Source of the DNA: an uncultured Lachnospiraceae bacterium
Lineage (GTDB): Bacteria > Bacillota > Clostridia > Lachnospirales > Lachnospiraceae
Direction: 5' to 3'
Assembly (NCBI GenBank): GCA_945913255.1
Contig: CAMEDC010000024.1
Coordinates: 1-49,048 of the forward strand
DNA length: 49,048 nucleotides
Shown here in pieces: positions 1-49,048 of the stretch. The translations under genes and the position numbers were made by a program. Below the pieces are notes generated by a model. That model was given only the letters and a program-made list of their open reading frames with translations, was not told the DNA's origin and did not search any database. Numbering within the stretch: position 1 is the first letter of the stretch; the number at the start of each line of letters is the position of its first letter.

Positions 1-72
1 CAACCTCTCTTCGCAGTGCCATCTCGATTTCGCGCTGCCGCGCTTCTTCTCGATGCACGGCTTTCGCCGTAT

Positions 73-136
73 GGCAACAAAAAAGAGGCTGACCTCTTGT
101 GAGCAAGCTCACATCGGTTAGCCTCTTTTTGTTGCC
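73..136 (-). terminator. Long hairpin terminator after galE
   Basis: Two arms (73-94 and 116-136) pair over about 20 bases, with an inner hairpin TGTGAGC/GCTCACA. Each outer arm ends in an A or T run, so it could work in both directions. It lies just beyond the galE stop codon. Positions 1-72 hold no gene I can support. Confidence 0.85.
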
Positions 137-150
137 GCACTGCTCAATGC

Positions 151-1167
151 TTACGCGTCATATCCGTTCGGGTTATTTTTCTGCCATCTCCAGGAGTCGG
201 CACACATTTCCTTAATCCCATACTGCGCCTCCCAGCCAAGTTCTTTCTTTGCAAGGCTCGCATCAGCATAGCATGTTGCAATGTCACCGGGACGTCTGTC
301 CGTAATCACATAAGGTATCTTAATTCCGGTTGCTTCTTCGAAGTTCTTTACAATATCCAGCACACTGTAGCCGACACCGGTACCCAGATTGTAAATCTTA
401 AGACCCGCTTTCTCCTCAATCTTCTTCAACGCCTTTACATGACCTACTGCCAGATCCACCACATGGATGTAATCGCGGACACCCGTTCCATCAGGCGTAT
501 CGTAATCGTTGCCGAATACTCTGAGTTCCTTCAACTTGCCAACTGCCACCTGAGTAATATACGGCATCAAATTGTTCGGTATACCATTGGGATTCTCGCC
601 CATCGTTCCGCTCTTATGTGCGCCAATCGGATTAAAGTAGCGCAGCAGAATCACATTCCACTCAGGGTCTGCCTTCTGAATATCCGTAAGTATCTGTTCC
701 AGCATGGATTTTGTCCAACCGTAGGGATTGGTACACTGACCCTTGGGGCATTCCTCCGTGATAGGAATAAACGCGGGATTTCCGTAGACCGTAGCACTGG
801 AAGAGAAAATGATGTTCTTCACTCCATGCTTTCTCATGACATCCACAAGTGTCAGGGTTCCTGCAATATTGTTTTCATAATATTCCCAGGGCTTCTGTAC
901 AGACTCGCCTACCGCTTTTAAACCGGCAAAATGGATTACTGCGTCAATTGCTTCCTTTGAAAAGATTTCCTCCAGTGCCTGTCTGTCCAGAATGTCAGCT
1001 TTGTAAAAAGGAACCTTCTTTCCGGTAATCGCCTCTACTCTTTGCAAAGATTTCTCGCTGGCATTGCACAGGTTATCGAGTACCACAACATCATATCCAG
1101 CCTGCTGCAATTCCACTACTGTATGGCTGCCGATAAATCCGGCACCGCCCGTCACCAAAATTTTCAT
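151..1167 (-). CDS. galE: UDP-glucose 4-epimerase
   Basis: This cytoplasmic enzyme interconverts UDP-glucose and UDP-galactose in the Leloir pathway and supplies sugars for surface polysaccharides. The 338-residue protein is full length for the family. It is an extended short-chain dehydrogenase with the NAD-binding motif GGAGFIGSH at residues 7-15, the serine cluster near 122-124 and the catalytic YxxxK at 149-153 (YGWTK). The ATG follows an AGAGGGAG ribosome binding site. A sigma-A-like promoter lies about 80 bases upstream and a strong terminator follows the stop. The next gene upstream makes UDP-sugars, so the two fit one nucleotide-sugar pathway, although each seems to have its own promoter. 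Confidence 0.97.
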
Positions 1168-1247
1168 AGCTCCCTCTTTTCTGCGCAGCTATCCCGCAGC
1201 TTTCTGCCCTCTGCCGCACCATGAATTTTGTTTTCTGTTATGCATTC

Positions 1248-1276
1248 AGAATACAGGATTTTTCAAAACATCTCAA
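1248..1276 (-). promoter_or_regulatory. Sigma-A-like promoter for galE
   Basis: Read on the minus strand there is TTGAGA, a 17-base spacer and TATTCT, about 80 bases upstream of the galE start codon. This is a consensus match only. Confidence 0.5.
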
Positions 1277-1348
1277 TACATATTTGTTGTGAGAATCTGT
1301 CATAATGTTAAATACACTCTTATGTAATTCACAGGTCTAAACATTGTT

Positions 1349-2575
1349 TTAAAGCACGACACCATTCTTCTGCAACAATGCTCTCGCGCTCTCCACGGAA
1401 TCCACTCCCGTCTTATTCTTAATCGGAGCAAATTCCTTTTCCCGAACCACCTCAAAAGGCAGACAACTCTCCATCTGATGAATCATATCCAGGACAAGGC
1501 TTTCGAACTTAAAACCATTGGGTGTTTCCGGCTTCACAAGTTCTCCCTCTTCATTCAGATAGGGAATTTTCTTCTCCACAATGTGCAGAGGCAGATTATT
1601 GTTCAAAATTTTTATCAGCTCCGGAACACTGAACAAATAATTCAAAATGACGCCAAAGTAATAGGCAGGGTCACCATTTTCATCCTTCGCATTCATCAGT
1701 TCTTCCGTCAGTTCATAATACTCAACGATAGAAGGTCTGCCATCCTCAAGACACATAACGCCTACTTTCTCGTCCGGCGCATTTTTGCGTACAACTTTAG
1801 CTCCTACCACGCAATTCTTCTGAATGGTAGCACCCACAAAACAAGGGTCTGCAATTCTCTGCAGTACATTGTCCACGGCGAATACATTCAGCCACTCTAT
1901 CCCTTCTTTAGCTACCAGATCAAGCAGTCCCGCATTCTTCATGGAAATAAACCATCCGCCGTTTCCATTAGGTGAAGTGGACAGCTTTCCTTTTTCTTCC
2001 AGATAAATTTTTCCTTCGTAATCCGTTGCCGCAGCCATCTCCTGCATAAAGAAATGCACATAAGCAGCGTTATATCCGAAGAACTCATGTTCCTTCAGGA
2101 AATTCACGGTTGCCTCATGGTTTTTGTCGCTTGTCATCACAAACAGATGAATCCATGCGTCTGCCTGATGTACCACGTCCAGAAGATTGTTTATCAGGCA
2201 CTCAAAAATATATAATTCCCTTGTAAGACCAACATTGTACATTCCCTTGGGGTTATCGGAACCAAGTCTTGTTCCCATTCCTCCGGCGAGCAAAACCGCG
2301 CCTACCTTTCCGTTTTTGATTGCTTCAATACCGGTAGCCGTGAAGGACTCCCTGTTCGCCTCAATCTCCGGAAGCTGCATGGCAGCCAGTGGGGTGATGG
2401 CTCCCTTTTTCGACAGTTCTTCTCTGTGCTTGCAGGATTCCAGAATGCTCATATCCGTGGCGTCAATCTGCGCCAGAAGAGCTTCCTTCTCGTCCTCTGA
2501 AAGTTCATCATAATACTTTAGTACATGCTCCTGACCATATTTCTCCAGTTTTTCCCTCGCTTGTGACAGTGTCAT
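1349..2575 (-). CDS. UTP--sugar-1-phosphate uridylyltransferase (UDPGP family)
   Basis: The protein belongs to the eukaryote-like UDPGP family, which makes UDP-glucose or UDP-N-acetylhexosamines from UTP and the sugar 1-phosphate. The nucleotide-binding signature LLAGGMGTRLG, followed by NPKGMYNVG, is visible near residue 100. The start was placed at 2575 (408 residues) because that ATG has an AGGGAG site eight bases upstream. An in-frame ATG ten codons earlier lacks one. It probably supplies the UDP-sugar used by the adjacent GalE. Substrate choice between glucose and N-acetylglucosamine cannot be read from sequence alone; the family in Clostridia includes both. Confidence 0.9.
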   Translation of the reverse strand: MTLSQAREKLEKYGQEHVLKYYDELSEDEKEALLAQIDATDMSILESCKHREELSKKGAITPLAAMQLPEIEANRESFTATGIEAIKNGKVGAVLLAGGMGTRLGSDNPKGMYNVGLTRELYIFECLINNLLDVVHQADAWIHLFVMTSDKNHEATVNFLKEHEFFGYNAAYVHFFMQEMAAATDYEGKIYLEEKGKLSTSPNGNGGWFISMKNAGLLDLVAKEGIEWLNVFAVDNVLQRIADPCFVGATIQKNCVVGAKVVRKNAPDEKVGVMCLEDGRPSIVEYYELTEELMNAKDENGDPAYYFGVILNYLFSVPELIKILNNNLPLHIVEKKIPYLNEEGELVKPETPNGFKFESLVLDMIHQMESCLPFEVVREKEFAPIKNKTGVDSVESARALLQKNGVVL

Positions 2576-2644
2576 CTCTTTTCTCCCTTCATTTTCCCAC
2601 ATCAATCATAATATTCCATGTCGTAAACTCGTAAGCCCACGTAC

Positions 2645-2650
2645 ATTATA
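2645..2650 (-). promoter_or_regulatory. Extended -10 promoter for the UDPGP gene
   Basis: The minus strand carries TGATATAAT, an extended -10 box, about 70 bases upstream of the start codon. The matching -35 region is weak. Confidence 0.45.
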
Positions 2651-2738
2651 TCACTTTATATGATATTTTTGAGGAAACTCTTTTTATATCTTTAAAATTT
2701 CCTTAATATTATACTATGCGCCACACATTCTGTCCAAC

Positions 2739-3635
2739 TTACAGTTCCAGTTCCGCAAAGAAATCCCCTCCGCCGAACCGTTCCTCCTTAAATCGCAGGA
2801 AATAGGCCTTCATTTCCGGATAATCCTCTCCGATATCCGCAAGAATCCCGTCAAGGTTCTCTGCTGTCACACAGCCGATTTCCGCGAACAGACTGTAATA
2901 CGCCTTCTCGCTTCCGTACTCCTTCAGCACAACCTGCCAGGCCTCTTCGCTTTCCGCTCCCTTGGTATGTGCCCGAAGATAGTCTTCCAGTTCCTTCCGG
3001 GCAGACTCTTCCAGCTTATTCGGGAATAAGAGGCGGCAGAGGCAGTGCCTCGCCTTCAAAATCCGCTTTGCACGCATGAAACCTTCCAAATTCGTGCTCT
3101 CATAATCTTCTTCCCCGCAGAGAACCGCATTGGTATGCCCTTCCATATCCGGGGTATGAAGCTCCATAAACAGTCTGGCATCCCACTTCCGGTACCACTC
3201 ATCACTTCCCGCTTCCATCATATCCAGCAGGTAATAACTGCCAAAATCTACTGCTGCCAGTGCCAGCAGTTCCCCCGGCACTTCCGGTCTGCCATCCCGG
3301 GGCCGGACGACAATCTGCTTCAGATTGGAGCAGTTCAAAAAGGGAGTCTTGCCAAGAGCGATCTGCTTTCCCGGCAGGCTTACCACCCGCAGGGCACTAT
3401 CCCCCGCAAAGCAGAAATCTCCGAGACTCTCCACCGTATCCGGCAGCGTAACTTTCCTCAGGTTCCGTCTTCCCATGAAGCACTTCTTGCCGATTTCCGC
3501 CACAGGCAGCCCCTCTATCTTCTCGGGTACCATCACCTCGGAAGCCAGCCCTTTCAGCTGCGTCACTATAATCTTTCCCGCTTGCGGTACATAACACAGG
3601 CTTCCGCCTGCAATCTCCAGTTCCTTCTCCTGCAT
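2739..3635 (-). CDS. Small leucine-rich-repeat (BspA/LRR_5-type) protein
   Basis: Residues from about 15 to 110 carry BspA-type leucine-rich repeats, for example the stretch around NLRKVTLPDTVESLGDFCF. The remaining two thirds have no family I recognise and look helical and acidic. There is no signal peptide or membrane segment, so it is probably cytoplasmic, unlike most BspA-like surface proteins. The start at 3635 (298 residues) uses an ATG just after AGGAGG; a GTG 12 codons earlier has no good site. It follows the MoxR-like ATPase by 85 bases on the same strand and is probably the third gene of that operon. A direct repeat of the TTTTCTCCTGCATT type lies in the gap. The function is unknown; LRR_5 repeats usually bind proteins. 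Confidence 0.8.
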   Translation of the reverse strand: MQEKELEIAGGSLCYVPQAGKIIVTQLKGLASEVMVPEKIEGLPVAEIGKKCFMGRRNLRKVTLPDTVESLGDFCFAGDSALRVVSLPGKQIALGKTPFLNCSNLKQIVVRPRDGRPEVPGELLALAAVDFGSYYLLDMMEAGSDEWYRKWDARLFMELHTPDMEGHTNAVLCGEEDYESTNLEGFMRAKRILKARHCLCRLLFPNKLEESARKELEDYLRAHTKGAESEEAWQVVLKEYGSEKAYYSLFAEIGCVTAENLDGILADIGEDYPEMKAYFLRFKEERFGGGDFFAELEL

Positions 3636-3720
3636 AGGCCTCCTATTTTCCTTTTCTCCTGCATTCGTCACCTATTTCACTTTTCTCCTGCATTTGCATC
3701 CAAATCCAGTTGTTTTCTCA

Positions 3721-5238
3721 CTAGTCCAGCTTCAGCTCCGCTATCTGTGCCTTAATATCATTGCTGCGCTCGCTGAGCATCAGTTCTTCGCTGTGTTTCT
3801 TATAATCAGGACTTCCGAAAGTTGCAATAAACCGGGCACTGGATGTGTTTACCGTCAGCTCCGTCACCAGAATCAGCATCTCATTTCCTTCGGCAAAGGC
3901 TTCCTCCGCAAAGGTGAAAAGAGCGTGCAGTTCCTGACTTACCGCCTCTGTCTCCTGCTTCATCTTTGCCACCAGTCTGCCATACTTGCTCTTCAGGAAT
4001 TCATAGCTTTCCGCGCCGTTCGCAAACTCACTGACAGCCATTTCCTTACGGCTCTCCTCCAGGAAACGCACCACACTGCGGTGCTTCTTCCTGTCGGCAT
4101 CCGAAAGCGAATTGGCACTCTGCAGATTTTCCAAAAGCTTCTTACGCCCCTCTGCCTGCTTTTCCAGCATGTTGAGCACCTGTCCCACCTGAGCTTCTTC
4201 TGCCGTCTGCCCTATGGCCTTCAGCGGATTCTTCACATCGCTTAAGAATGCTGCCTGTTCCATGATTTCCTTCATGTCAGCCTGCACCTTGTCAAGCAGC
4301 ATACCCAGCAGGGACAGACGCTCGTCAAAGGCAGCCTCTTTTGCCCTGGCAATCGCCTGGACGGAAGGTGTTCCGCTCAGGATCTCCTCGATGTGATAAT
4401 CCTTCTTATATTTATTATACAAATCATAATAAGCGGTAAATTCTTTGACTACCTTTTCATTTCTCAGGTACTGGCCCACCAATGTCTCGTCAACCGACAG
4501 CTGCTCCTCCTCGTAAAGATTCAAAATCTCAGACAAGTCCTCCCAGCCTCTGGCTGTGACGTAGCTGCGCCCCTTCGTTGTCATTTCCATGCAGTAGAAC
4601 TGATCCTTTTTCAGGTCAAGGTAACTGATAATGGCATTGTGGATACGCTTTTCCACCGCGTATTCCTTCCAGATGCGTAAATCCGGCTCCACCTCAAGCA
4701 CCTTCAGCCTGTCCATGGTCACCACATCAAATTCCCGCACGGACTTGTTGTACTCGGGCGGATTACCCGCTGTGACAATTACCCAGCCCTCAGGCACAGC
4801 ATGTCGCCCGAATACCTTGTACTGCAGAAACTGCAGCATGGAAGGCGCCAGCGTCTCAGACACGCAGTTGATTTCATCCAGGAACAAAATTCCCTCCTTC
4901 ATACCGCTGGCCTCCATGGTATCATAGATGGAAGCGATGATTTCACTCATGGTATACTCGGAAACGCTGAAGCTTTTACCCCCATAGGTTTTCTCCGTGA
5001 TAAAGGGGAGTCCCAGCGCGGACTGCCTTGTATGATGGGTCATGGAATATGCCACCAGCGCGATTCCCATCTCCTGGGCAATCTGCTCCATGATAGCCGT
5101 CTTTCCGATGCCCGGCGCACCCAGCAGGAAAATGGGACGCTGCCGCACCACCGGCACACGATATTCCCCGAACTCATCTTTTTTCAAATATAAGTTAACC
5201 GAGTTTTTGATATATTCTTTTGCCTGTTTAATATTCAT
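3721..5238 (-). CDS. MoxR-like AAA+ ATPase
   Basis: This is a AAA+ ATPase of the MoxR/RavA kind (505 residues). Walker A is GAPGIGKT at residues 40-47 and Walker B is ILFLDE at 117-122. The second half, beyond about residue 280, is helical and rich in charged residues. It looks like a partner-binding region and is longer than in a typical MoxR (about 320 residues). The ATG overlaps the stop of the VWA-domain gene by four bases (ATGA), so the two are translationally coupled. MoxR ATPases with VWA partners act as chaperones that load cofactors or remodel complexes; the client here is unknown. Confidence 0.9.
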   Translation of the reverse strand: MNIKQAKEYIKNSVNLYLKKDEFGEYRVPVVRQRPIFLLGAPGIGKTAIMEQIAQEMGIALVAYSMTHHTRQSALGLPFITEKTYGGKSFSVSEYTMSEIIASIYDTMEASGMKEGILFLDEINCVSETLAPSMLQFLQYKVFGRHAVPEGWVIVTAGNPPEYNKSVREFDVVTMDRLKVLEVEPDLRIWKEYAVEKRIHNAIISYLDLKKDQFYCMEMTTKGRSYVTARGWEDLSEILNLYEEEQLSVDETLVGQYLRNEKVVKEFTAYYDLYNKYKKDYHIEEILSGTPSVQAIARAKEAAFDERLSLLGMLLDKVQADMKEIMEQAAFLSDVKNPLKAIGQTAEEAQVGQVLNMLEKQAEGRKKLLENLQSANSLSDADRKKHRSVVRFLEESRKEMAVSEFANGAESYEFLKSKYGRLVAKMKQETEAVSQELHALFTFAEEAFAEGNEMLILVTELTVNTSSARFIATFGSPDYKKHSEELMLSERSNDIKAQIAELKLD

Positions 5239-6527
5239 GTTGTTTCTTCCTCCAGTTCATCGCTCTCCAGAATCACTTTCATGCTCCAGGGCGGCACAGG
5301 TGCTCTGTTTTCATCCTCATCTAAGAAGGCAAATATCACCTGATAATCCGGCATCCTCTCCGGGTAAATACCATAGCCGTCCGTAAAATAAATCAATCCC
5401 TTCAGGTTTTCAAATTCTCCCTGTTCTTTTAAGGTCTCCACATAAGAGAAAACCGGTCTGAAATCTGTAGCGCCGAAGCCGGACAGCTTTCCGTACCGCA
5501 TGAAGGTATCAAAATCCTCATCACTTGTGATTTTAGTGTCACTCTTTACTTCATTGTCACACTGGATAATGTGAACATTTATTTTATGGAAAAAATTCTC
5601 CGTTCCCTTCAAAATGGAATAGGTTTTTTTCAGGAATGCCCTTACAATGGGACCACGGCAGGATGCAGAGGTATCAATGGCAATCACAAATTCCTTTACC
5701 TTGTTTGTCTCCTTATACTCCAGCGGCTCAATCAGGGGCAGATTCCCGTAGTGCTCCAGCCCATAGGTATAATAAATATAGTCAAACTCTTCATCATTTA
5801 CGGTAATATCCTCTCCCATCACCGTAAACCTGCGTAGAATGTCGCTGTAATCGTAACGGTCTCTGGTAGTTTCCTCCAGATTCTTCTCCAGAGTCTCCGC
5901 TCCGCTTTTTGCTTTCGTGAAGGATTTCAAATCCGCCTTGACACGCTCGCTGATTTTCTTCCATTGCTCTTGTGTAATCTGCAATTGTTCTGCGGGTTTC
6001 CAGAGAGAATGCACATCCTTGACAAAAAGTGCCTGTAATTCCTCCCGAGCCGCCGGGGTCAGCGGCTCGCGCCGCAGGTAGCGGTAAATCCGCTCCGCCG
6101 TCAAAGCACCGATGTCTTCCCGGAGAATCTTCAATTTTCCTGCCGCCTCTGTATCCCGTTCCAGGGTGACTCCCGGCAGTTTCATTTCCAGAATCACATT
6201 TTCCACCGCAATATCTGCCGCCAGATCCCAGTTATCAGCCTCCAGCTTATCATATTGGAAGCTGTGAAAAAATATGCAGTGCAGCAGCACGTGAAGATAA
6301 ACCCGCGCAATGTACTTTGTATCCTCCTGATAGCACTTGAGCACATAAACCGGATCATAAAAACAGGTGGCGCCATCCGTGGCAAGGCAGCCGATTCCCC
6401 TGCGCTCCTGATATTTCATCTGTGCCAGCGCCATATCAAAAAAGCGCAGGTGCATCAGAATATCATCGTGCGCAAGAGACATAATCTGCTTCGCAAGAGC
6501 AGAAATCTTCTTCTCATCCTGTTCCAT
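5235..6527 (-). CDS. DUF2201-type VWA-domain protein, MoxR partner
   Basis: The C-terminal half is a von Willebrand A domain with an intact MIDAS signature DTSAS at residues 285-289, a later GATDF threonine and an FTDGYG aspartate. The N-terminal part resembles the DUF2201 metallopeptidase-like region (ILMHLRFF near the start, then WDLAADIAVEN). Its expected HExxH zinc motif reads HVLLH at 79-83, so the catalytic glutamate is missing. The gene is first in the operon, ahead of its AAA+ partner, with a sigma-A-like promoter about 70 bases upstream. The pair likely forms a metal-dependent chaperone module in the cytoplasm. Confidence 0.88.
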   Translation of the reverse strand: MEQDEKKISALAKQIMSLAHDDILMHLRFFDMALAQMKYQERRGIGCLATDGATCFYDPVYVLKCYQEDTKYIARVYLHVLLHCIFFHSFQYDKLEADNWDLAADIAVENVILEMKLPGVTLERDTEAAGKLKILREDIGALTAERIYRYLRREPLTPAAREELQALFVKDVHSLWKPAEQLQITQEQWKKISERVKADLKSFTKAKSGAETLEKNLEETTRDRYDYSDILRRFTVMGEDITVNDEEFDYIYYTYGLEHYGNLPLIEPLEYKETNKVKEFVIAIDTSASCRGPIVRAFLKKTYSILKGTENFFHKINVHIIQCDNEVKSDTKITSDEDFDTFMRYGKLSGFGATDFRPVFSYVETLKEQGEFENLKGLIYFTDGYGIYPERMPDYQVIFAFLDEDENRAPVPPWSMKVILESDELEEETT

Positions 6528-6597
6528 GGTTTCCTCCTGTCAGCGTAATCGCGGCAGAAATCATTCACCTGTGTCATCTGATTTCTTACCTGTATCT

Positions 6598-6626
6598 ATT
6601 TTATCCCGAGTATGGTAAAAAGTAAA
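6598..6626 (-). promoter_or_regulatory. Sigma-A-like promoter of the VWA-MoxR-LRR operon
   Basis: On the minus strand TTTACT and TAAAAT are separated by 17 bases and lie about 70 bases upstream of the VWA-domain gene. Confidence 0.5.
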
Positions 6627-6680
6627 CCGCGAAGGACAAAAATCACATGTCCAGACCTTTTCATCTCAAGTGCAGTACAG

Positions 6681-6718
6681 AAAAAGACCCGCCCAGGAAA
6701 AATATCCTGCGCGGGGTA
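6681..6718 (-). terminator. Terminator after spoIIID
   Basis: Read on the minus strand, a GC-rich imperfect stem (CCCGCGCAGGA pairing with TCCTGGGCGGG) is followed by TCTTTTTC. It sits 50 bases past the spoIIID stop. Confidence 0.75.
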
Positions 6719-6766
6719 TATCTGCTTCTAAGTCCATCGTTTACGGCTCCTCTTTATCTGTCCGCA

Positions 6767-7024
6767 CTAACGGTCGGATCTGTGTGCATATTTCTCTTTG
6801 GTAGCAAGTCCTCCCCTGATATGGCGTTCCGACTTATTTACATCAAGCACATGTCTGGCTTGCTTCGCCAGGGCGGGATTAATCTGCGTCAATCTGTCTG
6901 TGACATCCTTATGTACCGTGCTCTTGGACACGCCGAATGCCTTGGCGGTCTGCCGCACCGTGGCATTGGATTCGATGATATAGTTGGCAATGTGGATTGC
7001 CCTCTCCTCGATGTAATCCTTCAA
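6767..7024 (-). CDS. spoIIID: Sporulation transcription factor SpoIIID
   Basis: SpoIIID is a small DNA-binding protein that adjusts the mother-cell sigma-E regulon during sporulation. The protein has the family hallmarks: the opening KDYIEERAIHIANYI, the helix-turn-helix AKAFGVSKSTVHKDVTDRL and the basic RHIRGGLATKEKY tail. I place the start at the TTG at 7024 (85 residues). It lies seven bases after a GAGGGG site and matches the usual SpoIIID N-terminus; a TTG five codons upstream has no site. A close match to a sigma-E promoter lies just upstream, as expected for this gene. The ribosome binding site and the promoter are both inside a 16-bp inverted repeat. Confidence 0.96.
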   Translation of the reverse strand: MKDYIEERAIHIANYIIESNATVRQTAKAFGVSKSTVHKDVTDRLTQINPALAKQARHVLDVNKSERHIRGGLATKEKYAHRSDR

Positions 7025-7028
7025 AAGA

Positions 7029-7079
7029 ATACCCCTCAAGAATCTTTTTTACAGTGTATGAGCGATTCTTAAGGGGTAT
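7029..7079 (-). repeat. 16-bp inverted repeat around the spoIIID promoter and RBS
   Basis: ATACCCCTCAAGAATC (7029-7044) and GATTCTTAAGGGGTAT (7064-7079) are complementary at 15 of 16 positions, with a 19-base centre. The distal arm overlaps the promoter -35/spacer and the proximal arm contains the ribosome binding site. Confidence 0.8.
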
Positions 7080-7083
7080 GACT
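7053..7083 (-). promoter_or_regulatory. Sigma-E-type promoter of spoIIID
   Basis: On the minus strand GTCATACC is followed after 14 bases by CATACACT, matching the sigma-E pattern (ATA core, then CATACAnT). It ends about 30 bases before the TTG start. Confidence 0.65.
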
Positions 7084-7117
7084 ATTCCGATTCGTCTTTT
7101 TTTCTTCCCTTGACCAG

Positions 7118-7231
7118 TCAGGAAATCAGCAATCTCTTAATTGTTGAATCCGCAAGCCCTAACAGCGCCTTTGCCTCCATATTACCTATATTTCCATGTT
7201 CTTTCACATATTGAACAACCTGTTCCTGTCT
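7118..7231 (-). pseudogene. C-terminal fragment of a winged-helix DNA-binding protein
   Basis: An open frame reading about 36 codons ends in EAKALLGLADSTIKRLLIS followed by a stop. The sequence YVKEHGNIGNMEAKALLG resembles the terminal helix-turn-helix of Fic- or AlbA-type proteins. There is no start codon or ribosome site, and the 5' side runs into the truncated DUF3990-like gene in another frame. It looks like what is left after a deletion. Confidence 0.5.
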
Positions 7232-7272
7232 ATCGGCTTTTCATAACGCAAGGAACCATGATAAAGAATCAT
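7204..7272 (-). pseudogene. Truncated DUF3990-like gene start
   Basis: Only 22 codons remain, opening with MILYHGSLRYEKPID, which resembles the start of DUF3990 (ADP-ribosyltransferase-like) proteins. The ATG overlaps the stop of the DUF3791 gene (ATGA), the usual layout of this pair. The frame then closes in foreign sequence. Assignment rests on the short N-terminal motif and the neighbour. Confidence 0.5.
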
Positions 7273-7508
7273 ACTGACACACCTCTTTCCTGCATTAATT
7301 CGATAATATCATTTACAATATATTCTTTGCTTTGCGTATGCAAGGTCTCATACTCCGGTACAATGTATCCATTCAAAATATCACTCTTATCTGTAAATGC
7401 GCTATATACCCGTTCTGCGTCGACCCCCAGTCTGGCTGCAACATTTTCTATACAGAACACGGCAAATTCCAGTTCATGTGAATTACTGATACGCTTTATT
7501 GCATCCAT
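7269..7508 (-). CDS. DUF3791 domain protein
   Basis: This 79-residue protein has the DUF3791 pattern: an N-terminal FAVFCIENVAARLG helix, then VYSAFTDKSDILNGYIVPEYETLHTQSKEYIVNDI. No catalytic residues are known for the family. In Firmicutes it is usually encoded next to a DUF3990 protein and the pair has been suspected of being a toxin-antitoxin-like unit; that role is inference. Here the partner is truncated immediately downstream, so this gene is probably an orphan. The start ATG has a reasonable purine-rich site (GGGAGAAAAC). Confidence 0.8.
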   Translation of the reverse strand: MDAIKRISNSHELEFAVFCIENVAARLGVDAERVYSAFTDKSDILNGYIVPEYETLHTQSKEYIVNDIIELMQERGVSV

Positions 7509-7575
7509 ACGTTTTCTCCCTTTCTTTCACTTCAGTTCAGACACATCTATATACACTATATCAGCGAATTATCCG

Positions 7576-9744
7576 CTATCCAAACAAAGCCAAATGGTGC
7601 AGGGCTCTCGTGCAGGATACGTAGAGCAGTTTCCTGTCAGCCTCATTCTCAGTGTTAAAGCTGTCCGCATCACAAACCAGAACGGCATCGAATTCCAGGC
7701 CTTTTGACAGATATACGGGCAGGGAAAGAACGCCGGTCAGGTCTTCGTCCGTGTAGTTCACAATGAGCTTGGGGATCAGCTCCTTATCTGAAGAATCGGC
7801 GGATTTTTGAATCTCCTGCTGAAGCAGTTTCTGCAGCCGGGCTGCATCTTGGGCGGACTTGCTGATCAGGCAGATGGATTCGTACCCTTTTTCCCTGCAG
7901 GTTCTGATTTCCCGCAGGATATTGGCAGCCTGCTGTGCTGCGCTTTTCGAAGGAATAAACGCCGGACTGTCGCCGGAACGATTAAAGCTTTCAAGCTCCG
8001 GCGCCTGCTTTAAATAGCGCAGGCTGAAATTCAGAATCTCATTGGTGCAGCGAAAGCTCTTGGTAAGTGTAACCAGAGAGGATTTCTTTTTGTGCAGCCT
8101 TCCGCGAACCTGATCGTAAAAACGCATATCTTCCTGTTTGTCCAGGGTCTGGTTGATATCGCCCAAAACTGTATACTTGGCATTGGGAAAGAGCAGGCGT
8201 ATGATTTCAAATTGAATCGGATAATAATCCTGTGCCTCATCAATTACCACATGCTTGATATGTCTCTGCATACCCTTCTCCCTGAACTTCAGGGTGAGAT
8301 AAGTGAGCACCATGGCATCGTCGTAAGGGATTGCGCCATATTCCAGACTGTCAACGGTTGCTTTCAATATAGCATCCAGAGTTTCCGCACTGTCTACTTC
8401 GGTAAGCAATTCCTCATAATCGCTTTCGGAAGCCAGAAAACTCCGGTAAAGCTCAAAAATATCCAAGGTGAGAAATTCCTGCAGCTGCATAGAGAAAGCT
8501 GCGATTTCCTCAGCAGGCGCATGCTTTTTTCCTGTACCGAAGGCGAGCTCCATAATATGTTCCTGCAACAGCCTTAATCTACTGCCCAGAGGAATCTGCG
8601 GACGCTTCAGCAGCCATTCCTTCATCTGCTTTTTGGTAATGATACATTTTCCATGGTAAAACACATCTCTGTATTCAATACCGTATTCCGGCAGATTCTC
8701 CATGTAAAAATTCAATAGTTCCAGAAAATGCTCGGAGGTTTTCAGTTTCATACTCTGCCCGGCAAGTTCATACCCCTCGTTTTTTGCCATCATCTGCTCC
8801 AGATAATCATAATTGGGTTGAATGGTACGATCCTTCAGGATACCTTGCAGCAGTGTCTCAAAGACGGCAGAGGTGATATTCTCTTCCCCCAGTTCCGGAA
8901 GTACACCCGCAATATAATCCTCGAAGGTAGAATTCGGTGACAGAATCAAAATACTGTCTGCGGTGAGCCCGGCTTGTGTTCCCTGGTACATCAGATAAGC
9001 AGCCCTGTGCAAAGCGATGGAAGTTTTACCGCTGCCGGCGACTCCCTGTACCATGAGGAGATCGTTCTCCATATCCCGGATAACGACATCCTGCTCGCTC
9101 TGAATGGTCTCGACGATGGCCTTCATCTTCGGAGAAGTGTTTTGGGATAACAGCTGCCGCAAAATCTCATCATTGATAGCCCGGTCGGAATCAAAGAAAT
9201 ACTCCAGCTTACTGTTTTTGATTTCAAACTGGCGCTTCAGCATCAGTTCGCCGTCAATCCGTCCACAGGGAGCATCATAGTAAGCATCCCCTGTCATAAA
9301 ACGGTAAAAGACACTGGCAATCGGCGCACGCCAGTCGTAAATGCAGATTTCTTTGCTCACTCTGTCGGAGAGGGAACGTCTGCCAATATAAATTGCTTCT
9401 GTCTCCCCATCTTCGAAGCGGAAGTCTATGCGCGCAAAGTATGGTGTCTTAATCAAGGTTTCCAGCATTTTGACACGTTTCCTGTATTCGTCGTAGTCAG
9501 CCACCATTTTGTCCACATGGCTCATGCTCTGGCTGAGCTCAACAAACGCTTCAAAATCATCCGGACTGCTCATGTCCTGAATGCCATAGGTGATATTCTC
9601 CCGTGCCTCCAGTTTCTCTTTCTGCATTTCCGCTTCCATGTCTTCAATGGACTTTTGTATGGTCTGAAGCTCTTTTTCCGCTATTGCCAACGTTTCCTGA
9701 AGATGAAGTTCCTCCTGCTGTCTCGTCCTTTCCTTATTCTCCAA
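7576..9744 (-). CDS. helD: HelD-type UvrD-like helicase (RNA polymerase recycling factor)
   Basis: HelD proteins are superfamily 1 ATPases that pull stalled RNA polymerase off DNA and recycle it. The 722-residue protein has the N-terminal antiparallel coiled coil (residues 1-95), which in HelD enters the polymerase secondary channel, then Walker A GVAGSGKT at 234-241 and the DEAQD Walker B near 500. It lacks features of PcrA or AddA. The start is a TTG at 9744, six bases after GGGGAGGG. Two outward promoters separate it from the candidate small RNA. The neighbouring DUF3791 gene is 67 bases downstream and probably unrelated. Confidence 0.92.
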   Translation of the reverse strand: MENKERTRQQEELHLQETLAIAEKELQTIQKSIEDMEAEMQKEKLEARENITYGIQDMSSPDDFEAFVELSQSMSHVDKMVADYDEYRKRVKMLETLIKTPYFARIDFRFEDGETEAIYIGRRSLSDRVSKEICIYDWRAPIASVFYRFMTGDAYYDAPCGRIDGELMLKRQFEIKNSKLEYFFDSDRAINDEILRQLLSQNTSPKMKAIVETIQSEQDVVIRDMENDLLMVQGVAGSGKTSIALHRAAYLMYQGTQAGLTADSILILSPNSTFEDYIAGVLPELGEENITSAVFETLLQGILKDRTIQPNYDYLEQMMAKNEGYELAGQSMKLKTSEHFLELLNFYMENLPEYGIEYRDVFYHGKCIITKKQMKEWLLKRPQIPLGSRLRLLQEHIMELAFGTGKKHAPAEEIAAFSMQLQEFLTLDIFELYRSFLASESDYEELLTEVDSAETLDAILKATVDSLEYGAIPYDDAMVLTYLTLKFREKGMQRHIKHVVIDEAQDYYPIQFEIIRLLFPNAKYTVLGDINQTLDKQEDMRFYDQVRGRLHKKKSSLVTLTKSFRCTNEILNFSLRYLKQAPELESFNRSGDSPAFIPSKSAAQQAANILREIRTCREKGYESICLISKSAQDAARLQKLLQQEIQKSADSSDKELIPKLIVNYTDEDLTGVLSLPVYLSKGLEFDAVLVCDADSFNTENEADRKLLYVSCTRALHHLALFG

Positions 9745-9824
9745 TGATTGCCCTCCCCTTTGAATATGCTCTGCTAAGTGTTGTCTTTGACCAGCATACC
9801 ATATTGGAGGCGGCAGAAACAGAC

Positions 9825-9853
9825 TTGAGAAGTGATGCGTTTTATGCTATAAT
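9825..9853 (+). promoter_or_regulatory. Strong orphan sigma-A promoter
   Basis: TTGAGA, a 17-base spacer and TATAAT preceded by TGC (extended -10). No coding region follows on this strand before the terminator at 9925-9972. Confidence 0.7.
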
Positions 9854-9859
9854 TCTCAC

Positions 9860-9972
9860 ATAAGGGTTCTTGAGCAATTACGCACCTTCCATTGCAGCAT
9901 AAAGGCACATCAGATTTCCATTGTAAAAAAGCCGGTAATATCCAACTTGTTTTGAATATTGTCGGCTTTTTC
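9860..9972 (+). ncRNA. Candidate intergenic small RNA, about 110 nt
   Basis: The segment is bounded by a consensus promoter and an intrinsic terminator. It has no start codon with a ribosome site and no open frame of note. It does not match an RNA family I can recognise (not 6S, SRP or tmRNA by appearance). It could also be the leftover leader of a lost gene. Confidence 0.5.
9925..9972. terminator. Bidirectional terminator
   Basis: Arms 9926-9941 and 9956-9971 pair over 16 bases with two G-U pairs. The stem core is GCCGG/GTCGGC, flanked by A and T runs on either side. It can end both the candidate RNA and the minus-strand isomerase gene. Confidence 0.85.
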
Positions 9973-10045
9973 TATTTTACTATGAACATCTATGAAGTCA
10001 GCCCCCTGTGCCAATGGGCACTACACGTGACGTAAGAAGCGTCCC

Positions 10046-10924
10046 CTAATTCAAAAGCTTTCTTAATCTTCCAAAGCATTCATTCAGCATGGTAAAATCA
10101 ATTTGCCCGGTAGTCCGGTCAAACCCTGTAGCCTCAATGGTATAGTCGCCTCTATACTCGTATTTTGCTAATTTGCGTAAAAAACTGTCAAAATCAACAT
10201 GCCCTTTTCCGATTGGAAGTACATTCAGATTTCCCCAATCCATATAGCCGCCGCTATAATCATTGATATGTAAATGTCTGACATGTCCCTCTCTCCATAT
10301 CCATTCCCATTCCGATTCAAATACTGTTAATGTCTGTCTGTGAAATTCCGCCATTTTTGTATCATATACAAAATGAACATCCGGGTATGTCTGATAAAGA
10401 AGTCTCATATCGTACAACGGATCATGCGCATTACAGACTACGTTCTCCACCATCAAATCAATACCCTCTTTTCGAGCCATTTCATTCAGTTTCCCGAATC
10501 TCTCAATATTTTTCTCAATATTCTTATCGGACGGCAAACCATTCCATAAATGCAGCACCATCTTCTCTGCACCAAAGGCGTGAGCCACTTTTAGATTGAT
10601 TTTGAATTCTTCTATCCCCTTGAGGAAACAGGCTTTGTCCTCATCCTCTGTCAAAATATACTCCGGGTAATTATTTCCTTCTCGCCAGACTTTCATGCCG
10701 CATAACGCCTCACCTAAAGACTTTTGGCAATGTACAACCGGAATATTCAGATGCAGTGCTTTCACGCTGGAAATTAGTTCCTCCACTTCCGGATACCAGG
10801 AACCGTAAATCATGAATTCAAATCCATCGCATTCCAGTTTTCCAGCAATATCTTTTAGCAATCTATAGTCTCTGTGATTTGGTCTCCCAAGCAACGCTCC
10901 CGTGGAGCACAAAACCTGCCTCAT
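10046..10924 (-). CDS. Sugar-phosphate isomerase/epimerase-like TIM-barrel protein
   Basis: The 292-residue protein belongs to the xylose-isomerase-like TIM-barrel superfamily. The metal-binding strands can be seen: MVLHLWNG, MVENVV, FVYDTKMAEF, HLHINDYSG and the final YTIEATG. Members isomerise or epimerise sugars or inositols; the substrate here cannot be named. The ATG follows GGAGGG by seven bases. It stands alone between the candidate RNA and a broken gene, so context gives no pathway. Upstream lie three imperfect 17-bp tandem repeats. Confidence 0.85.
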   Translation of the reverse strand: MRQVLCSTGALLGRPNHRDYRLLKDIAGKLECDGFEFMIYGSWYPEVEELISSVKALHLNIPVVHCQKSLGEALCGMKVWREGNNYPEYILTEDEDKACFLKGIEEFKINLKVAHAFGAEKMVLHLWNGLPSDKNIEKNIERFGKLNEMARKEGIDLMVENVVCNAHDPLYDMRLLYQTYPDVHFVYDTKMAEFHRQTLTVFESEWEWIWREGHVRHLHINDYSGGYMDWGNLNVLPIGKGHVDFDSFLRKLAKYEYRGDYTIEATGFDRTTGQIDFTMLNECFGRLRKLLN

Positions 10925-10937
10925 CAGGTGTCCCTCC

Positions 10938-10988
10938 TTTATCCCTGTTTCTGTTTTATCCCTGTCTTTGCTCTATCCGTGTCTCCGA
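10938..10988. repeat. 17-bp imperfect tandem repeat, three units
   Basis: Units start at 10938, 10955 and 10972 and share the core TTTATCCCTGT (third unit TCTATCCGTGT). A weaker fourth begins at 10989. They lie just upstream of the isomerase-like gene's ribosome site. Confidence 0.7.
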
Positions 10989-11121
10989 TTTATACTTCAT
11001 AATGGGAATACATATATGTGCCTAAACTATTTTCATTATACCAAATCATGATTTGAACTGCACCATGGAATATTTACGTGCTTCTTCCTTAAATGAACAT
11101 TCCTTTTCCCTACAATCGATA

Positions 11122-11940
11122 CTATACAAACACAGCCTTTATAACTCGGTCTAATTGTTTACTGCTTAGCGGTGTTTGCGTTGTCTCAAAGGTAGCCAGC
11201 AGGTTATACCCCATCACATACCCTGATTTGGCATATGCCTCAAGTTTTTTTACCGCATTGCATGCATACTCCTCATTGTCCATCATACCGAAATGCTCCC
11301 ATAAAATTTCTCTTCTTGTACGCATATGCAAGCAGCAGAAATCGGGATGTACAATTCTTCCATCCGTCAATTCCAACGGATATTCATACTTATATGCAAT
11401 CCCCTTCTGGTATAGTTTGTTGGCAATCATAATCTCTGACTTGGATCTCACTCTTTCCCCACGATCCGTAAAATATTCCGGACTATCTTCCTGAAAAGTT
11501 TTTTGAGTATATTCTTCCTGAAGCCACCGGTCAAGGTACATTTTATCAGGCAAAACCACCGGGTTTATCATTACTTGCTTTCCGGGATAAGCTTCTGTAT
11601 AGCATTGCTCTAATTGGTCTGGTTGATATTCTTTCAAGCACCTTGTCAGCGCCTTGATTTCCCGGCGTAATTCTTTGATTATTTTTTGGTTATATTCTTT
11701 CTGAACCAGTTGTCTGATCAATTTATCATTCTTTTTCGAAATATAAACCCTGTTTTCACTTTTATCCTCATCAACCAATCTGTATTGATATGAATTCCCA
11801 CATCTTGTAACATTAATTTTTCCCAGTGGCAGTATTTCCGTCTACTTTTCCAACTGCGTGAGCATTGCCGATAGTTCCTGTTTCCTTAAGCTAATCTGCT
11901 CCTGTAAAGTTTCCTTCGATAGTTCTGCTGTTTTTCGCAT
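11122..11940 (-). pseudogene. PD-(D/E)XK-like protein gene interrupted by an amber codon
   Basis: A good gene start (ATG at 11940 after CAGGAGG) reads 32 codons, MRKTAELSKETLQEQ and so on, then meets TAG at 11842-11844. The same frame continues without break to 11122. Residues after the stop still fit the family: LPLGKINVTRCGNSYQYRL, then YISKKND. The C-terminal part keeps a nuclease-like pattern (SEIMIANKLYQ, VHPDFCC, ILWEHFGMMD). A restart at the TTG at 11778 would give 218 residues but lacks a ribosome site. A nonsense mutation is the simplest reading; suppression is possible. The family is common in Lachnospiraceae and has no proven role that I know of. Confidence 0.75.
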
Positions 11941-12090
11941 TCTTTATCCTCCTGCGCATATATTCATTGAAAAAACTCTATCCCCAATTTACTTTTATGC
12001 CTTTTGACTTTATTCTTCTTGTGTCCATTTTTAGGGAACCTTTCTTCTTATCGTATCCATTCTATGGGGTATATTTTAATACTTCCCTTT

Positions 12091-12130
12091 TATTCCTCTT
12101 CTTCTATTCCTCTTCTTCTATTCCTCTTTA
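12091..12130. repeat. 14-bp pyrimidine tandem repeat, 2.8 units
   Basis: TATTCCTCTTCTTC occurs at 12091 and 12105, with a partial third copy at 12119. Confidence 0.85.
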
Positions 12131-12191
12131 CTTTCTTTGCCCCCTTTCTTCTCCCTTTTCAAATCAACTTTAAAAGCCATATTTTCCACAA

Positions 12192-12455
12192 TACTGGTGT
12201 AATTCTATTTTTCATATTTTCAGCCAGTATATTTTGAGAAAAGCCTCTACAAAAAAGAATTATTATTCAAAAAATACTGGCACAACTATAAAATTTGCAA
12301 AAGCAGCCAGTATCCGTGCCCTTCCTCAGTCCAATGCAAAGCCTATATAACCGCCAACGTACGTGCCAGTTTAGCATTATGATACTTTCCACCAGTATAT
12401 TGCAGAAAATGGCTTTCGTAATATCTAGTCAACATTCAAAATATACTGGTGGAAA
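12192..12455. repeat. Array of six CCAGTAT palindrome arms
   Basis: The 8-mer RCCAGTAT or its complement occurs at 12192, 12223, 12274, 12306, 12391 and 12443. Two related units of 59-60 bases (12223-12281 and 12391-12450) both begin CCAGTATATT and end with ATTCAAAA then ATACTGG. The second has perfect 16-bp arms, 12386-12401 and 12440-12455, around a 38-base centre. Confidence 0.85.
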
Positions 12456-12706
12456 AAGAAAAATTTAGGCTTTGAACAGTAATTTCAGAATTCCTCATTT
12501 TTTTGCAGTAATCATCGAGATTTTTCCCGGAAACAGGGAGACTCTTTATTGATATATTTAAGATATATAAAAGGTTTTTTTATAATAGCAAATATATTAC
12601 ATGTTGACAAGTTCATTTCCCAATTTTCACTATTATTTCACTATTTTTCTTAATTCCCCTTTTCCCATGTTTTCCTTTCCCCCGTTTTTCATCTGATTAT
12701 TACACT

Positions 12707-12730
12707 GAAGCTTCGGTCCAGGAGAAGCTT
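12707..12730. promoter_or_regulatory. GAAGCTT repeat pair upstream of the exporter promoter
   Basis: GAAGCTTC (12707-12714) and GAAGCTT (12724-12730) form both a direct and an inverted repeat, ending 13 bases before the -35 box. A regulator site is possible; no factor is implied by sequence. Confidence 0.4.
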
Positions 12731-12743
12731 AAGAAAAAAACAG

Positions 12744-12772
12744 TTGACAGGACGCACACATTGTGATTGAAT
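12744..12772 (+). promoter_or_regulatory. Promoter of the ABC exporter leader
   Basis: TTGACA, a 17-base spacer and TTGAAT with an upstream TGA (extended -10). Transcription would begin near 12779, giving a leader of about 355 bases before the first exporter gene. Confidence 0.65.
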
Positions 12773-12833
12773 AGAACATGTCGGCGGCTTAGTCACCCAT
12801 CGGCAAATATCAGAGAAAGAGAGGTAACGAACT

Positions 12834-12917
12834 ATGACTTTGTTTATTCATGCGGGATTTACAAAATTAAATAGCTACATAAGTAATGACGCAGTTACCT
12901 CGGTTTCGCTTACATGA
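12834..12917 (+). CDS. Candidate 27-residue leader peptide
   Basis: The ATG at 12834 follows AGAGAGG by nine bases and reads 27 codons (MTLFIHAGFTKLNSYISN, then DAVTSVSLT) to a TGA at 12915. It lies between a good promoter and an intrinsic terminator 45 bases further on, ahead of a multidrug-type ABC exporter operon. This is the arrangement of BmrB upstream of BmrCD in Bacillus subtilis, where ribosome pausing on the leader lets transcription continue. Its sequence is not similar to BmrB that I can tell. Translation is inferred, not shown. Confidence 0.5.
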   Translation: MTLFIHAGFTKLNSYISNDAVTSVSLT

Positions 12918-12962
12918 TTCGTTTGCACACATGCAATCTGAAATTTTATGCAATGCTTTTGT

Positions 12963-12995
12963 ACCCGGGCAGCTTTTGTCCGGGTTTTTTATTTT
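12963..12995 (+). terminator. Intrinsic terminator in the exporter leader
   Basis: ACCCGGGCA (12963-12971) and TGTCCGGGT (12977-12985) form a nine-pair stem with one G-U pair. A run TTTTTT-ATTTT follows. The exporter genes are downstream, so this would act as an attenuator. Confidence 0.8.
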
Positions 12996-13012
12996 CCAAA
13001 AAAGGAAAATAA

Positions 13013-13036
13013 CCTGTCCGGGAACATACCGGGCAG
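13013..13036 (+). promoter_or_regulatory. Second leader hairpin that can compete with the terminator
   Basis: CTGTCCGG (13014-13021) pairs with CCGGGCAG (13029-13036). The first arm can instead pair with CCCGGGCAG of the terminator (12964-12972), and the second with TGTCCGG of the terminator, so mutually exclusive structures are possible. Confidence 0.55.
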
Positions 13037-13134
13037 AAAACGGGGAGAAAAGCACGCGAAATCGAGGGCGCTTTCCGCACAGATATACCTGATGCGGAAA
13101 AGTGCACATAGAAAGATAATAAGGAGGGGATATT

Positions 13135-14862
13135 TTGAAGAAGTTAAGAAACTATGTTCTTCCGTTCTGGAAGAGCTACACATTTGCCATCGCAAGTCTG
13201 CTTCTGGCAATCCTGCTGGAAATGCTGACGCCTCAGATCACAAAGATTATTGTAAATGAATCCTTTGTAGGCGGCGATTTTTCCAGATTCGGATACCTGC
13301 TGGCAGCTCTGGTGCTTCTGGGCATCGGAAGAAGTGTATTCGGCTATTGCAAGGAATTCACTTTTGACAGAAACAGCCAGACCATCGGAACTGAGATGAG
13401 AAAGGATCTGTTTGCCCATATTCAGACACTGTCCATGGACTACTTTGACACGACCAACACCGGAGAACTGATGGCGAGAGTCAAGGACGATGTGGACAAA
13501 GTAAAAGACGCATTCGGCATGACGGGAATGCTGATTATACAGATTTCCATTTACATTGTTTCCATACTGTACTGTATGTTCAGCTTAAGCCCTCTGCTTG
13601 GGCTTCTGCCTCTTGCGGTCATGATTTTCGGTGCCGGGCTGAGCTTTGTGCTGGAAAAGAAATTTGATAAAGTATACACCGACCTCAGTGAGGAAAATGC
13701 GGCGCTTACCACCGTAGCGGAGGAAAACCTGGCCGGTGCCAGGACAGTAAAAGCTTTTGCAAGAGAAAAATTTGAAATTTCCAAGTTTGCAAAGCACAAC
13801 AGACAGTACTATGAGCTGAACATGGAGCAGACCAGGCTCATGACGAGATTCTATCCCGTATATCAGTTTATCGGAGCCGTACTTCCCGTAGTCTGTGCCA
13901 TTCTGGGCGGCGTTCTGGTAATCCGGAACAAGATGGACCTCGGTTCCCTGGTGGCATTCGTAGAATACTCCAGAGACTGTACCTGGCCGCTGGATATGTT
14001 TGCTGAGTTGGCAAATGAGCTTTCTTCCTCCTTTGCCTCCTACAAAAAAATCAAGGCGATCGCAGATGAGAAGCCGAAGCTTACCGAAAAAGCGGATGCG
14101 GTACATCTCGATGAAATACAGGGCAATCTGAAATTTGAAAATGTAGCTCTGTCCCTGGATGACAAAACCATTCTGGAAGGAATTGACCTGGAACTTCCCA
14201 GAGGAAAAACGCTGGGCATCATGGGTGCAACGGGTTCCGGAAAGAGCTCCATTATCAACCTGCTGCAGCGTTTCTATGATCCGTCCGAGGGAAGCATTTC
14301 CATCGACGGTGTGGATATCCGTGACATGGAGCTTTCCCAGGTTAGACGAACCAGCTCTGTTGTCATGCAGGATGTATTCCTCTTTTCCGATACCATTGAG
14401 GAAAATATCAAAATGGGCAAGCGCAAAACCATGGCACTTCCCGAAGTAAAACGGGCTGCAAAAATGGCGCAGGCCGAAGGCTTTATTGAAAAAATGGAGG
14501 AGCAGTACAACACTGTTATCGGTGAAAAGGGTGTCGGACTCTCCGGTGGACAGAAGCAGCGGATCAGTATCGCAAGAGCAATCTCCAAAAAGAGCCCCCT
14601 CCTTGTACTGGACGACTCCACTTCTGCTCTGGACATGGAAACAGAGCGGGAAATTCAGTTGATGTTAAAAACAATAACCGATTCCTCCAAAATCATTATC
14701 GCGCATCGTATCTCAGCGGTAAGAAATGCGGATGAAATCATTTATCTCGATAAGGGTAAAATCGCCGAGAGAGGTACCCATGAGGAGCTGCTTGCCCGTA
14801 AGGGGCTCTACTATGCAACCTACATGGCGCAATACCCTGAGCAGAAGAAAGAGGTGATATAA
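13135..14862 (+). CDS. ABC exporter half-transporter with degenerate catalytic site (BmrC/TM287-like)
   Basis: This is an inner-membrane half-transporter of the multidrug type (575 residues). An N-terminal six-helix type-1 exporter domain spans about 1-310. The ATPase domain has Walker A GATGSGKSS near 364, the Q-loop VMQDVFLF, signature LSGGQ near 468 and Walker B LLVLDDSTSALD near 490. The catalytic glutamate is replaced by aspartate (DDST rather than DEAT), the hallmark of the degenerate subunit in heterodimeric exporters. The TTG start follows AAGGAGGGG. The next gene starts right after its stop. Substrate is unknown; drugs, lipids or peptides are possible. Expression is probably controlled by the upstream leader. 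Confidence 0.93.
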   Translation: MKKLRNYVLPFWKSYTFAIASLLLAILLEMLTPQITKIIVNESFVGGDFSRFGYLLAALVLLGIGRSVFGYCKEFTFDRNSQTIGTEMRKDLFAHIQTLSMDYFDTTNTGELMARVKDDVDKVKDAFGMTGMLIIQISIYIVSILYCMFSLSPLLGLLPLAVMIFGAGLSFVLEKKFDKVYTDLSEENAALTTVAEENLAGARTVKAFAREKFEISKFAKHNRQYYELNMEQTRLMTRFYPVYQFIGAVLPVVCAILGGVLVIRNKMDLGSLVAFVEYSRDCTWPLDMFAELANELSSSFASYKKIKAIADEKPKLTEKADAVHLDEIQGNLKFENVALSLDDKTILEGIDLELPRGKTLGIMGATGSGKSSIINLLQRFYDPSEGSISIDGVDIRDMELSQVRRTSSVVMQDVFLFSDTIEENIKMGKRKTMALPEVKRAAKMAQAEGFIEKMEEQYNTVIGEKGVGLSGGQKQRISIARAISKKSPLLVLDDSTSALDMETEREIQLMLKTITDSSKIIIAHRISAVRNADEIIYLDKGKIAERGTHEELLARKGLYYATYMAQYPEQKKEVI

Positions 14863-16662
14863 TTGGCAGTCAATTCATTTCGTGAGGACGAACACCTGCA
14901 GGCAACGGACGCAAAGAAGATTGCCGCCAGACTTCTGGGCTATCTGAAGGGCTACAAAAAAGAAGTCGTTGTGGTTCTGATTGCCATGGCCGTTACCGTC
15001 GCCATCAGCCTGTTCAACCCCATATTGATAGAAGATGCCATCGACAGATATGTGGCACAGCTCGACTTTCAGGGCTTAATCCGCCTGGCTGTTTTCGCGG
15101 TGGTAATCAACCTTGTATACGTATTGATGGTCAAGGTTCGTATGTATGTGATGTCACACATCTCAAACAAGATTATCCTGTCCATCCGTGAGGAAGTTTA
15201 TGAACATATTCAGACACTCTCCTTCACCTTTTTTGACAGCAGACCAACCGGAAAAATCCTGGCTCGAATCATCGGGGATGTCAACTCTCTGAAGGATGTG
15301 CTGGCAAAGGCGGTCACAAACATCATTCCCAACACCCTGACCATTATCGGTGTACTGGTGATTATGTTTGTCAAGGACTGGAGACTTGCTCTATCGGCAC
15401 TTTGTACTCTTCCTTTCATGGCGGTCGGCATTTTTATGATGGAGAAGGCAAACCATTCAAGATGGCAGATTGTACGAAAGAAGGCCTCAAATGTAAATGC
15501 CTATGTGCACGAGGACATTGCCGGAATCAGGGTGGTGCAGAGTCTCAATGCCACAAAAGAAACAAAGGCACAATTTGATGAGCTTGCAAACGAGCAGTGT
15601 GCATCCTTCATCCATGCCTGCCGGGTGGCAGACCTTTTCTTCCCCATCATTGATACCTGCTGGGGAGTCAGCCTGATGATGCTGTATCTGGTAGGTGTAA
15701 AACTCATCGGAGCACCGGAAATCACACTGGGTGTGCTGGTGGCATTCGGTTCCTATGCAACCATGTTCTGGCAGCCCATCGCAAACATAAGCACCTTCTT
15801 CAACCAGCTGGTGACAAACCTTTCTGCCGCAGAGCGTGTGTTTGATATTCTCGACACGGAACCGGAAATCAAGGATGCTCCCGACGCTGGAGAGCTTCCC
15901 GAAATCACCGGTGAAGTGACTTTTGAAAATGTTTCCTTTACCTATGATGAAGGAACGGAGAACGAAACCAAGGTGCTTGACAATGTAAGCTTTACCGTTA
16001 AGCCCGGAGAGACCATCGCACTGGTAGGTCCCACCGGCGCAGGAAAAACCACAATTGTCAACCTTATCAGCCGGTTCTACGATATTCAGCAGGGAACCAT
16101 CGCTATCGACGGGTATGACCTGAAGAAGGTAAAAATCAATTCCTTGCGCAAGCAGATGGGCGTTATGACACAGGATAACTTTATTTTCCACGGAACCGTC
16201 CGCGACAATATCGCATACGGAAAGCTGGATGCAACAGATGAGGAAATCATTGCTGCTGCCAAAGCTGTCAATGCCCATGAATTCATTATGAAAATGGAGA
16301 AAGGATATGATACGGAACTGAAGGAACAGGGCGCCGGTCTCTCCATCGGTCAGAGACAACTCATTGCTTTCGCAAGAACCATGGTTTCCGAGCCCAGAGT
16401 TCTGATTCTGGATGAGGCAACCTCAAGCATTGACACCCATACGGAGATTCTGGTACAAAAGGGAATCGAAGCTCTTCTGCACGGCAGAACCAGCTTTGTT
16501 ATTGCCCACAGACTTTCCACCATCCAGAATGCCGACCGCATCTTTGTCATCAATGACGGCGGCATCGTGGAACAGGGCTCCCCTGCGGAACTGATGCAGA
16601 AAAAGGGCTTCTATTACAACCTCTACATGGCACAGTTTGCCGGCGCAGAGGAATCTGCATAA
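14863..16662 (+). CDS. ABC exporter half-transporter, catalytic partner (BmrD/TM288-like)
   Basis: This 599-residue half-transporter is the partner of the preceding gene. It has a six-helix membrane domain (about 20-330), then Walker A GPTGAGKTT near 388, a divergent signature LSIGQ near 492 and an intact Walker B with catalytic glutamate, LILDEATSSID, near 514. A consensus Walker B here and a consensus LSGGQ in the other subunit complete one good ATP site; the divergent LSIGQ and the DDST form the degenerate one. The TTG start abuts the previous stop codon, with GAGGTGAT as ribosome site, so the two are co-translated. A terminator lies 28 bases after the stop. Confidence 0.94.
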   Translation: MAVNSFREDEHLQATDAKKIAARLLGYLKGYKKEVVVVLIAMAVTVAISLFNPILIEDAIDRYVAQLDFQGLIRLAVFAVVINLVYVLMVKVRMYVMSHISNKIILSIREEVYEHIQTLSFTFFDSRPTGKILARIIGDVNSLKDVLAKAVTNIIPNTLTIIGVLVIMFVKDWRLALSALCTLPFMAVGIFMMEKANHSRWQIVRKKASNVNAYVHEDIAGIRVVQSLNATKETKAQFDELANEQCASFIHACRVADLFFPIIDTCWGVSLMMLYLVGVKLIGAPEITLGVLVAFGSYATMFWQPIANISTFFNQLVTNLSAAERVFDILDTEPEIKDAPDAGELPEITGEVTFENVSFTYDEGTENETKVLDNVSFTVKPGETIALVGPTGAGKTTIVNLISRFYDIQQGTIAIDGYDLKKVKINSLRKQMGVMTQDNFIFHGTVRDNIAYGKLDATDEEIIAAAKAVNAHEFIMKMEKGYDTELKEQGAGLSIGQRQLIAFARTMVSEPRVLILDEATSSIDTHTEILVQKGIEALLHGRTSFVIAHRLSTIQNADRIFVINDGGIVEQGSPAELMQKKGFYYNLYMAQFAGAEESA

Positions 16663-16689
16663 GCAATACAGTAACAGCAAACCCACAAA

Positions 16690-16721
16690 AAAGGAGCAGG
16701 TTTAAAACATCCTGCTCCTTT
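16690..16721. terminator. Bidirectional terminator between exporter operon and mazG
   Basis: AAAGGAGCAGG (16690-16700) pairs perfectly with CCTGCTCCTTT (16711-16721). A and T runs on both sides let it end both converging transcripts. Confidence 0.9.
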
Positions 16722-16779
16722 CCTATTTCCGTTTTATTTCACACTTTACTTTCTTGTTTTCTTTCTTCTTTGCCTTACC

Positions 16780-17202
16780 TTACTTCCCGCTCTCTTTCTC
16801 CTTTTGCTTCACTTCTTTCCAGAGCTTCAGGGCATCCTCCCCGTTTTGCGGTGTCTCGACATCACCGAATACATGGGGATGTCGTCTGACCATCTTATCC
16901 GCCAGTGTCTGAACCACATCCGAAAAATCGAAAGCACCCCGCTCCTTTGCAATCTCGCTGTGCAGAAGCACCTGCAAAAGTACATCTCCCAACTCCTCAC
17001 ACAGATTTCTGTCATCCTTGTTGTCGATTGCCGCAAGCACTTCCTCTGTCTCATCCGCAAGACACTTTTTGAGTGATTCATGGGTCTGCTCTCTGTCCCA
17101 GGGACACCCCTGCGGACATCTCAGAATAGAAATAATTTCCAGGAGTTCCTCCATATCATGCTCTTCGCCTTCCACATACGTCTTTCCGTTAAATGTACGC
17201 AT
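16780..17202 (-). CDS. mazG: MazG-type nucleoside triphosphate pyrophosphohydrolase
   Basis: MazG enzymes hydrolyse nucleoside triphosphates to monophosphate and pyrophosphate, clearing damaged nucleotides or lowering signalling nucleotides. The single MazG domain shows CPWDREQTHESL and the metal-binding pairs DETEE and EELGD. Length (140 residues) matches single-domain clostridial members, about half of Escherichia coli MazG. I chose the ATG at 17202, which has AGAGG four bases upstream; an ATG four codons earlier has no site. It is the last gene after trkA-trkH on the same strand, 43 bases behind trkH. Confidence 0.92.
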   Translation of the reverse strand: MRTFNGKTYVEGEEHDMEELLEIISILRCPQGCPWDREQTHESLKKCLADETEEVLAAIDNKDDRNLCEELGDVLLQVLLHSEIAKERGAFDFSDVVQTLADKMVRRHPHVFGDVETPQNGEDALKLWKEVKQKEKESGK

Positions 17203-17245
17203 ATATCCTCTCATTCTGCCGCTGCCGCGGCCTACATCGCATTCC

Positions 17246-18700
17246 TTATCTGTGTTTCCATGTTGTTCTGGAGAATAAAATCAAAATGGGGAAAATCTCA
17301 AGTCTACCCGCCAGCATATCCATAATCAGAACCAGCTTGGAAAGAGTGCTGAACGCTCCGTAATTTCCTACCGGTCCCACCATCTCCAGACCCGGGCCGA
17401 TGTTGTTGAAGCAGGCAATCACTGCCGAAAAATTTGTTGTTACGGAAAATCCGTCCAGGGAAACCGCAAGAAAGCTGACAATCACAATCATCACATAGGC
17501 TGCCAGATACGCATTGATATTCCGCAGCACTTTTTCTCCGATTGGCTGCCCGTTGGAGCGCACCACCTGAACCTTCTGGGGATGTACTACCTGGCGGACA
17601 CTTCTCTGCAGGCTCTTAACCATCAACAGCGCACGTCCGCACTTGAAACCGCCTCCAGTACTTCCGGCACAGGCACCCACAACCATCAAAAACAGCAATA
17701 TCGCCTTGGAAAAGCTTGGCCACAAATCAAAATCCGTTGTGGCAAAACCGGTCGTTGTCATAATACTCGCCACCTGAAATGCCGCATGCCGGATTGTCTC
17801 TCCCAAAGTCTCATAATACCCTCTCAGGTTAAGGACAATCAGCACAATACTGCCAAGCACCAAGCCAAGATACATCCGCAACTCTTCATCCCGGAATACA
17901 CTCTTAAACTGCTTAATCAACAGCAAATAGTAGCAGCTGAAATTCACGCCAAACAGCAGCATGAAAACAGTACAGACATTCTGAATATAGGGACTGTAGC
18001 CTGCAATGCTGTCATTCCGCACACCAAATCCACCGGTTCCCGCTGTACCGAAGGCAGTACATACCGCCTCAAACAAAGACATTCCGCCTGCCAGTAGGAA
18101 AATCACATTCAGAATTGTCAAAAGAATATAAAGCAGATACAGAATACTTGCCGTTTTTTTCATTCGGGGTACCAGTTTTCCCACGTTGGGTCCGGGGCTC
18201 TCCGCCCGCAAAAGATGCATGGTAAAACCGTTGTCTCCCCCGTTTATGGAAGAGATTGCAAGCAGAAACACCAGCACACCCATTCCTCCGAGCCAGTGGC
18301 TGAAACTGCGCCAATACAAAATTCCTTTCGGCAGCCCTTCCACAGCAGAAAGTATGGAAGCTCCGGTGGTGGTAAAGCCCGACACAATCTCAAAAAAGGC
18401 ATCGATAAACCGCGGGATGGCTCCCGACAGGCAAAAAGGAAGGCACCCTAAAATACTCATGGCAATCCAGCTGATTCCCACGCATGCAAGTCCTTCCCGC
18501 GCATAGAACTTTTTTTCCGAGCCTTTACACAATCCTGTCAGAAGACCCGCTACTACAACAATGGCAGCCATACTGAGCAAAAATCCCTTCACGGCGGGTA
18601 TTTCTCTTCCCCACAGGCTGATGAGCAGCGCCGGTATCATAAATGCCGCCTCCACCCACAGAATTTTTCCCACAAATCTGCCTAACATTTTATAATTCAT
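17246..18700 (-). CDS. trkH: Trk-type potassium uptake membrane subunit
   Basis: TrkH is the ion-translocating membrane subunit of the Trk potassium uptake system. The 484-residue protein has the four membrane-pore-membrane repeats; selectivity segments such as GFTTTGASIL, GTAGTGGFG, MTTTGFATTD and the later NNIGPGLEMVG are visible. The gene starts 20 bases after trkA, which encodes the regulatory subunit, so the pair forms one operon. The C-terminus (FPILILFSRTTWKHR) is typical. No c-di-AMP riboswitch was seen upstream. Confidence 0.95.
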   Translation of the reverse strand: MNYKMLGRFVGKILWVEAAFMIPALLISLWGREIPAVKGFLLSMAAIVVVAGLLTGLCKGSEKKFYAREGLACVGISWIAMSILGCLPFCLSGAIPRFIDAFFEIVSGFTTTGASILSAVEGLPKGILYWRSFSHWLGGMGVLVFLLAISSINGGDNGFTMHLLRAESPGPNVGKLVPRMKKTASILYLLYILLTILNVIFLLAGGMSLFEAVCTAFGTAGTGGFGVRNDSIAGYSPYIQNVCTVFMLLFGVNFSCYYLLLIKQFKSVFRDEELRMYLGLVLGSIVLIVLNLRGYYETLGETIRHAAFQVASIMTTTGFATTDFDLWPSFSKAILLFLMVVGACAGSTGGGFKCGRALLMVKSLQRSVRQVVHPQKVQVVRSNGQPIGEKVLRNINAYLAAYVMIVIVSFLAVSLDGFSVTTNFSAVIACFNNIGPGLEMVGPVGNYGAFSTLSKLVLIMDMLAGRLEIFPILILFSRTTWKHR

Positions 18701-18720
18701 ATCCTACCTCTGCAATCCGG

Positions 18721-20079
18721 CTACTCAAAGATATCATTTAACTGCCCGATGCTCTTCTCTCCGTTGGTCACAATCACCACGGTATCTCCCCGGTGAAAAA
18801 CAGAATCACCGCCGGGAATCTCCTGGTTGGCACCTCTGATGATGCAGACAACCAAAACGCCTTTCTTTAATTTCAGGCTTTTCAGTGGTTCTCCGCAATG
18901 CTTCGTAGCATCATCCACCAGGAACTCCATGGCCTCCGCCTGTCCGTCCGCTATGGTATGCACCGTCAGGGCGGCTCCTGTCTGGTTCTTCATAGCCCGG
19001 ACATACCGCACTATAGTATTACAGCACAGTTCCTTCGGACTAATAATGCTTCCCAGAGACAGATTTCCGAGAATATTCGTATTGTCCATACGCCCCAGCT
19101 TGGTAATCACCTGCGGGACACCACAGCTCATACCATACAGGGAAATAATCATATTCAGTTCATCCAGTCCCGTCATCGTCACCAGGGCATCACAGTCCGC
19201 AATTCCCTCACTCTCCAGCAGGAACTGGCTGCTGGCATCCCCATGAATGATACAACTGTCGGGCAGTATTGCTGCCAAATGATTGCATCTCTCAGCGTCA
19301 CGCTCAATAATCTGCACATCGATACCGCTCTTTTGCAGCTGTTTTGCCAGATAGTAGCTGACACGTCCTCCTCCGCACAGAATGACACGCTTCACTTTAT
19401 GGGTAATAATGCCCAGATTTTTCAAAAGAATCGTCAGCGTATCCGTGGGTGCCGTCACAAAGATACGGTCTCCCTCCCGGAGCACAAAGTTTCCGTCCGG
19501 AGCCACCGCCCTGCCGTTTCGAAGCACGGCACAGACAAGGATTTTACATTTCACAATCCCATTCATATCATTCAGGGCAACGTTGCAGAGTTTGCTTCTC
19601 TCATCAATCCTGAGTTCCACAATTTCCACACGTCCCTTTGCAAAGGTATCCCTTTTCAGGAACCCCGGATATCGAAGCAGTCTTTCCATTTCTGTTGCCG
19701 CCTGTTTTTCCGGGTTCACCGCCATGGAGAGGGCAAACATTTCCCGCATCTCATAAATCTGATCCGTGTACTCGGGATTACGCACACGGGCAATAGTGTG
19801 CAGTCTGGGATTCAGACCATGGGCTGTCATACAGCAGAGCAGATTGACTTCATCGGCACCTGCCACGGCAATCAGCAGATCTGCTTCCTTTACTCCTGCC
19901 TGCAGCAGAACCTCCATGGAAGCACAGTTCCCCTGCACCACCATGACATCATACCTCTCCTCGCTGGCCTCCAGCACCTTGGGGTTGGAATCTATCAAAG
20001 TCAGGTCATTTCCCTCCGCAGACAACTGTCTTGTCAGGGTAGACCCCATTTTACCGTCTCCGGCAATTATGATATTCAC
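18721..20079 (-). CDS. trkA: Trk potassium uptake regulatory subunit TrkA
   Basis: TrkA is the cytoplasmic nucleotide-sensing ring that gates TrkH. The 452-residue protein has two RCK modules in tandem. The first begins with IAGDGKMGSTL, the dinucleotide-binding loop; the second begins near residue 230 with VILCGGGRVSYYLAKQL. Each is followed by a RCK_C (TrkA_C) ligand domain. The start is GTG at 20079 after GGAGG. The gene leads the trkA-trkH-mazG run. The RCK_C domains could bind c-di-AMP as in other Firmicutes; that is inference. Confidence 0.95.
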   Translation of the reverse strand: MNIIIAGDGKMGSTLTRQLSAEGNDLTLIDSNPKVLEASEERYDVMVVQGNCASMEVLLQAGVKEADLLIAVAGADEVNLLCCMTAHGLNPRLHTIARVRNPEYTDQIYEMREMFALSMAVNPEKQAATEMERLLRYPGFLKRDTFAKGRVEIVELRIDERSKLCNVALNDMNGIVKCKILVCAVLRNGRAVAPDGNFVLREGDRIFVTAPTDTLTILLKNLGIITHKVKRVILCGGGRVSYYLAKQLQKSGIDVQIIERDAERCNHLAAILPDSCIIHGDASSQFLLESEGIADCDALVTMTGLDELNMIISLYGMSCGVPQVITKLGRMDNTNILGNLSLGSIISPKELCCNTIVRYVRAMKNQTGAALTVHTIADGQAEAMEFLVDDATKHCGEPLKSLKLKKGVLVVCIIRGANQEIPGGDSVFHRGDTVVIVTNGEKSIGQLNDIFE

Positions 20080-20164
20080 AACTGTTAATCCTCCGCTTAT
20101 CCGTTGTTTACTCTACCTGCTATTTTGCTTTACTACAATTTACTGATTCTTTTGTCATTCCCTG

Positions 20165-21004
20165 TTAGAAAATACTTCCCACATGCTCCAGTATCTCCAG
20201 CAGATCCCGTCTGAAATCCTCATGTTCCGGATTTAAGCTGTTTATGACAACTCCGTCACTTCCGTTTTTGCCTGTGGAATGAATATATCTGTCGTCTCCG
20301 ATATACATGGCAATATGTCCCGGAAAATACAGCAGATCTCCCGGTTTCTTCTCCTCAAAAGCGATTTCATGGACAGCAAAACCCGGTACCAGTCCGGCGT
20401 TCCGGTAAATGTAAACTCCACAGAGCATATAGGACATGCTGGTCAGCCCCGAACAGTCTATGCCCAGAGGACTTTTCCCTCCCCAGCGATACTGGGTTCC
20501 CAGATAAGTCTTTGCCATCTCCACCAGTCTCTCCCTGAATACCTCTTCGTTATCCGTAAAAACTTCCGTATAGTAAGGTCCTAAAAATTTTTCCTTGGTG
20601 TAACCGCGTCTGCCGTCTGCCAGTTCCACCTCTATCCAGGATTCTCTGTCGGGTGCTTCTCCGATTCGGATGAGTCTGCCGCCTCTTGTCACCGACTCCA
20701 TGCAGACACCCTGAACTCTGGGCTCTGAAAGCACATCCGCAAAGGGCTGCATGACTACACACAAAGCTGCATTCTCCCAGGCTTTGGCCCGCTTATCATC
20801 CATCAGAAGATCGCTCTTTTTGCAATAAGCTTCATAACGGTAAGCTGTCCGAATCCTTACCCATGTTTCCTCTTTTCCGTCCGCATCCGGCACTTCCTCC
20901 AGCACCTCTGCCACCATTCCATACAGCAGTTCATCGTCCAAAGATACTTCGGATGACGGCTTTTCTCTCATCGGAACAATCGTTTTTGCTGCAATCGCCT
21001 TCAT
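20165..21004 (-). CDS. ykfC: NlpC/P60 endopeptidase with SH3-like N-terminus (YkfC-like)
   Basis: The protein (279 residues) combines SH3-like domains (about 1-140) with a C-terminal NlpC/P60 cysteine peptidase. Catalytic Cys184 sits in GIDCSGL and the histidine in FPGHIAMYIG. It resembles YkfC (gamma-D-glutamyl-L-diamino-acid endopeptidase), which cuts murein peptides inside the cell. There is no signal peptide, in line with a cytoplasmic recycling role. It lies 39 bases behind the L-Ala-D/L-Glu epimerase gene; the same pair occurs in the ykf operon of Bacillus. The two enzymes act in sequence on recycled peptides. Confidence 0.88.
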   Translation of the reverse strand: MKAIAAKTIVPMREKPSSEVSLDDELLYGMVAEVLEEVPDADGKEETWVRIRTAYRYEAYCKKSDLLMDDKRAKAWENAALCVVMQPFADVLSEPRVQGVCMESVTRGGRLIRIGEAPDRESWIEVELADGRRGYTKEKFLGPYYTEVFTDNEEVFRERLVEMAKTYLGTQYRWGGKSPLGIDCSGLTSMSYMLCGVYIYRNAGLVPGFAVHEIAFEEKKPGDLLYFPGHIAMYIGDDRYIHSTGKNGSDGVVINSLNPEHEDFRRDLLEILEHVGSIF

Positions 21005-21043
21005 TATCTGTCTTCCTCTTTTTGTCTTATTCTTTTCAGGGCA

Positions 21044-22129
21044 TTATGCAAAATCCGCAGGTACATAAGTTATGCCGATACCCGGTGCCTCCGGCATGGT
21101 AATCCTGGATCCTTCAAATACCGGACCACCCTCATAGGGATCTATCTTACAAAGTGCCGGACCATCCAGGTCGTGTCTGGTGATAACACCCTTTGCTGCC
21201 GCCAGATGGGAAGCCGCGCTGACTGCCAGTTTGCTCTCCAGCATACAGCCTGTCATACATTCTACACCAAAACTTTCGGCAATGCCACAGATTTTCAATG
21301 CCTCATAGATACCGCCTGTCTTCATGAGTTTAATGTTGATCAAATCGGCTGCCCCCTCCTGGATAATCCGGATGGCATCCTGGGGAGAGAATACACTCTC
21401 ATCTGCCAGTATCGGGGTAAACACATTGGAGGTAACATACTTCATACCCTCAAAGTTGTGAGCATCCACAGGTTGCTCTACCAGGTCGATGCCCAGCCCC
21501 TTATCTTCCATGGCACGAATGATGCGGACCGCATCCTTGGGTTGCCAGCCCTGATTGGCATCCACACGGATAACCACCTCTTTTCCCACCGCCTCACGGA
21601 TGGCTGCAATACGCTCCACATCCTTCAGGCCCTCTTTTCCCACCTTGACCTTCAGAATGCGGAAACCCTGCTCCACACCGCGCAGACTGTCCTGCACCAT
21701 CTCTTCCGTTGCATTGACGCTGATGGTAATATCTGTCTCAATGCTGTCCTGATTTCCGCCCAGCACCTTGTACAAAGGCTTTTTCAGATTCTTTGCGTAC
21801 AAATCATAAACCGCCATATCCACCGCTGCTTTTGCAGACGTATTCTTAATGATAGCCTTCTGCATTTTCCGCATGATGCCATCAATATCCTCTATATCCA
21901 TTCCCGTAATCGCGGGCGCAATAAAATCGCGGATTGCCGTGACAATGGAACCTTTTGTGTCCCCCGTAATGACCGCCGTGGCAGGAGCTTCCCCGTATCC
22001 AACCTGTCCGTCATCCGCCTTGATTCTAACCACAATGTCGTTCACCGCCGTTACAGTCCGAAGCGCCGTCTTGAAGGGTGTCACAAGCGGTATCTGTATC
22101 TCGCCCAGTTCTACCTTTTGAATTCTCAT
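21044..22129 (-). CDS. ykfB: L-Ala-D/L-Glu (dipeptide) epimerase
   Basis: This is an enolase-superfamily enzyme of the muconate-lactonizing subgroup (361 residues). Visible catalytic features are the KVKVG lysines, IRVDANQGW, the LVEQPVDAHN glutamate, PILADESVF and INIKLMKTGG. It most resembles dipeptide epimerases, which convert L-Ala-D-Glu from murein to L-Ala-L-Glu so ordinary peptidases can use it. The neighbouring NlpC/P60 endopeptidase releases this dipeptide. Start ATG at 22129 follows AAGGAATAGGG. Other dipeptide specificities in the subgroup cannot be excluded. Confidence 0.92.
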   Translation of the reverse strand: MRIQKVELGEIQIPLVTPFKTALRTVTAVNDIVVRIKADDGQVGYGEAPATAVITGDTKGSIVTAIRDFIAPAITGMDIEDIDGIMRKMQKAIIKNTSAKAAVDMAVYDLYAKNLKKPLYKVLGGNQDSIETDITISVNATEEMVQDSLRGVEQGFRILKVKVGKEGLKDVERIAAIREAVGKEVVIRVDANQGWQPKDAVRIIRAMEDKGLGIDLVEQPVDAHNFEGMKYVTSNVFTPILADESVFSPQDAIRIIQEGAADLINIKLMKTGGIYEALKICGIAESFGVECMTGCMLESKLAVSAASHLAAAKGVITRHDLDGPALCKIDPYEGGPVFEGSRITMPEAPGIGITYVPADFA

Positions 22130-22350
22130 ATCCCTATTCCTTCTTCCCTGTCTTTATTCCTGTCTTTTTCAATCCTTATTCTAAACTTTTTCCTGTTTTA
22201 TTTCTTGACTGTTTCCTATCCGATTCCCGGCTTTATTTTTATCCTGTTCCTTGTCCTTTTCCCAACAGTACTATTGTTATTCTAATATTTTCCTTGTGTT
22301 CTCCGTATTCTATGTTTCTGTTTTGCGCTCTCTTTACTGGCAAAATGAAC

Positions 22351-23127
22351 TTATGCGTTTCTTTCAATTTCGTTATATAGCTTCCACGCCAGTTCCTGCA
22401 TGAAACGGTTGAACACGGGTGTATCCGTCTCATTCCCCATGCAGCAGAGCACAAAGGGCTGCTTCCCGTAGAAAATTCCCACATCATGAGTAATTCCGTC
22501 GTCCTCTCCTGTCTTGTGGGCTATGGTAACCTTCTCCCTAAAATGAAAGGGAAATTTATTGTTCAGACGCTGTTCCTTGAGTACCTCCAGCATATCCTCG
22601 GAAGCCTCGCCGTCAATCATCTCGCCATGGTGCATTTTCTCCAGCATATCACCGATTTCCGCTGCGGAAACATAGTTTTGAATCCCTCTGGCAGACGCCT
22701 CCGTATCAAACAGCAGACGATTGACCCGGATTGTTTCATATCCCATTTCTTTCAGATCTTCGTTGATCCGTTCCATACCTCCAAGCTGTTCAATCAAAAT
22801 GTTTGTGGCAGAATTATCACTTAAGATGATCATCAGATTATACAAATCCTCTATTGTCAGGTTCAGCCCTGCATGCATTCTGTTCAGGCAGCCACAGGAA
22901 GGGCGCTTATCCGTCTCCTTCAGCACATATAGTTCATCCTTCTTATGCTCTCCTGTCCTGAACTGATGAAATGTCTCAACCATAACAGGGATTTTTATCA
23001 CACTTGCCGCCATCATCGGCAGATTCTCATTGATGGCAAAGCTCTCCCCTGTCACCAGATTTTTGAAATAAACCGAGAGTTTTCCCGGAATATTCTGTAA
23101 AAGCGCTTCTACCTCTCTCTTTTCCAT
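22351..23127 (-). CDS. Class A beta-lactamase-fold serine hydrolase
   Basis: The 258-residue protein has the active-site motifs of the class A fold: S42-V-I-K45, S103-D-N105 and K205-T-G207. No signal peptide is present, so it is probably cytoplasmic and not a drug-resistance beta-lactamase. A role in trimming peptides or amides is more likely. The start at 23127 uses an ATG five bases after GGAGG; the ATG four codons earlier has no site. It lies upstream of the epimerase and NlpC/P60 genes with a 220-base gap holding no other gene. A muropeptide-processing role is inferred from context. Confidence 0.85.
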   Translation of the reverse strand: MEKREVEALLQNIPGKLSVYFKNLVTGESFAINENLPMMAASVIKIPVMVETFHQFRTGEHKKDELYVLKETDKRPSCGCLNRMHAGLNLTIEDLYNLMIILSDNSATNILIEQLGGMERINEDLKEMGYETIRVNRLLFDTEASARGIQNYVSAAEIGDMLEKMHHGEMIDGEASEDMLEVLKEQRLNNKFPFHFREKVTIAHKTGEDDGITHDVGIFYGKQPFVLCCMGNETDTPVFNRFMQELAWKLYNEIERNA

Positions 23128-23233
23128 TTTAACCTCCATTTCGCAGATGCCATTGCGTCGAAGAATCTTACTGTGATTCCTCTAAATTGATTTATCCTCG
23201 CTCACTTCCGTAAATCCGATTACCCGAATATAT

Positions 23234-24064
23234 TTACTCCGCCATATTCCTTAACATTTCGATTTCCGCCCGGTATCCTTCCAGTTCGTTCGGTGTCTCC
23301 AGATAGAAAGGCAGATTTTTTAACTGCGGATGTGTGACAATACGCCGAAAGCCTTCGATACCGATACAGCCCTGTCCGATTTTCTCATGGCGATCCTTAT
23401 GCGCACCACACGGGTTCATGGAATCATTGATGTGGATTGCCTGTAATCGTTCCAGCCCGATTACCGTGTCAAATTCCCGAAGTACATCCTCCAGATGCTC
23501 TACGATATCATAGCCGCCGTCCCAAACATGACAGGTATCCAGACAGACTCCCATCTTTTCAGACAGTTCCACTTTATCCAGAATTCTTCTAAGCTCCTCA
23601 AAGCTGCGTCCCACTTCACTTCCCTTTCCCGCCATGGTTTCCAGAAGCACTGTAGTCTTCTGTTCCTTCCAAAGTGTGCGGTTGAGCACATCCGCAATCA
23701 GATTGATTCCCATTTCCGCCCCCTGTCCCACATGACTCCCGGGGTGAAAGTTGTACATAGCCCCCGGAATCATTTCCAGGCGCTTTAAATCGTCCGCAAA
23801 GGTTTCCAGGGCAAACCGCCTGATATTCTCATCCTTGGCGCAGGCATTCAAGGTATAGGGCGCATGCGCGAGAGGCTTTGCAATTCCCGCTTTTTCAAAA
23901 TACTCCAGCATGGTCTGCACGTCTTCCCGCTGCCACTGCTTTGCCGCCCCGCCTCTGGGATTTCTGGTAAAGAACTGAAAAGTGGTAGCTCCGATGGATC
24001 CTGCGGTCTGTGCCATTGCCAGAAACCCTTTTGAAGAAGATAAATGACATCCGATTCGCAGCAT
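23234..24064 (-). CDS. nfo: Deoxyribonuclease IV (AP endonuclease)
   Basis: Endonuclease IV cuts DNA at abasic sites in base-excision repair. The 276-residue TIM barrel shows the tri-metal ligands: [52 protein letters not shown] and the final FYLETPNE. Its ATG overlaps the stop of the preceding NlpC/P60 gene (TAATG), with GGAGG in that gene's last codons. It is therefore co-translated with a cell-wall enzyme, an odd functional pairing. Confidence 0.96.
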
Positions 24065-25275
24065 TAAATAATCCTCCTGACTGCCAAAATCTCTCTGTAC
24101 TGTGCCTTGCTGACCTTGATGCCGGTCTTAACGCTGCTGGCATGCACAATCATGCCCCCGCCGATATACAACCCCACATGCCCTTCATAACAGATCAAAT
24201 CACCAGGCTGTGCCTCATCATAAGAAACACCGGTTCCGGCGCTTCTCTGCTGATAAGAGGTTCTTGGGATACTGTATCCAAACTCCTGATAGACCCGGTA
24301 AGTAAAACCGGAACAGTCTGCCCCGTTTGTCAGGCTGGTACCGCCTGAAACATAGGGATTTCCGATATACTGACAGGCAAACTTCGCCACCTTCTTCCCC
24401 AGGTCACTTCCTGAAGCATTATCAATGATTTTTGTATAATCTGTGGTTGCATAAGTTGCATTGGCTGCATTCTGTGCCGCCTGCAGCTGTTTGATTTTCT
24501 GCTGATCCTGTTGTATCAGCTTTTTCGCCACCGCTGCTTCCTGTTTCGCCTTATTGATTTCCGCCTCAAAATTTGCAGACTCTCTCTTTTTCTGGGCAAT
24601 CTGCACATCCAGATTACTCTTCAGATCCTGCAGTTCCGCCCGGTCTGCTTCCAGTGCCGCCTTGTCATCTTCCAGTCCGGCTTTTTCTCCTTCCAGGAAA
24701 TCCCACAGATCATGCACCTGGTTCTTCGTTTCAATATAGCCGTCCAGCCTGTTCTTGCTGTACTCATAAACCTTTTCAATATAGTCCATGCGGTTCAACA
24801 TATCACCCAGCCCATTTCCCGAGAGCACTGAACTCAGATAAGTATCATTGTTATTCTCATACATCATGCGGGTACTTGCCGCCATGCTGGCACGCTGCTG
24901 TTCTTCTCGCTCTACAGCCGCCTCATACTCTTCCTGTGTTGCATTGATTTCCACCTGCTTGTCCGCAATCTGTGTCTCTTTCTCGGCTATCTCATCTTCC
25001 TTCAGTCCGATACTGGTCATGGTATTGATAATCTCTGCATTCAGGTCATCAATTGCTTCCTGAATCAGATCCTGCTCATCCTCCAGACCTGCAAGTCTGT
25101 TGTTGATATTATCCAGCTGATTCTGGTGATCCTTCAACTGATTTTGTATATCCGAAATGGTGGTTGCCTTTACCGTTAAAGTCCCTGTTGTTTCAGAGGC
25201 AAAACACCCGAGCGTCAGGCTTGTCACCAGGAGTATATTGATAAGTTTTCTTTTCTGTCTTCTCATACTATCCAT
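24064..25275 (-). CDS. Secreted coiled-coil NlpC/P60 cell-wall hydrolase (CwlO/PcsB-like)
   Basis: The protein (about 400 residues) has an N-terminal signal peptide (hydrophobic [17 protein letters not shown]), a long coiled coil from about 35 to 265 and an NlpC/P60 domain with the catalytic Cys near residue 321 (GADCSGF) and histidine in [11 protein letters not shown]. Such proteins cleave D-Glu-diamino-acid links in peptidoglycan during growth or division and are often held inactive until FtsEX or a similar partner acts. Either ATG (25275 or 25266) could be used; the second has better ribosome-site spacing. An 18-bp sequence found also upstream of the VanR-like gene lies about 100 bases upstream. 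Confidence 0.92.
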
Positions 25276-25373
25276 TTCCTATCTGAAAGGTCGGTCGTTT
25301 TCAGCGACTTCCTGTAAAAAACGTAAAGCCATACAGTATGAGCATAACATATTTCCCCAAATTTTTCATCCCT

Positions 25374-25391
25374 AAAAAGGATTAAGATTTT
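25374..25391 (-). promoter_or_regulatory. 18-bp element upstream of the wall hydrolase gene
   Basis: AAAAAGGATTAAGATTTT on the plus strand is identical to 44843-44860, upstream of the VanR-like regulator. Both copies have the same orientation relative to the downstream gene. A response-regulator box is suggested. Confidence 0.5.
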
Positions 25392-25393
25392 GG

Positions 25394-25425
25394 CAAAAAA
25401 AGGCACCCTTTCATCCAGGGTGCCT
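25394..25425 (-). terminator. Terminator after asnS
   Basis: AGGCACCCT and AGGGTGCCT form a perfect nine-pair stem with a seven-base loop, followed on the minus strand by TTTTTTT. A short GCCCC/GGGGC hairpin lies between it and the asnS stop. Confidence 0.9.
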
Positions 25426-25498
25426 CTTCGCACGTTTTGCTTCTTTCGGGCGACCTCTTATGATAAGCAGATGCCCCTACGGGGCGCTTGCTTTCCTG

Positions 25499-26890
25499 CT
25501 ACAGGTCGCAGTTGTTGACCGTTCTGGGGAAGGGAATGACATCGCGGATATTGCTCATACCGGTGAGATACATCACACATCTCTCGAAACCAAGGCCAAA
25601 GCCCGCATGTCTCACGGAGCCGTATCTTCTCAAATCCAGATAGAAATCATAATCCTCTTTTTTCAGACCAAGTTCTTCCATCCTCTGTTCCAGTACTTCC
25701 AGCTTGTCCTCACGCTGGCTTCCACCGATAATCTCGCCGATGCCGGGTACCAGACAGTCCATGGCGGCGACGGTTTTTCCATCCTCGTTCAGCTTCATAT
25801 AGAAAGCCTTAATCTCCTTTGGATAATCCGTCACAAATACAGGACGCTTGAAGATCTCCTCCGTCAGGTATCGCTCATGCTCTGTCTGCAGGTCACAGCC
25901 CCAGAACACTTTATAATCAAAAGCATCGTTATGCTTTTCCAGAAGCTCAATTGCCTCTGTGTAGGTTACATGTCCGAAATCGGAATTTGCCACATGCTCC
26001 AGTCTCTCAATCAGTCCCTTGTCCACAAACTGGTTAAAGAATGCCATTTCCTCAGGCGCGTTCTCCAGCACGTAGCGGATTACATATTTCAACATACTCT
26101 CTGCCAGAAGCATATCATCCTTCAGATCAGCAAAAGCCATCTCTGGCTCAATCATCCAGAACTCAGCAGCATGCCGGGTTGTATTGGAATTCTCTGCGCG
26201 GAAGGTGGGGCCAAAGGTATATACATTTTTAAATGCAAACGCATAAGTCTCCACATTCAGCTGTCCGCTGACCGTGAGATTGGTAGGCTTCCCAAAGAAA
26301 TCCTGGCTGTAGTCGACCTTTCCGTCTTCCGTTCTGGGCAAATTCTCCAAATCCAATGTTGTCACCTGGAACATTTCACCTGCACCTTCACAGTCGCTTC
26401 CGGTAATCAGAGGCGTATGCACATACACAAACCCTCTCTCCATGAAAAAGCTGTGAATGGCATAAGCTATCAGAGAACGCACTCTGAACACTGCCTGGAA
26501 TGTATTTGTTCTGGGACGGAGATGTGAAATTGTACGCAGATACTCGAAGCTGTGACGCTTTTTCTGCAGAGGATAATCCGCAGTGGAGGACCCCTCTACA
26601 AACACCTCGGCTGCCTGCATCTCGAAAGGCTGTTTTGCTTCAGGCGTTGCAACAATCGTTCCCTTGATAATCAGCGCTGCTCCGACATTCATTTTGCACA
26701 GTTCCTGGAAATTGGGAAGCTGCTCTCCATATACCACCTGCAGCGGCTCAAAAAAGGTACCGTCATTAATCACCAGAAATCCGAAATTCTTGGAATCTCT
26801 GTTGCTTCTGACCCAGCCGCCTACGGTTACCTCCCTGCCAATGTACTCTTCCCGGTTGCGATAAAGCTCCCGAATGTCTGTTAACTCCAT
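25499..26890 (-). CDS. asnS: Asparaginyl-tRNA synthetase
   Basis: AsnRS charges tRNA-Asn with asparagine. The 463-residue class II enzyme has the N-terminal anticodon-binding OB fold ([19 protein letters not shown]), motif 2 with [15 protein letters not shown] and motif 3 [15 protein letters not shown]. The ATG at 26890 has GAGGG upstream and matches the usual N-terminus; the frame is open for 34 more codons but those overlap the neighbouring gene's end. No T-box leader is present in the short 85-base gap upstream. Confidence 0.97.
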
Positions 26891-26975
26891 GTTTCCCTCA
26901 TTTCTGCACCTGATGTGCTGTGCTGCGACACACATTATTTTCTGCCGGTTCGCATATTTCCGGCTTTCTTCCCTC

Positions 26976-28031
26976 TTACTGTATATTTCCAAGCAGGAAA
27001 TCCATTACCTTTTCATTCATGAAATAATTGCGGTATTGTTCCCTGTCATTCTCTCCCATGAGCTCTTCCACACTGCTGTAACCGCCCTGAACCACATAGG
27101 ACTGAAGGGTTTCATCCAATTCCTCATCCTCCACGGCAAGCCCTTCGCGGTTTGCTATCGCCTGTAACGCAATGTCACGCTTTACAAAATCCTCTGTGTA
27201 AGTATTGACGAACTCCTCACATGTCATTCCATTACAATAGGATGTGTACTCATCTGCAGTCATATCGTACTGTGCTGCACTCTTCTCAATGTTGCCGGTC
27301 ATAATTACCTTATAGGAATCTATCATATATGTCGGCAATTCCTGAAAGGAACACTGTTCCAGCAATGCATTCAGGAGCTTATCCTGCGCCTCGCTTTGAT
27401 AGTAATATTGTGCTTCAGCCTCCAGCTGCTCATAAAGATACTGCTTCAGCTGTGCAACTGTTGTAATATTCTCGCTTTCCAGCCCCATCGCCTGTACAAC
27501 GCTGTCCTGCATCTCCTCTTCATTACCGGGAACCACGTAATTCACCTTCACAGTAAATACCACTTCTTTTCCTGCCAGATCCGCGTTCCCATAACCTTCG
27601 GGGAAGGTCAGGGGAAGCTCTACCGTCTCTCCTGGCATAGCACCGATTAAGCCGTCCTCAAACCCGTCAATAAAGCTTCTGCTTCCGATAGTCAGATTAG
27701 TTGCCTGAGCAGTGCCGCCCTCAAAGGCAACACCATCCAGCTTTCCCTCGTAATCGATATTGGCTGTATCACCCAGCTGCACCGCGCGTTTAACTGTTCC
27801 GCATTCCTCAGAAGCGTATCCCGCATAGAGATTTGCAAGCCATTGCTGGCATTCTTCCTCATCTACTTCGTAGGAATCGACTGCAATGTCCAGACTCCGG
27901 TAATCTCCCAGGGTAACATATTTATCCACATCCATCTGGTGCAAAGGTTTTTCTTTATCGGCAGCTCCACAGCCGACAAGCAGCCCTGCCGTCAGCAGCG
28001 CCATCGCCGCAAAATATAATTTCTTTTTCAT
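26976..28031 (-). CDS. Trigger-factor/FKBP-like lipoprotein
   Basis: The 351-residue protein has a lipoprotein signal ([20 protein letters not shown] then Cys) and is probably anchored on the outer face of the membrane. Residues about 88-170 form an FKBP-type prolyl isomerase domain ([17 protein letters not shown], then [16 protein letters not shown]). The helical C-terminus resembles trigger factor's chaperone arms. It may fold secreted proteins, as PrsA does elsewhere. It lies 85 bases upstream of asnS on the same strand. Its secreted location separates it from cytoplasmic trigger factor. Confidence 0.9.
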
Positions 28032-28112
28032 TAATTTCTCTTTTCCTTTTCACAGAATACTTTTTCTATCATACCATAAGAGTCGCTATTTTACAACAAT
28101 GGGAATCAAAGC

Positions 28113-29582
28113 CTACAGCAGAGGAGACAGCAGCCGGCACATCTGCTCCTTGAAACGAATTTTCAGGGGACGGGCCGCATAGCTGTCTTTTGTAATCTGT
28201 GTACAGTATTTCAAATCCTCTTTGAAAATACGCTCCATCTCCTCCGCTTTTGCTCTGTTATACACAACGGCATTGACCTCAAAATTCAATGCAAAGCTGC
28301 GAATGTCCATATTGGCAGTACCGTAACAGAACACTTGTCCGTCCACGATAATCCCTTTGCTGTGCAGGAAACCGTTGTCATACGTATAACAGTTTGCTCC
28401 TGCATTCACCAACTGCCCTGCGTAGGAATAAGTTGCCCAATACACAAAGGGATGATCCGGCTTGCACGGAATCATCAGGTTGACCTCCACACCGGATCGG
28501 ACGGCAATCAGCAATGTATTTAAGAATACCTCATCCGGAATAAAGTATGGCGTCTGGATATAGATTCTCTCCTTCGCCTTGGAAATCAGTCGGATATAGT
28601 TGTCCCGAATCTGTTCCAACGAATTGTCGGGTCCGCTGCTGATGATCTGCAAATCACAATGATCCCTGGTTCCATGTCCCGGCTCCGCAAATAATCTTCT
28701 GTCCTGAAACAGATTTTCCTTTGCTGCATAGTTCCAGTCAAGAATAAAGCGCATCTGCAGGCCGAGCGCTCCGCTTCCCGTAATCCTGAGATGCGTGTCT
28801 CTCCAATGGCCGAACCTCTCGCTCAAATCTATGTATTCTTTTCCGATATTGAATCCGCCCACATATGCAATTTTATTGTCAATCACTACGATTTTTCGAT
28901 GGTTCCGGTAATTGACACGCAGCTGCAGTCTGCCCAGAAATGCCGGGAAAAACTCTGCCGTCTGTATGCCTGCTTCCTTCAGTATCTTCCAGTAAGATTT
29001 CCCCACACTCCGGCACCCCATGCCATCAAACAGAATACGTACCTCCACGCCTTCGGCAGCCTTTCTTTTCAGGACTTCCGCAATCCGCTGAAAAAGCACA
29101 TCATTTCGTATGATATAATATTGCAAATGAATAAAATGTTCCGCCTGTTCCAAATCCTGAAGCAATGCATCAAACTTCTCATTGCCATCCGTAAAAACAT
29201 CAATATCATTATCCGGCAGGAGCACGGCATCTGCCGTTTCCATGTTGTACATGATAAGATCCATATACTCTTTTCTGTCTCCCGCACTGCCATCCTCATT
29301 GCTGTTTTTCAGCTGATAGCGCTGCGCCCGGAGAATTTCTCCCAGATTATCCTCCAACTCTTTCTCACGGAACATCTTTCGCTTGTTCATGTCCATCCCA
29401 AGAAGCAGATAAAAAACAAAGCCGACACCCGGCAGTAAAAACAACAACAGGAGCCACGCCCAGACACTTTTGGGATCTCTGTGTTCAAAAAAGACAATCA
29501 CAATTGCAAAAAACAAATTCACAAACAGGGCGCTTCCCAGAATAATCGTTGCAACTCTCCAGAATGTTTCCATCGTATCCAT
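28113..29582 (-). CDS. cls: Cardiolipin synthase
   Basis: This membrane enzyme joins two phosphatidylglycerol molecules to make cardiolipin. The 489-residue protein has two N-terminal membrane segments (residues 10-65, with FLLPGVGFVFYLLLGMDMN) and two phospholipase-D HKD motifs: NHRKIVVID and, later, HSKGIIVDGQ. The length equals typical bacterial Cls. The start ATG at 29582 follows AAGGAAAAG. It is transcribed away from the plus-strand gene next to it. Confidence 0.95.
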   Translation of the reverse strand: MDTMETFWRVATIILGSALFVNLFFAIVIVFFEHRDPKSVWAWLLLLFLLPGVGFVFYLLLGMDMNKRKMFREKELEDNLGEILRAQRYQLKNSNEDGSAGDRKEYMDLIMYNMETADAVLLPDNDIDVFTDGNEKFDALLQDLEQAEHFIHLQYYIIRNDVLFQRIAEVLKRKAAEGVEVRILFDGMGCRSVGKSYWKILKEAGIQTAEFFPAFLGRLQLRVNYRNHRKIVVIDNKIAYVGGFNIGKEYIDLSERFGHWRDTHLRITGSGALGLQMRFILDWNYAAKENLFQDRRLFAEPGHGTRDHCDLQIISSGPDNSLEQIRDNYIRLISKAKERIYIQTPYFIPDEVFLNTLLIAVRSGVEVNLMIPCKPDHPFVYWATYSYAGQLVNAGANCYTYDNGFLHSKGIIVDGQVFCYGTANMDIRSFALNFEVNAVVYNRAKAEEMERIFKEDLKYCTQITKDSYAARPLKIRFKEQMCRLLSPLL

Positions 29583-29624
29583 AAAACTTTTCCTTTCTTA
29601 TTACACATCTTACCACAAAATCAG

Positions 29625-29654
29625 TTGCTTATCCATGGAGAGTTGTGCTAGAAT
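29625..29654 (+). promoter_or_regulatory. Promoter of the membrane-anchored protein gene
   Basis: TTGCTT, 18 bases, then TAGAAT with an upstream TGC (extended -10), about 40 bases before the start codon. Confidence 0.5.
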
Positions 29655-29692
29655 ATAGAAATGTAAAACTTGACGCAGGAGGCTTATCATTT

Positions 29693-30163
29693 ATGGATTG
29701 GTGGATTATCTTACTCATTGTATTAGCAGCTATTGCCGCTATTGTTGCGGTATTATATTTTCTCGGAAAAAAGGCTCAGAAAAAGCAGGCTGAACAGCAG
29801 GAAATGCTGGAGGCAAACAAGCAGACCATGTCCATGCTGATTATCGACAAAAAGCGGATGAAGCTGAGAGATGCCGGATTGCCGCAGATTGTACTTGACC
29901 AGACGCCCAAGGCCATGCGCGGTTCCAAACTGCCTATCATCAAGGCAAAAATCGGTCCGCAGATCATGTCCCTGATTTGTGATGAGAAAATATTTGATTC
30001 TGTTCCCGTCAAAAAGGAAGTAAAAGCCGTTGTCAGCGGTATCTACGTTCTGGATGTGAAGGGTCTGCACGGAAAGACAGAAGTTGTCCCCGTAAAGAAG
30101 AGCCGCTTTAAGAGAGCTCTGGAAGCAGCCCAAGCAAAAGCAGGCGCCAAACCTGTCAAATAA
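29693..30163 (+). CDS. Membrane-anchored protein of unknown function
   Basis: The protein (156 residues) has one N-terminal membrane helix (IILLIVLAAIAAIVAVLYFL, with no cleavage or lipid site) and then a charged stretch (KKAQKKQAEQQEML). The remaining 110 residues look soluble and basic, containing IIDKKRMKLRDAGLPQIVLD and a lysine- and alanine-rich tail. I do not recognise the family. The ATG at 29693 follows AGGAGG by ten bases. It is a single-gene unit with its own promoter and terminator and stands between cls and an oppositely oriented operon. Confidence 0.8.
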   Translation: MDWWIILLIVLAAIAAIVAVLYFLGKKAQKKQAEQQEMLEANKQTMSMLIIDKKRMKLRDAGLPQIVLDQTPKAMRGSKLPIIKAKIGPQIMSLICDEKIFDSVPVKKEVKAVVSGIYVLDVKGLHGKTEVVPVKKSRFKRALEAAQAKAGAKPVK

Positions 30164-30210
30164 GGAGAGCTGCATTTACAACATATTTCATTATCGTTCA
30201 CGCAAAGATA

Positions 30211-30243
30211 CCCATCCATTCTGCAATGGATGGGGCCTTTTTT
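30211..30243 (+). terminator. Terminator after the membrane-anchored protein gene
   Basis: CCCATCCATT and AATGGATGGG form a perfect ten-pair stem with loop CTGC, followed by GCCTTTTTT. Confidence 0.92.
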
Positions 30244-30273
30244 CTTAATCAGCAAAATATACCTGCCCTTTTT

Positions 30274-30699
30274 CTAATGTACTGCTTCCGCCTTTATCAG
30301 AATTCTGCATTCACTTAAGATATCTTCGCCCGCCGTCAACGCATAATCCGCACGGATTTCAACAGAATCTTCTTCGGCAACGGTAAAAACGCAGTGGGTT
30401 TGCACGCCAAACCGTACCATACCATAGGAGGTGGCATAATCCGTCATGTGGGTCTGTCCCGGTTCGAACACCATTCTTGCATTGACAATACCCTTCTTCG
30501 TCAGTTCCAGCACATTCCCTCTGCACTTTACGGTGTGCTTCACCGTGCCGGTTTCTTCCTCCGGAATCTCCTCATAAAAAAGGTATCTGCTGCCCCCTTT
30601 CTCATAATATTCCCCGCGGACAACAGTTTCTGACACAGCCTCGTTCCCGTCTTCATCCCGCTGTATCCCGCGGACGGTAATCAACACATCCTTTGTCAT
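30274..30699 (-). CDS. DUF1934 (YwiB-like) beta-barrel protein
   Basis: The protein (141 residues) belongs to DUF1934, a calycin-like beta barrel typified by Bacillus YwiB. Family features are the opening VLITVRGIQ, SETVVRGEYYEKGGSRYLFYEE and the central YGMVRFGVQT. The biochemical role is unknown. The ATG at 30699 follows GGGGAGG by six bases. It is the last gene of the run ispE-gntR-small protein-murI. Confidence 0.88.
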   Translation of the reverse strand: MTKDVLITVRGIQRDEDGNEAVSETVVRGEYYEKGGSRYLFYEEIPEEETGTVKHTVKCRGNVLELTKKGIVNARMVFEPGQTHMTDYATSYGMVRFGVQTHCVFTVAEEDSVEIRADYALTAGEDILSECRILIKAEAVH

Positions 30700-30736
30700 A
30701 GGAATCCTCCCCGTCGAATCCACACCGGTATAGCAT

Positions 30737-31576
30737 CTAGTACTCCTCAATATTGACTGTCTTCGCCGACAAAATTCCGTACTTGATTATAGAATTGGCA
30801 AAGCGGACAAATTTCTCCGCCTTGTCACTGACATAAAACTGATACTGATTACTTCCGAGACCGGGTGCTTCTTCATTCAGCAAATCCAGCTTTTTCAGCA
30901 TGGTTTTCAGTTCAATGGCAGTTTCATAAGCCGGATTCACCAGTGTCACCTTTTCTCCCATAATTCTGCCGAGGGTGGAACGAATCAGTGGATAATGGGT
31001 ACAGCCCAGAATTAGGGTATCAATGTCAATATCAATCAATTCTGTCAGATACCGCCTCGCAATTTCATCTGTCACAGGGTCCTGCAGCAGTCCCTCCTCC
31101 ACCAGAGGAACAAACAGAGGACATGCCTTCCCGTAAATGGTTACATCCTTATTCAGTTGTTGTATGTACTTTGAATAAATCCGACTTCCGATGGTAGCTT
31201 CTGTGGCAATTACGCCAATCCGCCCGTTACGGGTCGCCTCGGCCGCCACCTTGGCTCCGGGCTTCACCACACCGATAATCGGTATATCAATATCCTTTTC
31301 CAGCGTATCCAATGCATACGCACTGGCAGTATTGCATGCCACTACGATTGTTTTCACCTGAAATGTCCGCAGGAACCGGACGATCTGCTCCGAAAATCGG
31401 GTAACCGTTTCCTGAGATTTGCTTCCGTAGGGAACCCTTGCCGTATCCCCGAAATAAATGATTTTCTCGTTGGGTATCTGCCGCATAATCTCCCTTGCCA
31501 CCGTAAGTCCGCCCACCCCGGAATCAAACACTCCGATTGGCGCATCCTTACGCAGCAATTCTCTGTTATTCTGCAT
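30737..31576 (-). CDS. murI: Glutamate racemase
   Basis: MurI makes D-glutamate for peptidoglycan. The 279-residue protein shows FDSGVGGLTVARE, the two catalytic cysteines in VACNTASA and LGCTHYPLI and the substrate loop YFGDTARVPYGS. The ATG overlaps the end of the small upstream gene by 11 bases and follows GGAGG in that gene, implying coupled translation. Confidence 0.97.
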   Translation of the reverse strand: MQNNRELLRKDAPIGVFDSGVGGLTVAREIMRQIPNEKIIYFGDTARVPYGSKSQETVTRFSEQIVRFLRTFQVKTIVVACNTASAYALDTLEKDIDIPIIGVVKPGAKVAAEATRNGRIGVIATEATIGSRIYSKYIQQLNKDVTIYGKACPLFVPLVEEGLLQDPVTDEIARRYLTELIDIDIDTLILGCTHYPLIRSTLGRIMGEKVTLVNPAYETAIELKTMLKKLDLLNEEAPGLGSNQYQFYVSDKAEKFVRFANSIIKYGILSAKTVNIEEY

Positions 31577-31844
31577 TTTGAACAGCCTCCACTAATGCAC
31601 TCAGTTCTGTGAGCAGCCTGCTCCGGAAACGGATTTCTCCTTCTCCCGCGGTCAGCAGTTCCTCGAACAGGGTACTGTCAAATTTCCAATCTCCTGTCAC
31701 ATCCAGTCTTTCCCCGGCCATTCCCTCGCTGATTACCTTTACGGTATCCGGCGTCAGGGTAAGCTCCGGATAAAGCAGTCCCCACCAGCCCAATGCCGCA
31801 CACATCCCTATGATAATACGAATTCCCTGATATCTCTTTTTCAC
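31566..31844 (-). CDS. Small membrane-anchored protein upstream of murI
   Basis: This 92-residue protein begins with a hydrophobic segment (IRIIIGMCAALGWWGLLYPELT) and ends with a soluble acidic tail. It has no family I recognise. The start is GTG after GAGGT. Its end overlaps murI, so it is probably a real co-translated gene. It could help tether or regulate the racemase, but nothing in the sequence proves that. Confidence 0.65.
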   Translation of the reverse strand: MKKRYQGIRIIIGMCAALGWWGLLYPELTLTPDTVKVISEGMAGERLDVTGDWKFDSTLFEELLTAGEGEIRFRSRLLTELSALVEAVQNAE

Positions 31845-31903
31845 GCAATAACCTCACTTTCTCACAGTAAGATTATTGCCAATATCAGGAAGTCTATACC
31901 ACT

Positions 31904-32593
31904 TTACTTTTTTACTTCCTGCCTGTCAAGACGTATCTGACGGATAATCGCCTTCTCCTGATTGTCAATATGGATTCTTGCAGCTTCAGCTGCCGTCTTC
32001 TTATCCTTTTTCAGGATACTCTCATAGATAATTCTATGCTCTTCCACCAGGTTTTCATGCTGACTGATATCCTTAATATATTCAAAGCGATAACGATACA
32101 TCTGCTCTGACAGGTTATGTACCAGCTGAATCAGTCTCTGATTTCCGGTAGCCTGCACAATGATATCGTGGAGTGCCACATCTGCCTGTGCAATTTTCTT
32201 CGCGTCCTTTGTCCTGATTGCCGCCTCAAACGCCACGCAGGCCTTCTTCAGTGTCTCAAGCCCATCCTCGGTAATCCGGTCACAGGCAAGCTCCGCACAA
32301 AGCGCATCCAACGCACGCCTTACCTCAAGCACGTCATTCATACTCTTCTCGGTAATCTGAGCCACTTCCGCTCCTCTGCGTGGAATCATGGTCACAAGTC
32401 CTTCCAGCTCCAGTTTACGGATTGCCTCTCTGATGGGAGTACGGCTGACTCCCAGCTTATTGGCCAAATGAATTTCCATCAGTCTCTCGCCCGGCTTTAA
32501 CTCCCCCGTCAGAATTGCCTGCCTCAGCGTGTTAAACACAACATCCCTCAGAGGAAGGAATTCACTCATATCCATCTGAAAATAATCCTGCAT
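31904..32593 (-). CDS. GntR-family regulator with FCD domain
   Basis: The 229-residue protein has an N-terminal winged helix (LRDVVFNTLRQAILTG, then GVSRTPIREAIRKLELEGLV) and a C-terminal all-helical FCD ligand domain with metal-binding histidines (DVALHDIIVQAT, later VEEHRIIYESI). FCD regulators usually respond to carboxylic or sugar acids. The gene lies 24 bases behind ispE. The ispE promoter carries TTGTATACAA and a 10-bp inverted repeat of the kind bound by this subfamily, so autoregulation is likely. The true effector is unknown. Confidence 0.93.
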   Translation of the reverse strand: MQDYFQMDMSEFLPLRDVVFNTLRQAILTGELKPGERLMEIHLANKLGVSRTPIREAIRKLELEGLVTMIPRRGAEVAQITEKSMNDVLEVRRALDALCAELACDRITEDGLETLKKACVAFEAAIRTKDAKKIAQADVALHDIIVQATGNQRLIQLVHNLSEQMYRYRFEYIKDISQHENLVEEHRIIYESILKKDKKTAAEAARIHIDNQEKAIIRQIRLDRQEVKK

Positions 32594-32617
32594 ATCTGCC
32601 CTGCCTTTCTGTTGCTT

Positions 32618-33475
32618 TTACACCGGCTCCGCCACGAACAGCTGCTTTGCCAGCCCATCCTTCTTCATCTGTTCATAAGCGCTCTCTGCACTTTCCTTCT
32701 TGATAAAAACACCAAAGACAGTCGGTCCGCTTCCACTCATAAGACTGCCTTCTGCTCCAAGCTCCAGCATGCGTTTCTTTATCGTATCAATCATCGGATG
32801 TGCCGGTATGGTTACCGCCTCCAACACATTTTCCATACGTTCCAGAATTCCGGGTACACTTCCCGCTCTGATTGCCTCCACCATGCCGTCAATGTCAGGA
32901 TGATGTACAATACCCGCAGCGTCCAGATGCTCATAGACATATTTTGTAGAAACACTGATGTCAGGCTTTGCCACCAGAAAAAATATCTTCGGTACCGGCG
33001 GCAGCGCCGTCAGCTTCTCTCCGATACCTTCTGCCAGAGCAGTCCCGCCCATAATACAATAAGGCACATCGGCTCCGATTTTTACTGCTTCTTCCATCAA
33101 TTCTCCTGACGTTGCTCCCAGTTCAAACAGCATATTCATGCCTTTCATAGTAGCTGCCGCATCCGTACTGCCCCCGGCCATTCCGGCGGCAATGGGAATA
33201 TTTTTCTGCAAATGAATGCGCACTCCCTCACGAATCCCATACTTTTCCCGTATCAGCTCTGCCGCTTTATAAATCAGATTGTTCTTATCTGTGGGAAGTT
33301 CACCCGAGTCAGTAGTGATGGTAATTCCGCTTTCTGCCTTTTCGAATGTCAGCTCATCATAAATTCCGACGGTCTGCATAATCATCTTCACCTGATGATA
33401 CCCATTCGGCAGCCTCTTTACCACATCCAGTCCCAGATTCACTTTTGCATATGCTTTCATCGAATGCTTTTCCAT
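32618..33475 (-). CDS. ispE: 4-(cytidine 5'-diphospho)-2-C-methyl-D-erythritol kinase
   Basis: IspE phosphorylates CDP-methylerythritol in the non-mevalonate isoprenoid pathway, which feeds undecaprenyl phosphate needed for cell-wall synthesis. The 285-residue GHMP kinase shows YAKVNLGLDV near the start, IPIAAGMAGGSTDAAA as the ATP loop and GSLMSGSGPTVFG near the end. Start ATG at 33475 follows GTGAGG. It is the first gene of the run and shares its promoter with the gntR gene. Confidence 0.97.
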   Translation of the reverse strand: MEKHSMKAYAKVNLGLDVVKRLPNGYHQVKMIMQTVGIYDELTFEKAESGITITTDSGELPTDKNNLIYKAAELIREKYGIREGVRIHLQKNIPIAAGMAGGSTDAAATMKGMNMLFELGATSGELMEEAVKIGADVPYCIMGGTALAEGIGEKLTALPPVPKIFFLVAKPDISVSTKYVYEHLDAAGIVHHPDIDGMVEAIRAGSVPGILERMENVLEAVTIPAHPMIDTIKKRMLELGAEGSLMSGSGPTVFGVFIKKESAESAYEQMKKDGLAKQLFVAEPV

Positions 33476-33506
33476 AGAAACCTCACATGTTGTATCAAAA
33501 TGTATT

Positions 33507-33543
33507 TTGTATACAAGGATTGTATTAAATTATATACAATCCT
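33507..33543 (-). promoter_or_regulatory. GntR-like operator palindromes over the ispE promoter
   Basis: TTGTATACAA (33507-33516) is a perfect palindrome near the expected start of transcription. AGGATTGTAT (33516-33525) and ATACAATCCT (33534-33543) form a 10-bp inverted repeat over the -10 box. Confidence 0.65.
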
Positions 33544-33557
33544 GTGTAATTCGTCAA
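33529..33557 (-). promoter_or_regulatory. Sigma-A promoter of ispE-gntR
   Basis: On the minus strand TTGACG and TATAAT are spaced by 17 bases, 55 bases upstream of the ispE start codon. Confidence 0.75.
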
Positions 33558-33741
33558 GTTTTATCCTGCTCTGTAAAGTAACTGCTAAACTGCATAAACA
33601 CTGGAAGAATAGTACATTTTTCGGTTTGTCCGTTCTTATGTTATTTCAGTAATTTCTTGAATAAATACTTGCAGAACTCACGAAAAAAGCGCACAATAAA
33701 GCTAACAGACAACCAGACACACCAGGAGAGGAACACTAACT

Positions 33742-34278
33742 ATGGAATTACCTGTTACACATACTATTGACGATATTTATGCCTTACCGGATGGAGAAAG
33801 AGCAGAACTCATTGACGGTCATATTTATTACATGGCACCACCCAGCAGAAAGCATCAGGATATTGCCGGTGAACTCTTTGGAACTATCCGAGAATATATC
33901 AAATCCAATTATGGAGCTTGTAAGCCTTATATCGCTCCGTTTGCGGTCTTCTTGAATGAGGATGACAGAAATTATGTCGAGCCGGATATCAGCGTTATAT
34001 GCGACTCAAACAAACTTAACGACAAGGGATGTGTCGGTGCACCTGACTGGATTATTGAGATTGTTTCACCCGGGAGCAGGCACATGGACTACTATACCAA
34101 GTTATTCAAGTACCGCACTGCCGGCGTTCGTGAATATTGGATTGTCGACCCGGAGAAAAACAGAGTAACGGTTTACACATTTATAGCTGACAAAGTGGAA
34201 GAGTACTCCTTCACGGACAGCATACCCTCCGGTATTTATCCCGACTTTTCGATGAATCTCTCAAATCTGAATCTTTAG
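33742..34278 (+). CDS. Uma2-family (DUF820) putative nuclease
   Basis: The 178-residue protein belongs to the Uma2 family, a PD-(D/E)XK-fold group. Family blocks are DGERAELIDGHIYYMAPPS, YVEPDISVICD and WIIEIVSPGSRHMDYYTKL, followed by REYWIVDPEKN. These contain the conserved acidic and lysine positions of the fold. The cellular role is unknown; copies are often mobile and solitary. The ATG follows AGGAGAGG by 10 bases. It is a single plus-strand gene next to decayed sequence. Confidence 0.9.
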   Translation: MELPVTHTIDDIYALPDGERAELIDGHIYYMAPPSRKHQDIAGELFGTIREYIKSNYGACKPYIAPFAVFLNEDDRNYVEPDISVICDSNKLNDKGCVGAPDWIIEIVSPGSRHMDYYTKLFKYRTAGVREYWIVDPEKNRVTVYTFIADKVEEYSFTDSIPSGIYPDFSMNLSNLNL

Positions 34279-34308
34279 ACTGCCAGGGTTCATTCATGCA
34301 GGCATGAT

Positions 34309-35003
34309 TCACATATTGATTGAAAATTTGCATGGTTCTGAATAGTTACAAAACAACAATAAGAGCCCGGGGAATCGCATAACCTCTGCATTCCCCGGGC
34401 ATACTTGTGTGAATTTAATAACCCAGTCACCCGCCTCAAACATGCCGGTTATGGTCTCTGACTTTTTCTCGATTACGCGGTAATATTCTTTCAGCACACT
34501 CCAGAAAAGCCTGTCCGTCCCCAAAAGCTGTCTCGCCATCTGCACCTTGAGATCCCCTATCTGTAGGGTTGCAAGACTGGGCATAACGGAATTGCTTTGC
34601 TTCTGTGCCGGCTCCGTTTCCTTACTGTTCACCCGTTTTACCTTCTCGACGGGAAGCCACTGCTTCACTTTACTCATCAGGACACGAATTTCAATGGGTT
34701 TTGCGACAAAATCATTCATTCCCTCTGCCAGAAACATTTCTTTTGTACCGCTGATGGCATTCGCCGTGAGGGCAATAATCGGAACCTCGGCAACCGTGAG
34801 ATTGATTGCATTGTCATCGATTACCAATACTCTGGCATCAGAAACTGGTTATTGCGGCTCATAACACTGTTTAGCATTCGATTGTAGGCTTCCGCAACTT
34901 TGGGATCCTCAAAGTCTTCTGCCGAAACATCCTCAAAACTGCCTTCCGAAAAAGCATTCATGGCACTTAGTAATTTTTCAAGATCGGTACTTTTCTCAGA
35001 CAT
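34309..35003 (-). pseudogene. Remnant of a hybrid sensor kinase/response regulator
   Basis: The intact start (ATG at 35003 after GGAGG) encodes an N-terminus typical of these proteins (EKLLSAMNAFSEGSFEDVSA). After NNQFLM the frame is lost and the sequence jumps to a receiver domain, RVLVIDDNAINL, in another frame. That receiver then jumps from LTVAEV to PIIALTANAISG, so the phosphoacceptor aspartate region is missing. A partial Hpt-like helix follows and is cut after MFEAGDW. The histidine kinase core is absent. At least three deletions are needed to explain it. Confidence 0.8.
34365..34400 (-). terminator. Strong hairpin inside the kinase remnant's 3' end
   Basis: GCCCGGGGAAT and ATTCCCCGGGC pair perfectly over 11 bases. 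TCTTATTGTTTTTG follows on the minus strand. It is probably the terminator of the ancestral gene, now read as coding sequence. Confidence 0.75.
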
Positions 35004-35201
35004 TTCTCTCCTCCGACACATCTTTGTATGGGACTTACTTATCTGCAGCATTCATTTCTATACTACTCACCGGTTTCTTGCAACGTAGTTCTCAAAAACA
35101 CAATTATCAGACATTAACTACATTATATCCGATATATTGACATAAATCCAGAAAGAACCAGAATAATAAATCCTATAAATCCTGAAAAAACAAGATAAGT
35201 C

Positions 35202-35229
35202 TAAAGATTCCTGATGTATCTGCCGATAT
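35202..35229 (+). promoter_or_regulatory. Flagellar sigma-D (sigma-28) promoter
   Basis: TAAA (35202-35205), 16 bases, then GCCGATAT (35222-35229) matches the sigma-D consensus. It lies about 78 bases ahead of the start codon at 35307. Confidence 0.7.
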
Positions 35230-35306
35230 GTATAGTACCAATCACGGAAGATTGTTCCGGAAACGGACAAAAGGACAGACGTTTCGCGTCAGAAAGAAGG
35301 ATGGTT

Positions 35307-35927
35307 ATGAGTGTAAACGGAGTTACATCTACCCAGGCTACGGCAGCCTACAGCTATTCTTACACAGAAGGCAAAAAAGCCGAAAAAACAGAAAGTGTTA
35401 AGTCAGAGAGCACCAATACTGCTGCCGAAAACGGCGTTGTGTACGAGCCCTCCACGGAAAGCACGGAAAAGGTTACAAAGAAAACTTACAAACCCGATAC
35501 CAATCTGATTAACAAGCTGAAGGCAGATGCCGAGGAGCGCACCGCCCAGCTTCGCAGTCTGGTTGAGAAGATGATGCTCGGACAGTCAAAGACTTACGGC
35601 AATGCAAATGATATCTGGTCTTTCCTGCGGGAAGGCAACTTTACCGTTGACCCTGCCACCAAGGCGCAGGCACAGGCTGACATTGCGGAGGACGGCTACT
35701 GGGGCGTCAAGCAAACCTCCGCAAGAATTCTTGATTTTGCAACAGCTCTTACGGGCGGTGACCCCGATAAAATCGAAGAGATGCGTGTTGCATTCGAAAA
35801 AGGCTATAAACAGGCTGAAAAGACCTGGGGCGGCGAACTCCCCGATATTTCAAAACAAACCTATGATGCTGTCATGAAGGGCTTTGATGATATGGCAGCG
35901 GCGGCAGGAAACGCTGTAGAAGCATAG
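35307..35927 (+). CDS. Conserved protein of unknown function under a sigma-D promoter
   Basis: This 206-residue protein has a low-complexity, serine/threonine- and lysine-rich N-terminal third (SYSYTEGKKAEKTESVKSES). Its C-terminal part is helical and conserved-looking: YWGVKQTSARILDFATALTG, then MRVAFEKGYKQAEKTWGGEL. It may be related to DUF5610, but I am not sure. No signal peptide or membrane helix is present. The start at 35307 has AAGGA five bases upstream. The upstream sigma-D promoter suggests expression with late flagellar or chemotaxis genes. A terminator follows 50 bases after the stop. Confidence 0.85.
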   Translation: MSVNGVTSTQATAAYSYSYTEGKKAEKTESVKSESTNTAAENGVVYEPSTESTEKVTKKTYKPDTNLINKLKADAEERTAQLRSLVEKMMLGQSKTYGNANDIWSFLREGNFTVDPATKAQAQADIAEDGYWGVKQTSARILDFATALTGGDPDKIEEMRVAFEKGYKQAEKTWGGELPDISKQTYDAVMKGFDDMAAAAGNAVEA

Positions 35928-35974
35928 AGAAAATTTTCATTGAACCTTCAGGCTGTGAGACGATCACAGCACGC

Positions 35975-36022
35975 AAAAAAAGACTCCCGACTTTCTTTCG
36001 AAGGCCGGGGGTCTTACTTTTT
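35975..36022. terminator. Bidirectional terminator between the sigma-D gene and sipL
   Basis: AAGACTCCCG pairs with CGGGGGTCTT (one G-U pair) and is flanked by an A run on the left and ACTTTTTT on the right, serving both converging genes. Confidence 0.88.
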
Positions 36023-36031
36023 TCCCTGCCG

Positions 36032-37582
36032 TCAGCTTCCCTTCACAATCAGAAGCCTCTGACCGGGATGCAGTTCATCGCTTTCCAGGGCATTCAATTC
36101 CCGCAGCATATCCACAGGAACATAGTATTTTTTCCCGATATTCCACAGGTTATCCCCATCCTTTACCATATATACCACCATTCCCGGAAGGCTGCTTAGC
36201 CTGCTACTATCCAGTTCGCCCACATTCACCCTGTTTATGAGCTCCACCGGAATATTTTTGAACACGGTTGTGGAAAAGCTTAAGACTGCCTTAACGTCCA
36301 TTTCTTCTCCATCCAACATGGTAACCTGCAGCTGCTCTGCCTCTGCATGCACCTTCCCCATATCCTCCGCTGCAATATCCGGAACCTCCAGCGTATACTG
36401 GTACGGAATCTGTGCCTGGGCGCAGCCATAGGGTGCTTCGTCCTCTCCCGTGATGTACATGACCTTTATCTGCATACTCCCCTGCAGCAATATCCCGTTT
36501 TCTACAATTGTCTGCTGTTCCAGTGCCACCGTTCCCTCACTGTGGAGCAGCTGCAGCACACTTCCTGCCTCTACATGAATACGGTCTGTCACCTTTGTTT
36601 TCCCCGTTACGCGAGAAAGCAGTCTGCGCAGCTGCGCGGGGTGAGTCACTGTCTCTATTTCATTGGAGACACCGTAAATATCTGAAATCAGCTCCAGATT
36701 TTCTTCCTCATAAATTCGGATGCCGATATCAAGTACCAGCTCCATGCCGATGCTTCTCTCCTCACCGTCAAAATCCGGACGCACTGTCAGTTCTCTCTGT
36801 CCAAGCCTGTAGCGGATGTCGGGAAGCATTCCCTCCCTGCATCCATGGCACTCCAACACACCACTGAACGGAATCGTGGTTTCAAACGCCCTGACAGGAT
36901 GTTCCTCTCCTTCCCCTTCATAAAGGACAAACAAATGCACATCTCCCGAAACTGTCAGCTTTTCTTCCATCACCTTGAACTCTACATCTCCCAGAGAAAC
37001 GTTGTCCCACAGAATTTGAAAGATATTGGGATAATTGGAAGGAAGGGTTACCTCCTCCTTCAGGCGGAAGATATCATTCTTGCAGATGGAAATCTGGGCA
37101 ATGTTTAACGGTATGCGCCGGTACTCGCATTTTTCATCCCCGTGGATGGCAATCGGAGCTTCCTCATCGTAAAGCTCCTCCACCCGGGCTGTCAATGTCA
37201 CCAGAGATTGAACATTCAGCTTACGGGAATTAATCATGGACACTGTAAGGTCCTCCACTTCCCCATCAATTTCTACGGTGTCCGTCGGTACAGCGCCCCG
37301 CAGATTCACCTTTTCCTCAAAGGGCAGCCGCCCATCCAGCACAACAAGACTGCTTCCTTCCTCCAGCGTATGGTACAAAAGCACAAACCTGAGGGTTCCC
37401 CTGACTGTTACCACATCGTTTCCGGGTTTAATCTCCTCTACCACCAGCTCCCCCTTCTCCAGTTTCAATGCATTGACATCCGGTTTCGTATCCGGTATGT
37501 TGACATCATCCTCCAGGGTAAACTGTGTAACCGCCCGGGTCTTCGTGCGATCCATATGTATATTTCTCTTTATCAGTTCCAC
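36032..37582 (-). CDS. sipL: SipL-like spore morphogenesis protein (SPOCS and LysM domains)
   Basis: SipL is the clostridial partner of SpoIVA and is needed to assemble the spore coat around the forespore. The 516-residue protein has repeated SPOCS (DUF3794) domains over about 1-460 and a C-terminal LysM domain (YMVKDGDNLWNIGKKYYVP). The start is GTG, six bases after GGAGGT. The gene follows pyrD on the same strand with 55 bases between, but a palindromic region that resembles a sigma-E promoter lies in that gap. Its presence, with spoIIID, shows the host forms endospores. Confidence 0.93.
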   Translation of the reverse strand: MELIKRNIHMDRTKTRAVTQFTLEDDVNIPDTKPDVNALKLEKGELVVEEIKPGNDVVTVRGTLRFVLLYHTLEEGSSLVVLDGRLPFEEKVNLRGAVPTDTVEIDGEVEDLTVSMINSRKLNVQSLVTLTARVEELYDEEAPIAIHGDEKCEYRRIPLNIAQISICKNDIFRLKEEVTLPSNYPNIFQILWDNVSLGDVEFKVMEEKLTVSGDVHLFVLYEGEGEEHPVRAFETTIPFSGVLECHGCREGMLPDIRYRLGQRELTVRPDFDGEERSIGMELVLDIGIRIYEEENLELISDIYGVSNEIETVTHPAQLRRLLSRVTGKTKVTDRIHVEAGSVLQLLHSEGTVALEQQTIVENGILLQGSMQIKVMYITGEDEAPYGCAQAQIPYQYTLEVPDIAAEDMGKVHAEAEQLQVTMLDGEEMDVKAVLSFSTTVFKNIPVELINRVNVGELDSSRLSSLPGMVVYMVKDGDNLWNIGKKYYVPVDMLRELNALESDELHPGQRLLIVKGS

Positions 37583-37590
37583 AAAAATAC

Positions 37591-37628
37591 CTCCATATAT
37601 ACTGGTATAAGTATATATATGAAGGTAT
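37591..37628 (-). promoter_or_regulatory. Palindrome with possible sigma-E promoter and RBS of sipL
   Basis: On the minus strand ATACCTTCATATATATAC can pair with GTATATATGGAGGTAT, which includes the ribosome site. AACATACC, 14 bases, TATACC resembles the sigma-E layout seen at spoIIID, but the -10 box is weak. Confidence 0.4.
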
Positions 37629-37637
37629 GTTGTTCCT

Positions 37638-38540
37638 TTATACCACGCCGATTAAATCCGTCACATTTTCGACTCCGTATTGCTTCATGTAAGCTTCAAT
37701 TCCCTCCACGACCTCCACAGTCGTATAGGGATTCACAAAATTCATGGCTCCGATACTCACCGCACTGGCTCCGGCCATCAAAAATTCGATGGCGTCCTCC
37801 GCTGTAGCGATTCCGCCCATACCGATGATGGGAATCTTCACCGCATGCGCTGCCTGATAGACCATACGCACCGCAACCGGCTTAATCGCAGGACCTGACA
37901 TGCCTCCGGTCTTGTTGGCAAGTGCAAATTTTCTCCTGTGAATGTCAATCTTCATACCGGTAATGGTATTGATCATGGACAGGGCATCCGCACCGGCCGC
38001 TTCCGCCGCCTTCGACATCTCCGTAATATCGGTGACATTGGGACTGAGCTTCATGATAACAGGCTGTTTTGCCTTCGCTTTGATTTCCTTTGTTATCTGA
38101 AACAGGGCATCCGCCTTCTGTCCAAAGGCGATAGCTCCCTCCTTGACATTCGGGCAGGACACGTTGATTTCCAGCATGGCAACCGCCTCTTCCTCTCCAA
38201 GGCGTTCCACCACCTCCACATAATCCTCCACAGTCTTGCCGCAGACATTGACAATGATTTTTGTGTCATACTGCTTCAGGAAGGGAATATCCCTTTCCAT
38301 AAACACATCGATACCGGGGTTCTGCAGTCCGATGGCATTCAGCATACCTCCGTAAACCTCCGCCACTCTGGGCGTGGGATTTCCGGGCCAGGGCACATTT
38401 GCAACTCCCTTTGTCACTACCGCTCCCAGTCTGTTTAAATCCACAAATTCCGAGTATTCCATGCCGGAGCCAAAGGTTCCCGATGCTGTCATAACAGGAT
38501 TTTTGAAGGTGACTCCCGCGATTGTTACCTGTGTGTTCAT
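37638..38540 (-). CDS. pyrD: Dihydroorotate dehydrogenase B, catalytic subunit
   Basis: PyrD (class 1B) oxidises dihydroorotate to orotate using FMN, passing electrons to PyrK. The 300-residue TIM barrel shows TASGTFGSGMEY, the catalytic-loop region MLEINVSCPNVKEG, MKLSPNVTDI and the FMN phosphate site IIGMGGIATAEDAIEFL. The start ATG follows AGGAGG. It is the last of the pyrC-pyrK-pyrD run; class 1B is confirmed by its pyrK neighbour. Confidence 0.97.
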   Translation of the reverse strand: MNTQVTIAGVTFKNPVMTASGTFGSGMEYSEFVDLNRLGAVVTKGVANVPWPGNPTPRVAEVYGGMLNAIGLQNPGIDVFMERDIPFLKQYDTKIIVNVCGKTVEDYVEVVERLGEEEAVAMLEINVSCPNVKEGAIAFGQKADALFQITKEIKAKAKQPVIMKLSPNVTDITEMSKAAEAAGADALSMINTITGMKIDIHRRKFALANKTGGMSGPAIKPVAVRMVYQAAHAVKIPIIGMGGIATAEDAIEFLMAGASAVSIGAMNFVNPYTTVEVVEGIEAYMKQYGVENVTDLIGVV

Positions 38541-38620
38541 CCGAATTTCCTCCTAAAATAAGGTCATTACCTCAAGTAAATTACTTTCCAACCATAACGA
38601 TATTTTTACAATTCGCAAAG

Positions 38621-39391
38621 TTAAATTTCCACGTCATCTGCCTCAAAAACGGGACCGTCCGTGCAGATTCTGGCATTATGAACATGCGAATGATGGTCGA
38701 TTTCCTTTGTCTTCACCACACAGCCAAGACAGGCTCCGACACCGCAGGCCATGTGCTCCTCCAGAGAAATATATGCCTTGATATGATGTTCGGAAGCATA
38801 TGCCTTAATGGCACGAAGCATGGGCATGGGGCCGCAGGCGTAAATCACATCTGCCTCCAGCCCGTTCTCCACAATGGCATTCATCACATTTCCCTTTGTT
38901 CCCACACTGCCATCCTCAGTGGCAATATAGACCTTACCGTATTTTTCAAAATCTTCCTTCAGAAACGTTTTATCGTCACGATAACCCACGATAATCTGCT
39001 TGTCCGCTTCCATCTGCTTCGCAAGCTCCAGAATGGGGGGGACGCCGATACCGCCGCCCATGAGGAAAACCTTCTTTCCCTTTGCCTTCTCCAGGGGGAA
39101 GCCGTTGCCCAATGTTCCCAGCACAAAGATAGAATCCCCTGCCTTGTAGCCGGAAAACTCCCCGGTTCCCGCACCTGCCACACGGTACACTACGCGGAGC
39201 GCCTTTCCATCCTCCCGCACCTCACAGATGCTGATTGGTCTCGGAAGCAGCGTACTTTTATCCTTCGGATAGATGCAGATGAACTGACCGGGGCGTGCCT
39301 GCCCTGCCAATTCCGTTTCAATCCACATATCATAGATTGCGGGGGCAATCTGTTTCTGTTCCATTACCCTTGCCTTTACCTTTTGTTTCAT
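38621..39391 (-). CDS. pyrK: Dihydroorotate dehydrogenase B, electron transfer subunit
   Basis: PyrK carries FAD and a 2Fe-2S cluster and transfers electrons from PyrD to NAD. The 256-residue protein has the FAD site LPRPISIC, the nucleotide loop LMGGGIGVPPI and the iron-sulfur ligands in CGVGACLGCVVK plus a later cysteine in ARICTDGP. It lies between pyrC and pyrD. Confidence 0.96.
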   Translation of the reverse strand: MKQKVKARVMEQKQIAPAIYDMWIETELAGQARPGQFICIYPKDKSTLLPRPISICEVREDGKALRVVYRVAGAGTGEFSGYKAGDSIFVLGTLGNGFPLEKAKGKKVFLMGGGIGVPPILELAKQMEADKQIIVGYRDDKTFLKEDFEKYGKVYIATEDGSVGTKGNVMNAIVENGLEADVIYACGPMPMLRAIKAYASEHHIKAYISLEEHMACGVGACLGCVVKTKEIDHHSHVHNARICTDGPVFEADDVEI

Positions 39392-39481
39392 AATCCGTTT
39401 CCTTTCCGTTTCTCTGTCTTCCTATCGGCGCCGTCTCTCTATCGGCTCCTTTTTCCTGTCAGCTCTTACTTCAGGAAGTAC

Positions 39482-40750
39482 CTATGCCTCATACACCACA
39501 TTCCCTTCGCAGATGGTCTTTACTACCTTACCCTTCAGCTTCCATCCCGTAAATGGCGTATTGCTCGCCTTGGAAACATATTCTTCCGGTACCCATTCTG
39601 CCGTCGTATCAATGAGAATCAGATCCGCTGGGCCTCCCTCTGCCAGATATCCCGCATCCAGATGATAAAGGTTGGCCGGATTTGTGCTCATAAGCGTCAG
39701 GAGCTGTCTCATGGTGAGATACCCTCCGTCCACCAGCTCCGTTATTCCAAGTGCAAGCGCTGTTTCCAGACCGATGATGCCGCTGGGAGCCTCCGTGACA
39801 GGTTTTGCCTTCTCCTCCGCTGTATGAGGCGCATGATCCGTAGCAATCATGTCGATGGTGCCGTCCACCAGTCCGCGGATAATCTCCTGTCTGTCCGCTT
39901 CCTCTCGCAGAGGCGGATTCATTTTTGCCAGTGTACCGTACTGAATAGCCGCCTCCTCCGTCAGGGTAAAATGATGGGGTGTTGCCTCCGCATGAATATT
40001 ATGCCCTTTTTCCTTTGCCTTGCGCACCAGTTCCACAGACTCCTTCGCACTGATGTGCTGTATATCGATGCTTGCTCCCGTCTCCAGCGCCAGCTTCAGA
40101 TCCCGCTCCACCATGGTAATCTCCGCCTCTCTGGAGGAGCCGCCGATTCCGAAAAATTCGCTGGCCTTTCCGCGGTTAATGCCATTATTTTCAATATACT
40201 CCGGATTCTCCTCGTGAAAACTGATGGGCATATCAAGGGAAGCCGCCATTTTCATGGCATCCCTTACAAGCTCTTCGTTCAGCAGCGGAATGCCGTCATC
40301 CGTAAAGCCAACTGCCCCCGCTTGCGCCAGTTCCCGCATCGGCGTCAGTTCCTTCCCCTTCATACCCATGGTCACATTTGCACAGGTCTGTACATGGATT
40401 CCTGTTTCACAGCCTCGCTTCAAAACATACTCCAGAGTTTCTCTGTTATCCACCGTCGGTTTTGTGTTTGCCATGAGCACCACCGTGGTAAACCCACCCT
40501 TCACAGCAGCCGCTGCGCCGGTGGTAATGTCCTCCTTCTGTGTAAAGCCCGGCTCCCTGAAATGCACATGAACATCCACCAGTCCCGGTGCCACAAGAAG
40601 CCCCTCTGCATCAATCACCTTACAATTCGCACAGGGCTTCTCCAATCCTTTGGCAATTCTTGCAATTTTCCCTCCGTCAACCAGAATATCATACTTTCCG
40701 TCCCACCCCGATTTCGGGTCTATCATATATCCGTTCTTTATCAGCAGCAT
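39482..40750 (-). CDS. pyrC: Dihydroorotase
   Basis: PyrC closes carbamoyl-aspartate to dihydroorotate. The 422-residue amidohydrolase (class I type) shows the zinc-binding VDVHVHFREPGFTQKED, then VLMANTKPTVDN, SIDIQHIS and MIATDHAPHTAEEK. The ATG follows GGAGGTACCT. It heads a pyrC-pyrK-pyrD cluster; the carbamoylation and decarboxylation genes (pyrB, pyrF, pyrE) are not in this window. No PyrR-type leader was seen in the 71-base gap upstream. Confidence 0.96.
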   Translation of the reverse strand: MLLIKNGYMIDPKSGWDGKYDILVDGGKIARIAKGLEKPCANCKVIDAEGLLVAPGLVDVHVHFREPGFTQKEDITTGAAAAVKGGFTTVVLMANTKPTVDNRETLEYVLKRGCETGIHVQTCANVTMGMKGKELTPMRELAQAGAVGFTDDGIPLLNEELVRDAMKMAASLDMPISFHEENPEYIENNGINRGKASEFFGIGGSSREAEITMVERDLKLALETGASIDIQHISAKESVELVRKAKEKGHNIHAEATPHHFTLTEEAAIQYGTLAKMNPPLREEADRQEIIRGLVDGTIDMIATDHAPHTAEEKAKPVTEAPSGIIGLETALALGITELVDGGYLTMRQLLTLMSTNPANLYHLDAGYLAEGGPADLILIDTTAEWVPEEYVSKASNTPFTGWKLKGKVVKTICEGNVVYEA

Positions 40751-40821
40751 AGGTACCTCCCGCCAAACCGTATTTGCTTTTCAAGTGTAACACGGATTTT
40801 CAAAAAAGAAAAGGGACTCCT

Positions 40822-41247
40822 CTATTCAAAAATAACAGTCTGTTCCAGCCGCTCCGTCTTCAGTACAATGTAAGGATACGAAGGTGTCTGGTTATTTCTT
40901 TCCGAAGACTCCGGTCCCAGAAGACTTGTGCTGACACAAATATTGGTATCCGTCAGGTAAAGTTCATTTACCGCAATACTGTACCCGCCTGTCTCCTGCT
41001 GCCCGTAGCCAATACAAAGATACAAGAATTCCTGATCCATATAAGTAAATTGAAACGGTGCAGCCTTTGCTTCCTCCAGTTTCGTCTTCAGTTCCTCCGG
41101 TATTTTTTCCTCACTAAGCACCGTAAAATCCAGGTCTCGCAGCTTCAGTTTTTCCTCACTTTGCAGCGTGCAGCCCGATAAAAGCAGCACGCACACCATC
41201 AGTATGGTACCCAGAAACATTCCGGCAGATATTCGACATTTCTTCAA
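40822..41247 (-). CDS. Lipoprotein with PrcB-like C-terminus
   Basis: The 141-residue protein starts with a TTG at 41247 (CGGAG seven bases upstream) and gives a classic lipoprotein signal: MKKCRISAGMFLGTILMV, then LLLSGC. The mature part (DFTVLSEEKIPEELKTKLEE, then FLYLCIGYGQQETGGYSI) resembles the PrcB C-terminal domain, a small protease-complex or protein-binding fold. A longer reading from 41361 would put the signal peptide inside the protein and has no ribosome site. It is transcribed away from plsC, 71 bases upstream of pyrC. Confidence 0.8.
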   Translation of the reverse strand: MKKCRISAGMFLGTILMVCVLLLSGCTLQSEEKLKLRDLDFTVLSEEKIPEELKTKLEEAKAAPFQFTYMDQEFLYLCIGYGQQETGGYSIAVNELYLTDTNICVSTSLLGPESSERNNQTPSYPYIVLKTERLEQTVIFE

Positions 41248-41287
41248 TTTTATTCTCCGTAAGTATCCTGTCTTTTGCTGTATTCTA

Positions 41288-41316
41288 TGTACACGCGAAG
41301 AAATATATGCTATGAT
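41288..41316 (+). promoter_or_regulatory. Promoter of the plsC leader
   Basis: TGTACA, 17 bases, then TATGAT with an upstream TGC (extended -10). Transcription would start at about 41322, right at the hairpin arm. Confidence 0.5.
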
Positions 41317-41319
41317 GAA

Positions 41320-41408
41320 AACGATGCAGAGCCATGCAAAGGGTTCAAAGGTTCCCGGCAAAAGGAAAGCCTCGAAGAGGCGACTTCTCGAATGGGCTCT
41401 GCATCGTT
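41320..41408 (+). ncRNA. Structured 5' leader candidate of plsC
   Basis: AACGATGCAGAGCC (41320-41333) and GGCTCTGCATCGTT (41395-41408) are perfectly complementary over 14 bases and would close an 89-base domain. Inside lies a hairpin GCCTC-GAA-GAGGC (41369-41381) and purine-rich loops. I cannot match it to a known riboswitch class. Confidence 0.5.
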
Positions 41409-41458
41409 AACAGGCAAGAAAAAGCGGCGGCTGCCGCAGACATAGAAAGGTCGATCCC

Positions 41459-42205
41459 ATGATTCGCTTTATTATCATTGTTTTGTTTCTGGTACTTTAT
41501 CTCATACTTTCCCTCCCGGTTCTTCTGGTCGAATGGCTGATTGGAAAAAAGAAGCCCGAGTGGAAAGACAAAAGTTCCAAAGCACTGGTCGGCTGGGGCT
41601 TCCGCTGCATCAACACCATCGCCGGAGTAAACCTCATTGTCAAAGGCCGGGAAAATATCCCCACGGATACTGCGGTCCTCTATGTGGGTAACCACCGCAG
41701 CTTTTTTGATGTGGTGTTGACACTCTCCCTGTTTCCCCGCATTACGGGCTATGTGGCAAAAATTGAAATGAATAAGGTTCCCATCCTGCGGCTGTGGATG
41801 AAAAATATCCATTGTCTCTTCCTCGACAGAGAAAACATTAGGGAAGGGCTGAAGACCATTCTTGCCGGCGTGGAAGAGGTGAAAAAGGGGTACTCCCTCT
41901 GTATCTTCCCGGAGGGCACCAGAAATAAGGTAAATGACAGCTTTCTGCCATTTCACGAGGGCAGTTTTAAGATAGCGGAAAAAGGCAAGGTTCCCATCGT
42001 CCCCATGGTTATCGTTAACTCTGCGGCAATCTTTGAGGATCACCTCCCCAAAGTGAAAAAAGCCACCGTTATCATCTCCTTCGAAAAACCCATATACCTC
42101 GATACCCTGGATAAGGAAACCAGAAAAAGCCTGAGTACTTATGTGGGCGGCATCATCTCAGACAAATATTTCGCCTTAAAGGAAGAATACCGAGACAGCC
42201 TGTAA
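41459..42205 (+). CDS. plsC: 1-acyl-sn-glycerol-3-phosphate acyltransferase
   Basis: PlsC adds the second acyl chain to lysophosphatidic acid to form phosphatidic acid, the precursor of membrane phospholipids. The 248-residue protein has one N-terminal membrane helix (FIIIVLFLVLYLILSLPVLL), the catalytic NHRSFFD (HX4D) and the substrate motif FPEGTRNK. Its start is ATG at 41459 with AAAGG eight bases upstream. It is a single gene with a structured 5' leader. Confidence 0.94.
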   Translation: MIRFIIIVLFLVLYLILSLPVLLVEWLIGKKKPEWKDKSSKALVGWGFRCINTIAGVNLIVKGRENIPTDTAVLYVGNHRSFFDVVLTLSLFPRITGYVAKIEMNKVPILRLWMKNIHCLFLDRENIREGLKTILAGVEEVKKGYSLCIFPEGTRNKVNDSFLPFHEGSFKIAEKGKVPIVPMVIVNSAAIFEDHLPKVKKATVIISFEKPIYLDTLDKETRKSLSTYVGGIISDKYFALKEEYRDSL

Positions 42206-42283
42206 ATTCCACAAGAATAACCGCCCTGACATTCCATGGCTTTCTAAAAAACCAAATAAAAGATATCAATTTTGCCTTCAACA

Positions 42284-42765
42284 CTATTCGCCTATATAAC
42301 TTTCCATATACCTTCTGAAAGTTGTAAAACCTACACTTTCATAGAATGCCAATGCACTGTCATTGAATTCCCACATATCAAGTTCTAATCTGGCGAATCC
42401 ATTCTTTTTTGCCTCTTTTTTTGCAAAATCAATTATAGCAGTGGCGATGCCCTTGCGTCTGAATTTTTCGTCCACCCCAAACTCCTCTATATGAAGATAT
42501 TTACGAGCCTTACCAAATGGAGATTCTGATCTCGTAATATACTGAACCACAGCAAATCCAACTTTTCATCCTCAATAGCTGCAACAATAACATCACTATT
42601 TTCTTCATCAAATCTTGAATATATAAATGGCTCTATGAACTGCCATCCATCCTCACGAAATATGTCTGAACGTCCATTCACATGAATATCATTGACCTGT
42701 TTGCGAATCTTATTCACAGCATCAAGTTCTTCCCTTTTTGCACTTCGTATAACGATATTTTCCAT
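42284..42765 (-). pseudogene. GNAT acetyltransferase gene with a one-base frameshift
   Basis: The start (ATG at 42765 after GGAGGAGG) reads an N-terminus MENIVIRSAKREELDAVNK typical of GNAT proteins. Near 42563-42566 the run TTTT (AAAA in the coding strand) is one base short. After it the frame must shift to reach GFAVVQYIT, and the acetyl-CoA binding motif EKFRRKGIATAIIDFAKK follows. Together the two pieces give about 160 residues, the usual size. It could be a true mutation, programmed slippage or a sequencing error. Confidence 0.8.
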
Positions 42766-42783
42766 TTCTGTCCTCCTCCATAA

Positions 42784-42826
42784 TATAAAAATACCACCAA
42801 ATAATATTTCTATTACTTGATGGTAT
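42784..42826 (-). terminator. Terminator after the VanS-like kinase gene
   Basis: ATACCACCAAATAATA and TATTACTTGATGGTAT form a 16-base stem (two mismatches or wobbles, loop TTTC) followed on the minus strand by TTTTTATATT. Confidence 0.7.
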
Positions 42827-42934
42827 GTATCTGATTTCTTAGGTTAAGTTTAAGTATATGTCCGTACCGAGCATCGGCTATATACGTATAGACTTTTTCT
42901 TCATCATATCCATTCCACCAACGAAAGCCTCTGT

Positions 42935-44092
42935 TTACACCGGTAGCTCTACAAGGAACGTTGTTATTTCATTGTCACTCTCCGCGGTGATCGTTCCTCC
43001 GTGCAGAGTGACAATTTCTTTTGCGATTGCGAGCCCCAGACCGGCTCCGCCGCTGTTTGTGGTTCTGGCATCATCCAGCCGGAAAAATTTTTCAAAAATA
43101 GAATCCAGTTTCTGTTTCGGTATGGTTCTTCCGCTGTTTTGAAAATAAATCCTTACCCTGCCTTCCCGTTCCTCAAACCGCACCACAATTTCCGTGTCGG
43201 GATAGCTGTAGGCGACCGCATTTTTCAGGATATTATTAAATACTCTCGCCAGCTTTTCCGCATCCGCGTAAACCTTTACTTCGCCTGCATTTTCCGGCAG
43301 TTCCAACTTTACGGTATTTCCATGTTCATGCAGAACCGGAAAGAACTCGTCAGTCATTTGCAGCAGCATAAATCCGACATCCACCGTCTCCTTCTCCAAA
43401 ACAATCTGCTGCAGATTATATCTGGTGATTTCAAAGAATTCATTGATCAGTTTTTCCAGTCGAAGCGCCTTTTCCAGCGTAATGTGCACATACTTTGCCC
43501 TCTGTTCAGAAGGCATGTCCGGCGCTTCCTCCAGCAGGCTCAAATAGCCCACTACCGAGGTCAGCGGCGTCTTTAAATCATGAGCCAGATAGGTAATCAG
43601 ATCATTTTTCCGGCTTGCCTCCTCCTTCATCGCCTGTTCATGGCGCTGCATATTGGCCTTGATTTCCGCCATCTGCACGGAGATTTCCGCAAATTCAGCC
43701 GGAAAGACCTCCGCAGCCTCCCTGTCATGCTTCATGTAATCCCCAATCATATGCCCGGCATCCGCAATTACTTTCTTCTCCCGCTTTGCCGCATACATCA
43801 GCACAAACAGTCTGCCTGCAAATGCCAGAAAGAGCACAAGGAAAACAAAGCCCCGGAACAAATATTCCTTTACCCGCCACCATCGAATACTGGTATGATA
43901 ATAACCGTTTCCTTCGGAATCCAGCGCAACCCAGTTGTACTGGATAAATCTGGAATCCAGCCAGTCCAGCAGAACCCCGTTCAGCAGTCTGTCAAACAGC
44001 TGGTAAATTCCCATACATAGTATCACTCCTCCAAACAGAATGAAAAAAGTAATCAAAGTCCGTTTTATCTTATCCTTCAATTTTGTATCCAC
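42935..44092 (-). CDS. VanS-like sensor histidine kinase
   Basis: The membrane sensor kinase (about 385 residues) has two helices, TLITFFILFGGVILCMGIYQ and later FRGFVFLVLFLAFAGRLFVL, with a short outside loop (WVALDSEGNGYYH) between. The kinase core has the H-box LAHDLKTPLTSVV (His near 171), N-box NNILKNAVAY, and GAGLGLAIAKEIV. It resembles VanS of vancomycin-resistance clusters. The preferred start is a GTG at 44092 overlapping the end of the regulator gene. No vanH, vanX or vanT gene follows, so it is not a resistance cluster. It probably senses cell-envelope stress. Confidence 0.9.
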   Translation of the reverse strand: MDTKLKDKIKRTLITFFILFGGVILCMGIYQLFDRLLNGVLLDWLDSRFIQYNWVALDSEGNGYYHTSIRWWRVKEYLFRGFVFLVLFLAFAGRLFVLMYAAKREKKVIADAGHMIGDYMKHDREAAEVFPAEFAEISVQMAEIKANMQRHEQAMKEEASRKNDLITYLAHDLKTPLTSVVGYLSLLEEAPDMPSEQRAKYVHITLEKALRLEKLINEFFEITRYNLQQIVLEKETVDVGFMLLQMTDEFFPVLHEHGNTVKLELPENAGEVKVYADAEKLARVFNNILKNAVAYSYPDTEIVVRFEEREGRVRIYFQNSGRTIPKQKLDSIFEKFFRLDDARTTNSGGAGLGLAIAKEIVTLHGGTITAESDNEITTFLVELPV

Positions 44093-44765
44093 ACCCCCAG
44101 ACTGTCTTAATATACTTCGGTTCTTCGAAGGAATCTCCCATCTTTTCCCGCAAATGTCGGATATGTACCGTGATGGTATTGTTATTCTTGGTATAATACT
44201 CATCTGCCCAGATCAGGTGAAATAAATCCTCCGCACTGACAACCTGCCCCTTCCTCTGACAAAGAATACGCAGAATGGAAAATTCTGTGGGCGTAAGACT
44301 CAATGGCCTTTCGTTCAGATAACACTCGTGGGTCTTGCAGTTCATCATCGGCCCCGAAACCGTCAGAATATCCTCCTCCGGCTCCCTCTTACTGTTGTAC
44401 CGTTTGTAGCGACGAAGCTGAGCCTTGACCCGAGCCACCAGTTCCAGCGGCAGAAAGGGCTTTGTCATATAATCATCCGCTCCCAGTGTCAGACCGTTAA
44501 TCTTGTCCGTCTCACCGCCCTTTGCAGTCAGCATGATCACCGGATAAGTGTACTTTTCCCGGATTTTACGGCAAAGCTCCAGCCCGTTTATCTCCGGTAA
44601 CATCACGTCCAGAATGGCAAGATCATACTCCGTCTCCTCAATGCAGGCAAGCGCCGACTTCCCGTCATAACATTTCACCACCCGGAAGCCCTCATTTTCC
44701 AGATACAGGGAAACCAGATCCGCAATTTCCCTTTCATCATCCACTATCAGAATACTTTCACTCAT
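44070..44765 (-). CDS. VanR-like OmpR-family response regulator
   Basis: The regulator (231 residues) has a receiver domain with Asp9/10, phosphoacceptor Asp53 in LAILDVMLPEING, Thr80 and Lys102, and a C-terminal OmpR winged helix (LTPTEFSILRILCQRKGQVV, then HIRHLREKM). It resembles VanR. The ATG at 44765 has GAGGGG four bases upstream. It is co-transcribed with the sensor kinase, whose gene overlaps its end. A large inverted repeat in its promoter region suggests autoregulation. Confidence 0.93.
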   Translation of the reverse strand: MSESILIVDDEREIADLVSLYLENEGFRVVKCYDGKSALACIEETEYDLAILDVMLPEINGLELCRKIREKYTYPVIMLTAKGGETDKINGLTLGADDYMTKPFLPLELVARVKAQLRRYKRYNSKREPEEDILTVSGPMMNCKTHECYLNERPLSLTPTEFSILRILCQRKGQVVSAEDLFHLIWADEYYTKNNNTITVHIRHLREKMGDSFEEPKYIKTVWGCGYKIEG

Positions 44766-44808
44766 ACTGCCCCTCGCTCTGTCTTCACAGACAGCCCTTC
44801 CATCACAA

Positions 44809-44860
44809 AAAATCTTAATCCTATTCTGCCACATCTGCTCACAAAAAGGATTAAGATTTT
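44809..44860 (-). promoter_or_regulatory. 14-bp perfect inverted repeat upstream of the VanR-like gene
   Basis: AAAATCTTAATCCT (44809-44822) and AGGATTAAGATTTT (44847-44860) are perfectly complementary, with 24 bases between. The right arm and four flanking A residues recur identically at 25374-25391 upstream of the NlpC/P60 wall hydrolase. Confidence 0.6.
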
Positions 44861-44970
44861 CCTAAGTTTCCTTATTTTGACTTTGATTTCTATTCCGATT
44901 TCTCTTTCAATTAGCTTCTAACTTCGATTTCACTTCCGGTTTCGGCACGAATCTATCGTTTCGATTTGTG

Positions 44971-46515
44971 TTACACTTCTTCTCCACAGCCCTTCAAAAA
45001 ATCCAGCACACCGGTAAACTCCATGCCGTGGGATGCCTTGATCAGCACCGTACTTCCATCCGGTATATATTCCTTTCTTTCCTGCCTTAAGCTTTCCAGC
45101 AGGGCATCTCTGGTCGGGAAATGTACGATGTGCATGGACTGCGCAGATAAACCCTCCGCCGAATCGCCCTCACCCTTTTGACCTGCCTGCGTTATGGCAG
45201 CCTCGAACATGTGCTCCGACATCGAACCCACACAGAGAATCCGGTCAATTCCGGCAGCCGCCGCATACGCTCCTACCTCCCCGTGCAGTCTGTCGGAATC
45301 CTCTCCCAGTTCAAACATATCACCCAGGATTGCCACTTTTTCCGTGTCTGCCATCGCCAGAAGATCAATGGCTGCTTTCATGGAAGCAGGATTCGCATTG
45401 TAGCAGTCATCAATCAGCGTGTAATCCTTCAGGCGAATTAAGTGATTCCGCCCGCTGACCGGCTGTATCTTACCAATCCCTTCCGCAATCTGATTGTCAC
45501 TTAAGTCAAACAGCCGTGCCACACAGGCTGCAGCAGCTGCATTCAGCACCATGTGTCTGCCCGGCAGGGGTACATGAACCGGAATTTTAGCAAACTTCCA
45601 CCCCTTTGCACTGTCAGTGCTCACACCTTTCCCGGCATCGGTTGCCCATCCCGACATCTCCAGCACAGCGTCAGAGCCCCAGAGACCGCGGCTTTGAATC
45701 TCCACCGCCTTCACTTCTTCGGCAGGATTACTGCCCAGCCCGAAAAAGTGGGGCTTATGTCCCCTCACATCAAGCAGGGTACTCAGCTTATCATCCTCTC
45801 CGTTCAGGCAGATTTCTCCATTTTCCGCCATAAAATCAAAAATCTCTGATTTTGCTTTCAGGATGCCGTCCCTGGTTTTCAGGTTTTCCAGATGGCACTG
45901 CCCGATATTGGTCATCACACAGACGTCCGGCCGAACCATCTTACTTAAGCGATGCATCTCTCCGAAATCACTGATGCCCATTTCCACCACCGCGGCTTGA
46001 TGTTCTTCCCGAATACGAAGAAGCGTCAGGGGAACCCCGATTTCGTTATTAAAGTTTCCTTCTGTCTTCAGCACATTGTACTTTTCAGCCAATACTCCGG
46101 CGATAAACTCCTTTGTGCTGGTCTTACCCACACTTCCGGTAATTCCCACGATACGAATGTCCAGCTTTTTCCGATAGCACTCGGCAATATCCTTCAAGGC
46201 CTGCAGGCTGTCCTCCACAAGCACATAACTTCCCCAGCCGCTGCAGTCCACACCTGTCTCTGTTTCCACCTGCTCAGGTGTTTTTTCCGTCACAGTTAAC
46301 GCCGCACCCTGTGTAAACACCTGGCTGATAAACCGGTGTCCGTCCACGCGTTCTCCCACTGTTGCCAGGAAAACGCCTCCTGCCTCAACCTTTCTGGAAT
46401 CTATCACAACAGAAGTGACACAGGTATCACAATCTGCCTTTCCGTCCTTCCACACAGGTCTGCCGCCGCAAACCTGTACAATCTCTCCTATTGTCAGATT
46501 CATTCTCACGCTCAT
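44971..46515 (-). CDS. murF: UDP-N-acetylmuramoyl-tripeptide--D-alanyl-D-alanine ligase
   Basis: MurF adds D-Ala-D-Ala to the UDP-MurNAc-tripeptide. The protein (514 residues) shows the ligase P-loop VGITGSVGKTSTKEFI, then EGNFNNEIGVPLTLLR and the later IDDCYNANPASMKAAI. It is longer than usual (about 450-460) because of two small insertions (around WATDAGKGVSTDSAKG and GQKGEGDSAEG). Its ATG overlaps the stop of ddl by four bases (ATGA), so the ligase that makes its substrate is co-translated with it. Confidence 0.96.
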   Translation of the reverse strand: MSVRMNLTIGEIVQVCGGRPVWKDGKADCDTCVTSVVIDSRKVEAGGVFLATVGERVDGHRFISQVFTQGAALTVTEKTPEQVETETGVDCSGWGSYVLVEDSLQALKDIAECYRKKLDIRIVGITGSVGKTSTKEFIAGVLAEKYNVLKTEGNFNNEIGVPLTLLRIREEHQAAVVEMGISDFGEMHRLSKMVRPDVCVMTNIGQCHLENLKTRDGILKAKSEIFDFMAENGEICLNGEDDKLSTLLDVRGHKPHFFGLGSNPAEEVKAVEIQSRGLWGSDAVLEMSGWATDAGKGVSTDSAKGWKFAKIPVHVPLPGRHMVLNAAAAACVARLFDLSDNQIAEGIGKIQPVSGRNHLIRLKDYTLIDDCYNANPASMKAAIDLLAMADTEKVAILGDMFELGEDSDRLHGEVGAYAAAAGIDRILCVGSMSEHMFEAAITQAGQKGEGDSAEGLSAQSMHIVHFPTRDALLESLRQERKEYIPDGSTVLIKASHGMEFTGVLDFLKGCGEEV

Positions 46516-47546
46516 TTCTTCGCCAGTTCCAAGCCTCTCTGCAAAATTTTCTCACACAATGCCGCAAAATCCATGCCCACCGCTGCTGCTTCCTGAGGAA
46601 GCAAAGACACCGGTGTCATACCGGGCAGAGTATTCGCCTCCAGGCAGAATATTTCCCCCTTTGTGTTCATCCTGAAATCCATTCTGGCATAGCTTTTCAA
46701 CCGGAGTGCCATAAATACCTTCTCCGCAATATCCTGCATCGCCTTTGTTCTGTCTGCCGGAAGCTCTGCAGGGCAGGTCTCTACCGTACTGCCCGCCTGG
46801 TACTTGTTCCTGTAATCATAAAAACCTACCTTGGGTGCAATCTCAATCACCGGCAATGCCTTTCCGTCCATAACACCCACGGAAAATTCTCTTCCCTCTA
46901 TGTATTGCTCAATTACTACCTCATTGTCATAGCGGAATGCTTCTTCTTTTGCAGCAGCATATTCCGTTTCATTGTGGGCAATGCAGACACCCACGCTAGA
47001 ACCGCCGCAGCACGCCTTGACAATACAGGGGAAAGGCACTTTTGCACTCTCTGTCTCTCCTTTTTTCAGCCGGATGCCCATCGGTGTGGGAATATCGTAC
47101 GCCTTAAAAATATCCTTTGTAATCCCCTTATCCATCGCCATGGCCGAGCTGACAAAATCTGTCCCTGTATAAGGAATTCCCAGCAGTTCAAAGCATGCCT
47201 GGATTTTGCCGTCTTCACCGTTTGCACCGTGCAGAGCCATAAACACGCAATCCGCACTCTGGCAGATTTTCAATACATTCGGTCCAAAGAAACTCTTTCC
47301 TCCATCCTTCCGCATGGCCTTCACAGCCTCCAGGTCCGGATTTTTCTCGCTGATGGCTCCCACTGCTGCCGACCAGTCCGTCGACCCTTCAAAAATTCCT
47401 TCCGTCTCTCCCTCATATCCCAGATAGACATCCAGCAGAATTGCCTGATGCCCGTTATTCTTCAATGCTTTATAAATCATGCTGCCGGAGCTTAGGGAAA
47501 CATCCCTCTCCGTACTGGTACCTCCTGCCAAAACCACAACTTTCAT
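46512..47546 (-). CDS. ddl: D-alanine--D-alanine ligase
   Basis: Ddl joins two D-alanines for cell-wall precursors. The 344-residue ATP-grasp protein shows VVLAGGTSTERDVSLSSG, FMALHGANGEDG, PCIVKACCGGSSVGV and the omega loop FYDYRNKYQAGSTVET. The tyrosine in KYQAG, typical of D-Ala-D-Ala ligases, is present; D-Ser and D-Lac ligases change this position. It is therefore a housekeeping ligase and not a VanG-type one. The ATG at 47546 is the family start; GGAG lies 11 bases upstream. It overlaps murF and follows a GH9-like lipoprotein gene. Confidence 0.95.
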   Translation of the reverse strand: MKVVVLAGGTSTERDVSLSSGSMIYKALKNNGHQAILLDVYLGYEGETEGIFEGSTDWSAAVGAISEKNPDLEAVKAMRKDGGKSFFGPNVLKICQSADCVFMALHGANGEDGKIQACFELLGIPYTGTDFVSSAMAMDKGITKDIFKAYDIPTPMGIRLKKGETESAKVPFPCIVKACCGGSSVGVCIAHNETEYAAAKEEAFRYDNEVVIEQYIEGREFSVGVMDGKALPVIEIAPKVGFYDYRNKYQAGSTVETCPAELPADRTKAMQDIAEKVFMALRLKSYARMDFRMNTKGEIFCLEANTLPGMTPVSLLPQEAAAVGMDFAALCEKILQRGLELAKK

Positions 47547-47577
47547 TCTTACGTCCGCTCCTTCCCTGCTCTGAATT

Positions 47578-48834
47578 TTAGTCTGCCGCCAGTCCTGCCA
47601 ACAATAGTAAATAACCTGTTTTGTCCTCGTCGCCCGCATAGAAATTGACCGACTCCTGATTTCTGCCCATCAGATAATGAAGAAATTCTTCACAGATATT
47701 TGTATATTGATAATTATTCATGCAATAGTTTGCACATGATACAATCATGGCATTTTTCAACAAATCCGCAGAACCATTGTTCTTTGCGGTCACCGGATGA
47801 ATCATATCCTCATATCGCTTGGAGATTTCCTCTGCCCTGTCCATGAGATTACTCATAAAAGTATCGCAGAGTGTCAAATCCACCTTCTGCCTCGTCATCA
47901 GATAAGTCAGTGTGCCGTAAAGATATCCCTGTTCTTCCATATAACTGCTGTTGTTCTCAAAAAAGCTGCGATAATCAAGAATCTGATTCCGATAAGTATA
48001 TAGTCCCGTTGCACGATACAGTTCCGTCAGTGCAAAAAAACTGTCCGCATCTTTACTGATGGTTGTCTGTACCTGTCCGAATACGGTGGAAGCCCTTTTC
48101 AGGCAGTCAGTCGCGTACCGGAAATCAAACTTCTGATAAGTATAACTGAACTTTGCTAAAAGTGTCGCATAGAGTGCTTCCTCTGCGGGTTCTGTCCCTT
48201 TTTCTTCTCTGTATGCAACCCAGCCCTTAATTTCTTCCAGTACATCCGGGATTTGATTCCCATCCTCATCCGGGAATACATTTGCATACCACTCATATGC
48301 CTCCAGCAGTACAACAGCCTCATCGAGTTCCAGTGTTCTGTCCCTGCATTTTTCCATCATACAGTCATAAGTTTCTTCAAAAAGTCTGTCATAAAGCTGT
48401 TCTTCCACCCGGAAACGGTAGGACTCGCCAATCCTGTCACATTTCAGATAATACTCTCCCGCTTTGTCCACCTCACTGAAATCGGCATATCCGGTATAAA
48501 GCTTCAGTTCCTCGTTATAGGAGACTTCCTCGACTTCCCCGATAGAAACCATATCTCCCGTTACTACATCCACAAGCGAAAACTGTTCCGGCAGTTTCTT
48601 TCCTTTCAAAACAGCTGCCATCTTTCCGCCAAGACAATACCCTTCCTCATCCACCAGAATATTGGGTACAAACTGCGGCACTACATAGTCAATCACCGCT
48701 GTACTCTCCATGCTTACCACAGCCGCATATGAACTTTTTACAATATCGTCATCCGCCTGTGTGCCACAGCCCGCGAGCATCCCCACAGTCAGGGCAAAGC
48801 AGGCAGACAGCACCGCCAATTTACGTTTTTTCAA
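47578..48834 (-). CDS. Lipoprotein with CelD-type domain and degenerate GH9-like fold
   Basis: The 418-residue protein starts with TTG (GGAGG upstream) and a lipoprotein signal (LAVLSACFALTVGMLAG then Cys). Residues about 57-140 resemble the Ig-like CelD_N domain of GH9 cellulases (NILVDEEGYCLGGKMAAVL, DKAGEYYLKCDRIGE). The rest resembles the GH9 helical barrel (LLEAYEWYANVFPDED, GNQIPDVLEEIKGW, HYLMGRNQESVNFYAG). The catalytic segment with the DAGD acids is missing, and no C-terminal catalytic glutamate is recognisable. It may bind glycans rather than cut them. It lies 31 bases upstream of ddl-murF on the same strand. Confidence 0.8.
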   Translation of the reverse strand: MKKRKLAVLSACFALTVGMLAGCGTQADDDIVKSSYAAVVSMESTAVIDYVVPQFVPNILVDEEGYCLGGKMAAVLKGKKLPEQFSLVDVVTGDMVSIGEVEEVSYNEELKLYTGYADFSEVDKAGEYYLKCDRIGESYRFRVEEQLYDRLFEETYDCMMEKCRDRTLELDEAVVLLEAYEWYANVFPDEDGNQIPDVLEEIKGWVAYREEKGTEPAEEALYATLLAKFSYTYQKFDFRYATDCLKRASTVFGQVQTTISKDADSFFALTELYRATGLYTYRNQILDYRSFFENNSSYMEEQGYLYGTLTYLMTRQKVDLTLCDTFMSNLMDRAEEISKRYEDMIHPVTAKNNGSADLLKNAMIVSCANYCMNNYQYTNICEEFLHYLMGRNQESVNFYAGDEDKTGYLLLLAGLAAD

Positions 48835-48884
48835 AAAGAACCTCCGCTGGTTTTTCCATATGAATCAATCATACCACACTTTTT

Positions 48885-49048
48885 TCATATAGCAATCTTA
48901 TCTTTCTTCTCATACACCACCTGACCATTGATGACAGTATACAGCGTTTCCGTAAATACTTCCATGGGATTTCCGGAAAAAATTGCAATATCTGCATCTT
49001 TTCCGATCTCCAGACTGCCAACACGATCCGCAACACCGCAGATTTTTG
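48885..49048 (-). CDS. Amidohydrolase family protein, C-terminal end only
   Basis: The gene runs off the right edge of the window. The visible 54 codons (VADRVGSLEIGKDADIAIF, then ETLYTVINGQVVYEKK) match the C-terminal strand and tail of amidohydrolases of the imidazolonepropionase-like group. The substrate cannot be inferred from this fragment. It ends 50 bases upstream of the GH9-like gene on the same strand. Confidence 0.85.
   Translation of the reverse strand, partial: KICGVADRVGSLEIGKDADIAIFSGNPMEVFTETLYTVINGQVVYEKKDKIAI

Follow-up and report, generated by a model that had tools for sequence, protein, structure and literature searches.

The locus analyzed here raises the question of how an RNA leader with a short ORF of its own could control the two ABC transporter genes behind it. 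Both genes lie on the forward strand of the window (the whole 49,048-nucleotide stretch of Lachnospiraceae DNA), as do all leader features described below. They start with TTG, occupy positions 13135-14862 and 14863-16662, and encode proteins of 575 and 599 amino acids (subunits 1 and 2), each with the Pfam domains ABC_membrane and ABC_tran. In subunit 1, LDD replaces the usual LDE; subunit 2 retains LDE and has a signature altered to LSIGQ. Adjacent genes of this domain composition with one degenerate ATP site are the hallmark of a heterodimeric ABC exporter, which the two products are predicted to form. Among the matches listed, the solved bacterial two-gene exporters nearest to subunit 2 are TM288 and TmrA, followed by BmrD.

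Architecture of the leader

The leader opens with the promoter-like sequence TTGACA-17-TTGAAT (12744-12772, hexamers at 12744-12749 and 12767-12772), read from the sequence. Both hexamers, claimed as a promoter in the original prediction, are present and are found 17 nt apart in all six close relatives (L011-L016); a sigma-70 rule calls no promoter in the leader region. At the place of the promoter spacer (12750-12766 in the window), a CCACA-TTGTGG-like inverted repeat is seen in most of these relatives and is perhaps an operator. A 5' hairpin follows at 12779-12806 (columns 7-34 of the RNAalifold consensus for the seven leaders of the window's clade). The extended Shine-Dalgarno sequence (SD) of the leader ORF, GAAAG followed by GAGGTAAC, spans 12815-12828, shows little or no variation in alignments A1 and A2, and would be arm 1 of an anti-antiterminator. 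The original prediction also described a 27-codon ORF with a ribosome site, and this is what we find: GAGAGG precedes the ORF (MTLFIHAGFTKLNSYISNDAVTSVSLT), whose 27 codons and stop occupy 12834-12917. Near its 3' end lies a switch segment, X (GTTACCTCGGTTTC, 12894-12907; core GTTACCTCGG, 12894-12903), which is complementary to the SD or to the 5' arm of the terminator. An ORF runs over X in 94/94 dereplicated leaders.

A terminator search placed the 5' arm (T) at 12963-12972 and the 3' arm (T') with its T-rich tail at 12976-12992. The intrinsic terminator that had been claimed (12963-12985 plus a T-run) was thus recovered, as one hit against a mean of 0.6 in shuffles, and T and T' are paired in 98.4% of cells in the clade of seven. 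Folding of the leader, a check that the original prediction had proposed, gave a structure better than 100/100 shuffles (z -5.8). An SD-led leader ORF that lies 5' of an intrinsic terminator and is conserved in relatives has the layout of a ribosome-controlled attenuator.

Occurrence in related genomes

A search with the exporter returned 20 loci; identity is 53-90% at 17 of these. The original prediction had suggested looking for the same layout upstream of orthologous exporters, and an SD...X leader ORF indeed lies ahead of 16/16 assessable orthologues (L018 has too little upstream DNA). The named relatives that carry the exporter are Lachnospiraceae, Roseburia, Acetatifactor, Clostridiales, and Limivivens records. 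No SD...X element was found at L027 and L028, where the exporters are 31% identical, and L030, one of the 20 exporter loci, lay outside the element search. At L021 an extra GNAT-like gene (1320-2501, a weak Pfam match) is inserted between leader and exporter. None of seven paralogous exporter loci in the window's genome has the leader element.

Covariance models were built from 20 leaders (R1) and from 57 leaders (R2), and both refind their training sequences. The window's whole genome contains one covariance-model match, its own leader. R1 yielded 52 matches in 45/397 genomes of the family (E up to 0.01), from which we dropped the eight that, among the matches listed, were judged to be chance hits at the start or within the body of coding genes (L062, L078, L083, L084, L085, L086, L088, and L089). 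R2 found the leader, with E up to 0.001, in 46/397 genomes of the window's family, in 21/295 genomes drawn from the order (these two counts each include one match judged coding, L112 and L144), and in 2/398 genomes drawn from the phylum, both of which belong to the window's family; with E up to 0.01, it matched 13/41 genomes of the window's genus. From the family, order, and phylum counts, the leader class looks confined to the order and mostly to one family.

Two simpler finders were rejected. Whole-leader DNA similarity matched 2/61 genomes, one of them the window's own. The exact SD...X pattern occurred in 8/397 genomes, and its reversed control gave just as many matches (8, in 7 genomes). 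Taken alone, the pattern therefore proves nothing; its matches L033 and L035 fall in coding sequence, and L036 was judged from its match to be chance.

We compiled 104 leader loci. An ABC transporter follows 54 of them, a number that includes the window and 15 other loci found via the exporter, which makes 38 the fairer exporter count; an RsgA-type GTPase follows 33, and 16 are without assignment. Identity to the window's subunit 1 is 39% or more at 49 of the ABC-linked loci and 24-29% at the other five. L126, L131, L133, L135, and L136 are leaders from the same genus ahead of ABC transporters that are 24-29% identical to this subunit. In 16 of the 33 RsgA-linked loci the target is a GNAT-RsgA fusion (L050, L052, L055, L065, L067, L074, L075, L098-L100, L103-L105, L107, L108, and L138; domains assigned by Pfam on L075), and one further locus has a GNAT-like match only. 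All five RsgA-linked genomes that were checked hold another, higher-scoring RsgA elsewhere. Among the 16 loci without assignment, some leaders are followed by a GNAT gene (L109, L123, L140), an M3 peptidase (L115, L119), or a PF09818 ATPase (L137), kinds that were each identified by Pfam from a single representative protein, and L112 and L144 are judged chance. The contigs of L034 and L143 end too early for a target to be assigned, and at L056 the RsgA start lies at the contig end. At L145 (G172) the leader is followed, by eye, by a transposon-type ORF with some residues masked. The window's genome has a second RsgA (L147, C23:20500-23000), upstream of which no leader of the class was found; the short ORF there is of another kind and is accompanied by a hairpin resembling a terminator.

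Pairings of the switch segment

The best-supported pairing of the leader is one that the original prediction had overlooked. The SD, GAGGTAAC at 12821-12828, is complementary to GTTACCTC at 12894-12901 within X (inverted repeat I1). In the window, the SD-to-ORF duplex was matched by 12/5000 dinucleotide shuffles of the ORF (taken in the shuffle tests as 12836-12919, offset by 2 bases from the true 12834-12917). For the class we used 94 leaders, obtained from the compiled loci after removal of L112 and L144 (R2 matches judged coding or chance; 104 to 102 loci) and dereplication of 100-nt stretches at 85% ungapped identity, so that some relatedness remains. When SD and X were swapped between these leaders, the mean SD:X energy was -13.95 kcal/mol for a leader's own partners compared with -11.47 kcal/mol for swapped ones (0/5000 permutations); by class, the permutations reaching the observed match were 0/5000 for exporter, 11/5000 for GNAT-class, and 0/5000 for RsgA-class leaders. 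The SD:T control showed no match within leaders (2351/5000). Without being guided to either, RNAalifold recovered both the terminator and SD:X from the seven leaders of the window's clade.

The second pairing, X:T, is matched within leaders across the class. Own X:T pairs average -12.56 kcal/mol and swapped ones -10.08 kcal/mol (94 leaders, 0/5000 permutations), with T taken from the top-ranking hairpin no more than 260 nt from X, a rule that seems wrong for L024, L066, L077, L080, and L145. The match is seen in exporter leaders taken alone (0/5000), is weak in the GNAT class (69/5000), and is not seen in the RsgA class (1396/5000). In L046 and L048, T departs from the common CCGTGG form, yet X:T amounts to 11 and 14 pairs. 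The window's own X is weakly complementary to T (12963-12969): the pairing was reached by 1551/5000 shuffles of X, and that of the whole ORF with T by 2435/5000 shuffles. X:T in the window itself is the weakest link of the attenuator reading.

The original prediction had asked whether relatives conserve the leader ORF and its pairing, and whether the pairing covaries. SD:X, the terminator, and, at the level of the class, X:T are conserved, but X:T in the window taken alone is not convincing. SD:X covaries beyond shuffles over 57 leaders (0/500), but stays within shuffles in the clade of seven (80/500), where 95.9% of cells have X:T paired, again with no covariation.

Folding with a ribosome on the leader

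We folded each transcript up to the 5' terminator arm while stepping a 32-nt ribosome footprint along the ORF (88 leaders here and 92 for the fold that includes T', those with a terminator far from X being left out of both sets). With one of the first three codons in the P site, at least 5 X:T pairs formed in 65, 67, and 64 of 88 leaders; at codon 8, this fell to 17/88. Mid-ORF footprints let SD:X re-form, and late footprints hide X. A lesser rise in X:T near codons 10-11 (33-34/88 leaders) has no explanation in the model. Masking of SD and start codon raised the expected X:T pairs from 2.14 to 7.54, compared with 4.55 for a foreign T, 4.71 for a foreign X, and 2.99 for a shuffled X (88 leaders). 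The window itself, with its start masked, gave 2.0 expected pairs versus 7.77 with the T arms of other leaders, and at best 4.1 in the footprint scan; L015 stayed at or below 0.9 throughout. When T' is included in the fold, the equilibrium favors the terminator, and masking the SD does not change this (X:T 0.62 versus T:T' 9.56 pairs, 92 leaders); the proposed switch must therefore be kinetic.

The matching of SD:X and X:T within leaders and their recurrence in relatives favor an attenuator. On balance we consider it probable that the leader is a ribosome-gated transcription attenuator ahead of the two exporter genes, and that translation inhibitors which hold ribosomes at start codons are its likely inducers. 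With no ribosome on the leader, X would close on the SD, the terminator would form, and the exporter would be off. A freely translating ribosome would cover X, again leaving the terminator to form and the exporter off. A ribosome held on the first three or so codons, by contrast, would cover the SD and leave X free to pair with T before the 3' arm T' emerges, so that RNA polymerase could continue into the exporter genes.

Alternative readings

A related possibility, which we think unlikely, is that the leader senses the initiation pool: SD:X would compete with free 30S subunits, read-through would report the number of idle ribosomes binding to the leader SD instead of stalling by drugs, and X would mimic the anti-SD tail of 16S rRNA. 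X does resemble the 16S 3' tail, and the SD pairs about equally well with the tail (mean -14.85 kcal/mol) and with X (-13.95 kcal/mol) in the 94 leaders. RsgA, a GTPase of 30S assembly, is moreover a frequent target. A productive ribosome would soon cover X, however, and occupancy alone should be short-lived; sequence cannot separate this reading from the start-stalling attenuator.

Another candidate trigger is the nascent peptide, which in the manner of erm-type leaders would stall its ribosome at a set codon. The original prediction had proposed looking for a conserved leader peptide, and among the exporter leaders we find none: the codons of 47 such leaders are near-random outside X. The 27 RsgA-linked leaders share EIV.EY...TSV residues, so that their peptide is partly conserved, and a role of this peptide, or an additional role of the RNA, is possible there. 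X lies in one and the same reading frame in 88/94 leaders, which would suit an arrest peptide and counts against a pure RNA element, since the latter needs no frame; in 6/94, X is read in another frame. A ribosome stalled over X would also hide it. We regard control by an arrest peptide as distinctly improbable, and given the near-random codons, the ORF of exporter leaders probably measures out a length and does not convey a message, so that its peptide would hardly matter.

We give little credence to a leader that regulates nothing, in which a constant share of transcripts would pass the terminator and the ORF would be there by chance. The weak X:T of the window is what such a leader would show, but SD:X and X:T are matched across the class and the element recurs before two kinds of gene.

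Finally, the induced state of the original prediction, in which terminator arm A pairs with C and arm B with D, can practically be discarded: the complementarity is real (A/D is repeat D9, B/C is repeat D10), but hairpin C/D (13014-13036) lies 3' of the terminator, would be transcribed after the decision, and has no counterpart between terminator and exporter in 6/6 close relatives (L011-L016), so that this wiring is unsupported and the hairpin is probably outside the switch. What the 16 orthologous leaders do support is the general idea of that prediction, namely attenuation under ribosome control as at bmrCD, though with a leader peptide of unrelated sequence.

Discussion

Ribosome-controlled attenuators as a kind are already known from bmrB, vmlR, and hflXr, and the start-stalling attenuator proposed here shares features with each. 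The bmrB leader of bmrCD in Bacillus subtilis has, in the parts of the account drawn on here, 53 codons and a terminator within the ORF, and its own SD is not placed in the switch (PMC4191407). The present leader differs in all three respects, with 27 codons, a terminator that begins 46 nt after the stop codon, and an SD that would be a switch arm. It is closer in logic to vmlR of B. subtilis, which, in the sections we consulted, likewise proceeds by anti-antiterminator, antiterminator, and terminator and is induced by stalling at the uORF start; there, however, the uORF is a tripeptide, the SD is single-stranded before the anti-antiterminator, and the gene downstream encodes an ABC-F protein (PMC9226507). 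With its 27 codons and an SD within a predicted helix, our leader is not of the vmlR type as these sections describe it. We infer that the leader is an attenuator turned on, like vmlR, by ribosomes kept at its start, with its own SD as the anti-antiterminator arm.

The rli80 leader of hflXr in Listeria, as far as the excerpts used here describe it, is also a small-ORF attenuator, and the gene it governs is the second copy for a ribosome-associated GTPase, which would also hold for the RsgA-linked leaders; it differs by a 14-aa peptide with an RLR motif and by its target, HflX instead of RsgA (PMC6310831). The window's leader peptide has no RLR motif and so is not of the hflXr/macrolide type. 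At the toiL uORF of E. coli, according to the portions of the report considered, tetracycline or retapamulin hold ribosomes at the start codon and induce the downstream gene; unlike here, it is topAI translation that is controlled, with Rho-dependent termination as a consequence and no intrinsic terminator described in those portions (PMC12121999). Start-codon stalling is thus a known trigger at other uORFs, which supports the trigger proposed here.

No Rfam family matches the window above its gathering score; in 12700-13140 the sub-threshold hits are anti-hemB (23.3 bits, threshold 49.5) and L20_leader (19.7 bits, threshold 58.7). In the open-access literature, a scope that leaves most subscription papers outside, we found no description of an anti-antiterminator arm formed by a leader's own SD, of a 16S-like X, or of RsgA targets. 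The SD of E. coli trpL is reportedly proposed to be masked by its own leader.

More tentatively, and with less than even confidence, we raise the possibility of a new, order-specific class of RNA switches, in which an ORF-borne mimic of the 16S anti-SD tail would vie with the ribosome for the leader's SD and, when pushed aside by a ribosome waiting at the start, would disable the terminator. Such a switch would be a peptide-independent sensor of start-codon occupancy, with exporters and additional RsgA proteins as its translation-stress regulon. Were this true, the extra RsgA, in some cases fused to an acetyltransferase, would represent a novel resistance factor that acts by ribosome protection. 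If the attenuator reading is right, many gut commensals would share a reader of start-codon occupancy that switches on exporters with no need for an arrest peptide, and the leader would mark the additional RsgA (GNAT-fused in some lineages) as a candidate antibiotic-response factor, in parallel to HflXr. The leader may then serve as a sequence signature for translation-stress genes in uncultured relatives.
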